In this document: one piece after another, positions 1-64,000 of the stretch
Numbering within the stretch: the stretch's first letter is position 1
Layout: each line of letters begins with the position of its first letter
NCBI GenBank assembly: GCA_001592805.2
Contig: CP051139.1
Coordinates: 3,038,001-3,102,000 of the forward strand
Length of the DNA: 64,000 nucleotides
Origin: Peltaster fructicola
Lineage: Eukaryota > Ascomycota > Dothideomycetes
Reading direction: 5' to 3'
Position numbers and translations under genes: made by a program
Notes under the pieces: generated by a model
What the model was told of the DNA's origin: nothing
The model's database searches: none
Seen by the model: the letters and a program-made list of their open reading frames with translations, nothing else

Positions 1-606
1 ATCAGCACACTGGGACCTCACACTCTGCCACACTCACCTCCATATCCTCAAGACTATCCTGTGCACCAATAACACGCAGTACGTTCTTCTTACTGCTCTC
101 TTGCATCTCTCCAGCTATCAGCAGCTCATCAAGGATGAAGTAGGCCTTCTGAAAATTGAAGATGATATCCAATTCACAGACATTGCCGTAGTATTTGTCC
201 ATTTGTTCCACGTATCGATGCACAATCTCGAGAGTGATCAACTCGTTGTCTGAAGGATCTGTGGCGGCAATGAAGAACAAGGAGGCATAACGGCGGTAGA
301 CGACTTTGGTGTCTGAAGGGTCAGTTACAGGCAATATGATCCACGCCCAACACACCTTTGTATTCGAGGAAATTACACATGCGTGCTCGTCGTGCTAGCA
401 CTAGCTGAGAGACATCTTTGATGATCTTTGCTTTATCCTTGGGCGAGAGTGTGGTAAACCACTTAGCGAGTCGCTGACCAGAATTAGATTGTGCGGCGAC
501 ACAAAACACTAACTTACCACCTTGCCCTGTCTAGACAGCAAGATTAGATATCTGTAGATGGTCAGCGATGTCTATGAGCAGCGCTGCTGCATTACCTGAT
601 CGCCAT
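1..606 (-). CDS. APS1: AP-1 clathrin adaptor complex small (sigma) subunit, 3' end outside window
   Basis: Small subunit of the heterotetrameric AP-1 adaptor, which sorts clathrin-coated vesicles between the trans-Golgi network and endosomes. Four exons can be placed: 596-606, 518-551, 356-473 and 38-312. All junctions are in phase. They give the typical N-terminus [15 protein letters not shown] followed by [14 protein letters not shown], then [29 protein letters not shown] and [18 protein letters not shown]. The 146 residues visible end at DSLEDME, just before a strong GTGAGT donor at 37-32. A last short coding exon therefore probably lies left of the window, since the family is about 155 residues long. 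An alternative is that translation reads through the donor to a stop at 2-4. The gene is divergent from the neighbour starting at 809, with about 200 bases shared upstream. The family call is very secure. Confidence 0.93.
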
Positions 607-808
607 GGTGTTGTTCGCGAGAGGTCAAGTGGCAGAAGCAAGAGCAGCGGAAAAGGAAGAACGGACAGCTGCCGGCGGAATCTCACTGCCAAATTGGCCC
701 CACCTGTGATGTGGGATGATGATCAAATATAAAGATTCGAAGTAGATCGACAGACAACGACACCATGCTTTTCCACACCATATCAACCTTCTTCCTTTTG
801 TCGCCAAC

Positions 809-1798
809 ATGAAACTCATACTCTCCACGTCGTAAGTCCTCGGAAGGGACGAGAATGTCACTCATGCCTGCAGGAACATAGTAAGAGGAGGCTCAGCATT
901 TCGACCCATTGGAGCGTCCAAGTCGAATCTAGAGCTCGTGTCCTCGCTACGATCAAACTTCGAGCACCATGCTACGGACATCGTCGAGCAGAACGGAGTG
1001 TCCGGGGTGCAATACCCAGCATGGACCCGATATGATGCGTTGGACAAAACCCTAGAAGTGCCGAGACTGGACTTCAGCCTTTCGACTCTCGAAGAGGAGC
1101 GAGAGCAGTATGACATAACGCTGAAGTTGTTCTACCTGCCTGGCACCTCCGCTCAAGATCGAGACGCACAAACCAGAGAAGCTGTCCGACTTGTTCTTGA
1201 AGAATTACACATGCCTTCTGTTGATCTCCTCATTGCTTGTTTTCCAGGCGTCTACTTCGACGAAGAGGAGGATTGTCCAACAAAGATCTCAACTCGCGGG
1301 CCTGTCGAGACTGCACCAGAACCATTGGCTGATCAAATTACGACCTGGAAGGTCCTGGAAGAGCTGTATACAGAAGGATTGGTGAAGAGGTTAGGTGTGG
1401 CTGAGTTTGGCCACGATCGACTGCAGTCCTTCCTCGCTGAAGCTACCATTAAGCCCGGTGTAGACCAGATCAACCTGAGGGACTGCTGTTCCGTGCCACA
1501 GGATCTCATGAAACTGGCCAAGACACAACAGGTGGATTTGCTTGTTCACAACGATTGCAGTAATGTCCTTCCACGTGGTACGTTCAGAGAGCTACTTGGC
1601 CCTGGAGGTGCCGGAATACTGGCAGGAAACACCCAGACTGGCGAGAAGAGAAAAGAATTGCACGGTGAAGAGCCAAAGACAGCTGGTATAAGCGGCGAAG
1701 TGCATCCTCAATGGGTGGTCAAGTACACGGCTGTTGTCAAGAACCGCGGTGTGGTCGAGAACAAAGGCTACTTCGCTATTGCAGAAGTTGACGATTGA
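809..1798 (+). CDS. Glutamate-cysteine ligase regulatory (modifier) subunit-like protein
   Basis: Aldo-keto-reductase-fold modifier subunit (GCLM family). It is expected to bind and tune glutamate-cysteine ligase, the first step of glutathione synthesis, in the cytosol. Exon 1 is 809-831 (MKLILSTS) and exon 2 is 874-1798. The 42-base intron begins GTAAGT, ends CCTGCAG and is in phase. The joined protein has 315 residues. Visible family features are the LILSTSNI start, the segment VDLLIACFPG near residue 140, the GLVKRLGVAEFG strand and the NLRDCCSVPQDLMKLAK region. The C-terminus PQWVVKYTAVVKNRGVVENKGYFA is also family-like. The start was chosen because the small first exon supplies the conserved N-terminus; without it the long exon has only a GTG start. 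A plain aldo-keto reductase is less likely because no catalytic tetrad is evident. Confidence 0.85.
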
Positions 1799-1925
1799 AA
1801 TGGCGCGGGAGTGCCTCAGCCACCGCCTCGGCTGACTGATGCAGCCGGACCTCTATCGAGAGCATCCGACCAACACGCTGCTGCAACAGTATTTCGCCAG
1901 CAGACAGTCCAGCGATAGGAGCGTC

Positions 1926-2847
1926 TCATCCGGTGTTCAAATCCACCTCCGGCTCAACAACGAGCGTCTCGAATGCTGAGTACCTGCGTAACGATCTCTC
2001 CGACTTCTTGCAAGCAGCAACCTGCAGCCTTCCACTCACACTCTGGAGTAGCTTCGAGTTCGGCGTCCTACTCATATTCAGAGGTGGAGGCTTTGCAGGA
2101 TCGAAGACGAGCAACATCTTGGAGCCATTCCGGCGTCTCGCAATCCCAACAACCAGGATAGAATGCTTGGGAAGCTGGAGGTATACAGGCATCTTGCGTG
2201 TGATGTCAATTCCTTCACCTAGTCCGAAATATGTATCGAGATGGGTAAAGAGCTCATTGACTGGAGACGTCCCTTGAAAGGCGAAGCCGGTGCAATCAAT
2301 GTCGAGAGACTGCATCAATGCCTCAGCCTCTGAAGTGCCTATGTACTTACGGGTGCCTCTGACACCACCAGTCTGATCACGACCATGAGCGTTGAAACCT
2401 CGCGTCCATGCAGTTTCAATCATATTTTGCAACTCAGGAACTGTGTAAAGCCGCTTTGCAGTCATAGGATGTAATAGCATCTGGATATTACGGTATCCAC
2501 AGAACGTGTTGCCTTCCGTTGCATGCTTGTGAATGAGAACGGCGTCTTGACGACATAGTCGAGCTGCTTTCACATCGGAGGACCGAAGCAGCTGAGCCAA
2601 CTTAGGTATGACATTTGTTATTACGTTGCTGCCATCCTTTTGAAGCAGTGCATCCACACGATGTGGCATGCGCTCTTCAAATGCATATGGACCTAGTTCT
2701 CTCTTCTACAAGACGTCAGCGATAGAGTGCGACATAAGGTACAACCTACTCCTAAGCGTTTGATTTCCATGTACAGCGCAGCCTGTTGGTCACTCCATGC
2801 AGGCTTATCGTGCTGCCGACACGCGTATGTTACGTCGGTGTAGGGGG
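1926..2847 (-). CDS. Peptidase family C78 protein (ZUFSP/Mug105-like), 5' end not resolved
   Basis: Cysteine peptidase of the UfSP/ZUFSP group (formerly DUF1671), whose members cleave ubiquitin or ubiquitin-like chains. Two exons are supported. One is 1926-2705, in frame to a TGA at 1926-1928. The other is 2750-2847, encoding a segment with DKPAWSDQQAALYMEIKRLG. The intron 2706-2749 joins them in phase and yields the family motif ELGPYAFEERMP. The catalytic cysteine is in GNTFCGYRNIQMLL, the histidine in PKHSILVVGI and the aspartate in LLVFDPAKP. The order Cys, His, Asp matches the family. The exon upstream of 2847 and the start codon were not found. Any N-terminal zinc finger, as in human ZUFSP, would lie there. 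Confidence 0.82.
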
Positions 2848-3071
2848 CTGACGTTAGTGACGTCTTTCGTGTCCAAGGAAAAGACCTGAATGGACCAGGT
2901 CCAGACTAGCGTAACGATCGTGGCTGGGCAATGAGCTTGTTTACTGAGCTTATTCGTTCCAAGTTCTGGGTATGCGGTGAGCCAACCCTGCCAACAAAAC
3001 AGTCTCCTCCCCGTCAGCAGACTCCTCCTACCTACACTCACCACCTACTCATCAACGTTCAACTCGTCAAA

Positions 3072-3437
3072 ATGCCGGCACAAAACGACATCGAGATGCA
3101 ATACAAGGCTGCTGAGCCTATGGCTGCAGAGTCAAGCAATGCCAATGCTGAGGTCAGGAACCTTAACAGAGTTACGCGACTGTACTGATGGCGTGATCTA
3201 CAGACTACCACTGAGTGTGAACACAAGAAGAAGACCGTCCTTGGCATGCGTGGAGGTGGTATCATCCGTGAGTAGGACGCTCCCTATGTTGAGCCAGACT
3301 GACATTCCTCAGTCGATCTCTGTGCTTGCTTCATCTGCTGCGAGTGTGTGGAGGGCTGCTGCACTGGTGAGTGACAAACGACATACTTCTAACATTGCTT
3401 ACACTCTCTAGCCATCGACGACTGCTGCTGCTGCTAG
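3072..3437 (+). CDS. Small cysteine-rich CYSTM-like protein, four exons
   Basis: A 74-residue protein recovered only by splicing. Exons are 3072-3152, 3204-3267, 3313-3366 and 3412-3437, all GT-AG and in phase. After a polar N-terminus (MPAQNDIEMQYKAAEP) comes KKKTVLGMRGGGII. A cysteine-dense tail follows: CACFICCECVEGCC, then IDDCCCC and a stop. Cysteine-rich tails of this layout are known from CYSTM tail-module proteins of fungi and plants, which sit at membranes and are linked to stress tolerance. Placing this gene there is inference from composition and position. The first intron has a weak GTCAGG donor; the other two have GTGAGT. The CDS is shorter than most automated cut-offs, so the gene is easily missed. 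Confidence 0.75.
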
Positions 3438-4414
3438 ATGCGTGCGTTGAGCACTGACTAAGTATTGCTTGGCGATGATAGACACGTAGACACGGTATTG
3501 AGATTGGCTGGATGATCTATATGCTTCTCAAGTCATTGTTTCCTCGTCGCCGATTTGGGTGTCGTTGTCTCTGCTTACTGCTGTGTGCAATCCCTGACAA
3601 CTTTCCAGATCTTCGTTGGTATCGTGGGCGAGTGATTGTGATCAGCCCAGGGTCAACACGAGCCTTGAGAGATGAAGTGCATGAGTACGCTCTGAGCTGT
3701 TCTTATCCAGAGCATACTCGACGACAGTACTGCAGACGACGATCGGGCTGGGAGACATCCCTGTGCAGTGGCTGCAGGTTCGGCTCGAGATCCAACCAGA
3801 TCGATACCCTGCTTAAGAGCCGTCACTATGTCAGTATACTAGACAGGATTTACATGAGGTCTTCAGAAGGAGCTCACTGTCAAGTGTGCTGGTCTTCACC
3901 CTGATAACTAGCAGTCTCTGACCTCGGACACTCTTTCTCTCTCGCTTTGGGCTGTTGTGATACAGTATCGTCTCTTCCAGGAGTAGCTACTGGTTGCCAG
4001 AGCAGGAGAGCACGCAACGACGGCTGATTTCCGAAGGGTGAGCAACATCGGTCATAATTGGGCCGAGACAATCATCGACGTTGATTGTGTACTTGATCTG
4101 GCAAAGCTGTCAGTTCCTGATGACACTCGCGATAGATGGACAGACTTGTCAGCTTAGCTGTATTCACAGCGTGCAGCATGACTGTTCTATCAAGCTATTC
4201 ATGATGATCACTGAGCTTACAAGCTCGCAGTGATCAATTTCCTTGTGTGAAGAGCCACTGGCATGTACATGACTGGCCAAGGTGATTCGTTTTCGGCATA
4301 ATGGATCGCACGTTCATCTTGTTTATTCGTACTGCGCTCCGCTACGCAGCTTCCAGTCCTGTAATTCTTTTCGTCACAGAATGTTTGTAGATGGCCTAGA
4401 GTGGTTCCAAGACC
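3438..4414. other. Intergenic stretch, no gene recognised
   Basis: Short open frames exist on both strands, the longest about 130 codons at 3512-3904 on +. They have no recognisable domain and an arginine-, serine- and cysteine-rich composition typical of chance frames. I see no tRNA, repeat or snRNA here. Confidence 0.4.
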
Positions 4415-4591
4415 ATGGCAATGTGTAGCAACACGATGATGTCAAGAATGATCACCCAGCCAACAGGGCCCTCCAACGCCAGCTCTCCTAGTCGCGCTTC
4501 CAGTTACACCTTTTCGCGCACCACGCCTCGAGACTCACCAGCACAAATACTGCTCACACTCCTTTCGAAATTCCCAACACACTTGCGCAAT

Positions 4592-5737
4592 ATGGCATCA
4601 CACGTTCCTTTCCTAGCTGTTCGCCCTGAAGAGCAAGCTTCACCAGAAATCAAGTTGCGCGACACCACCAAGCCGCGTCGCAGCTCCAAGGCGACAAAAG
4701 CGCAGACAGTCGTCAAAAAGGCGGAAGAGGAGGTCAAGAAAACTGCGCGCAAGGCGAGAAACTTCTTGGATCACCTGCGTTTCCCACTGGTCTTGATACT
4801 CAGCTTGTCCTTGCGCCTAGCAGCGTATACTCTGGTCGCTGAGTGGGCTGGACTCGAGCTTGCATCAGTCAGTCGCGACTTGCGCAAAGATTGGCAGGTC
4901 GGTGCAGTGCTCACATGGAAGGTCTTGGAGCTTATCGGAGTTTGGTGGGCTGAATACGATTGTATGTCGATGAAGGAAACCAAGACTTCACTAACAATAT
5001 CAGGGATTGATCTTGCCAGTCTATCACTGCTCAGCAACCTACCATTCTACTTCCTCCTCAGTAGCTTCTACCAGCTCTCAGGCCTCTCGATCGGGACCTC
5101 TTTGACGATCGACATCGTCTCGCTGACACTGCCATTCATCCTTTTGCGCTCGCATGTCAGATCCACTCGAGACGAGGATTTACTTCGACCACTTGGACGA
5201 GCAGTTGCCCACGACTACCAGATCCTTGCTTTGACTTCTGTGCTTGCAGCCGTTGTCTTCGGCGCAACGCTGTACATCTCTTTCGCATCATGGCTACCAG
5301 TGCATATGATCGAGCACTTTGACAACCTGCGTACATTGGACATTGCACACGACTCTAATATCTACAAGCTCGCTGGTCTATTTGTGCCAGCTGGTCTTGC
5401 TGCGATGCACTTCCTCTTCCTGCCAACTGTCTCAGCATCGAACAGTCTTCTCAGCGCTCTGGACTCTGTCACCAAGGATGCACCATTCGATCCAGAGTCA
5501 GCGACTTTGCTCCAGACTATCGCATACAACTTTGGTCTCAAGGAAGAGATGAGCGCAAAGACAGAGGTTTTGTTCAAGAGGACAGCAGTACTCGCGCTCG
5601 GCAGTGCTATCAACACTTTCGTGCGCGTATTCGCCACTATCGATGGCGCAGAGGCCTCTGGAGCTTTGGGATGGGCGGCTCTCTGGGCTGGAGCAATCAG
5701 CTTCGTCGGTGTAGTGTTCCGCTGGGTCGCCGAGTAA
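4592..5737 (+). CDS. Conserved-type fungal multi-spanning membrane protein, function unknown
   Basis: I do not recognise a named family. The likely start is the ATG at 4592 (MASHVPFLAV). The frame is open back to 4415, but that extension is Ser/Thr-rich and probably 5' leader. A lysine-rich, possibly coiled segment (KKAEEEVKKTARKARN) precedes about six hydrophobic spans. These begin with FPLVLILSLSLRLAAYTLVAEWAGL and end with GWAALWAGAISFVGVVFRW. A good 42-base intron lies at 4962-5003 (GTATGT donor, CTAAC branch, CAG acceptor). It changes EYDC to EYDW, leads into IDLASLSLLS and removes 14 codons. The intron length is a multiple of three and holds no stop, so both forms are open. The spliced product is about 367 residues and is expected to be an integral membrane protein. 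Confidence 0.7.
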   Translation: MASHVPFLAVRPEEQASPEIKLRDTTKPRRSSKATKAQTVVKKAEEEVKKTARKARNFLDHLRFPLVLILSLSLRLAAYTLVAEWAGLELASVSRDLRKDWQVGAVLTWKVLELIGVWWAEYDCMSMKETKTSLTISGIDLASLSLLSNLPFYFLLSSFYQLSGLSIGTSLTIDIVSLTLPFILLRSHVRSTRDEDLLRPLGRAVAHDYQILALTSVLAAVVFGATLYISFASWLPVHMIEHFDNLRTLDIAHDSNIYKLAGLFVPAGLAAMHFLFLPTVSASNSLLSALDSVTKDAPFDPESATLLQTIAYNFGLKEEMSAKTEVLFKRTAVLALGSAINTFVRVFATIDGAEASGALGWAALWAGAISFVGVVFRWVAE

Positions 5738-6205
5738 GTATGTGTACATGAGTGCAGCACGGTTTAGGTGGAGGAGTGTGGTAAGAGTGCGTATTTTTCC
5801 ATATAGTGTATACCCAGCTTTGTAATTGCACTGCAGCCAGGACCATAGATATGCATGATGTGTTCGTTACTTAACCATGGTGATAGTGAGTCGCCTTGAG
5901 CAACCTCAGGGAGCAGCAGACTTTAGCTGTGAGAGCAGAGGCAGCCCCGTTCGGATATGAGACGGCACGCTCGTCCGCACTGAAGGATGTCTTCATTCCA
6001 ACACTTCAGCCAAGAACTGATGTGCATACAGCGTTCGTTGACTGTCGGATCCCCAGCTGAAGATGTTCGCTGGGCATGGTCCTCAGCCGGACGTGTCACC
6101 ATACAGGTGAAGGGCTCTCCCACCTGTCATATCTCGCACATCTTGTCAGCATCGGACGATCATCGCGCTGCAGATCATAATAGCTATGACGGCAGATCCA
6201 TAGCT
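5738..6205. other. Convergent spacer, no gene recognised
   Basis: Spacer between two genes transcribed towards each other. One open frame (5987-6280 on +) runs into the antisense of the MED31 3' exon and looks like chance. Probably 3' UTRs and terminators. Confidence 0.4.
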
Positions 6206-6637
6206 TCAGGTCGTAGCACCGGGTTTGGCAGCATGACCCATCCACTCGTTGACAAGATAATCCAGCACGTCAGGTCGTAGGATATCCTTTCGGAATTGCT
6301 CTTGCTGTATCAGTTCGAGAGCTTTCAAAGTCGGTCCAGGATACCTTGAGCTGTGAGCACAGATTCATATGACTCGCCTCAAACTCACGACAAGTACCGC
6401 ACATATTCAGGCCTGGCAAAGTAGTTGAGATACTTGCAGTAATTCACAAACTCCTCCTCGTCAAAATAATGTTGCAGGCATAAGTACTGTAAGTAGAGTG
6501 GGTTCGACAAAGATTGGACAAACTGTACTATCAGCACCTGCGCCATTGAATGTCACATCGCTGTCACTCACCTCAAGTTCCAGCTCAAATCGTGTTGCAC
6601 CTCCATAGAACTCAATATCTCTTTGAGCTGTCGTCAT
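6206..6637 (-). CDS. MED31: Mediator complex subunit 31 (Soh1)
   Basis: Subunit of the Mediator middle module, which links activators to RNA polymerase II in the nucleus. The three exons are 6572-6637, 6389-6522 and 6206-6344; together they encode 112 residues. Splicing restores the family core: YGGATRFELELE, FVQSLSNPLYLQYL, then FARPEYVRYLS, YPGPTLKALELIQQEQFR and DVLDYLVNEW. The first intron ends TACAG at 6523. The second starts GTGAGT and ends CAAG, leaving TC plus G for a serine codon. The length fits the small conserved family, whose members are often about 110-130 residues outside budding yeast. No exon is longer than 46 codons, so the gene is invisible to a simple open-frame scan. Confidence 0.92.
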
Positions 6638-6668
6638 GCTGATGTAGGTTCTGCTCTACGCATCAGCT

Positions 6669-7245
6669 CTACGCTGCGTAGTCGTGATCCTGCACAGTCG
6701 AGTCGATCGTACGCAGCTTGTTGTACCTGCGCAACGAACTCAAACGCTCGGCAAACGGATTGTCCTATGACGATCGACGAGTAAGGACGCCCCCTTCTTG
6801 GCTCGAGATCGCACTGGTGCTTTTAGTTTACCTCGGCGAACGTGATCTGCTCTTGAGATCGATCGTACTGTTCGCAGTCGTCGACGTCGGCAGCTTCCGA
6901 TATGGTGATCAAGTCACAGCGGGTGTATGGCCTCGATGTCGTGAGTAGATCTGCTGGACACTCCTTTCGTACAAGGGAGGTTGACAAGAAGAGGCTCGAC
7001 TTTGACGTCGTCAAAGCAGTGGCTGGCTCACTAACGCAGACCCTGAGCACGTAGCGTGCTGAGAGTGTATGATGAGGGGAAGGATGAAAAGTACCAGAAC
7101 AAAGTGTTGCGCGCGTCGACCACGCGAGCGAAGGCTGGCCAGGTCACAAGGGATGAAGAGCAGTCCGGAAGTAGATCTTTAATCACATCACCTGTCTTTC
7201 GATTGTTCTTGCGTTGTTCCCTTTTCCACCGAAAACACTACCCAT
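6669..7245 (-). CDS. Possible three-exon gene, unknown product
   Basis: Tentative model. Exon 1 is 7192-7245 (MGSVFGGKGNNARTIERQ), exon 2 is 6832-7134 and exon 3 is 6669-6764, the last encoding DNPFAERLSSLRRYNKLR and ending at TAG. All three exons are multiples of three, so both junctions are phase 0, and the frame is open throughout (150 residues). Against it, the donors GTGATG and GTAAAC are weak compared with the GTAAGT/GTGAGT/GTATGT donors of neighbours. The middle exon is Ser/Thr/Arg-rich and matches no family I know. It lies between MED31 (same strand) and Pal1 (divergent). It may instead be two short leader regions with chance open frames. Confidence 0.27.
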
Positions 7246-7423
7246 TATTCTGGAAAGCAGAACATACGTGAAACATTCCTGCCTCCAGAAGCAGCGTTAC
7301 ACTCTTGAGCACGGCGTTCCAGATCAACACCTACTGTGACAACACCATTGCGATATTCACAACTAGCATTGTTCAGTCATAGGCACCTCCAGCGCATCGC
7401 CAACTCTCCGGCAGACCGCAGCC

Positions 7424-9327
7424 ATGAGCACCGCTGCAATCGCACCAAATGCGACCATGCCTGGTAAGCAAAAACATCACAAACACATCAAGGCATAATT
7501 CTCCAGACAGCCGAGTGCGTGTACGCCTCCTGTTTCACCACCTGTCGATCATATCTTCAAAGCTGGAGACCCTTCGCCGCTAACAATTGTTTCCTTCTTG
7601 TGCAGGGTTACAGCCAGCATCCCACAACAACGACACCTCCATCAATCGCCTCACTATCAACCCAAACTCGAAAAATCCCTTCCGCAATCGCGCAGTCAGT
7701 CCATCACAACTGAGTCCGCCGATAATTTCGCCAACACTTAGCGACCGTACAGCGCAAGCAAGGATGTCGAACAACCCCTTCCTAGACACTTCAGAGGTGC
7801 GCAACACGACATCAGCAAACGCAGTGGTCAATGTACCGTCCGATATCTTTGTAAGTGATCACTCTGTACACAGAAGGTGGAGGTCCCTCACCGTGTCACT
7901 GAGCGACATGACACCTATCGCTCAACATGCGTTCGCGACCCTACGTCACCTGGACAATGCAGACGCCGACGGATCGTTACAAACAGTTCACGAGCTCTAT
8001 CGCTGACTTTCTGCAGAATGACCTGTCACTCATAGACAAGCCAGTAGTAACAAATGGTGAGTAAAAATGTACAAGCAGAGCGTCACAGACTGACAATCAC
8101 AGCCCGTCCATTACCAACCGCGCACGGCATCCTCCCTCCACGCGGTCCTCCCAGACCACCAGGCAGCCCAAGACGAGCAGACGCTGAGCGTCCTCGCCGT
8201 CCTCGCGGAATGTCAGAGACTTCCGTCACTGCCAAGGAGCGCCAAGATCGCAGGGATCGCGAACGTGAGCGAAGTGACCAGCCACCACGCACTGAGTCGG
8301 AAGAGCGCAGACGTAGAGAAAGACGCAAGGAGCGAGAAGAACGATACAAGCGTGAGAAAGAACGAGCTGCTAAGAAGGGAACACGTCGCCCGCAGGGTCT
8401 AGACATCATCGACAAGCTAGATGTGACTGGAATTTACGGACAAGGACGTAAGTCTGATGCGACCGAGACAATACGGTACATACTGATAGCGCAGTCTTCC
8501 ACCATGACGGACCATTTGACGCCTGCAACCCGCACCGAAATGCCAAGCGTGATCGCAGGGCCCCAATGCAGGCCTTTCCCGCGAACTCTGCCAATATGCA
8601 ATTAGGCGGCAGTGGTCCGATCAACCGACAAATCGACTTGGATCGCTTTCACGGTCGCGGCGAAGAGGCGTTTGACGCCTTTAACAGCACCAAGAGGGCC
8701 GAGACAATGATCGTAGATCCAACATCTCGTGTCGAGGCCATTCACGGTGACGAGACGTATGGCCTTGGAACGAGCACGTTCTTGGAGGGTGCACCAGCTA
8801 GTAGGCGTGACATGCAGCGCAAAGACTCCGATGAGCGACGAGAAGATCTGCAAGGTGGTGGACTCTCCAGGAAGAAGTCTCTGGCCCAGAAGTTCCGTGG
8901 CATGAGCTCTGGCAGAGGCAATCGCCCAACTGAGCTCCGTGGCCTTGACACCAAATTCAACGGTGAAGTCTTTGACGCGAGTCCACCACCAATGGGTACA
9001 CATGGCAAGAGCGTCAGTGCTGGAGGTCTCGCCTATGCCACCAGCGCTAAGGAGACCGAGTACAACCCTTTTGACAGGGACTACGAGAACGCCTACGAGA
9101 AGAAGGGCGCCCAGATCAGGATTGCCGAGCAGGAACGAGCTGCTGGCAGAGCTAGAGCACCAAGCTCTCCACAAGGTCGAGGCCTTGTACGTACTGTCAC
9201 AACAGATTCACAAGATGCAGCTCGACCAGCGAGCAACGATGGAGAGAGCTCAAAGACTGGCTTCCTCAGCAGGATGAAGAGTTTGAAGGGAGGAAAGCGA
9301 GCAAAGCCTGAGAGACGTGAGTCTTGA
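7424..9327 (+). CDS. PAL1: Pal1 cell-morphology family protein
   Basis: Pal1-domain protein, associated with endocytic sites and cell-shape control at the cortex in fission yeast. Five exons: 7424-7463, 7606-7850, 8017-8056, 8103-8447 and 8495-9327; 500 residues. All junctions are in phase. The diagnostic core spans the last junction: DIIDKLDVTGIYGQG, then LFHHDGPFDACNPHRN and APMQAFPANSAN. Before it is a strongly charged segment (about residues 130-200) rich in Arg and Glu, probably helical or coiled. NPF-type tripeptides occur (KNPFRN, NNPFLD, YNPFDRD), as expected of a protein that meets EH-domain endocytic partners. The downstream neighbour is an Ark1/Prk1-type kinase, also an actin-patch regulator. 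That pairing may be coincidence. Confidence 0.9.
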
Positions 9328-9853
9328 AGGTATGGTGAGCAGACCATGAGGCTTGAGATGCCTGTATGCCGGAAGCAAGCAAAAAGCCTGAGATATGCGC
9401 TGCAAACCCACGCGCATGAACCTGAGATGGAACTCTTGGAACATTATACCCACGGCCAACAGAACGATATTTCCTCGATATGAGCTGCAGCGAGTTATCA
9501 ACCCAGCTTGGACATGGCTCCTCAAGGTGTAGGTCCAGTTGCAGAAAATCGTCTTTCTTTTGTAGCAGGATCGAATAGATTGCAGATACCTCATGCTCGG
9601 TAGTGATTGTGTTTCAGATAGATCGGTCGGTGACTGCACGATCCTCCTTTGATGTCCGCATATGACTACCAGTGGCTGTGTTAGTCGTGCGCGTGGGGCC
9701 TCGTCGTGACGCTGGAATTAAGGGATCGTTTTGTTAAGATCGCAGGCACGAGGCAATAGTGATACTGATGTTCAGCACACCCTGCAACTCTCTTGCGATC
9801 TTTGAGATCTCAGCAATGCTATGACTACAACTCCTTCAACCTGACCAACCGCT
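9328..9853. other. Intergenic stretch, probable 3' UTR and promoter
   Basis: No supported gene. Open frames on the minus strand here (for example 9250-9639) have no domain and overlap the Pal1 3' end. Confidence 0.4.
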
Positions 9854-12800
9854 ATGGCTTCAGCCTACTCATCTTCACTCCCTAATAAGAGCGCCAAACC
9901 TCCATCCACAACCAATGCACCCCAAGGAACATTCCTACCTGGTACGAAGGTCCAGGTTGGCAGTCATCGGGTAGTGATAGAGAGATACCTGTCAGAAGGA
10001 GGCTTTGCACATGTCTATGTTGTGCGGATACCACGAAATGGCAACAAATATGAGCTGGCCGTGCTCAAACGAGTGGCAGTCCCGGACAAGGAACACCTCA
10101 CTAGCATGCGTACAGAGGTCGAGACCATGAAGAAGCTCAAAGGACACAAGCACATCGTCACGTACATCGACAGTCATGCCAGTCAACTCAACGGAGGTGG
10201 CTACGAGGTGTTCCTACTGATGGAGTTCTGCTCGGGAGGAGGGTTGATTGACTTTATGAACACAAGACTACAACACCGCCTGACAGAGCCGGAAATTCTC
10301 AAGATATTTGCAGACGTGGCCGAAGGACTGGCTTGTATGCACTACCTCAAGCCACCTCTGCTACACCGAGATCTGAAGGTCGAGAACGTGTTGATATCGA
10401 AGAGCGGAAAAGATGGCATACCCTTGTACAAATTGGCAGATTTCGGCTCAACAGCACCACCACGACCTGCAGCCACAACGGCAGAAGAGGGTAGATTGAT
10501 CGAGGATGACGTGCAGAAGCACACGACCATGCAGTATAGGAGTCCAGAGATGATTGACGTTTGGAGAAAACGACCTATAGATGAGAAGGCAGACATATGG
10601 GCGATGGGAGTGTTTCTGTACAAGCTGTGTTACTACACAACGCCCTTCGAAGAGGTTGGACAAATGGCAATCTTGAATGCCAGCTTCAAATTCCCAGCAT
10701 ACCCTCAGTTCTCTGACCGATTGAAGAGGTTAATCAGTGCTATGCTGAAGGAGGACTCCTTCAATAGACCGAACATCTACCAGGTGATCAAGGAAGTCTG
10801 CAGCATGCGTGGTACGGAAGTACCTGTCAAGGATATCTACAGCGAGCGTACACACTCGGAAGCTCGACGGAACGAAGTCTTGCCATCTGATACAGGTATG
10901 ACATCGCCAAAGATTGGGCTACAAAGGCAGGCCCAGTCAGTGGAGCAACAAGTACTACCCGATATTGTACCTATGCGGCGAGGCCGACCTACTACACAAC
11001 AAACAGCTACACCCAAGCCGAGCTTGTCACCAGCTGCAGGCGATCCGTTCGCTGCCCTAGATTCGAAGAACCTGGAGGTCGGAGCCGGGGCTGTCGATGA
11101 GCTGTCGAAGCGATTTCCAAGTCTGGACGACTTCGCCATTGCTCACGACAGGTCTGAGCCATTTCAGTTCAGTGCCATGAGCCCGCCTCCGAAGCAAATT
11201 GGCGCTGTCAGTACGGCAAAGGACCGTCTCAATGAGCGGGTTACAGCCGCCCTCGCTGACGAAGCTTTTGCAGCACCAAAGCGTAAGGACGTGACCGGCA
11301 AGACAGACACCATGTCGAGCTTGGTCTCGCCGAAGCTAGCAACAAACAGTGTTGTCTCGGGGCAACCTATTGGCAGTACTGCTTCAAGGCAAGCAACAGA
11401 CATCACTTCACCAAGGCAGGCCGCAGGATTCACCTCACCTCGGCCAGCATCAACAATCACTTCTCCCAGACCAGCTGCTGAAGCGTACGATAAGCCACTA
11501 CCAAGTACTGCCAAGTTCAAGTACGTGTCAACAGCAACCGGGACCTCTCCACCAGACCCCAACAACCCTCAAAAAGCCTCACCACCCGGCATTGTGCTGC
11601 CCAAACAAGAAAGCAGACCTATATGGAAAGTCCCGTCTAATCACTCACGCTCGACAAGCCAACCACGAGCATCGCCTGAGTCTCAAGCTGCTGCTGCTGC
11701 TTCTCTACAGCCAAGCATGCCTTCCAAGCGTCCCAGTTTCCTTGGAATCCATCGCTCAAAGAGCTCAACATCCACAGCGGCGGCTCTACAAGCACAAGAG
11801 CCAGAGCAGGAAGATCATGCGTTACTGCGTACTCAAACGGCTCAGACTCGACCTAGGCCGAGCAGTTCATATATCTCATCTAATCTCGACTTCCTTCGTG
11901 ATCAGGAGAATGCTCGGAAGAGTTCTGCTGATCACAAACGCAGTCTTGATCACAGTAGACAGCATTCGCCACGGCTCGTGGCTGCTGAGGATGGTGACTT
12001 TGGTGTCGTCGAGAATGATGTCGACTTCCTGCAGGACACTGAAGCCGAGCACAAGAACAACCGGAAAGGCTCAGGTGGACTAAGCTTTGGTCATAGGAAG
12101 AGGAATTCCCTGCCTAGTATCTCTGGTGCAACAAAGGATATCTTCAAAGGTCGATTTGGTGACGCTCTCAAGCGATTCGAGCCTGGTTCAAGCCGAGAGG
12201 AGGGAAAGACACCTACTGGGGAGCCTCAGCTAGAGTATCACGAGACACCTCTGTCACCCATTGCAGGATCGGAAACACTTTCTAAGCATTCCGACGATGC
12301 GCAATCTATCATTGGCGATGCCGAAGAGCTTCCTGCTGACGTTCGACGGGAGATGGAACGACGTCGACTCAGCCAGGAGGAACGACGAGTAGCAGAGGCT
12401 GCAAGAGAGTATCGTGAGCGAGTCACGACTAATGGCACAGGAGCACCGATCAGTCGAGGTACTGCCATACAGCAACGTGTGCAGACACTCCTTGACGAAG
12501 GCTCCCGAAGCTCATCACCTGTCAAGCGCACTGCAGAAGGCTATGGACGTTTTACAGACGCATACGAGAGTGATGACAGCCTACCTGCGAGGACGGCGAA
12601 TCTCAACAAGCCACTACCTCCCATAGCTCCAAGAAAGCCTAGCATAGGTCTCCCAGATCGTTCGACGAATACTCGGGCACGACCAGCGGAAGGTCCACTC
12701 AGTCCTCAGAATGCACCTATACAAGCACCGCGAGCGTCCAGGCCATCAGCGCCTCCTAAGCCGAAAGTGCTTCGAACTCAATGGTCTCCGGAATCTGAGC

Positions 12801-13042
12801 ATCTCCCAGATAAGCCATCACCAGCACAGCCTTCAAGTGGTCTTGCTGCATTACTTGCGAAGGACCTTGAAGGCGTTCCAGACTACCCTTCACAGCAATC
12901 CAGTGCGAAGAGCTCAGCTGTGAGTATGTCTCAAGAAGACCTCGAAGCGGAGTTTAGTAGACGTTATCCGAGTCTGAGTGGCATTGAGATGGTTGAGACG
13001 GACCTGGGAAACTCACAAGCAGGTCGAACGAGAGAGATTTAG
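9854..13042 (+). CDS. Ark1/Prk1-family serine/threonine protein kinase
   Basis: Actin-regulating kinase of the NAK group (Ark1/Prk1/Akl1; human AAK1/GAK). These kinases phosphorylate endocytic coat proteins at cortical actin patches. A single exon encodes 1062 residues. The kinase domain covers about residues 40-325: glycine-rich loop LSEGGFAHVYVV (46-57), catalytic lysine in AVLKRV (72), catalytic loop HRDLKVENVL (171-180) and DFGS (196-199). The activation segment includes TMQYRSPEMID. The remaining 740 residues are low-complexity, Pro/Ser/Ala-rich and presumably disordered, with TSPRxA-like tandem phrases near residues 515-545. Two related short motifs occur in the tail: ELSKRFPSLDDF near 417 and EFSRRYPSLSGIE near the C-terminus. 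Family placement is secure; the one-to-one orthologue is not. Confidence 0.92.
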   Translation: MASAYSSSLPNKSAKPPSTTNAPQGTFLPGTKVQVGSHRVVIERYLSEGGFAHVYVVRIPRNGNKYELAVLKRVAVPDKEHLTSMRTEVETMKKLKGHKHIVTYIDSHASQLNGGGYEVFLLMEFCSGGGLIDFMNTRLQHRLTEPEILKIFADVAEGLACMHYLKPPLLHRDLKVENVLISKSGKDGIPLYKLADFGSTAPPRPAATTAEEGRLIEDDVQKHTTMQYRSPEMIDVWRKRPIDEKADIWAMGVFLYKLCYYTTPFEEVGQMAILNASFKFPAYPQFSDRLKRLISAMLKEDSFNRPNIYQVIKEVCSMRGTEVPVKDIYSERTHSEARRNEVLPSDTGMTSPKIGLQRQAQSVEQQVLPDIVPMRRGRPTTQQTATPKPSLSPAAGDPFAALDSKNLEVGAGAVDELSKRFPSLDDFAIAHDRSEPFQFSAMSPPPKQIGAVSTAKDRLNERVTAALADEAFAAPKRKDVTGKTDTMSSLVSPKLATNSVVSGQPIGSTASRQATDITSPRQAAGFTSPRPASTITSPRPAAEAYDKPLPSTAKFKYVSTATGTSPPDPNNPQKASPPGIVLPKQESRPIWKVPSNHSRSTSQPRASPESQAAAAASLQPSMPSKRPSFLGIHRSKSSTSTAAALQAQEPEQEDHALLRTQTAQTRPRPSSSYISSNLDFLRDQENARKSSADHKRSLDHSRQHSPRLVAAEDGDFGVVENDVDFLQDTEAEHKNNRKGSGGLSFGHRKRNSLPSISGATKDIFKGRFGDALKRFEPGSSREEGKTPTGEPQLEYHETPLSPIAGSETLSKHSDDAQSIIGDAEELPADVRREMERRRLSQEERRVAEAAREYRERVTTNGTGAPISRGTAIQQRVQTLLDEGSRSSSPVKRTAEGYGRFTDAYESDDSLPARTANLNKPLPPIAPRKPSIGLPDRSTNTRARPAEGPLSPQNAPIQAPRASRPSAPPKPKVLRTQWSPESEHLPDKPSPAQPSSGLAALLAKDLEGVPDYPSQQSSAKSSAVSMSQEDLEAEFSRRYPSLSGIEMVETDLGNSQAGRTREI

Positions 13043-13732
13043 TTGCATCATCGACGACGGCATGCAGCCGCATGAACAGTAGATATACATTATGTTGTTG
13101 TATCGCTATGCTGTAAAGTTGCCCATGAAAGGCGAGATTATCGTTATGTCGTCAAAGCACAGTTGTACATGCCAAAGATCAGCTCGTGAGTAGGGATGTT
13201 GTCAAAATGCCGCTGACTGTGCAAGGTATCAGCTCGTGAGTATGGCTGTGCCGTATGTGCCACGGGAGCTCTGAACGTCCCACTGTATGTGCTAAGGCTC
13301 AACTCATGAGCAGAGCTGAGTTCAGCTTGCAACTGACGATTGGCGTAGAGTTCATACAGCATCAGATCATCAGCACTCTTGATTTAGACGTATGTTCGGT
13401 CTCTGGTCGCTCAGTGCCTCGCTTTCCCAGCGTCGACGAATCGCAAGCATTGAGTCTTCCAGCATTCTGGTCTTGGTGTAGGATTGGCACTGAGCGCTAA
13501 TTGCTGCTTCATGATCGACCCGACACTCATGGCTTGGAACATAGACATGTCTGGATGACAAGTGGATTGTCAAGATTGTGCCAGGATGACTCTCCAAAGC
13601 TCCCTGTGCATGTAGCTGCACATGGCGGTGTTATGTATGGTGCTGCCAGCAGAACCATGGTATCACAGATATGCTGCTCAGTTATGCAGCCTACCGGTCC
13701 TCGTCAACGCTGAGAGACACACTCCGTGTCCA
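13043..13732. other. Intergenic stretch with three imperfect 30-base repeats
   Basis: No gene is supported. The stretch holds three related segments at 13169-13198, 13219-13248 and 13289-13318. They share a core close to ATCAGCTCGTGAGTA, with decreasing similarity in the third copy. Confidence 0.4.
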
Positions 13733-13999
13733 TCAGTCCGTTGTGTCGTCCGCAGTAGACCGTTTAGTCGACGAGCCCAGACCATGCGCAAGTCCAGCAG
13801 CAATCTGAATGCGGATTTTGTCCATATACTCTTGCAATAGAGGCTCAATCTTGTCTTTTTCCCACGAATGCGGATGCCGTGGCTCCTTGTGCATTGCACG
13901 CATGATCTTTCCAGTCGAATGCCATAAGATTATGGCTGTGATGATAGCCCAGATAGCAAGGAGGATGAGTGTGGTAGATCGGCGCAGGCGAAGCAGCAT
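13733..13999 (-). CDS. Small putative signal-anchored membrane protein, 88 residues
   Basis: Unrecognised. The single-exon frame starts MLLRLRRSTT. One clear hydrophobic segment follows (LILLAIWAIITAIILW, about residues 11-26) after a basic N-terminus, as in a signal anchor. The rest is soluble and helix-prone (DKIEPLLQEYMDKIRIQIAAG), with a polar C-terminus. The basic flank, single span and amphipathic tail look protein-like. There is no homologue I can name, and no intron or promoter evidence. It could still be a chance frame. Confidence 0.4.
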   Translation of the reverse strand: MLLRLRRSTTLILLAIWAIITAIILWHSTGKIMRAMHKEPRHPHSWEKDKIEPLLQEYMDKIRIQIAAGLAHGLGSSTKRSTADDTTD

Positions 14000-15676
14000 G
14001 ATTCGAGTAGTAGACAGCTACATATGCAGAAGCGGGCAATGTATGCTTTGTTGAGAGGTAGCGATGTCCACGTTGGTGAGCTACCAAGTGCGTCGGAGGC
14101 AGAGCGCCATGAGGTAAGGATATCTATACCTCATGCGCAAAGGATGTAGTCTTCAGGAGGGAGGATGTGCAGAGAGATGGGGGCCATACAAAGCCGGCCA
14201 ATCAGGTGGCCTGAGGGTTAACTCAGCCCCGTCCTTACCTGCATCGATCCAGCATCACAACAGCAGCTCCTCATTATCCTTGTCATCATCATTGTGAGTT
14301 CACATCTTTTCCATGCTACGTTTCTTTGACCGACTTCCATCATCTAGTCCTGCCATGAACGATCTATGGCGCACATCCTCATACAAAGATGGTCAGCCGC
14401 TGCTTGGTCAACCTTGACATGGGCTAGTCGGGTACCCAGTGGCATAGGTCAGCATTGTTCGTGAGTCTATCTCTAGATGAAGATTGTTCCAAACAAATCA
14501 AGCAACATTGCTTCTCAAACAACCAAGGTGTCTTCGTGGAGGAGAGTAGCTCTACCATTCATTACAATCTCGAGCGCAGAATAGACGACAAGAGCTCATC
14601 ACGTACCGGATATGCCACAGGGTATTAGCAAGATGCTGCTAGCAAGCGGCGCAAGACATTTACGTCCGCATCCCATATCCTACCGTCACGCCGCTCTCAT
14701 CTGAGCCTCACCTTGTCCTTCTCAGACTCTACTGCAAGTTATCCCAATTGATGGGCTACTTTGTCGTCAGGGTATACAGCAGTAAGCCATAGGAGAAATC
14801 GTAGTCCAGCAGCCGGATATACCTGTCGAACGGGAGATCATAGCAGCCGAACGAGCCGCAAACACGAATCTCAAGAGTGCTGTTTGATCTTGCACTGCGG
14901 CGTTACTGCTTTGACTCGACGACAAGGGGATGCCTCACAGTCGAGATTAAAGATTTACGCCTTGCTACACACTTCGAGATGATTTGATGTCTATCGGTGA
15001 CACGTCGATCTAGATACGGTAGGTCCTTCGCTATTGCTCGTCACGTACTCAACCTTTCAACTCTGTCAGTCGGGTTGTGTTGTCGCAGCATGCAGCAGAT
15101 GACGACTGACAGAGCGCCGTTCGTAGCGGTGTTTCACTAACTCACTAGCCTGGTACACATAGCAATGTCATTGGCTACCGGTTAATCCTACACAAGGCTA
15201 GACCGGCGCGTTAAACACCTCCTTTGTCTCCAAGAATGATCGCGACGAAAATGCAAGGCAGACAATCTATTCTGCTCAATCGTTTCGAATGCCATCGACG
15301 AACAGACTGACGCGACACTGCTGACGTGGATTCTTGCACCTTACGACCAAGGTGAAGCACTTCTCGAAACCAGGAGCGAAGCTGTACCAGCAAATCCCTC
15401 CATCCTTGGCCTTCTTCATACTTTTATTGGCTCATCAAAGGATCCTGTGCTCATTCAACGACGCCTCAGTAGCGGCTCCCCTCCTGACATCCTTCTTTAT
15501 CGGACGACTTGACACTCTCTACACTATTCTGCAGCAGGTTATGCAACGGCATCGACTCTGAGCACACCCTCACGGACTCGTCATGCTTTGACGCCGCACG
15601 CATTAGATCGATTACGGCTGCTGTGCAGCCTTCCACTCATTTTATCCCTCTTTCGCTGTGCTGGACACCTCCGAAA
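14000..15676. other. Long intergenic stretch upstream of the ferric reductase gene
   Basis: About 1.7 kb in which no gene could be supported on either strand. Open frames are under 80 codons and lack family features. The frame of the reductase is open upstream of its ATG to 15509 but reads as non-protein-like sequence. An iron-responsive GATA-type site is expected for this gene family, but I did not identify one with confidence. Confidence 0.4.
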
Positions 15677-17686
15677 ATGACCTTCGCTATGGATTTCATG
15701 CTTTACACCGTACTGACCTCGGCCATCACACCTACATTCGCCGCTCAAGGCCAGCAGCAGAGCGAGACGAGCATCACAGAAAACCAACGTGTACAGAGAT
15801 ACATGATATGGAGCTGGCTTGCTGTTGTCGTGGTGGTGCTCATCTTCAGATGGTCTCGCACTATCGCACGAGAGATCAGAACCATTGTCAACATGGGCAG
15901 TGAGAACTCCAATGATGGCAGACAGCGCTATTACAGCATACCAAACTCTGCTTGGGCATTCTTCAAACGCCATTTCATCCTCGCACCTCTTTTCAGCAAG
16001 CGACACAACCGAGAGTTCAAGCTGTCAGCTGCGATCACTGTCAGCACACTGCCTGCTCGACTGGACGTTCTCTTTCTACTCGCCTTGGTCGCTGCCAATG
16101 CTTCGTACTGTGCCATCACCATCAACTGGCAGGACAAAACCACATTCTATACTGATGCTGTTCACCGGACTGGTGTTGTCATTGCTACGAACATCTGCGC
16201 TCTTTTCCTACTTGCTGGACGCAACAATCCTCTTATCTATTTTCTAGGCATCAGCTTTGACACCTACAATCTTATTCACCGCTGGCTCGGCAGGATCGTC
16301 GTGCTCGAAGCCATTGCGCACGTCGTATTCTGGATCGTGGGCAAGTATGCTACAATGGACTCGAAGACGGCCACCACGATCATTCAGAATGCATTGGCAT
16401 CTAGTCCAGTCATCATCAGCGGAACAGCAGCCACTGCCGCATTCATCGTTCTTCTCCTGCACTCTCCTGGAGCTATTCGACATGCTTTCTATGAGACATT
16501 CTTGCATGTGCATATCCTGGTCGCTGCTGTTGCCACTGGTGCGCTATGGGTCCACATCAAAGGACTTGCTACGCAGACTGTTCTGCTTGTTGCGATCCTC
16601 TTCTGGGCTGTCGAGCGATTGGTCCGTCTCGCTCTGCTTGTACGAAGGAATATCAAGGGTGGTCTGAGCAAGGCTGAGTTCGAAGCTCTTCCAGGTGAGG
16701 CGGTCAGAGTCACATTACACATCGCAAGGCCATGGACTTTCCGACCTGGACAGCACATCTACCTTTATGTACCATCACTTGGCCTGTGGACAAGCCATCC
16801 CTTCTCCATCGTCTGGTCCGAGGATCAGGATGGTTACAACAGAGAGAAGGCTTTGCCACTCACATATACCGATCCTCTAGCGAGGAAGCAAACGACGATG
16901 TCCCTGATCGTACGACGACGTACAGGCTTCACAAACTCTCTGTACAAGAAAGCTGCTGGATCTAAGTTCACCACGACTGCTCTTGTTGAGGGGCCTTACG
17001 GACAACAATGCTTTCGCTCTTATGGAACAGTCATGCTCTTCGCTGCTGGTGTTGGCATTACGCATCAGGTGCCACATGTACGAGACCTGGTTGCATCCTT
17101 TGCGAACGGAACGTGTGCGACCCGCAAAGTGGTACTCGTGTGGGTCATCCAATCTCCTGAGCATCTTGAATGGATAAGACCATGGATGACCCAAATCTTG
17201 CAGATGGAGAAGCGCCGCGACGTCTTGAAGATTCTGCTCTTCGTGACACGACCACGAAGCGTCAAGGAGATTCACAGCCCAAGCTCCAGCGTGCAGATGT
17301 TCCCTGGCAAGCCGGACGTTGCTGCACTTCTGCAGAAAGAGCAGGATCACCAAGTCGGCGCAATGGCCGTGTCGGTATGTGGAACGGGCAGCATGGCGGA
17401 TGATGTTCGTAAGGCTGTGAGAGATCGACAAGAGAGGACGGAAATGGACTTCTTTGAGGAAAGCCTTTTTCGTGGTAAAATATTGATTGTACCTGCAAGC
17501 GCATTGTGTTTGAGCTGCCATATTGCTGCTGTCAGATGTGCTCGTAGATGTCAGTTCCGTCCGCCGATGGCTTCCTGCAAACGCCCAAAGCTCGACCCGA
17601 TCAGGCATTTGCCATCTCTGACTTCACCTCATCGTCTGGACTCCTGGCGCAATACCTTGTCGCTACCAAGTACGCAAGCTGAATGA
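15677..17686 (+). CDS. Ferric-chelate reductase (FRE/NOX superfamily), C-terminus disturbed
   Basis: Plasma-membrane flavocytochrome that moves electrons from NADPH through FAD and two hemes to extracellular ferric chelates, ahead of iron uptake. The start ATG at 15677 gives a signal-peptide-like MTFAMDFMLYTVLTSAITPTFAA. The transmembrane heme core carries paired histidines in HRWLGRIVVLEAIAHVVFW and in the helix beginning HVHILVAAV and ending WVHIKG. The FAD site is HPFSIVW. The NADPH-binding parts are ALVEGPYGQ, GVGITHQVPHVRDL and CGTGSMADDV. Homology ends at MDFFEESL (about 17465). The family normally stops a few residues later with an aromatic ending in Trp. Here the T5 run at 17466-17470 puts codons for SW and a stop (17470-17478) out of frame. 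The frame continues for about 70 unrelated residues to 17686. One missing T, a sequencing error or an undetected intron could explain this. Confidence 0.87.
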   Translation: MTFAMDFMLYTVLTSAITPTFAAQGQQQSETSITENQRVQRYMIWSWLAVVVVVLIFRWSRTIAREIRTIVNMGSENSNDGRQRYYSIPNSAWAFFKRHFILAPLFSKRHNREFKLSAAITVSTLPARLDVLFLLALVAANASYCAITINWQDKTTFYTDAVHRTGVVIATNICALFLLAGRNNPLIYFLGISFDTYNLIHRWLGRIVVLEAIAHVVFWIVGKYATMDSKTATTIIQNALASSPVIISGTAATAAFIVLLLHSPGAIRHAFYETFLHVHILVAAVATGALWVHIKGLATQTVLLVAILFWAVERLVRLALLVRRNIKGGLSKAEFEALPGEAVRVTLHIARPWTFRPGQHIYLYVPSLGLWTSHPFSIVWSEDQDGYNREKALPLTYTDPLARKQTTMSLIVRRRTGFTNSLYKKAAGSKFTTTALVEGPYGQQCFRSYGTVMLFAAGVGITHQVPHVRDLVASFANGTCATRKVVLVWVIQSPEHLEWIRPWMTQILQMEKRRDVLKILLFVTRPRSVKEIHSPSSSVQMFPGKPDVAALLQKEQDHQVGAMAVSVCGTGSMADDVRKAVRDRQERTEMDFFEESLFRGKILIVPASALCLSCHIAAVRCARRCQFRPPMASCKRPKLDPIRHLPSLTSPHRLDSWRNTLSLPSTQAE

Positions 17687-18412
17687 GCTTCCCTGACGTC
17701 GAAGCAGGGCCAGCGTTGCGAGTCCTCATAGCCGGACTCGAGGACTCATGAGACCTCTTGTATTCAGACCGAGGTGTTCCCTATCTTCCAGACGATGTCG
17801 GCGACACACATTGATAGAGCCGGATCCGGGATGTCATAAGGTCTCCTGAACGCAATCGAAGGTGCTCCCAATTTCTCAAACAGATTTGACGCCACAAACC
17901 GACGTAGCTGTCTCAGGAATGCCACGAGTCTTACTCAGGTGGACCGAGAGCCCTCCTTGTCAGTCAAGTAAGCCTGGCACGGCTCACCGACATCACCGCT
18001 CCGAGGGTAGCCGTGCGCTGCTGTACCACAGTCAAAGGCTGTCCCTGCGCCTGCGGTGATTAATGGCATGTTGTGCGCCAAAGGTCATCTTCAGGAGTAT
18101 CGTGACGATTCAGAACTTCGGTCGAAAGTGTTCCTCATCATCACCGACGGGTCTCATGGGTAACAATGGGCGCTTGCGAAAAGAGCTACTTACGACTGAG
18201 CCGTCACTGGGTCTACATATCCCAAGCACACTGGACACATACGCTTTGGAGGATGACTTGCGTGGCTCTGACAATGACCCTTAGCTGATACGGACGAGAA
18301 GACAGACAGACCAAGCGCACACAAATGCGAACTTCAGGAAAGACCCGCGGAGTATGTCCTTCTATGCTATAGTTTAGATATATTTTTATGTACATTGTCA
18401 TGTCTTATCTGC
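17687..18412. other. Convergent intergenic stretch, no gene recognised
   Basis: Spacer between the reductase and the convergent Atm1 gene. Only short frames without family features; probably 3' UTR and terminator sequence. If the reductase really ends near 17478, the spacer is longer. Confidence 0.4.
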
Positions 18413-20554
18413 CTATTTCACTAACTCGTCCTCTTCATTGAACAGCAACTCCTGAGCGTTCCAGAGTTCGGCATATATGCCTCCTTTGCTCAGCAGTTGG
18501 TCGTGAGTACCTTGCTCCGCCACTGCACCCTCTTTGAGCACGATGATCAAGTCCGAATCGTAGATCGTCCTTAGCCGATGTGCTATGAACACACTCGTAC
18601 GGCTCTTCTCCTTGATCAGGCCGTTGATCTCATGCAGAAGACCTTGCTCTGTGTGGGTGTCAAGAGCGCTTGTCGCCTCATCAAAGAACAAAAGAGGCGG
18701 ATCCTTGAGTATGAGACGGGATATGGCTAGTCTCTGCTTCTCTCCACCCGAGATCATCATGCCTCGTTCGCCAACCTTCGTGTCATACCCGTCAGGCATG
18801 GTGGCTATAATCTGATCAATCTTTGCTTTCTGTGCTGCTTGCTGCACCTCCGCATCTGTCGCGGACAATCGACCATAGCGGATGTTGTGCCGTATCGTGT
18901 CGTTGAACAGAGGAGTCTCTTGTGGCACCACGCCTATACTTCGTCTCAGGCTGTCCAGACTGATCTTAGAGATGTCTTGGCCATCAATAGTGATACGGCC
19001 TGATTGAAGGTCGTAGAAGCGGAATAGTAGACGTAAGAGTGTACTCTTGCCGCAACCGCTGGGACCAACGATAGCCACTTTCTTGCCAGCAGGTATGGTC
19101 AGATCAAGACCCGTGAGAATCGGTCGGTCAGGTCGATATGCGAATGCAACATTCTCGAAGCGGATTTCGCCGCCTTGTAGCTGCAGTGGTGGAGCGTTAG
19201 CTACTTCCTTAACGGTTACATTGACTTTCTGCAGGTTGAAGAGTGTTTCCATGTCGAGAAGACTCTGGCGCAGCTCTCGGTACACGGATCCAAGGAAATT
19301 CAGAGGAACACTCAGCTGGAAGACAAGCTGATTGACCATGACAAGGTCGCCGACTGTCAGAGAGTTAGTGGCGACACCTTGTGCAGCAAAGTACATCATG
19401 GCCGTAAGTGCTGAAGAAAAGATCAGGTTCTGACCGCTGTTGAGGTATGCCAAGCTTGTAGCCACCTTGATACTAGCATCTTCATAGCTCTTGAGCGCTG
19501 CATCGTATCGGCCGACTTCATACTTCTCATTGTTGTAGTATTTGACGGCCTCATAGTTGATCAAGCTGTCCACTGCTACGGTGGCACCTTTGTTGTCAGC
19601 AGCATTAGCCTGCCGCCTGAACTTGGTCCTCCAAGCTGTCGTGGCGATGGTGAAGCCAGAGTATGCGATCATGGTCCCAGCTGTGATCAGAGCGAAATTC
19701 CAGCCGTATTGCCAAGTCAAAATACCACAAACGAGGGAGATCTCCAACGCTGTAGGTATGATGTGAAAGACCATGCTAGTGAGCAAGAAGCTGATGCCTT
19801 TTGTTCCTCGATCTATCGCCCGTGTGAGCCCTCCTGTTTGTCTGGAAAGATGGAAATTTAGATCTAGCTTGAGAAGATGCTCAAAGACATTGCCAGCTAC
19901 TCGTCTGATGGCTTTCTGCGCCACAGAAGCAAAGACAGCATTGCGTATTTCTTGGAATAGAGTTGCGCAGATTCTTGTAGCACCGTACGCGAAGATTGCG
20001 GTTCCTGCCACTGTCATTGCAGTGCCGCCTAACGTCGTGAAGTCGATGTTCATCGAGTCGACGATAGACTTGAAGTAGAAAGGAACTTGCACGTTCAGCA
20101 CCTACCACAATCAACGAGAGTCGAAAACATGTGAGGAGCCGCAAACCTTCGCACCAATGAGCAGACCAATACTCAAGCCTACTCTGAACTTGGTGTTGAA
20201 GTCATTCTTAGGCCAGAGGTACTGCACCATGTCCTTGATGATGGCCCAGTCAGCAGTTCTTTGCTCCTTATTCGACACTTGTGGTACAGCCAAGGGGTCC
20301 TTGGTCGATATCGAAACCTGTGAAGGCGGCTGTTGCACAGCATTTTCTGGTTTGACACCTTGTTGGGGTGTGTTGCCATCATGTAGCGCAGCTTGCGTCG
20401 TCCGGGCATTGTCCTTTCTGTGTTTGGGCGTTGTGGTATATACACGATTGTGACAGTGGGAGGAGAGCGTGTAGATTGCTCGTGCAGGGGTCGCAGGAGC
20501 GTGGAACCGAGCACAGCATGCCAGGCCAGGCATGAAAAGTCGAGAAGTAGTCAT
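18413..20554 (-). CDS. ATM1: Mitochondrial iron-sulfur cluster ABC transporter Atm1
   Basis: Half-size ABC exporter of the mitochondrial inner membrane. It exports a sulfur/glutathione-linked compound needed for cytosolic iron-sulfur protein assembly. Exons are 20147-20554 and 18413-20101, with a 45-base intron in phase; 698 residues. The first about 100 residues are basic and Ser/Thr-rich, consistent with a mitochondrial presequence. The membrane domain follows, with the Atm1-typical [17 protein letters not shown], the [18 protein letters not shown] span and the [14 protein letters not shown] segment. The nucleotide-binding domain has Walker [11 protein letters not shown]-loop region VVPQETPLF, signature [13 protein letters not shown], Walker [13 protein letters not shown] and the H-loop IAHRL. 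Call very secure. Confidence 0.96.
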
Positions 20555-20824
20555 GATTCTCGTTGCAACAGTCGTCCAGCGAGGCTTGGCCCGCCCTTCT
20601 TTATGCTATGCAGAAGTCGTGCATTGCCAGGCACAAAGATGGCCGTCAGCACGAGCAGAGGACCTCAATGGCTGTGTAAGAATGGTTGTCGATCGCGTGC
20701 TCACCACAATCGACGAAGGACGTCATTTGTAGACGCGCGATTACGGCAGCCCAGATGAAGCTTCACGCGAAACAACATCAAGTTTCCGAAGATCGGAAAG
20801 AGCTATAGTTCCAAGCACCAGGCA

Positions 20825-22114
20825 ATGAACATGCGCCAGCGCATTGCAGACAAGGTGTGCGCCAGCTGTCGATACTGCGCGCAGCAGCGACGGCACTTTG
20901 CACAGTCCACTCGTCGAAGGGTACAAATCTCGCCCGTACCAGCTACCACCGACCAGGTGCAAACTATTAGTGCTGGGAACAATGGCAATACGCCAACAGC
21001 AGGTATGGTCTACGCCTGAAGCCAAGGCTGAACTGACACGACGCAGAAGCACGATTCGAAGTGCTAGGTAGTCCATCATCACTGCTATCCGCATCCATAT
21101 CAGCGAGTCAAAACCTTTACACAAGACGTGGTACACTGGTAGGCTTCAATGGCAAGCCGGAGAATGTATGTGGACCATTGATAGTCATGACATGACTGAC
21201 AGCAAAAGGCTCTCTCGACGCTCTCGGTCCTGTCGCCTATACTACGAGCTCCGTTAGGTGTACCTTTCCTCTACCAGCGCATAACCTCCACAACACCCTT
21301 CACAGCGCTCATTGGGGCAAAGAGCCTGCTTACGTCTATGGTGATTGTGCATCTTGATGGCAGGCTGGACTGGATGGTGGCACAGCGGAACGCTCTGCTT
21401 GCATGGACTGGACATACGTTGTCTCTGACTCCAAGAGCAAGCCTGAAAATGGTATGTGTCTAGCTCATACCTAAGACTATGCTGACAGTCAGCCTCTCTC
21501 GCACTGGGGCAAAACCAGCCTCACAGGACGAGGTCTTGTCGCTCTTGCTGGCAAGGGACAGATACACCAGGTCCACCTACGGTCCGGAGAAGAGTATATC
21601 GTGCATCCGTCAAACGTGGTCGCCTACAGCATAACCCAACACGCACCGCAACCATATCGATTCAAGGCCACTGCTTTGCGCCTGACTGTGCCAAGCATAG
21701 CGGGCTGGTTCCCAGACACGAGATTCTGGCGAGAGATGCGCAACACAACTGTGTGGAAATGGTCAAGAGGTGTATACTTCTCGGTGAGGACATGGGCAAG
21801 GAGGAATATCTGGGGTGATAGAGTGAGTCGGAAGAAGCTATGCATGATCAAGCTAACAAGAGTAGCTTTTCCTACATTTCCGCGGTCCTGTCAACATACT
21901 GGTACAATCCCGTGGCTCAAGCTTGAATGAAGTCTTAACTGCAAGGGATGTCAACGAGATCGCAGACACACCAGCAGGTGTTGTTTCTCAAGAGCTTACG
22001 CCGCCAAGTCTACCCACGGTTGCGCCTCAACAAACAGCGCCTACGACCACCAGCACTGCTGAAGTCAGGCCCGATGGCAGAGTGCAAATTCAAGCAAACC
22101 GGACGGAAGTGTAG
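20825..22114 (+). CDS. AIM24: Altered inheritance of mitochondria protein 24 (Aim24)
   Basis: Mitochondrial inner-membrane protein linked in yeast to the MICOS complex and crista shape. Five exons: 20825-21002, 21047-21165, 21203-21451, 21493-21822 and 21866-22114; 374 residues, all in phase. Conserved stretches recovered by splicing are [71 protein letters not shown] and a late [17 protein letters not shown]. The N-terminus [20 protein letters not shown] continues as an arginine-rich mitochondrial presequence. Exon 3 has a tandem acceptor: CAG ending 21202 or AAG ending 21208, both in frame and differing by QK. The call is secure; the exon 3 edge is not. Confidence 0.92.
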
Positions 22115-22352
22115 TAGCAAGATCAGGACAGGGCTGCATCGACATTCGAAAGAGCTTCGACCCAGGCTACCTATGTACACACACGTCACTCGGACATCTT
22201 GCATTAGAGCTGGTGGGCATTGCTCATTGTACATTATATCTCAGATCGTGCATCTGCATATTCCACTTCAATGTCGTCCATCATGCGGTGGCTTTTCACC
22301 TCATGCAAGTTCATCATGTAAAGCTGCCCTGTGTCATCTGTAATGTATGCTA

Positions 22353-25300
22353 TCATCCCCAGTAAGGGACGCTTCCAGTGATACTAGAAATGGTATTGCT
22401 GATGGTCTGACTGTTGTCTTCTTTCTGTCCTCCTTTGCCACGTTGACCACTGAGCTGCGAAGATGTCAGTTTGAGCCACATACACCACCCTAGGACTTAC
22501 CTCGATGCCAACACCACGGTGTAACATAACAAGCCAGTCAACGTACGATGATGCTTCGCCGTTCCTGTCTTCATAAAGAAGACGAGCAAATTCAAACTCA
22601 GCACCGTCGAGTCCTTGTCGTGCGAGCTGTATCGCCAAACCTTTGCTACCTCTGACTTGCTCAAGATGTGTCAAGATATTCCTGACTTGTGCGTTGAGGT
22701 GTGTCTCCAGTACGGGCAATGCATTAAGATTCGGGTCAAGGCCTTGCAGGCTATTGTAGCCCTCGCCAAAGAGGTCTTCAAGCAAGTTGGGGCTGACCTG
22801 GTTGTGTAGCCAGAGGAGCAAGATCTGTCCGTTGTCCACGAGATATGCTCCGCCTTCTTCTATTACTGCAAAGCTTGCGCGGATGGCTCGGGGCATCTTG
22901 AGGTGGCCATTCTCATCTGCAAAACCTTCTTCTGGCTCCAGACTATGTACGGCGATGATGCGTGGGTAGAGGTACAAGCTGAGACCTGTCAGGTCAAGAC
23001 CTTTGATCAGTCTGGTATCGTATATTCGTCGATCACTGGGCTCACGGCCGCCCTTTAGTGATCGTGATTTGTACAATCCGAGCATGTACATGGCGAACTC
23101 CTTGAGATTCTCAGGGAGAACGAGCTGGCCGTTAGGATGGTGGCCGGCAAAATGGTTGCGGTAGCCCGAAAGAATTTCGATCAACTTGTCCTGCAATGTT
23201 GCTCGGATATCTTTCGAGAACTTCTCGGGTATCTGTGATGCTGCTTGCTTGGCTATGATTGCAAGAACAGCATCCTGATCGACCAGCTTCATAGAGTCTC
23301 GTGCTGTCTCGCTAATCGTGGCGACAATGTTAGAGCATCGGACTCTCCTCTGACCAGAGGCGGTTGTATATAAGAGTGCTGACTGGAAATGTGCGTCGAG
23401 CTTGGGATCGAGCTGGAAAGGTGTTAGCTGAGAAGTGCATTTGCATAAAAGCCAACCTCAACTCTAGTGGCCTTCCGTCTTTCTTCCATGGTGGCAATAG
23501 GGTTGAGACGAAAACTTACCTTGCCATCGTATGTGAATGTGACACACATGCCAGAATCCTCAGAGATCGATGCGAGCTCGAGATCAGCGCCGAAAGTGTG
23601 TTGTGTGAAGTTGCCGCTGTATTGAGCTACTTGCAGACCATTCGAGCATCGAACTTTCATCAAAGCAGCATAGCCTTGTTCACGCTGAACAGAGTGTATG
23701 ATCTCCTTCTTCAGTCGTAAAGAATCTCTTGGCCAGGCCCAGTTCGGGTAGTAGAATGCCTCGCCACCAGTCTTCTCAGATACGAAGCCGATAGTCGCAA
23801 GATCGAGGTATCCTCCGGATGGTGCTGCAAGGAAGAAGTCAATACCCACTCCAGCCTTCACCATGTCAGCCTGCAGCTTCTTGTAGCCGTGGTATTCTGA
23901 TTTGAGTAGGTTCTTGGCAGCTTCACTGTCCTCTGCTGGTGGGTGACCCTTATCACGGACAAAGAGCTTGCCAGGACCGTATGTTGGCAGGCTCGCAAGC
24001 GAGCATATGATCTTGCCACCGCTTTCTGCTAAAGAGTCCAGAGCGGCATTCAGTGGAGGCAAGAAGGCTGGCTCTGAATGATTGGCTGTGAACATTTGTG
24101 GCATACGCTGGAGTAGTGACTGTATGTTTGCCTTGCACTCTTGAGGGTCCACGAACAGATATTCCGGCGAGATAGCTGCGAATGGATCTTCGAGATCAGA
24201 CACAACAAGTTCTTGAGGAGCGCTGAGTGAGGAGGAGACATTGAAGAAGTGAATCTCCCTGTCAAATGCCATGACGCCAATCTTTGCACCTGGTGGTAGT
24301 TTGCTAGATGCTTCATCATCGTTGCCGTACAGAGCCTCCTGTATGCCATTACAGACTCCCTCCAGGAAACCTCGATTGCAGGCTTCGGCACTGACATCGA
24401 TCAAGAAGAGCTGTCGAATCGGAAGAGGCTCCTTCGACCAGTACTCCTTAGGCACAAGAAACTCGCAAGTACCAAACATGAGCTCAGGACGTTGTTGTCT
24501 ATCCACTCGCAGACCGGATGGGTCTGTCGGTGCGAAGTATTCTGGAGCCACCTCATTAGGATGTCCACAGAGATTACACGTCATACGATTGCCACCGTTC
24601 GAGAAGACCATGAAAGGATTGATGTACGCCCGACACCGTCTGCATCTCGGTGGACCAGTTTCGCCAAAATCTAGTACTGGGACTGCTTGCTCGCCTTCGG
24701 TCTGCTTGGCCAATGGTTGAAGGTATAAGCCAAGAGGCAATCCAGTCTGGAGAAGCTGATCGTTTGAGATGGGTATAGAGTTCACCGTGAGGCGGGCGAA
24801 CTTCGGTGAGGCATTGCCCTGGTCGAAAGCAACGAAGGCGGTCGTCGCGGGCGGAGGCAGTCGCTGTTCCATGGTAGGATATACATGACTTTGATAGTGT
24901 TCTGCTGGAAGATCTCTGCTCAGAGGTACACTGGGTACTTGGTCAGGATTGACTCTGCTTCCTGCTGGTCCTTGTGGTCCTGGCCGTGCATCCATACTTA
25001 TAGGTGTGCCGGCATACTGCGGTGTAGATGCATTTTGCAACCATGGCTGTGTGGGTTGGCCGATCCCGGGACTCGGTGCGAATGTAGGTGCTTGCTCTTG
25101 CTCAATCTGATGATACGCATGCCTGTCCTTCTTCCTCTTCGGTCGTGCGTCCAAACCGACCTCACCCATCTGCTGTGTTATACCATTGACGTCTGGCTGT
25201 GGCTGCCATGCTTGTGTTGGCGCACTGCCCACAGGTTGCTGTGGAAAGTAGCTATCTGGCGGCTGCTGTGCTTCGTATGGTGAGGGCGCGACAGGAGGAC

Positions 25301-25382
25301 GCCATGACGATTCGCGACTTGCTTCTGGTCGCTTTGGCTTGTCCCAGGGCGATTTCACGGGACTTGCGATGTTGAACGACAT
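22353..25382 (-). CDS. SEC24: COPII coat cargo-binding subunit Sec24
   Basis: Sec24 pairs with Sec23 as the inner COPII coat at ER exit sites and selects cargo. Three exons: 23520-25382, 22501-23412 and 22353-22454; 958 residues, phase 0 at both junctions. The N-terminus is Pro/Gln-rich and disordered up to about residue 190. The zinc finger has CRRCRAYINPF and CNLCGHPNEV. The trunk begins with FLIDVSAEACNRG, the beta-barrel and helical parts lie near the long intron, and the gelsolin-like part includes QILLLWLHNQVSPNLLEDLFG. The C-terminal SSYVDWLVMLHRGVG stands where other Sec24s have YxxFL. The last exon adds 33 residues ending SVPYWG. The first intron (107 bases) is unusually long for this window. 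Confidence 0.94.
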
Positions 25383-26053
25383 GTATGGTGGAGAGTGGAC
25401 GGAGGAGCTCAGAGAAGGCGCTGAAACGAAGACTCCCGACTGCGTTCGATTCGATATGCCTCAAGCATCACAGATCAGCACACAGGCAGGCGATGGTAGT
25501 GGTCTAAATACATGTAGCAATGTCGCTACGTCTTCTCATGGTGGTAATATTATCTAATCGCCGACTTCAGCAGAGCCGCATGGTGGGGATCTCCAATGTT
25601 GGAGCAGCAAGCAACTTACTCTCAATCAGTACAACAACCAGTCGCCGATTAAGCATCAGCTCCGAGTGAGAGTCAGCTGGTAGGGTCGCTGTTGCTCACT
25701 GGGATGCAGATGGTCCTCCGCGGAGATCTCAAGCATCTCGGGAAGCAGCTGTAACGTCTCCATTGCAGCCGGCTGTAAGTGAGTATGAGGTAAAGAAGGG
25801 CTTCCGTTCCATTACAGCCGAGCGACCTTGAGCCAATTGTGTTCCCCATTCAGGATTTCATATACAGGCAGAGTCCTACCATCGAATCGGAGTGGATATG
25901 CCGATCGTCATCGACGATAGACCCGGCTGTACAGCACATGATGAACTGCTGACGACATAAATGCTGCAACAACCTTCGTTGTTCGCTATCGAAATCAAGT
26001 GAACCTACCTGTTGAAAAACTACACTTACTTCGCATCGTCTTGTAAGCTCAAC
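25383..26053. other. Divergent promoter region
   Basis: About 670 bases between Sec24 (minus) and the hydroxy-acid oxidase (plus). No gene or repeat was recognised; it presumably holds both promoters. Confidence 0.4.
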
Positions 26054-27501
26054 ATGAGTGATCCGAATAATCCTAATATCGGCATTCGATCTACGCCACA
26101 ATGGGGTCTCATGCAACGAGAGATGTTCTGGGCTCCCAATGAGGGTGTCTTCCAGCCTTTTGACACAGGTAAACTTGGCGAGCTCGATGTTGACCGCAAG
26201 GTAACCTGACACTACAGATCCTGACAATGTCAAGGCACTTGCTAAGGAAAGACTGAGCGAGGGAGGATGGTAAGTGCTGAGCATTGTCAAGGATAACATT
26301 AACGAGGCAGGCTCTACTCGGCTTGCAACGCTGGTATCAGCTGGACTCACTATGCAAACCGCATGGCATTCTATCGTCATCAGATCATTCCGCGTATGTT
26401 GACTGACACCAATGTTCGAGACACAGCTACGACTTTGTTCGGCCACAAGCTATCCGCGCCTATCGGGTTTGCACCTGTGGGTATAAATAGGATATATCAT
26501 CCTACTGGAGAGCTGTCAGTAGCCAAGGTCGCACACGAACTCAACCTTCCATATTGCCTGTCATCTGCAGGGAGCTACAGCATAGAAGACGTGGGTGAGG
26601 CAAACCAGGATGGATGCCGCTTCTTCCAGCTGTATCAGAGTCCAGACGACGAGCAGGCTCTGAACATGCTTGAGCGTGCACATAAAAGTGGTTTCACCGC
26701 CTGTATCTTGACCACAGACACCTGGCAGTTGGCTTGGCGACACCATGATGTGTTCCAGGGCAACTATGCTTTCTACCACGAGCATGGTGTTGGCGATATT
26801 GGACTCAACGATGAGGTGTTCCTTAAGCGTCTGAAGGAGGCCAATATCGATCCCAAGAAGGAGCCCAAGAAGGCCGGCGCCAAGTGGATGGACGAGAACA
26901 TCTGGTAGGTTGGAAGACTCTCCTCCCTGCCCAACTAACGAGGACAGGCACGGCCATGCCCACACCTGGGAGAAAACGAAATGGCTGATCAAAGAGTGGA
27001 AGCGTATCTCAGGCGGCAAGCCATTCTTGCTCAAGGGCATACAAAGTGTCCATGATGCGAGACGTGCTGTCGAGATTGGTTGCGACGGTATTGTTGTCAG
27101 CAACCATGCCGGACGCCAAGTCGACGGTGCTATCGCTTCACTGGATGCTTTGGAGAAGATCGTGAATGCTGTGGGTGACCGCATAGTCGTAAGTCTGGCC
27201 TGTCTATGGTGGTCTAGAGCTAATGTGTCAGGTTACTTTCGACAGCGGCATCAGGACAGCTTCTGATGTCTTCAAGGCATTAGCTCTCGGCGCCAAGTTT
27301 GTCTTCGTGGGTCGTCTATGGATTTGGGGCCTGAGCATCTCTGGCGAGACAGGTGTAAGACACATCATGAAAGCTCTCCTGGCTGAATTCGACATCCTGA
27401 TGAACTGCGCTGGATATGCACATCTCGAGGAGATTGATCGCGAGGCAATCGATAGTCTACCTCGTGTGGCTATGATGCCATCAAATCCGAATGTGACTTG
27501 A
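26054..27501 (+). CDS. FMN-dependent 2-hydroxy-acid oxidase/dehydrogenase (lactate 2-monooxygenase-like)
   Basis: TIM-barrel flavoenzyme that oxidises an L-2-hydroxy acid, probably lactate or a related acid, at FMN. Five exons: 26054-26168, 26218-26269, 26311-26904, 26948-27188 and 27232-27501; 423 residues, all in phase. Family signatures are KLSAPIGFAPVGINRIYHP (flavin site), AHELNLPYCLSSAGSYSIEDV, FFQLYQSPDDEQA, TTDTWQLAWRHHDV and the active-site signature VSNHAGRQVDGA holding the catalytic His and Arg. The second flavin-phosphate motif is VTFDSGIRTASDVFKALALGAKFVFVGR. The insertion GLNDEVFLKRLKEANIDPKK lengthens loop 4. There is no cytochrome b5 domain, so it is not cytochrome b2. No clear targeting signal. 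It converges with an MFS transporter, which might move a related anion, though that is only a guess. Confidence 0.9.
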
Positions 27502-27654
27502 AAGGTTTGCTCATCGAGCAGACAGATAGCCATGGACCAGGATCGTGCACAGTAGGACAGGTCGACTTGGTCCCAGCGCTGGTCGTTGCTTGCCTGAGCA
27601 GGAAGAGGCTTTGCCTATCAGATCGAGGTCAATAAATTACATTACGAGTATCGC

Positions 27655-29721
27655 CTAACTCTGGTCATCATGCTTTGGCGTCTCTCGAACTACTGCCTGT
27701 TCGTTCGATGCCTCTTCCAAGCTCTTGTTCTCAAACCCGTGCTGTACATTGGGCACACATGGCTCGTACAGTGCTATTGCTCCTCCTAGTGCCATGCACA
27801 CAGAGAATGCAGCCAACATATACTGTAGTTGCTTGTAATCGTTCGGATCGCTGGTGTCACTCGTCGTAGCCCATCCTACTGCTTGCACAAGGACTGCTCC
27901 AAGCTTGCCACTGGCGGCTGCGAAGCCATAGCATGTACAGCGGTACTTTGTCGGGAAGACTTCGGCAGGCATCTGTAACGGTCAGGCAATGCTCTCATCT
28001 GAGAGAGTCGTACTCACCACAAAAGTCAATGTGTTTGGACCGAAGCTGAAGAAGAGCTGTATCAGTGCCCACAGGAAGATCAAAACAACATGACCGCCAC
28101 TGATCGGACTTCCATTGGCATCGCCATCATGATATAGTGCTTTGAAAGCCCCTGCAGTGATGGCGAGCAGTACTGACAGCGCAAAGAACGTCCCGATCAG
28201 CATGTGCCGTCTGTTTATCATATGCGCGAAGCCGATATAGAAGCTTGAGCCAAGTATGGCAGCAATCGAAGTTGTGTAGATAGCATGCTTCATCGTGCTG
28301 GTGAGGACCTCCTTGATGGCAGGTGCAGCAACTAGGCCAGATGTGCCGTTGAGAAAAGTCCCATTGACGAGTGGATAATACACATCAGAGTTCTTCTGCC
28401 AGTAAGGTGCATCACGGTCAAAGTTGATCGGCCTATCGGTCCAGAGTTTGGCCAATGTTCCGGGACCTGTATCGTCAGCATTATCAGGACCGTACAGACG
28501 ACCTACTGTTGAATCCCATCCCGTAGAAGGCTATGTCCAGAAGGAACCAGCAGGAAGACATGCCAAGGAGACGAGCTCGGTACTCCCACAAAAATTTGCT
28601 GAATTCCGCCCACTCGAACTGGCTTCCAGGTCGCCAAACAGGAGCAGGCTCGGAGACCTGACGTTCGGGAGGATCATGTTCGACGATGACATCCACAACA
28701 CTGTCGTGTTGCAACGTAGGTGACTCATGTCGGTCTCCAAGCTGCTGCAGCTCATGCGGTTCTGCTACAATGGACGCGCGATCGTAAACATTCCGAGCAT
28801 CGAGTTTCGCCTTTCCAGGGTTCTTAACCACAAAGTAGGTGAATCGCCAGCTCTCAGGAATGAGTCGTCGTGCGAAAAGTGCGAGTATGGTTGGTGCTGC
28901 TCCTATACCGATGACGATGCGCCAGAATCTGTCAATATCTGCTGCTGAGCCACCCAACTGCCCGATAGCAATGAGGCCGACAATGTAAGCAAGTAGCTGT
29001 CCTAAAGGTTGCATCAGGAAGACTGCTGCCAACATTCGTGCTCGAGAGTGCTTCGCAGACCATTCCGAAGCGATACCTGGCCATATTAGCAAGTGGACAA
29101 CATCGACTGCAATCAACCTTACATGCTGACAGAGGATACTCTGCGCCGATGCCGATGCCCATGACAACTCTCCAGAAGAAGAGCCAGCCAGTGATGCTCC
29201 ATGTGTATTGATCGCTGGCAGTATCATAGTAGCCAGAACTGCATTGAAGTAGACCGAGTGTGCTGACGATAACGATCATCAATTCGAAGCCATACAGTGA
29301 TCTCCTGCCGTATGTGTGATGTTAGTGCTTTGCTGTGTTGTCAAATGACATACATACATATGTCGACAGCAATGCCGAAGAAGATTTGGCCTATGATTGA
29401 GCCGATGAGAGTGGCAACGTTGAAGCCGATGATGTTACTCCTTGATGGCGTGTTCCAGTACAAGCTCGATAATGCTGGCAACACTACATTCGATGCAAAT
29501 AGGTTGTAACTGTCTGTCAAGAAGCCGAGAGCTGCGACCCAATAGACTCTCCACTTGAAGGGCGTCTTTTTATGATCAGTCCTGTTGAGAATAGCTGTTA
29601 TGGCTCGTTCGAAGTCCTGATCTCTCGAAAATCCAGCTGAGTATGCCGTTTGATCCTCCGGCCAGAACATGCGATGGAAGATGGACCGTTCGGGCACTCC
29701 ATCACGCGCAGTTGAGGCCAT
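27655..29721 (-). CDS. MFS transporter, phosphate:H+ symporter family (Pho84/Git1-like)
   Basis: Twelve-span plasma-membrane transporter of the phosphate/glycerophosphodiester branch of the major facilitator superfamily. Five exons: 29354-29721, 29123-29304, 28507-29076, 28018-28466 and 27655-27972; 628 residues, in phase throughout. Visible features are WVAALGFLTDSYNLFASNVVLP in span 1, GIGIGAEYPLSAC in span 4, RLIPESWRF after span 6, and a long polar central loop (about residues 300-350). The second half has MLIGTFFALSVLLAITAG, FFSFGPNTLTFVMPAEVFPTKYRCTC and a polar tail. Span 4 crosses an exon junction. The first intron is the least certain: donor GTATGT within an ATAC repeat, giving IC-M-RSLYGFEL. 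Substrate specificity cannot be read from the sequence. Confidence 0.9.
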
Positions 29722-30309
29722 GACGACCAGCTAGGTAGCAAGTACTGTCGCAGAGCGAGTCCTAATCGCCAGAGCATTGTGCGCAAGCCCGAAAGGTGAT
29801 TCAGCAACCGCAGGATTCAGTACAATATACACAGCCTTGCAGAGCACAGGGCGCAGCCTGTCGATCATCTCGAAGAGTGCGCCATCTTTTCCGACTGAGC
29901 ACTTGGCTGCATGAGATGGTACGCATATGCTTGCATGACTCTTCTCGGCTGCGTGGCGCCTATGTCGCCAGAAGAAACTGTTGTCAAGCGCTTCCAGAGC
30001 AATGCGGCCCCCTAATTAGTGAAAGTTTTGGGCGGTGATTCCAACCTTTACGAAGCGGACCCGGTAGCACGTGTCAGTGAATGATCCGGGAGGGCAAGCC
30101 ACTTCTGCTGCAGAAGACACCACCATTGCCCAAAGGGGCCTTGATGGGACGAGCTGCAGCTGAGAGCCTTTCCAAGGGCCGCCGGTCGCCAAGGGCGGTC
30201 TTTTCAACTGTCGTGCCTGGAACAGCTGGGTCGCGTGTCTCGTCCTATCATTCCCATGACGCATTGCAACAAATAGACGATATGCGCCTTCGCCGACCAT
30301 CACAGTGCG
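29722..30309. other. Divergent promoter region
   Basis: About 590 bases between the transporter (minus) and the HET-domain gene (plus). No gene was supported on either strand. Confidence 0.4.
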
Positions 30310-33300
30310 ATGAGCGAGCGAAGTCATGTCGGTGTCATCGACATCAAGTTGTCCAAGGGACATGAACAGGCGACGTCCTATCTGGTTCGGAGCGGCACCT
30401 TGTATCTCTACAAAGGTCATGCAATAGTGTTGCATCATCGCATTGGTGGCGATCCGGAAGGACCACACTTCTGGACAAACAAGACCGATGGAGTGCGTCG
30501 TCTGGCATGGACTGTCGATGTATCAATCTACCGTCATGGCAAGTTCAGTGGCCATGACCGTCCGATCTATCACATCAGCGATGAAAGCTTGTATAAGCGA
30601 TTCCAGTCGGACTGCAGGACTGTCGACTTTGTTGGCGAGTTCGTCATAGACAGTATCAAGGTGAAAGGCAATGCCTTTTCGAAAGAGCCAACTGTTGATT
30701 GTAACGTGAAAGTCTGGCAAAGCCAAGACGGTGTTGGAAGCATCACCTTGCCTGTCAACACGCATCGCAATATTGTGCAGTTGGAATTGCTTTGCGCCTG
30801 GCTCGATGTCAGAAAGGACAGCAGGCATGCCGAGCAGACACATCTTACCTTCAAGGTGCAAAGAGGAAAGAAGAGCTCGTTGTCGCACGAGCGATCGGAA
30901 AGCTGTATGTGTCTGAGAGGGCTTGTTGGAGCTGTTGCTAACAAGAGCAGTCGCGACCACACATACCTTCAGGCAGAAGTTCAAGCTTCCGTTTGGCCTT
31001 AGACGATCGAAGACAGGTCATGATGTGGTTGTTCAAGACGAAGAAGAGAGAGAGGAGCCCTCTGAGGTCTCGGATGGCCCTCCCCAGAAGCTGATGGAGA
31101 AGTTGACCGAGATCACCATCACTTTCAAAGAGGATACAGGTATGTTCTGGTTGAGACGTACCGCGTTAGCTCACGTCTTGCAGCATGCTTGCACTTCGAA
31201 GAGACTGTCAGAGCATACGCCAAGTCTGTGTTCGCAGAAGCTGAACCATCACGATCAACACCTGTCTTTCCGGCATCGTTACGATCTAATACTATCTTGG
31301 ATACTTCTAACTCTTCAGGATCGTCGAGCCTTCGGACACGGCCAGGACGAGCGTCGACTCTTGATGTCAGTCCGCGCAGTGTTCCGGTCAGTTCTCCGCC
31401 GACAAGTAACATCACTGCACCGCATGAACGAGGCGATATACCACCACTTGCAATACCTAGTCCCATGATACCCGCTGGAAGCGAGAATGCTAATACCATC
31501 TCTATCGTTATCAGCAGGTCGCCCTCCAGTATTGTACATACTTCACCCGATCGACCATCGCCGGGCTCTCCTCGCCAGAGCTCAGCCGGCGTCATTCGAC
31601 ACAGGGATAACTCACCGAGCAGTGTCGCTGCGATACAGCAGCTGTCCTCACACTCCGACCTGCGCGGCTCGAATACCAGTTCTCCTAATCAGCTTGCCAT
31701 GGAGCCGGCATACAGACCACCTCCTAGTCCGCTCCTTACCCCTGAAGAGAGAGACGAGCAACGCAAGAAGTTCCTGTATCGTCAAACTGATACTGCACCC
31801 ATTGCGAAAAGCGCCAGAATTCGTGCTGAGTCGAACAAAGTATTCTACACAAAGCCTTTCCAATCCAAGGAGGAAATACGCCTACTTCACATCCTGCCTG
31901 GTCGAGACACAGAACTCAAGCTAGAGCTGGAGACCAGATTGTTGAGCGCTGCTCAGGACACCTACGAAGCTCTCTCATACTCATGGGGACCAGGAAACGA
32001 CATGAAGGAGGTTATACTGAATGAGCATGAACCTATCTTTGGTTCAGATGGTCAACCAAAGAGATTCAAGGTATCACTGCATCTGCATCAGGCATTGGTT
32101 CGCCTCCGACTTGTGGACAGTCCTAGGACAGTCTGGATTGATGCCATCTGCATCAACCAGAGCGACGTCACAGAGATGAACCATCAGGTGCCCAAGATGG
32201 GCCAGATATATCGGCAGGCCAAGCGAACAATTATATGGATCACCGAGTTCAAGGAGACTGTGACACTGCAAACCTGCGTGCGAACATTTCCGGCCGAGGA
32301 CGACGAGAATAAGAACAGTCGCACACTATGTGCTCAACAAGATGGTTCTGCTAGCGAGCATGGCGATATGGACACTAGACTTAGGAGACTGCTAGCTGAC
32401 TTCCACGATCGTCTCGAGCAAGCCAAATCTGGGAATGCATGGTACCTGCGCCTGTGGTGTGTGCAGGAGTTCCACTTCTCCAAAAAGCTACCATCTGTGT
32501 ACCTTGGTCAGCATGCCATCGGCTGGTCTCACTTTGCCATGATCTTCAAGAGGGTGGCTGGCGACTACGGTCCTATGCTGCTGTTCGATAAGCTACGAGA
32601 CGCACAGGATCAGCGCACCATGCATGATCTCTGCGCTACTACTGGCGCTTTCAAGGTCTCTGATCCTCGAGATCGGATCTATTCACTACTCAACATGACA
32701 GCACCTCATCCGGCGAAGGTGGAACCCGACTATGCAAAGTCCATTCTTGAGGTTCTCGAGGAGGTCACGTTGTATCTTATCTTAGAGTGCAATCTAGATG
32801 TGCTTTTCGACAGGCGTGTCGATCGCTCATATGGAGAAGGTTTCGGACTTGACATACTGCCTTCGTACATCCCTGACTTGACGCAACTACAGGATCTCAC
32901 TTTGTCCACAGGGCCTGACAAGTACAAGACAGGCGGTGACTACCCGCCAGAGATCGAGCTCTGCGGCGATGATGAAGACGTTCAGCATGCCAGGAGTGAT
33001 GTTATTGTACCACGAGTACTCAAAGTCAAGGCCATGCTCTTTGATCGTATTGAGTATGTTACGACGGTCGATGACATACCGGCACACGAAACCTCGCCAT
33101 CTGGTGCACTCATATACAACAGCTTTCAACGACCGGGTGCGCTGGTTCAAAGCATCGTCGAGGCTTTGCATCTTGAGTTCAAAGAGGATATGATGTTAGG
33201 AGAATTTGACAGTACTCCCAAGATAGGTCGACTCATCCTTGAGTTCATCCTTGAGGAGAGTCGAAACCACTTGGACGAGTTGCAACGCCTCACAGAATCG

Positions 33301-33981
33301 GCAGGCAAGAGTCTTAAAGCTTTATACAAGTCGCAAGCTACCGAGGATCTGAACTACGTGGCGGAAGAGGATACAAGCGATATCAACCGAAACATGGACG
33401 ATAACGATTTCATACGACGGCATTGGGACCGCCGCACCAAGTACATTGACGTCGAAAATGCGGGCTTAATCGACATCACGAAGGTGCTAGACAGAACCGA
33501 GGCGCTCTGGGCAAGTGCTCTCGAGTCAGAGACTGTGTGCAACGACCTCCAGGCTGCGGTAGAGTTCGAGAACCTCTTCTGCTATGCACGGCGAACACAG
33601 AACAAGTACTACTTCTCTGGCTACGACTACCATCAGCCGATGCATAGAGATGTGCTTAATGCCAAGTCGTTAAAGGCTATTGAGGTGCTCGAGACACGCT
33701 TCAAGAAGGACGATCCGATTGAATTGCATGAGTATTCCGATAAAGCCAGACAGAGGGACTTCTTTCGCACGAGAAGAGGTTTCGTCGGTCTTGGTCCGTC
33801 CACAATGAGACCAAAGGATGTGATCGTCATACCATTTGGAGCAAGTCGGCCATTCATCCTCCGCCATATTCCCGACAGTGAGGGCTATACTCTCGTCGGA
33901 GAAGCGGTCATGCCAGGCGTTATGCATGGTCAGTGGATAGCTGAGCATGCTAAGGATGCAAAGTACTACAAGCTGAAGTGA
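30310..33981 (+). CDS. HET-domain protein with a large unassigned N-terminal region
   Basis: Heterokaryon-incompatibility (HET) domain protein. HET domains occur in fungal allorecognition proteins that trigger cell death, and the fold is related to TIR-like domains. Three exons: 30310-30904, 30951-31139 and 31184-33981; 1193 residues. Both junctions are phase 1 and the introns start GTATGT, which is why I join the first 260 codons to the HET frame. Residues 1-198 look like a compact, beta-rich globular domain I cannot name (HGKFSGHDRPIYHISDESLY, FVGEFVIDSIKVKGNAF). A Ser/Pro-rich linker follows (about 300-430). The HET core then has YEALSYSWG, TVWIDAICINQSDV, MGQIYRQAKRTIIWI, YLRLWCVQEFHFS and DPRDRIYSLLNM. 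The C-terminus includes FRTRRGFVGLGPSTMRPKDVI and ends HAKDAKYYKLK. Two separate genes remain possible. Confidence 0.84.
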
Positions 33982-34043
33982 GTGTAGCTGACGCCCGAGG
34001 AGGGTAGTGCTATGCTTGCGCGAGCCAGCCACCACAAACTCGC

Positions 34044-35739
34044 CTACACCTCAGCTCCTCCTATTGATGGTCTCTGTCGGCTGGCTCGTCTTTCCTTCTG
34101 CCTTGGCCACTGCGGTGCCATAGCACTAATGACTGCAGCACCGATACCAGTGCCGTCTTCTGCAGCAGTGATGATGATCGGATCTTCGGTCCTGTTCGCC
34201 GGCCAATCAAGCACTTCACCAAGAGCTTCCGCCCAACGCTTCTTGAAGTGAGAATGTTTGTTAGCAACACTGCCATCTGCTGCAACATGTCCAGATGTGA
34301 TACCCTTCTTCTTGCATATCGCAGCAACCCCGCAACAACAAAGTCGAGCACCTCTTATTGCTATAGCTTGAGCAAGATGCCGAAGCATAGCCAGCTCGTG
34401 CTCGCTTGGAGTAATGCTGATTGTCTGGAACGCTTTGAGGGAGTTCTGCATTTGCGGTGATGTATCATTCTCAATCGCAGACAGCCAGACAGTGTTGAAG
34501 ATGTATGGTCGTAGGAGCGCTGTAGTGTCCTGTCCGTGGAAGAGGACATCCCTCTCAATCAGATCTAGCATCACACGGCGGAAGAGCTCCCCTAGATACA
34601 ATCCTGATTGCATTAGTTGCATCAACGACAGTTCAGGAGACTCACCAGCACTCATCTTCTCGAAAGCCTGCTCACCTGGCCTTGGAGAGTCCTCATCAAG
34701 CTCGATGTCGTACTTCGTTCGAGGGAGCACGAGGTGTTCGTTGTCGAAGGCGCCATATTCACAATTGATGGCCATCAGCTGTCCAGATGGCATACCACTG
34801 ATCTTGGGAATGTCGGCGCAGTGCTCCATATATGCAGCATTGCATCCAGTGCCGAAGATAGCGCCGATCACTGTCTGAGGATCTCGATACCGACTTGCCA
34901 TCATTGCGCCAGTCGTGTCGTTCAGCAGTGCAACAAGCTTTACTGGCAACCCCTAGCACTGTCAGCGACGCACTCCTTATTTACTCGAACCTACTCGTTC
35001 GTTTATCTCTCGCCGCAACAAATCAGCAACATCGTGGCCTGTCTTGTCAGCTATATCTGCTCAGAGGGACAACTCACCTTCAGCGCCCTTCACGTCAAAC
35101 CCCTTAGTCCATGTCTGGAGTACGCCGTGATCGATTTCTTCTTGTGTGACAGGAAAAGAGAAGGTGAACCCTAGCGGCAACGCAGCCGGGAGTCTTCGCT
35201 TGGACAGGAAGTCCTCGATGGAGTCGACAAGGAAAGCAATCAGTGGTTCCACGCTGCCGACCTTGAACTCTGCTGGTATTTCGTAGCTGATTCGGTCGAC
35301 CTTTGTCTGTTCCTTGTTCTCACTCAACGTGACATGGCACACACGCAGAACGGCTGTACTCCCGAGATCGAGAGTCAAGAAGTCGCCATGCTCCTTTCCT
35401 GTTGGCCAGTCTTGAATATAGGTGACGTTCATAGGCTATTCTGTCAGCAGTGTCTCCAAAGTAGCTTCGTACTCACAAGACTACCTCCGCCATCTTCGAG
35501 ACCTGCAAGTGTCAGCACGCAACTTCAACATTGATGTACATACTGGGTAGGAGACATCTAGAGATGCGTGCAAGTCCCAGATAAAGTTCTTCCTCGAATC
35601 TATCAACAATCTGCTTGAGCTTTGCTGTGTCAACTCTGAAGATATCCTTGAGCTCGTCTAATTCGTGCTGAAGCTGCAACGGCAGCTCTATCCCTCCCAT
35701 GACATCACGCTTCGAGTCGCGACGAGCACTCGAATGCAT
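34044..35739 (-). CDS. Hexokinase-family protein with altered phosphate loop
   Basis: Six exons: 35544-35739, 35477-35502, 35435-35078, 34995-35038, 34646-34952 and 34044-34603; 496 residues, every junction in phase. Hexokinase landmarks are TGKEHGDFLTLDLG, LGFTFSFPVTQEEIDHGVLQTWTKGFDVKG, GHDVADLLRRE, VKLVALLNDTTGAMMAS with the catalytic Asp, IGAIFGTGCNAAYME, EKMSAGLYLGELFRRVML and DGTGIGAAVISAMA. The ATP/phosphate-1 loop, normally DLGGTNFRV, reads DLGSTAVLRV: Gly, Asn and Phe are replaced and a residue is added. FSFPCxQ is FSFPVTQ. Fungi carry hexokinase-like regulators without activity (Aspergillus nidulans HxkC and HxkD/XprF). This protein may belong there rather than to the glycolytic enzymes. 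A 26-base micro-exon supplies the start of LEDGGSL. Confidence 0.88.
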
Positions 35740-37473
35740 CTTTGATGGAAGAAAACATCATCTGTCACCGATGAGGTAATCAATGGGAAGGAAGGGCGAT
35801 ACTAGAGCCAAGCGCAACCAACGAGAGGGGTAGACCTTGTATATCCGTCAGGTGATACCAAAACGACGTTGTGATCAGTGAGTCTCAGAGCTTGAGGAGA
35901 TTGTATACATTCACTCGCAGTAGGGAGTTTGGGGTCTTTGTAGCACTGGCGATGGCTGTAGGACGGTGAAGTTGCAACATGGGCTTTTCGCGCGTACACA
36001 TACTTGCTGCCACTGGAAATAGGAAATCGAAGGCTCCTTGTTCGTAGCCCTCATCGCCAGGCTTGTGTTGTGTTGTTGCAGCAGCTCCAGACGAAGGGCA
36101 GTAGGTGGGCCTCCCCGATACTGAGCCCTTCTCAGCACCCTGTTCCTGGGTCTGATCGGTCCTGTGGTATTCACCCTTGTCATTCCAGGAGGTGTTCTCC
36201 TTTTGTCCGCTTACGCCTCACCATCGTTACTGTCATCCTACGCGTCCTTCTCTTGATCTAGAGCACTTGGTAGAGGCTGCTGAGAGATGACCTCAAAGCA
36301 GGTATTTGAGGATTCGAGTGGAGCGCATTCTATTGACCATCTGTACAGGTCCGAAAGTTGGTGTATCGTGGATCTGACACAGCAGGTCGTGGCTCGATTG
36401 TGGTAGGTGTCGATTGTCTACGTACGAGACGGTAGAGTGGGATTGGCGAGGGTTTGTTGTTCTTCTGCAGTCACTCGTGGTACTCTCGAACAAAGCTTTT
36501 CTCCTTTCACGCATCTTGTACGATGACTCTTATGATGGGACGCGGTGGTATTGTTCGGCATCCACAGGACGTTTTGCACCACAGGCATGCTTCGACAGAT
36601 TTCCATATGAAGGTTCGTGTGTACTGCTCGTACATGAGCAGCATGCTCTTCCTGTGCAATTCCACTCACAGCTTGCTCAGCACCTGAGGCTACACAGTCT
36701 GTCTGGTGGAAGGTTGTTCTATCTGGTGCCGACTATTGTCAGCCGAAGGACGAGATTGCCACGGTCGCTTCGTTGCGTGTTCATAAGGTACAGAATGGAT
36801 GAGGCTGGCTGTGTTCGTGGTCAACGATGTCCTGTGGCTTGTAGGCATCGTGGCCGGCGCCTGCTGGTGAGGTTAGAAGTATGACCGTGGTTGGCTTGCA
36901 GAACAAAGATCAGCTGCACGACTGGCCGCACTGCATCCTGCTTGAAGACTCGCAAAACTGCTCTGGCGAGCCTTGTAGGTCGCCAGAGAGTGCATGCTAA
37001 GGCTCTGGTAGCGAGGAGGATCTCATTGCCAATAACTCGAAAGCTTGCCCATGGATACGGAGGTGATGTTGTACAGCTTGAAGGTGTAGTCACAGATGCC
37101 GCATGTCCGATAGCTCTACGACAAACGCACCTCTTGCTGTAATGCCGTGCTCGGTCGACATGGTTGTGGCCTGAATCATGTACTCAAAGCTGACACGTGC
37201 TGTTTGAATGCCCAGACAGTTGCCAAGGCTGCTTCGATGCGTTCGAAGACGGTTTGCTATCTGTCGACGGTGAGTTGCATCGCAGGGTCGTGTTGCTGCT
37301 CTAGCGGTTGCTGTGCCCTCGCCTCGCGCTCCCGGCATCATCACACCGCTATGTCTTGACCGTGAGGAGATTCTTCTCCAGACCATGCTCGTAAAAGCAG
37401 TGAACTGATGAAAAAGAGGTAGTAGTAAGAGTGAATTCGCGTCAGCAAGCGGCAGTGCAAAGCAAGCGACACA
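35740..37473. other. Stretch of 1.7 kb without a resolved gene
   Basis: No complete gene could be built. The minus strand between about 36780 and 37390 has long overlapping open frames in more than one phase (36821-37093 and 37090-37386). One segment near 37197-37256 reads like an amphipathic helix (FERIEAALATVWAFKQH). This hints at a multi-exon gene I could not join. Intron-like signals occur (GTGTCA donor, TTACAG acceptor) but no consistent phase chain resulted. Nothing convincing was found on the plus strand. Confidence 0.3.
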
Positions 37474-37676
37474 GTGGTCAAGGACATAGGCATAGCCCAG
37501 CGGCCCTTAACCTGGTTTCAAAAATTGTTATGACATAAAGTTTGGCTTGCGCCAAGATCTAAGTTGTCATACTTAGAAGAACAGATACTCTGTGAAGTGT
37601 TATTAGTGATAGTTTGATCGTTCGGACAGGAGTGGATACTAACACACTTGATCTTAGCCAAAAGGCAAAGAGAGCT
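37474..37676 (-). ncRNA. U2: U2 spliceosomal snRNA, interrupted by a 54-base intron
   Basis: U2 base-pairs with the intron branch site in the spliceosome. Exon 1 (37644-37676) carries the conserved start TCTCTTTGCCTTTTGGCTAAG and then GATCAAGTGT. Exon 2 (37474-37589) begins AGTATCTGTTCTT. Joined, they give GATCAAGTGTAGTATCTG, the near-invariant branch-recognition region of U2. Downstream are stem-loop IIa (CTAAGT with ACTTAG around a six-base loop), stem-loop IIb (TTGGC-GCAA-GCCAA), an Sm site AATTTTTG at 37519-37526, and a 3' terminal stem GGTTAAGG with CCTTGACC (37476-37483). Spliced length is about 149 bases, shorter than the usual 185-190, with only one stem after the Sm site. RNA ends are estimated by alignment in mind with yeast and human U2. 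Whether this is the only U2 copy cannot be told from this window. Confidence 0.93.
37590..37643 (-). other. mRNA-type intron inside the U2 snRNA
   Basis: The 54-base insert begins GTTAGT, contains CACTAATAAC about 12 bases before its end and finishes TTCACAG. These are 5' splice site, branch site and acceptor like those of the protein genes in this window. It splits the U2 element GUAGUA that pairs with branch sites: GU at the end of exon 1 and AGUA at the start of exon 2. The six bases AGTATC occur both just inside the intron (37635-37640) and as the first bases of exon 2 (37584-37589). Splicing itself is inferred. Confidence 0.85.
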
Positions 37677-37711
37677 GAGGAGTGTAAGAGGGTTGCAGGG
37701 AGAAGAAAATA

Positions 37712-37717
37712 CTTATA
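37712..37717 (-). promoter_or_regulatory. TATA-like element upstream of U2
   Basis: TATAAG lies about 36-41 bases before the inferred 5' end of the U2 RNA, a usual spacing for an RNA polymerase II TATA element. It is a single short match, so weak on its own. Confidence 0.4.
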
Positions 37718-38718
37718 CCAGTACTCGTGAACCGTGCACTGCATTGTTGTTGGGTCAACTTGGCACATCAACGGTACGGATCGTCCAATAGCGCTCAGGC
37801 TTGTGAAAAGCCTGAGCAGAAGTAATCCAGTGAATGCTGAATTCAGCTTAGTGACGATCGTGGTTCAAGGGCCATCGGAGACGCACCAGTGACTGTCGTG
37901 CAGTTGGCTCACGATAAGCCTGAGGCCACCAAGATCACCTGCTTGTGAGCAGCATCGGTCGTTGCACGGCATGCCTGCGTAGTCTCTGCATTGTTGAACG
38001 ACGCTGCGAAGCCTCGTTGCTGCCTCTGATAAGGGGCGGCAGGGCCGAGCATGAACCAGCGGCAGGTTGCATCGTGTGGCCGTTGCTGAGGCGATCGCGT
38101 TAGGCTCTGCTAACGACTTGTCAGTAATGCTGCAAGGACTTGATGACCATTGTGCCAACGTTGGCCATCCGTCGATTGCATAGCGACCACCAACAGCCTT
38201 ACGAACCTTTGCATGCATCCCGATGCTCAGAGATAAGCTGAGGACGAAGGATAGGAGCGCCACAGGCACAATCCAACCAGAGGACTCACAGTCGGCGTTC
38301 GCTGGCAGCTCGAGGAGCGTATGGAGCGTTTCAGCTGGACGACAGCCCCTATCTCGACATCGCCAAGGCCTATGGTCCAAGCAACAGGCATGGCGATCCT
38401 TGAGACCATTCCGGATGGCACTCCCAGCTCTCCTCAGACTTGGGAGCCAGTGGTGACGCTTGAGAACGATGACAATGTCTATAGCCGAACGAGGTGATCA
38501 ACCTGAATCCTTCAGGTCACTGAATGAAGGAGCAAGCACGGCGATCTCTGGGACGACTCCTGTAGACCTGATCAGCTCTTTTCGAATTCCTTCATTCTTA
38601 TTACTACCCTCACAACTATACGCGCCTCTACCTACAGTTCGAGATCTTGTCTGTGGCGCCGTCGCACATGCAATCACTGCCTCGCAACTCCTGCCAAGAG
38701 AGCTCCTAGGTCCCAACT

Positions 38719-38758
38719 CTCAGCGTCTTATAACAACACTCAGCGTCTTATAACAACA
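38719..38758 (+). repeat. Tandem duplication of a 20-base unit
   Basis: Two exact copies of CTCAGCGTCTTATAACAACA lie head to tail at 38719-38738 and 38739-38758. A degenerate partial third copy follows (CCCAGCG). Confidence 0.9.
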
Positions 38759-39187
38759 CCCAGCGACTGTTAGCAACATGTCTCGACGTGCTGAACGAGC
38801 TCTCGTCGCAGGAACTTCCGGAACAACACTGAATTTGCAGCAACAAGAAGGCAGAGATCAGGCGGGACCGTCTACAATCATCGATGGTCATGGAGAGATA
38901 GTTTGCGCATGCTGTAGTGCTGATTCAAAAGCTGAGTATAATAAAAGTACAAAACATCAGACGAGGTGAGGTCGAAATTGACTTCTCGTAGCAAGAGACA
39001 AGAGTGTAAAAGGTTGGAAGGTGCAATAGTGGTAAGGACTCAGATGCTGCAATGGCAGTTGCGCTTCTCTAACCTCATCTCTAGCTCTCGGAACTCAACA
39101 GCTTTTTCACCGCTTCAATATCCTGCGTTTCGTGTCAAATAGTTCCATACGATCTCGACCAGCTCTTTTGATCGCTCTCCTGCAATC

Positions 39188-40969
39188 TCACAATCGTGCA
39201 CGAGAGCCTCGAGCGTCATGCACACTCACACCCTTCACCCGTCCTTTGTCTCGATCATGTGCTTTCAGCACACGACGCAAGAGCTTTCCAGCTGCCGACT
39301 TTGGCACAGCAGTTGCAAATTCGATCTCGACGAGCCACTTGTACGTCACCTTTTTGTCCCTCACAAAGTTCAGTAGCAGCTCGCCGAGTTGCTGGCTCGG
39401 CTTGAGGTGTGGTTTCAGCACAACATATGCTTTCGGGCGTTCACCAGCATAATCGTCTGGTATGCCAAGCACCGCACAGTCATCTACAGCATCGTGGCTG
39501 AGCAGAAGGTCTTCGAGTTCTGCAGGAGCAACCTGTTGTCCTTTGACCTGTACTGATCAGTATGTGATTAGGAACACATCACTCACATACCTTGATCATC
39601 TCCTTTAAGCGATCTTCAATATGCACCAGTCCCTCAGCATCAATATGGCCCACGTCACCGGTATGCAAGAACCCATCGGCGTCGAATGCCTCGGCAGTGG
39701 CTGCAGTATTGTTGAGATAACCCATCGCGATCTGAGGACCTTTAGCACAAAGCTCGCCAGTCTCGCCAACGCCGAGCTCTTTTCCTGGATCGTCGAGAGC
39801 AATGACTTTGGCGACAGTGTTTGCGACAAGCATACCACCAGTATGAGCATACTTATAATCGAAATGCGTCGGAGGATGAGCAGATATACATGCAGTACTT
39901 TCAGTCGCTCCATATCCTTGACGAAACCCGGTGTCGGGGAACTTCCGGTGCAGCTGCTGAATGATCTCTGGCGCTGTAGGAGCTGAGCCAGATGACCAAC
40001 GCTTCACTATCCGTCGCAGATCGTGAAGATACGAATCCGTTGTTGGGTCCTTCACAAGACGAATGATGATTGGCGGAACTAGGATCAGCTCTTCGATGTC
40101 ATATTCAATGATATTCTGCAACATTCGTCCGAAGTTGAAGGAGGGCATCATGATGGTCTGTCCACTCATGTGAACCGGGTAGTGGCAATACCGAATGAGA
40201 CCTGTGATGTGGAAGAGGGGAGCAACAGCTAGGTTCCGATATTGTTTCCCAGGCGACAAGGATTGGAGCTGCTTCAGTTGATGGCATTGAGCTATGATGT
40301 TGTGATGGGACAGCATCACGGCCTTCGGAAGTCCAGTTGTTCCTGAGGAAAAGTTGAGATAACCGCAAACGTCCTGGTTGCTGACACCAGCAGGTAACGT
40401 CCAGCATGGCACAGTCGCGGCATCATCCATGAGCTGCTGAGCATTGACTGTATTGGCAGCGTGTCCTTCGAGTAGGAGTACATGACTACGAGGAACGCCC
40501 GCTTGATCAGCTGCCTGCAGTGTCGCTTCAAGAGACTCTGACAACGTGAATATGAGCTTCGTCTGGGCTGTTTGAAGTGCATGGGTCATCTCGTCCACAC
40601 TGTACGCAGGAGATGCACCGTTCATTCTACAGCCAATTCTGACTATAGCCCACATTGCTACTGGAAACCATATTGAGTTTGTGCTGAATATGGTGACTGT
40701 TTGGCCTGGCAGGAGAGCATACTTCGTAGCCAAAGCTGTACTGATCCGTGTAGCATGGTCCTTAACCTGCACGAAATCGAGCGAAGCTTTGGTGTCTGCA
40801 TTGATGTAGCTACCAGTGCTTGATCTCGAGTATAGTGGGGAATACCCATAGTCCTCGAACGCCCATTGCCAAGTCGTCAGGTGGGTAGGTACTGTTTGAC
40901 TCAGTTCTGTCGGCAGCACAGCATTGACTCACTGTCTAGGTCTGGATGTATGCTCTTCCAAAGCACCAT
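39188..40969 (-). CDS. AMP-dependent acyl-CoA ligase (4-coumarate:CoA ligase-like), likely peroxisomal
   Basis: Adenylate-forming enzyme that activates a carboxylic acid to its CoA thioester. Three exons: 40933-40969, 39591-40891 and 39188-39547; 565 residues. The short first exon (MVLWKSIHPDLD) joins in phase to IPTHLTTWQWAFEDYG, giving the usual family start, whereas the long exon alone has no ATG there. The AMP-binding signature is LNFSSGTTGLPKAVMLSHHN. Other motifs are [65 protein letters not shown] (spanning the second intron) and the catalytic lysine in PKSAAGKLLRRVL. It ends in ARL, an accepted variant of the type 1 peroxisomal signal. Substrate (medium-chain, aromatic or other) is unknown. 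Confidence 0.9.
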
Positions 40970-41349
40970 GGTCACTATGAAGTTGGTAGCTCAGTCTCTC
41001 AACGTACTCATGCAAGGTGGAGGACCTCGGTTATCAGGGAATTGTTGTCCGGACATCACTGACATCTTCAGCGAAATCGGCATTGACGAGCAGTTCTATG
41101 GCGCTAGATAGCGAGAACAGACGAATGATAGACCTACCTGAACTGCAATGATCAGATCTCGTGTGCACGATGAGTTGTGTCGTGTCACATCAGTGCACAG
41201 CCACAATGACACACAAAGTGGCTGAAGCTTATCGGAGCTCCAACAATACCAGCAGGATCATGTCACGTAGGCATCACTCCTAAATCCTGCTGCACCACAT
41301 CGCCGTAGCATCGCCATCATTGCTGCGTTCTACATAAACCTCAGATACC
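40970..41349. other. Divergent promoter region
   Basis: About 380 bases between the acyl-CoA ligase start (minus) and the LMBD1-like start (plus). No gene was recognised. Confidence 0.4.
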
Positions 41350-43176
41350 ATGGCGCTCATCGAAACGTCCTTGATCTGGGTTGCCTACGCCGTCTGCTTG
41401 GGCATCCTCTTTGTTATCTCGGGCATCTTCGTCTTCGTCTATCAGAAACCATCTGAGAGGAGCTTTGGTGTTACAGTGGTATGCTTCGTGACAGTTCTGG
41501 CGCTGCTAGCAACACTTTTGCTACTTCCTGTCGATATTGCTTTGGTCTCTTCCACAACAAGCACGAGATGGGGCCGCAAGAAGGACTGGGTAACGCCAGA
41601 TGAAGTCGACAGCATCATCTACCAGCTCAAGATCGTGTATTACTTCCTATACAGCTTGGATGCTGTGCTGTGCCTTCTCGTCGTACCTTTTACGTACTTC
41701 TTCTATGAGGAGTACGATGAGGTGGCCAGCGAGGAAGGCACTCAAACTGTCCTCAGCCGGATCTGGAGTGCTTTCAAATACACCATAGCATTCATCCTGC
41801 TGTGTGTCATCTTGTTCCTGGTTGGTTTCTTCCTCCCGGTCGCGAAGCAGGCAAAGGAAGATCATCGTGACCTCGACTACTTCAAGGATCTTCTAACACA
41901 AAATCGTGAGTGCAATGCTCCAATTGAGGCTGCAGCTAACACTGGCATAGATGGAGAGCGCGCGCTGTCATTTGCAGTGGGCATTCTGATCACGATAGGA
42001 ACAGTTCTCTACTGTCTCTACACTGCTCCTGGTCTAGCCCTGCTACCTCTCACCCTCATCAAGACTGCACCACGAGTCTCAGCGCCTCAGCTTGCTGCAA
42101 CAACATCGAGCCAGCTTGAGATCAACCGGGAACGACAGAGACAGCTCGAAGGCCGCAATGAAGGTCGTGAGGGTGGTCTTGATACTCGAGACCGCAGAGA
42201 ACTCGACGCTCTTGTGCGTGAAGAACGTACACTGGTTCGTCGCGAGCGTCTCGCTGCCGAGAATGCAGGCCAGGACCAGAACATCCTTATCAGGATCTGG
42301 CTCAAGACCGAAGCAGTCTTTCGGCCTCTCAAGCTCATCGGAGGCCTGCTGCTCCTTGCCGTCAACCTTCTGATATTTGCCAGCATGGTCATAACCTGTG
42401 TTGACAAGCTCAAGAACTCGGTCTGCAAAAGACATTGCGGCTATTTGCTTGGAGCTACCGAGATCTTGCAACCGATCAACGAGATCATGACACTGGCCAG
42501 CAAGGCGTTCCCTGTCGACTATATCATCTTCCTTGTCATCACACTGATCTTCTTCTGCTCTAGTGTTGTCGGCCTGGCCACAATCGGCATTCGATTCTTG
42601 TGGGTCGTCCTCTTCAAGATCCGCAAGGGCCACACCACACCAAACGCTATGCTCATGGCTACTGTGCTTCTCACACTTATTGCACTGGCACTCAACTATG
42701 TGCTTGCAATAATTGTCGCTCCGCAGTACGCTATGTTTGGACCACAGACATACTGCGATCGACCAGCACATCATTCTGACGAGCAGCCGGATTGTACCAA
42801 CCACCAGAGTGCTGTCAAGCCATGCTCTGAGCGAGCAGAGAATCCTGTTGCGAAGATGGTGTGTACACCATCCGTGGGCACAACCTTCCTCAATCGCATC
42901 TCAGTCGGATTCCCGTACCTCGGCGTCATCAACTTCTGGGCCCAGTTTGCCTTCTTCGGCATATTCCTTGTCGTCTTCCTAGTCATGCTGTTCCGTGTTC
43001 CAAAGTTGGACGAGGAGCAGCTCGATGACGATTTGAGAGAGCAGGAGGAGGAGGGCCTTCTGGCAAGCACCGGTCGAAGATTCGGCGCCACATGGCAGGA
43101 TATCACTGGGCGAGCAAAGGGTGTCAAGCGAGCTGATTATGGTGCTACGAGCTCTGCCAGGAATGATGACTCGTGA
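41350..43176 (+). CDS. LMBR1-domain protein, probable lysosomal cobalamin transporter (LMBD1 type)
   Basis: Multi-spanning LMBR1-like protein of lysosome/vacuole membranes. Human LMBRD1 is needed for cobalamin export from lysosomes. Fungal proteins carry that label by homology, and vitamin B12 use by most fungi is doubtful, so treat the substrate as unproven. An intron at 41906-41950 (GTGAGT donor, CTAAC branch, TAG acceptor) joins TQN to [17 protein letters not shown], the family reading, leaving 593 residues. The intron is 45 bases with no stop, so retention would add 15 residues. About nine hydrophobic spans are visible, starting [21 protein letters not shown] charged cytoplasmic loop follows (about residues 240-300, [17 protein letters not shown]). 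A Cys-containing luminal segment precedes the last span, and the tail is acidic ([17 protein letters not shown]). Confidence 0.88.
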
Positions 43177-43953
43177 TCGCGGCTATGGTTATAAGATGTG
43201 CCGGTGCAGGATGCAAACGAAACTGCTTAGCAGCCTCATCAGAAGCAAGGTCAGATTGATTGTAAGCCGTGGAATATATACTTGTCAAGCTTTCACAATC
43301 TATATGATGGTTTTGCCGTGCAGATGTGTGGTTCGCAGCCAAAGCACACGAGGACGTCGTATGCATTGTAGCATGACTCGCGCATCATGATTGAGATTGC
43401 CAAGCACACATCCTGCACTTTTGTAGTTCTATACATCCATCTTTGCATGTCTCTTGTTCACAGACATAATGACGGACTACTCGAAACATTCACATTGTAG
43501 CTCCTCTTACTGCAGACCGCTGCCCAAGAGAGTAATAACGGAGGACTGCATATAGGAGATCAAGTGCTCATCAAAGAGTTCGCGCAGCATCGAGCCTTGG
43601 TCGATCAGTGCTTGTGTGCTGCAAGATAACTTCCTATTAGCACTGGGCAATCGCTCGAGGGACCGAATGTGACGTCCCGCAGATCAAAGATTGGTTTAGA
43701 TCATTGTGTTCTGTCGCCCTGAATAACTGCTACCGACACGCGTACGTCAACACATGGATCCACTTCTTTCGACTCAATCGTCAGTCGACGCGTACTTCTT
43801 TGCAGAAGTTGTGTACCCATTGAAGACTTGATGTCTGAAATAGCACAGGTACGACTGGGCGAGAGCTGTAAGTATTGAGCAATCTTGCTTTCCTACCCAA
43901 CTCTTCTTTCCCTGTTAGCAACCATCTTTCCGGTACAGTTTCGACTCGCAACA
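43177..43953. other. Intergenic stretch, no gene recognised
   Basis: About 780 bases. Only short, domain-free frames. The right end is the probable leader of the GH16 gene, whose frame stays open upstream to 43885. Confidence 0.4.
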
Positions 43954-45084
43954 ATGGCGAATCACTACAAACCATCATTCGATGCTCATACATACCATGC
44001 ACCTCCCGCATACGATGATGTCGTCCCAGTGAAGAGATGGTCGCTGATCAGGCCGAAGACATGGGGCAGGAAGACATACATCTCGTTGGTTGTTATCGCA
44101 GTGGTGATCATCGTTGCTGCAGTAGTCGGCGGAGTCGAAGGAGCCAAGGCCGCAGCATATCCAAACTACTATGCACTCAGTTACACTCTCGCAGATACGT
44201 ACTCTGGCACGAGTTTCTTCGATAACTTCGACTACTTCACTGGCTACGACCCTTCATCTGGCTTCGTCCACTATGTGCCAGCAGACACTAGCACGTCGTA
44301 TAACCTCACATATGCCTCTTCAAGCAGTGCAGTGGTTCGAGTAGACACGAGCAGCGGGAAATACGACACAACCACAGGCCGCTATTCTGTCAGACTCACG
44401 TCCAAGAAGCAATACAACGATGGCTTGTTCATCTTTGACGTTATGAACGCACCATATGGGTGCTCAACCTGGCCAGCTGTCTGGCTATCAGATCCTTCTA
44501 ACTGGCCTGCGAATGGCGAGATCGATGTCATCGAGAGTGTCAACCAGGCAACATGGGGCAATCAGATGACGCTGCACACGACGTCTGGCTGCTCAATGAA
44601 CGTCAAGCGAAAGCAGACTGGCTCGACTGTCACGACTGATTGCTACAACGGCACGGACTCCAATGCTGGATGTGGTGTCTCTGGTGCAACAGACACCGTC
44701 GGTCAGGCTTTCAACAAGATCGGAGGAGGAATCTATGCTATGGAATGGCGAAACGAAGGCATCAGAGTTTGGTTCTTTCAGCGAGGCAGCATTCCATCAG
44801 ACATCCCTAGCAGTGTCTCTAACAGCACAGCTCCAGATCCAAGCACATGGGGTGAGGCCCTGGCAGACTTCCCGAGCACCAACTGCGATATCAGCAGCCA
44901 TTTCCGCAATGCGAGCATCATTGTCAACATTGACTTGTGTGGCTCATGGGCAGGCGCAACAAGCGTCTACTCAACGGAGGACCAATGTCCCAGCACATGT
45001 ACCGACTTCGTTGCACAGAATGCCTCTGCATATAGCACTGCTTTCTGGCAGTTCAACAGCTTCAGAGTGTACACTGCGAGTTGA
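43954..45084 (+). CDS. Membrane-anchored glycoside hydrolase family 16 (endo-1,3(4)-beta-glucanase-like)
   Basis: Beta-jelly-roll glucanase expected to act on beta-1,3/1,4-glucan at the cell surface or in the wall. Single exon, 376 residues. The start ATG at 43954 has a good context. A basic cytosolic tail (about 40 residues) precedes one hydrophobic span (SLVVIAVVIIVAAVVGGV, about 44-61), giving a type II signal anchor instead of a cleaved signal. The catalytic signature GEIDVIESV places the nucleophile and acid/base glutamates at about E189 and E194 with D191 between. Nearby substrate-cleft residues include STWPAVWLSD before it and MEWRNEGIRVWFF after it. Seven or more N-glycosylation sequons (NLT, NGT, NST, NAS) and about ten cysteines in the outer domain fit an extracytoplasmic enzyme. 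Confidence 0.92.
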   Translation: MANHYKPSFDAHTYHAPPAYDDVVPVKRWSLIRPKTWGRKTYISLVVIAVVIIVAAVVGGVEGAKAAAYPNYYALSYTLADTYSGTSFFDNFDYFTGYDPSSGFVHYVPADTSTSYNLTYASSSSAVVRVDTSSGKYDTTTGRYSVRLTSKKQYNDGLFIFDVMNAPYGCSTWPAVWLSDPSNWPANGEIDVIESVNQATWGNQMTLHTTSGCSMNVKRKQTGSTVTTDCYNGTDSNAGCGVSGATDTVGQAFNKIGGGIYAMEWRNEGIRVWFFQRGSIPSDIPSSVSNSTAPDPSTWGEALADFPSTNCDISSHFRNASIIVNIDLCGSWAGATSVYSTEDQCPSTCTDFVAQNASAYSTAFWQFNSFRVYTAS

Positions 45085-45502
45085 GCTCGGAGCAGGCTCA
45101 GGGGGGCCCCAAATGTAACCATAGATTTATGACGTAGCCACAGCCAAAAAGTGCACATCACTAGACGCTATGAGCATCATCCACGATACGCCCACAGCAG
45201 GTCATGTCCATCATGACAATACCCTGGGTGATACAAGAGGAAGTGGTTTCGCTACTTGTGCCGAGCACCAGCTATACAGCTACAGACGTTGTAGCTATGC
45301 TCAGAGTCGTAACATGCACTTCGCGGAAGTGTCGGAGCGTGGTTGCAACCAGCTAAACTTCCCGCCAGCACCAGCATTGTTATAGCGAGGTCTTATGTAA
45401 GTAATGACGATTACCCTCTTTTGTTCGTTGTTCATACATGTATGATCGAGACATCCAATCTGTTCATCATTCTGATCACTATCCCTTACTTGAAGCTCAA
45501 TC
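45085..45502. other. Intergenic stretch
   Basis: About 420 bases between two plus-strand genes. Nothing recognised beyond the presumed terminator and promoter. Confidence 0.4.
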
Positions 45503-46354
45503 ATGTTCGAGACCAACTTTTCCTACAAGTCAGCCACGCCGATACCATCAACAGTATCACTAAAGGATGCGTTGAACATTCTTCACGACTTCGAAACTGT
45601 CAACAAACTCAATCCAGACGTACGAGGATCAAAGCCTATCGTCCCAAAGTCCACTCCTAAGCGTCCAGCTGCTGCATCTGCCAAATCCATACGAGGTGAC
45701 ACTCCACTAGGCGAGATTCAGTACTTCGAGGTTGAAGATGACCTACCCTTCATTCCAAAACGACTGTGGAGCGGCGGCGTCCGTTACCAGGCCGATTATG
45801 TCCCAACGGAGCAAGGATGCAACATCACCGTACACGCACCGGGTGGATTCACCTCTGTGAACTACTGGCGTCTGGTGCACGATGAGACTGGAGCTGTGGT
45901 TGGCACAAGCGAAGAGCAAGAAGGTAGTACGGAGATCTCGCAAGTCAAGAGCAGGGATATAATGCACACCGAGAGCGACAGTGGCGCATGGCATGTACAG
46001 ATCACCAGCGACGCTCGATGCAACATGACTTTTGCTACGTTCGTCAAGGCCTTCCTCAAGAACAGCCACGTTCAACTTCAACAGGCTTTCATCGACAAAT
46101 GCATTGAGATGAAAGATGCGCCGCTCAAAAGACGAGAAGTCGGCGACCCACTATCGGGAGAAGAAAGAGCAGTGTCTTCTAAGGGGATCTTGGGCAGTCT
46201 GCTGGCGACGATACTGAGCATGCTGCAGCACGATCAAATTCATTCTCAGATGCTGTTCACTTCGGAAGATGTCAACTATCACATGCTCACGATGCTTCAC
46301 AAGCTGCTTCAGCTCGCGCGGTTGTCCTCACGATTACAAGTGAGAGGCTTGTGA
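45503..46354 (+). CDS. Uncharacterised fungal protein, resembles DUF7053-type proteins
   Basis: Open frame of 283 residues. The first about 200 residues look like a folded alpha/beta domain: SATPIPSTVSLKDALNILHDFE, TPLGEIQYFEVEDDLPFIPK, VRYQADYVPTEQGCNITVHAPGG, NYWRLVHDETG and CNMTFATFVKAFLKNSHVQLQQAFIDKC. The layout (short N-terminal strand, AxxxLHDFE helix, then a sheet and a final long helix) recalls the fungal DUF7053 proteins, which are lipid-binding-like and of unknown role. That link is from memory of the pattern only. The residues after about 205 are less conserved-looking. A GTGAGA donor just before the stop (46340) could lead to another exon. I found no acceptor in phase with the next gene, so they are kept apart. 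Confidence 0.6.
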   Translation: MFETNFSYKSATPIPSTVSLKDALNILHDFETVNKLNPDVRGSKPIVPKSTPKRPAAASAKSIRGDTPLGEIQYFEVEDDLPFIPKRLWSGGVRYQADYVPTEQGCNITVHAPGGFTSVNYWRLVHDETGAVVGTSEEQEGSTEISQVKSRDIMHTESDSGAWHVQITSDARCNMTFATFVKAFLKNSHVQLQQAFIDKCIEMKDAPLKRREVGDPLSGEERAVSSKGILGSLLATILSMLQHDQIHSQMLFTSEDVNYHMLTMLHKLLQLARLSSRLQVRGL

Positions 46355-46442
46355 CACCCGTTCTGCGGACGTGGCTGGTCGAGATATAAGCCTTGCCAGC
46401 ATCCACCATCAACGCCCTCAATCCGGATCGCCTTTGGACAGC

Positions 46443-47531
46443 ATGGAGCTCAAGTTCGTCAACGGCAGACTACTCATCGGTTATCGACTGGACGCGGCGA
46501 TAGAGGTCTTCTACTCCGGCCAGCAAACCCAAAGGTCTACTCCCAGTCCGAGTCGTGCACTCAGCGGGCAGAACGTCGCCTTTGAGGAAGCCGAGACAGA
46601 AATCAACCTGGTATGTGTACTCTGCGATGGCACCATTGAGAAGGTCAAGCCTGGCGAAGTGGCTTGGTTGCCGTTCTTCAATCACGCATACATCGCAAGC
46701 GACAGCATCAAAGAGAGACAAGAAATCCGTGACAGTCGACTTGAAGTCCTCTACGCCTATCTCAGCGCGACAGATCGATCGAGCCTGCTTGCGTTGGAAG
46801 AACAACTCAAAAGGCCAAGCAATGGTCCATATCGCTTCGCTCTCTTGGATGAGGCCATTAAGTGGCGGCTTGATCTACCTCAAGCCTCGGACAGTGCCCG
46901 AGGTGGTCGCGGAACCTCTTCAGCCTCTTCCCAGTCAAGTGAGTACCATTTCGACCACTATACAGAGGGCTGATCGTATCTACTAGTCTTTGCCATGGAG
47001 ACAGCACATTCTGATTCGCAAAGCAGCATGCCAGCCACCTTTCACCATACACGCTGTGTGATTGAAAGTGCATCACCAGCACACCATAACACGAGCACAG
47101 TCATTGACCTGACGGACACACCTGATACTATGGTCGAGCCCGAGGATGAAGTTTTCAACCAAAAGGATGGTATCAGTAGCGAATTCGGCCCCAAGAACCT
47201 CAACACAGCTGACGCAGGTATCAAACCAGCTGCAACTCGCAATTGGTATGACGCCTTCTGCATGCCAAGTGACGATCATGCGGGCGTCAATCGTCGTTCG
47301 TCAGTACAGTCCACCCTACCGCCTCGCAAGCGGCCGAGAAGCTCACAGCAAGCAACAACTACCAGTACTGCAGTCTTGCCTCTCGCTCTTTCTACAGACA
47401 CGACAGCTGGTGGTGGCAGGCGATTCACCATCGAAGTTCCCGATTTTGATCTGAGTTGTGAGTCCGAGGTCGAAGCAGACGATTATTGTGAGGCTTATTT
47501 GCGTTCATCATGTTCTCAAGAGCACGCATGA
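46443..47531 (+). CDS. Uncharacterised protein with a SUMO-interacting-like motif
   Basis: Not a family I recognise. Two exons, 46443-46938 and 46987-47531, joined in phase 1 by a 48-base GTGAGT...TAG intron; 346 residues. The first exon encodes a compact region (MELKFVNGRLLIGYRLDAAI, VCVLCDGTIEKVKPGEVAWLPFF, then charged helices). The second is disordered and carries VIDLTDTPD, which fits the SUMO-interacting motif consensus (hydrophobic core followed by acidic or Ser/Thr residues). It also has PPRKRPR, a candidate nuclear signal. A second GTGAGT donor at about 47458 could extend splicing beyond the stop at 47531, into sequence antisense to the neighbouring gene. The 3' end is therefore uncertain. 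A role in a SUMO-dependent nuclear process is speculation. Confidence 0.58.
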
Positions 47532-47592
47532 GATTCTCACAGGCGTTCTTAGCTCAGTCCATAGCACCACTCATGGAACCATGACACAATAT

Positions 47593-49821
47593 CTACTCAT
47601 GCTTCTCCTCGCTAGTGGAGCTTTCTGCTGGCTGAGTACTTACGTTGGCCCCAGGACTATCCTCTGTGTTGCCTTTACTCTCACCCACGCCAGCTTGCTT
47701 GTCGGCCTCATTAGCAGCCTCTTGTGCTCGTGAAGCTTCTTCTTCGTCTTGTTGTCGCCTTTCGAGTAATCTCCTGGCAAGCTCTTCCTCCTCACGCGCT
47801 CTGTCCAAAGTCTGCACGTACCGTTCGCCAACACCCGGCCATAGACTGGCAACAAGCAACGCTAACGCCCGCTCGGCTGGACGGATCTGCTCTCTGATAC
47901 GCTGCAGTGGTGCATTCTGTCGTTGTTCTCGCAGAAGACGTTGTGCAAGCTCCTCTGGTGTGGGAAACGGTCTTGGTGCTTGTCCGGCGTTGGCGGCATT
48001 GCCGTTCGCTTCTACCGGAGCACCTTCGACCGGCGCTGCATTACCCTGAGGAGCGTCGAGCAGTCCCAATCGTCTCAGACGATCTCGCACGTCCTCAACG
48101 TGGACAACACCGTCCCACCAACGTCGCACAAGACCATTAGGACCGAATAAACCCAGACGGATCAACCAGAAACCAAGACCAATGAGAAGCAATCCGACAG
48201 GTCTTCTCCAACCCATGTCAGCTCCCATCAGGAAGTACGCAAAGATCAATACCCTGATCAATAGCCAAAGAGGACCCAAGATAGGCTGTACCATAGCGAG
48301 AGGATCTGCCTGTGCTTGTGCAGGAATGCCCATACCTGGCTGCTCGTTCTGCGGCACAGCAGCGTTCGGTGCTGGTTGTGTAGGTGTGGGCACAGGAGCA
48401 TGGTTCAGAGGCAACGTAGATAGTGGACCCTGTATAGTTAGTTGAGGATTGCCCATTGATCCTGAGAAAGCGCCGTGCTGCGGACTGAAAAGTAATGCAT
48501 GCGGTCCTTGAGGGGACGAAAGCAGATACACCGAGGTCTGATCTGTTTGTTGGGTCAAGAATTGTGGCCGGGTAGGAAGCGGTCGTATGTCGCCAAACAG
48601 ATCTGGGATGACTGGTGGGAACGGCGAGGGTCTCGGCGAAGTAGCAGGAGACGGTTGATGTAGATCCGCAGATGGATTGTGAACGTCGGGGGTTGGCGCC
48701 TGAGCCGACACAGCCTGAGGACGATTGTTTGAGATGCGACTGCCAAGACGCAATGGGTCGATGTAGTCGTTCACAGCTTGCATCCGCTGCTCTATATCAC
48801 GAAAGCGAGCCCGGTGCTCCTCTGAAGTCGAGTCCTCATTACGCATTGTCTCCAGCATTCGACGCATCTCTGCTACGTTTTCACGAGCCCTGTCGAGTGC
48901 TGTGAAGACTGGTGGTTGGCCCGCATTTGGCATCATTTGTGGCATTCCCGGAAGTGGCATACCTAGTGGTGGGAAGCCTGGCGGTAGCACGCCTGGCAGC
49001 ATTGCCTGGAATGGCTGCTGGTGATTCGGAAGAGCCGTTGTACTGAAAGTTTGTTGGTGTATGGCGAACTGCTGTCCGTCCGGACCAGTGCCGGATATGT
49101 GAACGCCATGACTGGAGGGTGGTCTTGGGAATGGATTCTGAGCCGACGGAGGCCTTGCGAAGGGCACTTGCGGTATATGCGCGTGGAAATGGGGACCTTG
49201 ATGGAAGTGTGGTTGTGGGTGGTGGTGATGGTGATGGTGGTGCCGATGAGGTTGTGCAGTTGGAGCGCCTATTGGGCCGCCACCGTTCGGTGCCGCGCCA
49301 GTCGTGTCCACTCCATTTGCTTGCGTGATTGGTGCATCAGGCCTGGATCCCTCGGAAAGGCCTGTTGGCAGTGTCGGGTTGTGCGTAGCTGTAGGAGCGT
49401 GTTGATTGAGCAGCATTGTTCGCGACTGAGCTACCATAGCCGCAAGAGCATTAGAAGCTTCACTGAGACCACCCGGATGTCCGACCAAGCCAGAACCTGC
49501 TCTTGCTGCGCTATCGCCACCACCATTTCTGACGAGGAGGTGTATCACGTATTCTGTCTGAGCTGGATCGCGTCTGGTGTTGAGGGCTTCAGCAAGCGAC
49601 TGCTCATCATCAATGAGTGCTCTGCCGCCATACAGTATGCGCTGCGATGGTGGTGTAGGGTTGGTAGGAACGAGTGTCTGAATGCGTGATCGTAATGCTG
49701 CCACCGTGAGAGTTGTGCTCAACGATCCCAAGGTGAAGACCTCCTCGTTTGTGCCTTGAAGGTGACCAGGTGGAATCTTGACCCGGATCACCACTTCCGC
49801 TGGCGCTTCCAGAGACGGCAT
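47593..49821 (-). CDS. Ubiquitin-like-domain membrane protein, Herp/Usa1-like
   Basis: Single exon, 742 residues. An N-terminal ubiquitin-like fold (about residues 8-95: VVIRVKIPPGHLQ, TVAALRSRIQTLVP, QRILYGGRALIDDEQSLAEAL, EYVIHLLVRN) is followed by a long Pro/Gln/His-rich disordered region. Two adjacent hydrophobic spans lie near residue 525-570 (LLIRVLIFAYFLM, PVGLLLIGLGFWLIRLGLF). The tail is charged (EEELARRLLERRQQDEEEA). This order matches Herp (human HERPUD1) and yeast Usa1, scaffolds of the Hrd1 ER-associated degradation complex. A run of eight histidines with more nearby (about 49170-49245) is striking but probably disordered. ER membrane location and an ERAD role are inferred from architecture. 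Confidence 0.78.
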   Translation of the reverse strand: MPSLEAPAEVVIRVKIPPGHLQGTNEEVFTLGSLSTTLTVAALRSRIQTLVPTNPTPPSQRILYGGRALIDDEQSLAEALNTRRDPAQTEYVIHLLVRNGGGDSAARAGSGLVGHPGGLSEASNALAAMVAQSRTMLLNQHAPTATHNPTLPTGLSEGSRPDAPITQANGVDTTGAAPNGGGPIGAPTAQPHRHHHHHHHHPQPHFHQGPHFHAHIPQVPFARPPSAQNPFPRPPSSHGVHISGTGPDGQQFAIHQQTFSTTALPNHQQPFQAMLPGVLPPGFPPLGMPLPGMPQMMPNAGQPPVFTALDRARENVAEMRRMLETMRNEDSTSEEHRARFRDIEQRMQAVNDYIDPLRLGSRISNNRPQAVSAQAPTPDVHNPSADLHQPSPATSPRPSPFPPVIPDLFGDIRPLPTRPQFLTQQTDQTSVYLLSSPQGPHALLFSPQHGAFSGSMGNPQLTIQGPLSTLPLNHAPVPTPTQPAPNAAVPQNEQPGMGIPAQAQADPLAMVQPILGPLWLLIRVLIFAYFLMGADMGWRRPVGLLLIGLGFWLIRLGLFGPNGLVRRWWDGVVHVEDVRDRLRRLGLLDAPQGNAAPVEGAPVEANGNAANAGQAPRPFPTPEELAQRLLREQRQNAPLQRIREQIRPAERALALLVASLWPGVGERYVQTLDRAREEEELARRLLERRQQDEEEASRAQEAANEADKQAGVGESKGNTEDSPGANVSTQPAESSTSEEKHE

Positions 49822-50190
49822 GTTGGATAACGAAGAGGAAAAGGATGTGATATATGCAGCTCACTTATGCAGTGCACATAATATGGTCTGCATGAACGTG
49901 TTGGTCGTGATGTTTATGCGTAAGCTGTCACTTTGATGGCCCAAGGTTCAAGCCACAACAGCGGAGCCGCACCAGCCATGTGAAACCATGCAGGATGGGT
50001 CCACAGCGACATCATTCCCTTCGGTCATCTTCTTTATCTATACTACTTGACCTTACAATTTGACCTCAACTTCGACCGTGCCTGGGATAACGACATCGAC
50101 AATCTTGCAGCTAGTGGACGGACACATCTCAGCAGCCCGATTACATGCAAGCAACATGAGGCACTGACATCATAGGAGAGCTTCACGGAC
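49822..50190. other. Divergent promoter region
   Basis: About 370 bases shared upstream of the Herp-like gene (minus) and PSD1 (plus). No gene recognised. Confidence 0.4.
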
Positions 50191-51810
50191 ATGCAGCGTG
50201 GTCTGAGAAGAACTTGTGTTCGGCCAGCACAGGCATGCCGGCGCAACATTTCATCAACAGCTTGCAGGCATACAGGCAAATCTGATCAGTCGAAGAGTTC
50301 CTATTCCTCACGACTCGGGTCAGAGTTTAACAAAACCAAGGTCAAGTGGCGGCCTATTCCAATTGCACTAGGCATTGGGTTCTTGGGTCTCTTCCAGCTG
50401 TATAGACTACAAATCCGCGAGGAGTATCGACGAGAACAGGAATGGCGTGGCCAGCATCCTGAAGACAATGACGATGCACGAGTACGGCGCAGAGATAGGA
50501 TAAGACCGAGCGGACCATGGAGTGTTCAGATCATGTCCACCCTACCTCTGAAGATGCTCAGCAGGCTCTGGGGCAAGTTCAATAGCATCGAGATACCGTA
50601 CTACTTCCGAGTACCTGGTTACCATCTCTATGGCTGGATCTTCGGTGTTAACTTCGATGAGATTGAAGAAAGAGATCTTCACAACTTCAAAAATCTGTCT
50701 GAGTTCTTCTATCGTACGCTGAAACCTGGCGTACGCCCACTGGACTCGAGACCAGACGCTCTACTCAGTCCTGCAGATGGACGAATTGTACAGTTCGGAG
50801 TCATCGAGAACGGTGAGGTTGAGCAGGTTAAGGGCGTCACCTACTCTGTCGATGCACTTCTTGGCTCAGAACCCATGGCAGGAGCGCTGGTCAATTCCAA
50901 CATCTCGAGCTCACAAGAGTCAGCACAACCATCAGATACGAGGCAGCGGTTAGGTGACGCCGAAATCATCCAGACTGACGAGGAGTTTGCGCGGGTGAAC
51001 GGCATTTCCTACACATTGCCACACCTCTTCTCAGGAGACAAACCACGCAAGGGATCACTCATCGGGCAAAGAAAGAACGATGACGCTTCAGATCAATCAA
51101 CGCGGTCGCAGCCTTCATCAGTGGCTGCGGTGACCAGTTCTCTAGCTTCAGCTCAGCGGCCCTGGTACTATCCAACGCAAAAAGAGATACCTACCGCCTT
51201 GTACTACTGCGTCGTCTATCTCGCACCCGGCGACTACCATCGCTTCCACTCGCCAGTATCCTGGGTCGTTGAATCACGACGACATTTTGCTGGCGAACTA
51301 TACTCTGTGTCGCCTTTCTTGGTCAAGAATTTACCTGGCCTCTTCACACTGAACGAGAGAATCGTCCTTCTTGGCAGATGGAAGTACGGCTTCTTCTCAT
51401 ACACGCCGGTCGGAGCAACCAACGTGGGCTCAATCATCGTCAATTTCGACAAAGAGCTGCGCACCAACTCACTCTTGACCGACACACTCGCTGATAGAGC
51501 GGCTGCTAAGGCACAAGAGAATGGTGAACCATACTCTGGCTTCTCAGAAGCACACTACAGCAATGCAAGTCCGATTCTGAACGGACATGCACTAGCCAAA
51601 GGAGAAGAGATGGGAGGATTCCAGTTGGGATCTACTATTGTAATGGTGTTCGAGGCGCCGAAAGGTCGCAGACCAACTTTTGACGAAGGCTTCACGGGCG
51701 AAGGACGAGTAGGTGGATGGCAATGGAGTATCCGCAAGGGAGAATCTGTGAAAGTAGGACAAGCCCTAGGCTATGTTGAGGATGAGTCTAGTAGGAAGCT
51801 CGATACATGA
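50191..51810 (+). CDS. PSD1: Mitochondrial phosphatidylserine decarboxylase proenzyme
   Basis: Pyruvoyl enzyme that converts phosphatidylserine to phosphatidylethanolamine at the mitochondrial inner membrane. Single exon, 539 residues. The basic N-terminus (MQRGLRRTCVRPAQACRR) is a likely presequence, and a membrane anchor follows at about 55-72 (PIPIALGIGFLGLFQLY). Catalytic landmarks are LSPADGRIVQFG with the self-cleavage Asp, the histidine-containing YHRFHSPVSWVVESRRHFAGELYSV region, and the LGST motif at about 479-482. Cleavage there yields a pyruvoyl alpha chain from Ser481. A Ser-rich insert between about 230 and 325 is common in fungal enzymes. Type I (Psd1) is favoured over Psd2 because there are no C2 domains. 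Confidence 0.95.
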   Translation: MQRGLRRTCVRPAQACRRNISSTACRHTGKSDQSKSSYSSRLGSEFNKTKVKWRPIPIALGIGFLGLFQLYRLQIREEYRREQEWRGQHPEDNDDARVRRRDRIRPSGPWSVQIMSTLPLKMLSRLWGKFNSIEIPYYFRVPGYHLYGWIFGVNFDEIEERDLHNFKNLSEFFYRTLKPGVRPLDSRPDALLSPADGRIVQFGVIENGEVEQVKGVTYSVDALLGSEPMAGALVNSNISSSQESAQPSDTRQRLGDAEIIQTDEEFARVNGISYTLPHLFSGDKPRKGSLIGQRKNDDASDQSTRSQPSSVAAVTSSLASAQRPWYYPTQKEIPTALYYCVVYLAPGDYHRFHSPVSWVVESRRHFAGELYSVSPFLVKNLPGLFTLNERIVLLGRWKYGFFSYTPVGATNVGSIIVNFDKELRTNSLLTDTLADRAAAKAQENGEPYSGFSEAHYSNASPILNGHALAKGEEMGGFQLGSTIVMVFEAPKGRRPTFDEGFTGEGRVGGWQWSIRKGESVKVGQALGYVEDESSRKLDT

Positions 51811-52014
51811 CCAAATTACTCGTGGAAGTCTCATATAATACTACAGCATATATTCACGTCGCACTATCATCTTTGCTCGGCATCAACCTCGGGGCGCGAC
51901 TTTTGACACTTGAGTTGATCGAAATCTTGGCATGGACTTTGACGTAGATCGCTCAAAAAAAGTTGAGACTGCTTCAAGCTTCACAGTCGGCGCAACCCGA
52001 GAGCGATATACAGC

Positions 52015-55000
52015 ATGGCGACAGCTCTTCAGCAGCAGCTTGCCGTGATCAACGCCAGGTCGACTGATCAGCTCAACCTAAAAGCGCAGAAAGCTCGCCA
52101 TTCACAATCACTCCTCTTTGAGCCTCGCGAAGCTGGCTCACAAAGCTTCGATACTCTCTTCCAGATATGCCAGGAAGGTTTCGCAGAGCTGTGTCAGCTA
52201 GATCGAAGATACGCTCCGTTCGTACGAAATCTCTTCGCCGAAGATAGTGTCAACACGGAGCGAGAGCATATGACAGCGACCGAGAACAAGGAGCTAGATG
52301 CGACCATCGAGCAATTTTTGAGCCTTGTTTCTGGGAAACTGCTGTTGAGACCAGCGCAGAAGAGTGTGGAATGGCTCGTACGAAGATGGCGCATTCACGA
52401 GAACAACACCTCGTTGATGTTGTATGCTTTCGTGCCATACCATGGACACGACATCTTCGCTACAGTACTCTCAATTCTGCCGAAGCGGCTTCCTCCCGAC
52501 TTCACCTTTCTCCGCCCGTACATGGCCTCACTGCAATGCCCTCCACGTCATGCTCTCGTAGCAGCAGCTGTCAGCAATTCGGCCTTCATCACATCATTCA
52601 GCTCGTTTGTGCTGTCAGCATCAAAGAGAAGGTTGCAATCGAGTCTGCTGGTGGGATCATGGGTCAGCATACTTGCACAATCGCTCAATGCACGACTAGA
52701 TGCTGCACAGTCAGGAAGAGATGAAGTGAGGCGACAGAAGTCGGAAGATGTACTCCTCGGGATACTGCCTACGTTGCAGGAGATGCTTGCGATTGCCGAT
52801 GCGCCAGATCTGTTCCTTGCCGCATGTATGATCATGACCATCCTGTCCACGAAAGTCGAGCTGGAGGACAAGGTATTGGACGCCATGATGGAAAGCATTG
52901 TGCGAAGCTGGACAAACGAGACTGTACGTGATGGCATTGAGTGCCTTACGGTCCTCGCAGAAGAGAAAGACACCACGTCGATACCGCGCACCGTCTTCGA
53001 AGCCATTGTCAAAAGTGATGCTGCGGCGTCAGCTATTATCTCGTCTATGAGCAGACTGCGAGCGGACAACCTGATCCTTGGCTTACTGGATTTCTCCACG
53101 GGCCTCCTTCCGAATGACATGCAGCTCCAAAGCACAGAGCTCTTGACGCAAATCCTGCAACATGCCTACGATCAAGACTTACTGTTTGATGCCTTACGAC
53201 AAACGCTGTCCGAGCAGAGTCGTTCGCAAAACGCACCGGCACAGCTGAAGGTAACCTTGGACAAGATACTCAATACCAACGACAACAACGAGATCGAGGA
53301 TGTCAAGATGATTGATGATGGAGTAGAAGATAGTGCAAGCAGCAGTGATGAGGACGACAAGATGCTGGCAATAGACGAGCCGGTTCCACAAGCTAAGCCA
53401 AGATCCGGTGTGCCAGAGTCCAAGATGCAGTCATTCACGATCAGCTCTATCAACGACTTGGATGCTTTCGAAACACTGGTAAACGATTTTGGAACTCCTG
53501 CGTATGACCGCCTGGCAGAAGTCTTCAGAGCCTGCAAAGTCGATTTACAGAACTCTATCGTGGCGCGACTGTTCTCGCAGGCCGCACCTGAAGAGCTCAA
53601 CAACAACGCAATTGCACTTCGGGCCCTCCACAGCATCAAACTGCCCTCGGCAGCACTTGTGCACCTGTTATCTCTAACGACCGCCAAAGCGGTTACTGAG
53701 TCAAACCGATCAGCCAAACGTCAACGAATCAGCAAGACCGCACCAGACCGAAGCTCAATTGATGTCAAGGACCTCAACTTTGCACTGAAGCGAGCTTCCC
53801 TATGCCTCGAGCTCGTGGAAGATACTCTTGCCAACAGACGACGACGCATCGACGATAAGTATCACACACCTCTGATCAAGCAGCTGTTTGCTCTCTTGGG
53901 CGAAGTGCAGACATGGCGAGCTGCGACTGGGTCTGATCTGACATATCTGCAAGTCCTCACTCTCGAAAACATGCTTGCAGTGTTAAAGTTCAGCGACGCC
54001 ACGAGCATTGATCAATCATGTCTGCGAACCGACATGATAGTCGAGACACTTCGATCTACTGCAAGTCCTCAGGTACATAACAGTGCTCTTCTTGTTATCA
54101 GCAAGATCGCAACGTTTGCGCCTGATGCAGTTCTGCATAGTGTAATGCCACTGTTCACATTCATGTCCTCCTCCACGTTACGACAAGCGGATGCCTACTC
54201 GGTACATGTGATCAACATGACCATCGAAAGCATTGTACCGCCCTTACGAGAGTCGCTCAAGAAGAGAGGGAAAGACCTTGTCGCTGGCGCTTCCGATCTG
54301 CTGCTCAGCTTCACTGCAGCATTCGAGCACATCCCTGGTCATCGTCGGAATGACACATTCGTCCAGCTGCTTAAGGTGCTTGGACCGAATGAAGCACTAT
54401 ATGCTGTCATGGCAATGCTTGTTGAGCGATATTCCGAAGACAACACTCTTGTTGAAACGCTCCGAAGCATTGCAAGCTCTTTTGGCATACACATACAAAT
54501 GCGTGCTCTTGCACAGTATCTCGATCTGACCTATGATGCATGCAAGAAGAGGAGGTCCCTCTCGGAGACAATACTTGGCTTCACTGAGAAGAATGCTGCC
54601 GAAGCAAACTCAAGCGTGGCCACTCTGCTAAGCGGCTGGGCAAGTCTCGTTGCAAATCCTTCACTACGATCGAAGCTCAAGGCCGAGCTGCGTAAAGAGA
54701 AGGCTCAAGAGATGCTGGACACATATGGTAAACTTCTGGAAAAGCTTGTCTCACTGCCGCTTCACGAAGGCATTGTGATCAAGTTCACAGAGCCCACGTT
54801 AAAGAACGCACATGCATCCGCACTACAAGCATTGCTTGCTCTACTCCCGACAGAAGAATTCATCACATCCAGCGCCGGTCTCATGCAAGCTGGATCAGAA
54901 CAGGTTCGCGTACAGGTATTCGACTCTCTCACTCAGCGAGTAAAGGACGCCAAGACCAACGACACCCAACTGGTCTCTATCTTCCTTGAGACATTACCAA

Positions 55001-56418
55001 ATTGCGCCGTCTTCCTCTCGACCACACAACCCGTCAGTGTTCGCAAAGCTGCCATCACCTGTGCGGACGCTATCAGCGAGAAATTCGGTAAGCGCGAACC
55101 AGATGCTGTCTCTAGTATCATTAAAACTATACTTGGTCCGGCTGCTCTGTCCAGCGATTCGGCAGTGTTGCAGACTGCATCGATACTGTGGCTTGCAAGC
55201 TCTGTCGACATTGTGCGTATGGATTTCGTGTCAGTGTCTGGCCACGTCCTTGAAGTGACACTGGAACTAAGCACGACCACACTCAGGACGAGTGCACCAG
55301 ACTGGCAATTGATTGACGCCAGCTTCGCTCTTTTCAATGCGATACTCGATCATCAGCCATGGATGCTAGATGCAGTAGTGTTGCAACGCGCATTGACACT
55401 TGCATGCCAAGTGCAAGAAGTAGACGATACGAAGTCATGGTCGGCAAAGCAGTTCTGTACCCTGGTGCCAAAACAAGTCGCACTGAAAGAGCTTTGCACG
55501 GTGCTCAACGAGACATTCACCAGCATTACTGACATAGGCAGCACTGCTATGGTAGTACGAGCAAAAGCTCTGCAGCTTGCTGTGGATGTGAACACAAAAT
55601 CGACCATTACAAAGAACGCCGATGCACTGTCTGACCTCATTTTGCGGTCATTCACGCTGCTTGCCATCCTCGACGAAGATGATGAAGCCTACGCAATTGG
55701 CATCCAGTCGGCACTTGACATGACGCTGAAGATGAACGACCTTACTTTCAGACCAATCTACATGCGCCTGGTTTCCTGGGCTGAGACTGGTGATCCCGAC
55801 TATGATCCTCATGCTGAAAAGGAACTCAGGTTGATGTCAGTTTACGAGTTCTCACAGCGTCTTTTCGATCAGCTTGGCAGCATCGTAACGACATATGCTA
55901 GCTTCATCTTGGACAATGCTATTGCGACTCTGACAGGCAATCGCAAAACCGCATATTGGTCAACACTTGCTATCAGAATAATGCATGCCCTGCAGGCCAG
56001 CTTCAAACAAGATCAAGACGATTTCTGGTCTGCACCTCAGCACTTCGATGGTGTTGCCAAAGCTCTGCTTGGGTTGCTTACACAGCCTATCGTTTATCGC
56101 GAGGAGGTCGTCAACGAGACGATAGTAGAGCTTGCGGCTGCTGTGTCTGGCTCATCCGAGCATCTGAAGGTCATGAACACACACATCATGACAGCTCTTC
56201 GTGATCAGGAAGCTGCTGTACGACTCTGGGCTGTCAGATGCGAGCGTGACATCACCGAACGATTGACCTTTGACTGGCTTGCCCTATTACCGGAGATGTT
56301 GCCATTCATCTCGGAGTTGCTCGAGGACAGTGACGAAGCCGTCGAGAGGGAAGTGCTGGGATGGGTCGCACAGATCGAACAGATCACAGGAGAGAGTTTG
56401 GAAGGTATGCTTGCTTGA
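52015..56418 (+). CDS. UTP10: U3 snoRNA-associated protein 10 (HEATR1/Utp10), t-UTP/UTP-A component
   Basis: Large HEAT-repeat nucleolar protein of the small-subunit processome (t-UTP/UTP-A). It couples rDNA transcription to 18S pre-rRNA processing. Single exon, 1467 residues. The N-terminus MATALQQQLAVINARSTDQLNLKAQKARHSQSLLFEP and the following SFDTLFQICQEGFAEL are characteristic. The middle FTFLRPYMASLQCPPRHALV, an acidic insert (MIDDGVEDSASSSDEDDKM) and the C-terminal BP28CT-like region (SRKTAYWST-like helices near GNRKTAYWSTLAIRI) follow in the expected order. The C-terminus is helical (DSDEAVEREVLGWVAQIE). It is shorter than the roughly 1700-1800 residues common in filamentous fungi, apparently by shorter loops and not by a visible break. 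Only 40 bases separate its stop from that of the convergent sideroflexin gene. Confidence 0.93.
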   Translation: MATALQQQLAVINARSTDQLNLKAQKARHSQSLLFEPREAGSQSFDTLFQICQEGFAELCQLDRRYAPFVRNLFAEDSVNTEREHMTATENKELDATIEQFLSLVSGKLLLRPAQKSVEWLVRRWRIHENNTSLMLYAFVPYHGHDIFATVLSILPKRLPPDFTFLRPYMASLQCPPRHALVAAAVSNSAFITSFSSFVLSASKRRLQSSLLVGSWVSILAQSLNARLDAAQSGRDEVRRQKSEDVLLGILPTLQEMLAIADAPDLFLAACMIMTILSTKVELEDKVLDAMMESIVRSWTNETVRDGIECLTVLAEEKDTTSIPRTVFEAIVKSDAAASAIISSMSRLRADNLILGLLDFSTGLLPNDMQLQSTELLTQILQHAYDQDLLFDALRQTLSEQSRSQNAPAQLKVTLDKILNTNDNNEIEDVKMIDDGVEDSASSSDEDDKMLAIDEPVPQAKPRSGVPESKMQSFTISSINDLDAFETLVNDFGTPAYDRLAEVFRACKVDLQNSIVARLFSQAAPEELNNNAIALRALHSIKLPSAALVHLLSLTTAKAVTESNRSAKRQRISKTAPDRSSIDVKDLNFALKRASLCLELVEDTLANRRRRIDDKYHTPLIKQLFALLGEVQTWRAATGSDLTYLQVLTLENMLAVLKFSDATSIDQSCLRTDMIVETLRSTASPQVHNSALLVISKIATFAPDAVLHSVMPLFTFMSSSTLRQADAYSVHVINMTIESIVPPLRESLKKRGKDLVAGASDLLLSFTAAFEHIPGHRRNDTFVQLLKVLGPNEALYAVMAMLVERYSEDNTLVETLRSIASSFGIHIQMRALAQYLDLTYDACKKRRSLSETILGFTEKNAAEANSSVATLLSGWASLVANPSLRSKLKAELRKEKAQEMLDTYGKLLEKLVSLPLHEGIVIKFTEPTLKNAHASALQALLALLPTEEFITSSAGLMQAGSEQVRVQVFDSLTQRVKDAKTNDTQLVSIFLETLPNCAVFLSTTQPVSVRKAAITCADAISEKFGKREPDAVSSIIKTILGPAALSSDSAVLQTASILWLASSVDIVRMDFVSVSGHVLEVTLELSTTTLRTSAPDWQLIDASFALFNAILDHQPWMLDAVVLQRALTLACQVQEVDDTKSWSAKQFCTLVPKQVALKELCTVLNETFTSITDIGSTAMVVRAKALQLAVDVNTKSTITKNADALSDLILRSFTLLAILDEDDEAYAIGIQSALDMTLKMNDLTFRPIYMRLVSWAETGDPDYDPHAEKELRLMSVYEFSQRLFDQLGSIVTTYASFILDNAIATLTGNRKTAYWSTLAIRIMHALQASFKQDQDDFWSAPQHFDGVAKALLGLLTQPIVYREEVVNETIVELAAAVSGSSEHLKVMNTHIMTALRDQEAAVRLWAVRCERDITERLTFDWLALLPEMLPFISELLEDSDEAVEREVLGWVAQIEQITGESLEGMLA

Positions 56419-56458
56419 ACGACACGACTAGTCCACGGGTATCATGTATCAAGAACAT

Positions 56459-57563
56459 CTATATGCCCCTGTTGAATTCCACCATGCCACCTTCACCACC
56501 CTTGTCCCAGAATTCCTTCTCGAGGCTTCGCGCTTGAACTGCCTGTCGCTGTGGAAATGCTGCAAGGGCTAATGGTAAGGCAAAGACTGATGTAGCGAAA
56601 ATCAGCCCAAGGTTGATGGGTAGCACCATTCGTGGTCGTTGCTGTAGCCAGGCAGTATTCTGGAGCCGCACGAGTATCAATGGTGGCAGAACCATGATAG
56701 GAGATGAGTTGAGCACTCTTGAGACGGCTGTCTCGCCGACCGCGATTGTTGCGGCCTTCTGACTCTTACCGAGAGGCTCGAGAGGCTTTCCAGCTGCCTC
56801 ACGTTGTTGTCTTGCTTCGTCCGATTCGGAAGGATAAACATTGATACCCAGTCGGATCTCTTCTCCTCGCATCAAGAAGACATTCAGTGCACCAGCACTT
56901 GCGACAGCCGCAAACGGCACGAGGCGTCCAAGTGTAACTCGAGTGCCTGGGCTGACGCCTTTCAGCCGCGGAACGATAGCATTGAGACCGAGTGCGACAC
57001 CGCAACTGGCACCAACCGCCAAGAAGTACGATTTAACCATCGTTGCGGTCGAAAGTGGTGTGGACTTGTTAGCATTTGATGCATTGATGGCGACGTTGAG
57101 CGATTGATTGGTGATCTGCCATCCTAAGGTCCCTGCAGTGGACAGGTTTGGCGTAAGCATGCCAGCCGTGACGACCAGATTCGACAACACGAAGCAAGAC
57201 ATTCTGAACGGAAGAAAGACTGGCTTTCCAGTGTCTGATATCGTGAGATGGATCTCGTCGTAGTTGAGCTTGCATACCTGGATGCAATGTGCTATCTATG
57301 ACCTTCTTCGCCTGCCATAGCTCTGGAGTCATTGAGCGTATGGTACCCTGCTTGTACTGCGTAACGAGCTGTTTAGCATGCTCTAGTCCACTCGTCGATA
57401 CGAAGAGTGTGCTGCATAGTTCTGTTAGTCATGTTGCTACCGGGACTCTCTTGACTAACCGTGGATCAGCGAGATCTGCAGAATGTCGCACACGTCCCCA
57501 ATATGTCGACAAGTCATACTGCGACGCGGGTAGCTCTATCGAGCCAGGAAGAGACGCTGACAT
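56459..57563 (-). CDS. FSF1: Sideroflexin (mitochondrial serine/tricarboxylate carrier family)
   Basis: Inner-membrane carrier of the sideroflexin family. Human SFXN1 moves serine into mitochondria to feed one-carbon metabolism. Three exons: 57460-57563, 57278-57411 and 56459-57234; 337 residues, all in phase. The start MSASLPGSIELPASQYDLSTYWGR matches the family. The junctions give DPRTLFVSTSGLEHAKQLV and STLHPDTGKPVFLPFRMSCF, both diagnostic. About five spans follow (VLSNLVVTAGMLTP, FLAVGASCGVALGLNAIVPR, FAAVASAGALNVFLMR). The asparagine-rich NQSLNVAINASNANKS stands where the family has an N-rich motif. Two alternative acceptors occur in the first intron; only the TGCAG at 57412 keeps the frame. 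Substrate in fungi is not established. Confidence 0.92.
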
Positions 57564-58229
57564 CCTGGGAGGCGTGCTTGTCAATCTCTCTCGACAAGAT
57601 GTGCGGTCAATGCAGAGGTATATCGCGAAGAGGTCTGTGCCCGGGAATTTGCATGACTCGTAGGCATCTGATATGTGTGCCGGAGACGTCTTACCTAGAC
57701 CGACACTGACCTTTTGTGTGTAGGCACAGCCTAGCAAATGATCACCACCATCGTTGTCAAGACGTCAATAAGTATGACCTGCATAGCATCGACACCGTGG
57801 CAGCAATGGTAGTTGACATTGGCGACCAGGTAGGATTTGGTTTGGATTGCTGCTCAGAAGTTCTCAGGGTTGCCCGAGTAGGAAAGCCGCGATCTGAGGT
57901 ACTACGGCAAGAAAAATCATGACGCTCTCGACACCGAGAGCGTCAGTAGAGCAAGACATACGCTTCAATCGAGCAGCCGGACAGTCATGTCATTCAGGAA
58001 GACTACATGTACTTGAGGACGTCCTCGGGCACTCAGTTTACCTTGCTCATTGGACGCTTGTCGTGAGCTCCTTCTTGGACTAGTCTGAATTGGGCGATGA
58101 ACGCGTCCAACACAGAGCTCTGAACGAAGCATTCTCTACATCGTACAGACCACTTTCCATCTTCACACGAGGCACAGCCGATCATTGTAAGACCGGCGAT
58201 GCTCTTCGCGTCAGCCAGTGCACGCGACC
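57564..58229. other. Divergent promoter region
   Basis: About 670 bases between sideroflexin (minus) and CFT1 (plus). Domain-free short frames only. Confidence 0.4.
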
Positions 58230-61200
58230 ATGCAATGCTATTCGGAACTTCTGCCTCCCACAGCTGTCACTGACGCGCTCGCGCTCAATTTTATCCAGCA
58301 AGGTCGACTCGATCTCGTCGTAGCGAAGACCTCCCTTTTACAGGTCTTCAAGGTGCAGCATGCCAAGGACAGTGCATCCGCACGCCTACTGCTCATTGGC
58401 GAGTACCAGCTTTCTGGCACCATCACATCACTCCAACAGATACACACTCAAGACGATAAAAGTGGTATCGACAGTTTGTTGATCGGCTTCCGAGATGCGA
58501 AGGTCTCCTTGGTTCGATGGGACCACGATAACCACAGAATCAGTACAGTATCTATCCACTACTACGAAACGGATCCAGTGCCTCGACAGCCTTGTGATAT
58601 TGGAGCGGGATACACAACAAGCATCTTGACTGTCGATCCCAGCTCAAGATGTGTCGCGCTCAAGTTCGACCAAAGGCAACTGGCTATTCTACCATTTCGC
58701 CAAGCAGGAGAAGATGCTGAGCTTGAGGACATGGACGACGAGGACAAGAAAAAGGTGGTTCGTAATGGTACAACGGTCGATACACCTTACAAGAAGTCGT
58801 TCGTCTTGTCCCTACCATCTTTGGACCAATCCTTGACGGATGTCGTCGATCTGGCATTCCTACATGATTACCGTGAGCCCACCTTCGGCATACTAGCGTC
58901 TGCTGGGCAGGCATCTTCGGCATTGTGGAGTGAGGGAAAGGATATTCTCACGTACCATGTGCTTACTCTAGATCTGGAACAAGGCGCTTCTACCATTCTG
59001 GTATCTGTTCCGATGCTTCCGGCGAGTCTATGGAAGGTCAAACCTCTGCCATCCCCAATTGGTGGAGCACTCTTGCTGGGTACCAACGAATTAGTCCACG
59101 TCTCGCAGAGTGGAAAGACTCATGCACTTGTCGTTAACGAGTTTGCGGATATGGCAGGTTTCACAACTACAGATCAGCGTTCTTTGGACCTCAAGCTGGA
59201 AGATTGTGTTGTGGAAGTGCTCGACGCTGAAGCCCTAGACGTGCTCTTCGCCCTACGCGATGGCTCCCTCGCAACCTTGCACTTCAATATGCTCGGATCA
59301 GAAGTCAAGAGTATGTCCTTTAACGTCATCACGGCCGAAGCAGGCGGCTCGCTGTGTGAAGGTCTTCCTTCCTGTGTCGCCAGGCTGCACGATTTTGTCT
59401 TCGTGGGTTCAGACGAGGCGGACTCTGTTCTGCTTAGGTCTCACAGCTCGAGCAATTCACGTAAGAGATCTCACGCCGAGATGATGGGACAGCAAGCCGA
59501 GGATGAAGCCAAAGAAGAAGATGACGAGGACGAGGACGACCTATACGCAACAACTACTCGACAGACTCGCTCCTCCACGAAAACGAGTTCACAAGTGAAG
59601 AGCGTGGTCACCTACTCGTTCGAGGTCAGCGACACACTGCAAGGACTTGGTCCCATGAGCAAACCATGCTTTGGAAAGTCTTCCGGCGGACTCGAGTTAG
59701 CTACCATCACTGGTCGAAGCAGAGGTAGCAGACTTGCTCTGTTGAGTCGAGAGTTGCGACCGATCCCACAACGTAGTCACCAAGTCGGTGAGGCCAAAGC
59801 TGTCTGGAGCCTGAGATGTGTCAAGCCAAAGAAGAAGCGACAACCTCCTCTGCCCGGCCCAGACAACTTCCTGTTTGTCTTTGATGGCTCTAGTACCAAA
59901 GTATTCGAAGCACCACAGGAAGAGGGCGAGCTTGTGGAGATCTCTAACACCGAATTCGAACAAGATGGCGACACGATTGAAATTGGCACACTTGGGTCTG
60001 GTCGATGGATCGTGCATTGCCGAAAGTCAGAGATCCGTACTTATGAGCCTGATCTCAGCCTGGGCCAGATAATACCAATGCTTGATGAAGCCTCCGACGC
60101 AGAACTTGATATCGTCCACACCCAGTTCTGCGATCCCTACCTACTGGTCGTCAGGAGTGACAACACACCACAGGTGCTCGCTTTCGATCAGAAGTCGGAG
60201 GATATTGAAGCTCTCGAAGGAGTAGTCGAGCGAAAGTGCATAGGCGGAAGCTTGTACAGAGGTCCATTCACAAGCGGTGATGTCGCGGCCTTCTTACTCC
60301 TGGACGATGGTAGCCTGCAGGTCTTATCGCTGCCAGACTTGACGCCTGTCTACACTTCACTCAATCTGCCCTCGCTTCCACCAATCCTGTCTGCGGATTC
60401 GACGCAAAAAAGGCCCGGCTTCAAGGAAACGCTGACCGAGATGCTGGTGGCAGACATAGGTATACAAGGATTTGCACAGCCTTATCTCATATTGAGAACA
60501 TCTGCAGATGATCTCATCTTCTATGAACCCTTTAGTCTCGGCCACACCGCATGGACTGATAAGCTTCGGTTCCGCAAGGTACCAGTACAGTACTTGCCAA
60601 AGTACGACGAGTACATGGAGGAGACTGACAGAGTCTCTCCGTTGCGCCCTATAACAATCGACAACTATGTCGCTGTTGTTGTGCCAGGCAGACCTCCTTG
60701 CCTAATTATGAGCGAGACCAGCAGTCGACCAAAAGTCTTGCGCATCGACGATAACGAGGCTGTGTACCTCACTGCTGTTCAGCAATCAACACTAGTCACT
60801 CTGTCCACCGGTGGCGTGATAACGCACAGTGTACTACCCTCCACGACTTGCGTTGGTACAGGATGGACCGCCCAGAAGCTACACATTGGTGACGATGAGC
60901 TCAGATATGTCGCATACCATGAAGCTGGTGGAATGTATGTCCTTGCGACATGCAAGCAGGTGGACTTCCTGTTTCCGGAAGAGGACACAAGGCACCAGGA
61001 TCAAGATGGTAAGTCATTTTTCCTTTCATGCATCACGAGCATATACGTCGTCTTCTTGTTCAGTGGAGCGAACGTCTATAGTTGATGCGACATCGACGAC
61101 ATCCTGCTTATCTCAGCATGGCTCTCTGGTCATGCTACCAAGCAGGAGGACGACAAGATTGATAGCACGCTCGTCGAAGCACCAGCACGAACACCTGCTG

Positions 61201-62342
61201 ACTTTCATGCAGACATTACTTCTAGACCCACCGTGCCTCAATATTCTCTACACCTCTTCTCAGCTTCTACTCATCGCATCATCAATACTTACGAGTTTCC
61301 ACCTGGCGAGGCTATCGCTTGCCTGGAAATAATGCCACTTGACACGTCCGAGCATACCCATGAAGTCAAGCAGCTTGTCTCAGTGGGAACTGCCCTCCTT
61401 CGTGGCGAAGATATGCCAACCAAAGGTGCACTTGTTCTGTTGGAGCTACAGCCTGTCATTCCGGAACCTGATGACGATGAGACTGGCGTCAAGCTGCACG
61501 TTCTATCACGAGAACACGTCAAAGGTGCTGTCACCACTACGGCTCCGTTCATTGGCGGGCTTATTGGTGTCTCACAAGGCCAAAAGATCATGGTGAGAGG
61601 CATGAAAGAGGATGGCTCATGCTTGCCGGTGGCTTTCCTTGATTGCCAATGCCAGCTCAACACTCTCAAAACATTATGGCGGACGGGACTGTGGCTCGCA
61701 GGAGACTCCTGGAAAGGCTTGTGGATGGGCGGCTTCACAGAAGATCCTTACAAGCTTACTTTCCTTGGCAAAAGTCAGACAATGGAAGTGCTCTGCGCTG
61801 AATTCTTGCCATTCGAAAGCCAGCTGTTTGTGCTTGCAATCGACGCTGAAATGGATCTGCATGTATTGCAGTACGACCCAGAGGACCCAAAGACAGTCTC
61901 TGGTGCAAGACTGCTTCATCGAGCGACGTTCAACACAGGACACTGGCCAACAAGCATGACTCTTGTACCCTCGACGCTTTCACCTTGGAATGAAAGCGAA
62001 ACTGAAGGAGAGCCTCTCTACCACATCCTCATCACAACTCAAAGCGGTGCTATACATCTTCTGACACCACTGGACAATGCCGCCTATCGACGACTAGGCA
62101 ATATCTACGGACAGATGGCATCGATTCTGGAGCATCCGGCTGCTCTAAACCCAAGAGAATACCGCGCTGCTGATGGCGACGTAGCTGCGACCAAGGGAGT
62201 AATCGATGGCACACTGATCCAGCGGGTTGGAGAGCTAGGCAGTGCTAAGCGTGCAGAAGTGCTCAGTCGGTGTGGTAGTGATGCTTGGATGTTGAGGAGT
62301 GACCTTAAAGTCATCTGCGGTGGTGGTCTTGCTTGGCTCTAG
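58230..62342 (+). CDS. CFT1: Cleavage and polyadenylation factor subunit Cft1 (CPSF160)
   Basis: Beta-propeller scaffold of the cleavage and polyadenylation factor, which helps position the poly(A) signal recognition module in the nucleus. The start MQCYSELLPPTAVTDALALNF at 58230 is the family N-terminus. Exon 1 is 58230-61008 (to GTAAGT) and the last exon runs to 62342. I place the join at a CTCAG acceptor (exon from 61117), which is the only nearby one in the right phase without a stop. It gives 1334 residues. Other acceptors at 61063 and 61081 lead out of frame. Features are a first propeller with GLVxxPT-like strands, an acidic insert (KEEDDEDEDDLYATT, about residues 425-440) and the CPSF_A region with WRTGLWLAGDSWKGLWMGGF and VLCAEFLPFESQLFVLAID. 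The splice join is the only uncertain part. Confidence 0.9.
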
Positions 62343-62649
62343 TACGTGGTATCGTCGTATCGAGCATATCTAGAGCAATGACCAGACAGCCATATAAACG
62401 TGCCATCTCGTCGTCAATCGTATGCGGTTGTGAGTGGCTCGGTTCATCTCGGCTTACTTGTCCCCACTGTTTGCAACTGCCGACCTCGGGCAACTGGAGT
62501 TCACGAAAGAGGCTCAACTGCGGAACCACGATATCTTGTCTGTCCATTGTACAACAATTATCTACAGTGAGCTGTGCTCGCTTGTACCAAAACCTGCCTG
62601 AGAGCTTGAAGTCATCCCTGGACTGACTTGAGCAGAAGGAACCGCCAGT
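62343..62649. other. Short intergenic spacer
   Basis: About 300 bases between two plus-strand genes; terminator of CFT1 and promoter of the dehydrogenase are presumed. No gene seen. Confidence 0.4.
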
Positions 62650-64000
62650 ATGGTGGCTAGGCGGTCTATTTCCACCAGAGCATTGCAGAGCATCTCTCTC
62701 AGACCTGCCATATCGATCAGCAGAAGAGCCACAAAGATGGTTACACCAAGTCAGACCGCAGTACGAAGACTGCACGCTACCACATCGCACTTCCAAGCTC
62801 TGTCAGCGCTCCCCCAAGAATACCAGACTAGCCATGAGCAGATCACACAGCCCGCCAATACCATGAACTTCCTCGACAACAAGTTTATCCCATCCACCAC
62901 CCAGCAATGGATCGACTTACACGACCCTGCCACAAACAACCTTGTCACCCGCGTGCCTCAATCGACAGATGCTGAACTCGTGGCTGCAGTCGACAGTGCC
63001 GAGAAAGCATTCCCAGCATGGAAGGCGACAAGTCTTCTTGCACGACAACAGATCATGTTCAAGTTCGTGGCGCTTATTCGTGAGCATTGGGACAGATTGG
63101 CGGCTAGCATCACATTGGAGCAAGGAAAGACGTTCGCGGATGCTAGAGGAGACGTGCTACGAGGACTGCAGGTCGCTGAGACAGCCTGTGGTATCACAAC
63201 ACAGCTGACAGGAGAAGTACTTGAGGTGGCCAAGGATATGGAGACAAGATCATATCGCGAACCTCTTGGAGTGGTTGCAGCCATCTGCCCATTTAACTTC
63301 CCAGCTATGATTCCTTTGTGGACTATCCCAATTGCTGCAGTCACTGGAAACACAGTTGTGGTAAAGCCCTCTGAGCGAGACCCAGGTGCAATGATGATCC
63401 TGGCTGAGCTGGCTGAGAAGGCTGGCTTCCCACCAGGAGTTATTAACGTCATTCATGGTTCTGCCAAGACTGTCGATTTCATTCTCGACGAGCCAAGAAT
63501 CAAGGCAATTTCTTTCGTCGGATCCAACAAGGCCGGAGAATACATCTACTCTCGTGCTTCGGCAAATGGCAAGCGAGTTCAGGCCAACCTTGGTGCGAAG
63601 AACCATGCTGCTGTGCTGCCAGACTGCAACAAGAACCATGCTCTCAACGCAATCGCCGGTGCTGCTTTTGGTGCTGCTGGTCAGCGCTGCATGGCTCTGT
63701 CGACACTCGTCTTGGTCGGCGAGACGAAGGACTGGGCTCCTGAGATCGCTGAGCGAGCAAAGAAGCTCAGCATGAATGGTGGTTTCGAGCAAGGCGCTGA
63801 TCTTGGTCCCGTCATCTCACCACAAGCTAAGGAGAGAATCGAGGAGTTGATTCAGTCTGCTCAAGATGAGGGTGCTACTATCGTACTCGATGGTCGTGGT
63901 CAGAAGCCACCCAAGTATCCTAACGGCAACTGGGTGAGTATAGCCAGAAGCTTTCGCTAACATTGCTAACGTCTCCAGATTGGTCCAACGATCATCGCCA
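62650..64000 (+). CDS. Methylmalonate-semialdehyde dehydrogenase (CoA-acylating), mitochondrial, 3' end outside window
   Basis: ALDH6-family enzyme that converts methylmalonate semialdehyde (from valine) or malonate semialdehyde to propionyl- or acetyl-CoA in mitochondria. Exon 1 is 62650-63933. An intron 63934-63978 (GTGAGT, CTAAC branch, CCAG) follows, and exon 2 runs off the right edge with IGPTIIA. The start MVARRSISTRALQSISLRPAISISRR is an arginine/serine-rich presequence. Conserved parts are FNFPAMIPLWTIPIA, KPSERDPGAMMILAELA, SFVGSNKAGEYIYSRA, NLGAKNHAAVLPD and the catalytic cysteine in AAGQRCMALST. The N-terminal FLDNKFIPSTTQQWIDLHDPAT and the MMSDH-specific RCMALS distinguish it from other ALDHs. 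About 435 of an expected roughly 580 residues are present. Confidence 0.95.

What the first reader, a model, noticed from the sequence alone, without database searches (positions are those of the whole stretch)
37474..37676. U2 snRNA gene split by an intron exactly inside its branch-point recognition element
Seen directly: minus-strand U2 with GATCAAGTGT, then a GT...AG insert of 54 bases, then AGTATCTG. Removing it restores GATCAAGTGTAGTATCTG, the most conserved part of U2, and cuts GUAGUA as GU|AGUA. Known: mRNA-type introns are reported in U2 of the basidiomycete yeast Rhodotorula hasegawae (next to the branch-recognition sequence) and in U6 of fission yeast. I know of no case described for a filamentous ascomycete. 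Inference: U2 maturation would depend on the spliceosome, hence on mature U2. This is a self-dependent loop that could act as autoregulation of spliceosome level.
Basis: partly seen in the sequence, partly recalled or inferred. Interest (0 to 1): 0.96.

Follow-up and report, generated by a model that had tools for sequence, protein, structure and literature searches.

The report
Intron splits U2 branch-recognition RNA
In an apple-surface fungus, the only standard-type U2 gene found (U2 is a core RNA of the splicing machine) is itself interrupted by an intron in the middle of its recognition site, while a second, uninterrupted U2 gene carries a changed recognition letter, so the fungus may have to splice its own splicing RNA before it can read one class of introns.

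Summary
The minus strand of about 37436-37678 encodes a U2 snRNA of Peltaster fructicola. A 54-nt GT...CTAAT...CAG insert (37590-37643) lies between U34 and A35 of the branch-recognition element; removing it restores GAUCAAGUGUAGUAUCUG. The genome search found one other U2, C1:958184-958376: intronless, but with GCAGUA instead of GUAGUA (U34 to C) and G31 to U. The copies differ by 11 compensatory base-pair changes (12 of 20,000 permutations reach 11). Both lie in a full snRNA gene frame: GGTATAAGTA upstream and TTTTTCATCA downstream, shared with a U1 and a U4 gene. Introns of this genome use CUGAC and CUAAC/CUAAU branch sites. By pairing, C34-U2 fits CUGAC and mismatches CUAAY; U34-U2 fits both. 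The U2 intron itself has CUAAU. Best reading: two U2s with different reach, the standard one needing splicing, chiefly by earlier copies of itself: positive feedback rather than a brake. Transcription, splicing and division of labour are inferred; RNA data are needed. mRNA-type introns in fungal U2 and U6 are known, so this is a new variant of a known kind.

The parts
37710..37719 (-). GGTATAAGTA box, 41 nt upstream of the U2 5' end (46 nt in the second U2 copy)
   Evidence: One match in the window (0.04 expected by shuffling). In the 264 kb of own genome read (window plus L017-L036) it occurs twice: here and before a U1 gene; also before the second U2 and one U4 copy.
37644..37678 (-). U2 exon 1, ending on U34 (human numbering, recalled); last two bases GU of the branch-recognition element
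37590..37643 (-). 54-nt spliceosomal-type intron GTTAGT...CTAAT...CACAG
   Evidence: typical length, branch spacing and CAG end; rare donor
37602..37606 (-). Likely branch site CTAAT, branch A at 37603, 13 nt before the intron's end
   Evidence: CTAAT class used genome-wide, 92 pattern matches against 19 in the reversed control
37436..37589 (-). U2 exon 2, starting AGUA of the branch-recognition element; stems IIa, IIb, IIc, Sm site, III, IV
   Evidence: Rfam RF00004 match
37565..37571 (-). Loop IIa strand UAUGACA of stem IIc
   Evidence: 7 of 7 pairs with 37529-37535
37529..37535 (-). Downstream strand UGUCAUA of stem IIc
   Evidence: Same place as in the second copy and in L003
37519..37526 (-). 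Sm site AAUUUUUG
37476..37512 (-). Stem-loop III, outer helix GGUUAAGG/CCUUGACC, 8 of 8 pairs
37438..37474 (-).
   Evidence: Rfam alignment
37406..37415 (-). TTTTTCATCA downstream element shared with the second U2, a U1 and a U4 gene
   Evidence: one match in the window (0.14 expected)
37367..37379 (-). GGAGAAGAATCTC downstream element shared with the second U2 and the U1 gene
   Evidence: one match in the window (0.01 expected)

Best explanation
The locus is a working U2 snRNA gene whose transcript must lose a 54-nt spliceosomal intron before it has a complete branch-recognition element (GU|AGUA). P. fructicola carries two diverged U2 snRNAs. The intronless one has C34 (GCAGUA) and pairs best with CUGAC branch sites. 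The intron-bearing one, once spliced, has the standard U34 (GUAGUA) and also serves CUAAC and CUAAU sites. Its own intron has a CUAAU site, so it would be spliced mainly by already mature U34-U2: a self-priming, positive-feedback loop, with C34-U2 as a poor but possible backup. Shown by sequence: the insert's form and exact place, the two copies, the difference at position 34, compensatory change between them, the shared snRNA gene frame, and use of both branch-site classes in the genome. Inferred: transcription of both, removal of the intron, division of branch sites between the two RNAs, and self-dependent maturation.
For: Exact restoration of the conserved U2 core and intron-like form. Two U2 places in the genome, the other with GCAGUA; no third found with two conserved words. 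Of 31 compared helix positions 11 are compensatory, 0 pairs lost in the window copy alone, 3 lost in the other alone, 1 unpaired in both (permutation mean 5.3, 12 of 20,000 reach 11). GGTATAAGTA and TTTTTCATCA flank both U2s, a U1 and a U4. Branch classes: in 80 short predicted introns CTGAC 27, CTAAC 14, CTGAT 8, CTAAT 7, others 4, none 20; genome-wide CTGAC 429 against 99 control, CTAAC 182 against 76, CTAAT 92 against 19. Helix energies: U34/UACUAAC -0.7, C34/UACUAAC +2.0, U34/UACUGAC -0.7, C34/UACUGAC -2.7, U34/CACUAAU +1.1, C34/CACUAAU +3.7 kcal/mol. The assembly was polished with about 256x Illumina reads (passage), so two base errors at these letters are unlikely.
Against: No RNA evidence at all. 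The donor GTTAGT is rare (0 of 136) and the computed helix of CACUAAU with U34 is weak (+1.1). CTGAC is common in ascomycetes whose U2 keeps GTAG (review passages), so the CUGAC class does not require a C34-U2. The 7-bp stem IIc by length alone is reached in 45 of 2,000 shuffles. The second copy lost three helix pairs, so it may be the weaker gene. The 5' splice site pairs with the branch region over 12 bp, which could hinder splicing, though total folding is ordinary. No relative was available to show that the pair is kept by selection.
Confidence: 0.58

Rival explanations
1. Both U2 genes work and are largely interchangeable; C34 is a tolerated change and the intron a neutral gain that either U2 can splice.
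For: Both copies keep U2 structure and gene frame; real branch helices are helped by proteins, which the computed energies ignore.
Against: C34 faces a mismatch with A in CUAAC and CUAAU, costing about 2.6-2.7 kcal/mol relative to U34, and these sites are in wide use.
Confidence: 0.2
2. The intronless C34 copy is the failing one; nearly all working U2 comes from the intron-bearing gene, so U2 supply is fully self-dependent and mature U2 must be handed on from cell to cell.
For: All three helix pairs lost in only one copy are lost in the C34 copy, which also has two changes in the most conserved region.
Against: It scores higher against the Rfam U2 model (121.4 bits), has the snRNA upstream and downstream elements, and 11 compensatory changes.
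Confidence: 0.14
3. The window gene is a dead or dying copy; the intronless C34-U2 does all the work.
For: The insert breaks the key element and its donor is rare.
Against: No helix pair is lost only in this copy, stem IIc is rebuilt with new letters, the standard element is restored exactly, the flanking snRNA elements are intact, and CUAAC/CUAAU sites remain in use.
Confidence: 0.05

Closest known systems
mRNA-type intron in the U2 gene of the yeast Rhodotorula hasegawae (Takahashi et al. 1993; only the title seen, in a reference list; content recalled)
   Same: Short mRNA-type intron in a fungal U2 gene beside the branch-recognition element
   Different: Recalled position is just downstream of the element; here it is inside it, between U34 and A35, in a filamentous ascomycete that also has a C34 paralogue
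Introns in fungal U6 snRNA and U3 snoRNA (PMC5832005, passages; Canzler et al. 2016 title only)
   Same: Spliceosomal introns in core small RNA genes, near functional elements
   Different: That paper names U3 and U6 as the only small structured RNAs known to be often interrupted; here it is U2, at its pairing element
Engineered U2 variants that suppress branch-site mutations (yeast and mammalian work of the 1980s-90s, recalled, nothing seen)
   Same: A second U2 with a changed recognition letter pairing with a changed branch site
   Different: Here the pair would be natural
CT(G/A)AC branch sites with GTAG-type U2 in fungi (PMC10638238, passages, citing Nguyen et al. 2020, not held)
   Same: Both branch-site classes in one ascomycete genome
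   Different: Most fungal U2 genes are said to keep GTAG; here one of two U2 genes has GCAG, the full complement of the CTGAC class

Membership tests
U2 spliceosomal RNA (RF00004) | Sequence and structure match to the family model | tested here: met
   76.2 bits with the insert present, gathering score 46. The spliced form could not be scored, since only held DNA is accepted.
U2 spliceosomal RNA (RF00004) | Branch-recognition GUAGUA, stems I, IIa, IIb, IIc, Sm site, stems III and IV | tested here: met
   GUAGUA only after removal of the insert; helices and Sm site present
U2 spliceosomal RNA (RF00004) | Expressed and assembled into an snRNP | not testable with these tools
   No RNA data
Spliceosomal (U2-type) intron | GT-AG ends, branch motif at the usual distance, usual length | tested here: met
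   GTTAGT...CTAAT-13 nt-CAG, 54 nt; the donor hexamer is rare, 0 of 136
Spliceosomal (U2-type) intron | Removed from the RNA | not testable with these tools
   Needs reads joining 37644 to 37589
Intron shared by descent with other fungal U2 introns | Same position, and presence in related species | tested here: inconclusive
   No fungal genomes held; exact-pattern scan of a prokaryote collection found 0; position differs from the recalled R. hasegawae one
Pair of U2 snRNAs with divided branch-site specificity | Each RNA pairs best with a different branch-site class, and both classes are used | tested here: met
   By computed pairing and counts only; U34 pairs with both classes, so the division is one-sided
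Pair of U2 snRNAs with divided branch-site specificity | Loss of one RNA affects its class of introns | not testable with these tools
   Needs gene removal and RNA-seq

The most novel reading that the evidence does not exclude
P. fructicola runs a natural pair of U2 snRNAs with different branch-site reach: C34-U2 for CUGAC introns and U34-U2 for CUAAY introns. The U34 form bootstraps itself, because its gene carries a CUAAU intron exactly between U34 and A35. The level of mature U34-U2 would then be a feedback-set, possibly heritable switch over the A class of introns, roughly a third of those assigned (22 of 60).
Probability: 0.38. Interest if true: 0.95.

Novelty: new variant of a known kind. 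Interest (0 to 1): 0.83.

Why it matters
The branch-recognition letters of U2 are among the least variable of the spliceosome. A species with two diverged, structurally sound U2s that differ at position 34, one of which must be spliced at that very point, would be a natural test of how far U2 pairing sets branch-site choice, whether two major-type U2 snRNPs can share the work in one cell, and how a cell lives with a core RNA whose production needs that same RNA.

Tried and rejected
Rejected or set aside. Chance resemblance: Rfam match and exact restoration. Dead copy. Sequencing error: polishing with about 256x Illumina (passage). Further U2 copies: Rfam search scored 45 of 200 candidates and gave two; AGTATCTGTTCT has 8 exact matches, two of them these genes and six in sequence without the rest of U2 by eye; TTGGCTAAGATCAA has 2 exact matches, both these genes, and 10 with one mismatch that I did not read. 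U1 and U5 family searches of the genome found nothing, nor in the controls, so they say nothing; a U1 gene did turn up in L023 below its gathering score (44.1 against 69.5). Same thing elsewhere: viral contigs 0; genome contigs 0 for the intron form and 5 stretches with 6 matches for the degenerate core. U2 matches the model in four of these (L003, L004, L006, L007; L006 and L007 lie on one contig), each with U34; L005 has the C34 spelling in a bacterial contig with no U2 match; the second match in L006 has no U2 match. Hairpin idea: 5' splice site and branch region are expected to form 11.5 pairs, more than in any of 136 predicted introns (median 1.2, largest 10.2), but 126 of 136 fold at least as well per base and the shuffle z-score is -0.42; kept as a side observation. 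The helix energies failed (100000) and were redone.

Limits. Introns come from my own gene finder, not checked against the annotation: 182 called in 264 kb, 46 outside 45-90 nt dropped, 136 kept; 80 of those (up to 60 nt, ending CAG or TAG) used for the branch table. Pattern counts include some places counted twice (two CAG behind one donor); CTGAT was not counted genome-wide. The permutation treats the helix positions that I aligned by hand. Absence from print rests on searches of an open-licence library. Davila Lopez 2008, Canzler 2016 and Nguyen 2020 are not held; Takahashi 1993 was seen as a title only. Numbering of U2 positions is recalled.

Full report
What is there. On the minus strand, Rfam U2 matches 37610-37431 at 76.2 bits, with the first part misaligned because of an insert. 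Reading the strand gives TCAGCTCTCTTTGCCTTTTGGCTAAGATCAAGTGT, then 54 nt beginning GTTAGT and ending CACTAATAACACTTCACAG, then AGTATCTGTTCT and the rest of U2. Deleting 37643-37590 restores GATCAAGTGTAGTATCTG. In human numbering (recalled) the insert lies between U34 and A35, in the middle of GUAGUA, the element that pairs with the branch site.

Where it is. A window protein (18413-20101, minus) is 100% identical to a Peltaster fructicola protein on a contig of 4,890,228 bases, the length of contig C1 of the window's genome. The genome has 18,987,130 bases in 5 contigs, which fits the published chromosome-scale assembly of this apple-surface dothideomycete; that paper reports about 256x Illumina polishing and a median intron of 50 bp (PMC7181583, abstract in the listing and passages).

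The second U2. A search of the whole genome with the U2 family finds two places: the window gene and C1:958184-958376 at 121.4 bits (45 of 200 candidates scored). The second is intronless but reads GATCAATTGCAGTATCTG: position 34 is C and position 31 is U. Two conserved U2 words give no third gene: AGTATCTGTTCT has 8 exact matches, two in these genes, and TTGGCTAAGATCAA has 2 exact matches, both these genes, plus 10 with one mismatch that were not read. So the one standard GUAGUA U2 that I could find in this assembly is the one with the intron.

Is either dead? The two RNAs are nearly alike in stems I and IV and the inner part of stem III, and differ in stems IIa, IIb, IIc and the outer part of stem III. 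Of 31 compared helix positions, 11 changed on both sides and still pair, 1 on one side, 15 are the same, 3 are unpaired only in the second copy, none only in the window copy, and 1 in both. Shuffling the 3' strand letters within each stem gives 5.3 double changes on average and reaches 11 in 12 of 20,000. In the window copy loop IIa UAUGACA and downstream UGUCAUA form a 7-bp stem IIc at the place where the second copy (6 bp) and a U2 from an unrelated eukaryotic contaminant contig (L003, 7 bp) form theirs; by length alone such matches arise in 45, 210 and 29 of 2,000 shuffles for the three RNAs. [quoted passage not shown]

Both sit in a full snRNA gene frame. GGTATAAGTA lies 41 nt (window) and 46 nt (second copy) upstream. 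In the 264 kb of own genome that I read as one body (window plus L017-L036) this box occurs twice: before the window U2 and at L023:583, where a U1 gene follows (44.1 bits, below the gathering score 69.5, E 1.3e-9; sequence beginning AUACUUACCU). It also precedes one of two U4 copies (L037, not L038). Downstream, TTTTTCATCA follows both U2s, the U1 and the U4 of L037, and GGAGAAGAAKCTC follows both U2s and the U1; in the same 264 kb each occurs only at the U1 and the window U2. One TTTTTCATCA match in L003, a foreign contig, is taken as chance. This is the pattern of live snRNA genes.

Is the insert an intron? In predicted introns, CTRAY motifs pile up 5-14 nt from the 3' end. Among 80 short ones the assigned motifs are CTGAC 27, CTAAC 14, CTGAT 8, CTAAT 7, others 4, none 20; shuffled interiors give about 1 each and 71 with none. 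The U2 insert has CTAAT with 13 nt after its A, and CAG. Against it: GTTAGT is not the donor of any of 136 introns. Donor and branch regions are complementary over 12 bp with one bulged A, more than in any of 136 introns, but the fold as a whole is ordinary. If this pairing matters it would slow splicing; that is speculation.

What follows from pairing. Position 34 faces the base before the branch A. U34 pairs with A and wobbles with G; C34 pairs with G alone. Computed helix energies (unmodified RNA, no proteins) are -0.7 for U34/UACUAAC, +2.0 for C34/UACUAAC, -0.7 for U34/UACUGAC and -2.7 for C34/UACUGAC; for the U2 intron's CACUAAU they are +1.1 with U34 and +3.7 with C34. Genome-wide, behind GTAAGT and before CAG, CTGAC occurs 429 times against 99 for the reversed pattern, CTAAC 182 against 76, CTAAT 92 against 19. 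Both classes are in use and the G class is larger. A review says that multicellular ascomycetes use CT(G/A)AC and that most fungal U2 genes keep GTAG, hence wobble (PMC10638238, passages). So the G class does not demand a C34-U2; but C34 is its matching partner. In yeast Pus7 makes the pseudouridine at the equivalent of position 34 and recognises UNUAR (PMC7960923, passages). In the window gene UGUAG at this place exists only after splicing, and in the C34 copy it is absent; that this matters is inference.

Mechanism and limits. The best-supported model is two U2s with overlapping but different reach, where the standard one has to be spliced and its own intron belongs to the class that it reads and C34-U2 reads badly. 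That is positive feedback: mature U34-U2 makes more of itself. Nothing here shows transcription, splicing or division of labour. No relative could be examined: the large held genome sets are prokaryotic; the intron form has 0 matches in genome contigs and the U2 core 0 in viral contigs.

Novelty. Introns in U6 and U3 of fungi are well known (PMC5832005, passages), and one in U2 of R. hasegawae is in print (title seen; details recalled). An intron inside the recognition element, with a paralogue altered at the same junction letter, did not appear in the searches I made, which cover an open-licence library only. I file it as a new variant of a known kind; the two-U2 reading, if true, would be stranger than that.

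Change on checking. A look back at the flanking boxes added the U1 gene and the shared downstream elements, which lowered the dead-copy rival from 0.07 to 0.05 and raised the novel case slightly.

Noticed in passing
L023 625-784 (own genome, C1 near 1,060,600): A U1 snRNA gene beginning AUACUUACCU, below the Rfam gathering score (44.1 against 69.5), with the same upstream and downstream elements as the U2 genes; the whole-genome U1 search had missed it.
   Followed up: partly
L037 and L038 (own genome C3:2819063-2819195 and C3:1355036-1355165): U4 also has two diverged copies; L038 has AAUCUUUGG at the Sm site and lacks the GGTATAAGTA box, but keeps TTTTCATCA downstream.
   Followed up: partly
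37635-37640 and 37584-37589: AGTATC stands both near the start of the intron and at the start of exon 2, a 6-base direct repeat that might be a trace of how the intron was gained.
   Followed up: no
37637-37643: The unspliced RNA contains GUUAGUA, the exact complement of UACUAAC with no bulged A; an unspliced U2 that entered an snRNP might block branch sites.
   Followed up: no
37601-37650: AAGUGUGUUAGU (exon 1 end and donor) pairs over 12 bp with ACUAAUAACACUU (branch region) leaving one bulged A; more donor-branch pairing than in 136 predicted introns, ordinary total energy.
   Followed up: partly
L001 1501-1693: The C34 copy also has G31 changed to U, which by the recalled branchpoint-interacting stem-loop model would loosen that stem-loop's closing pair.
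   Followed up: no
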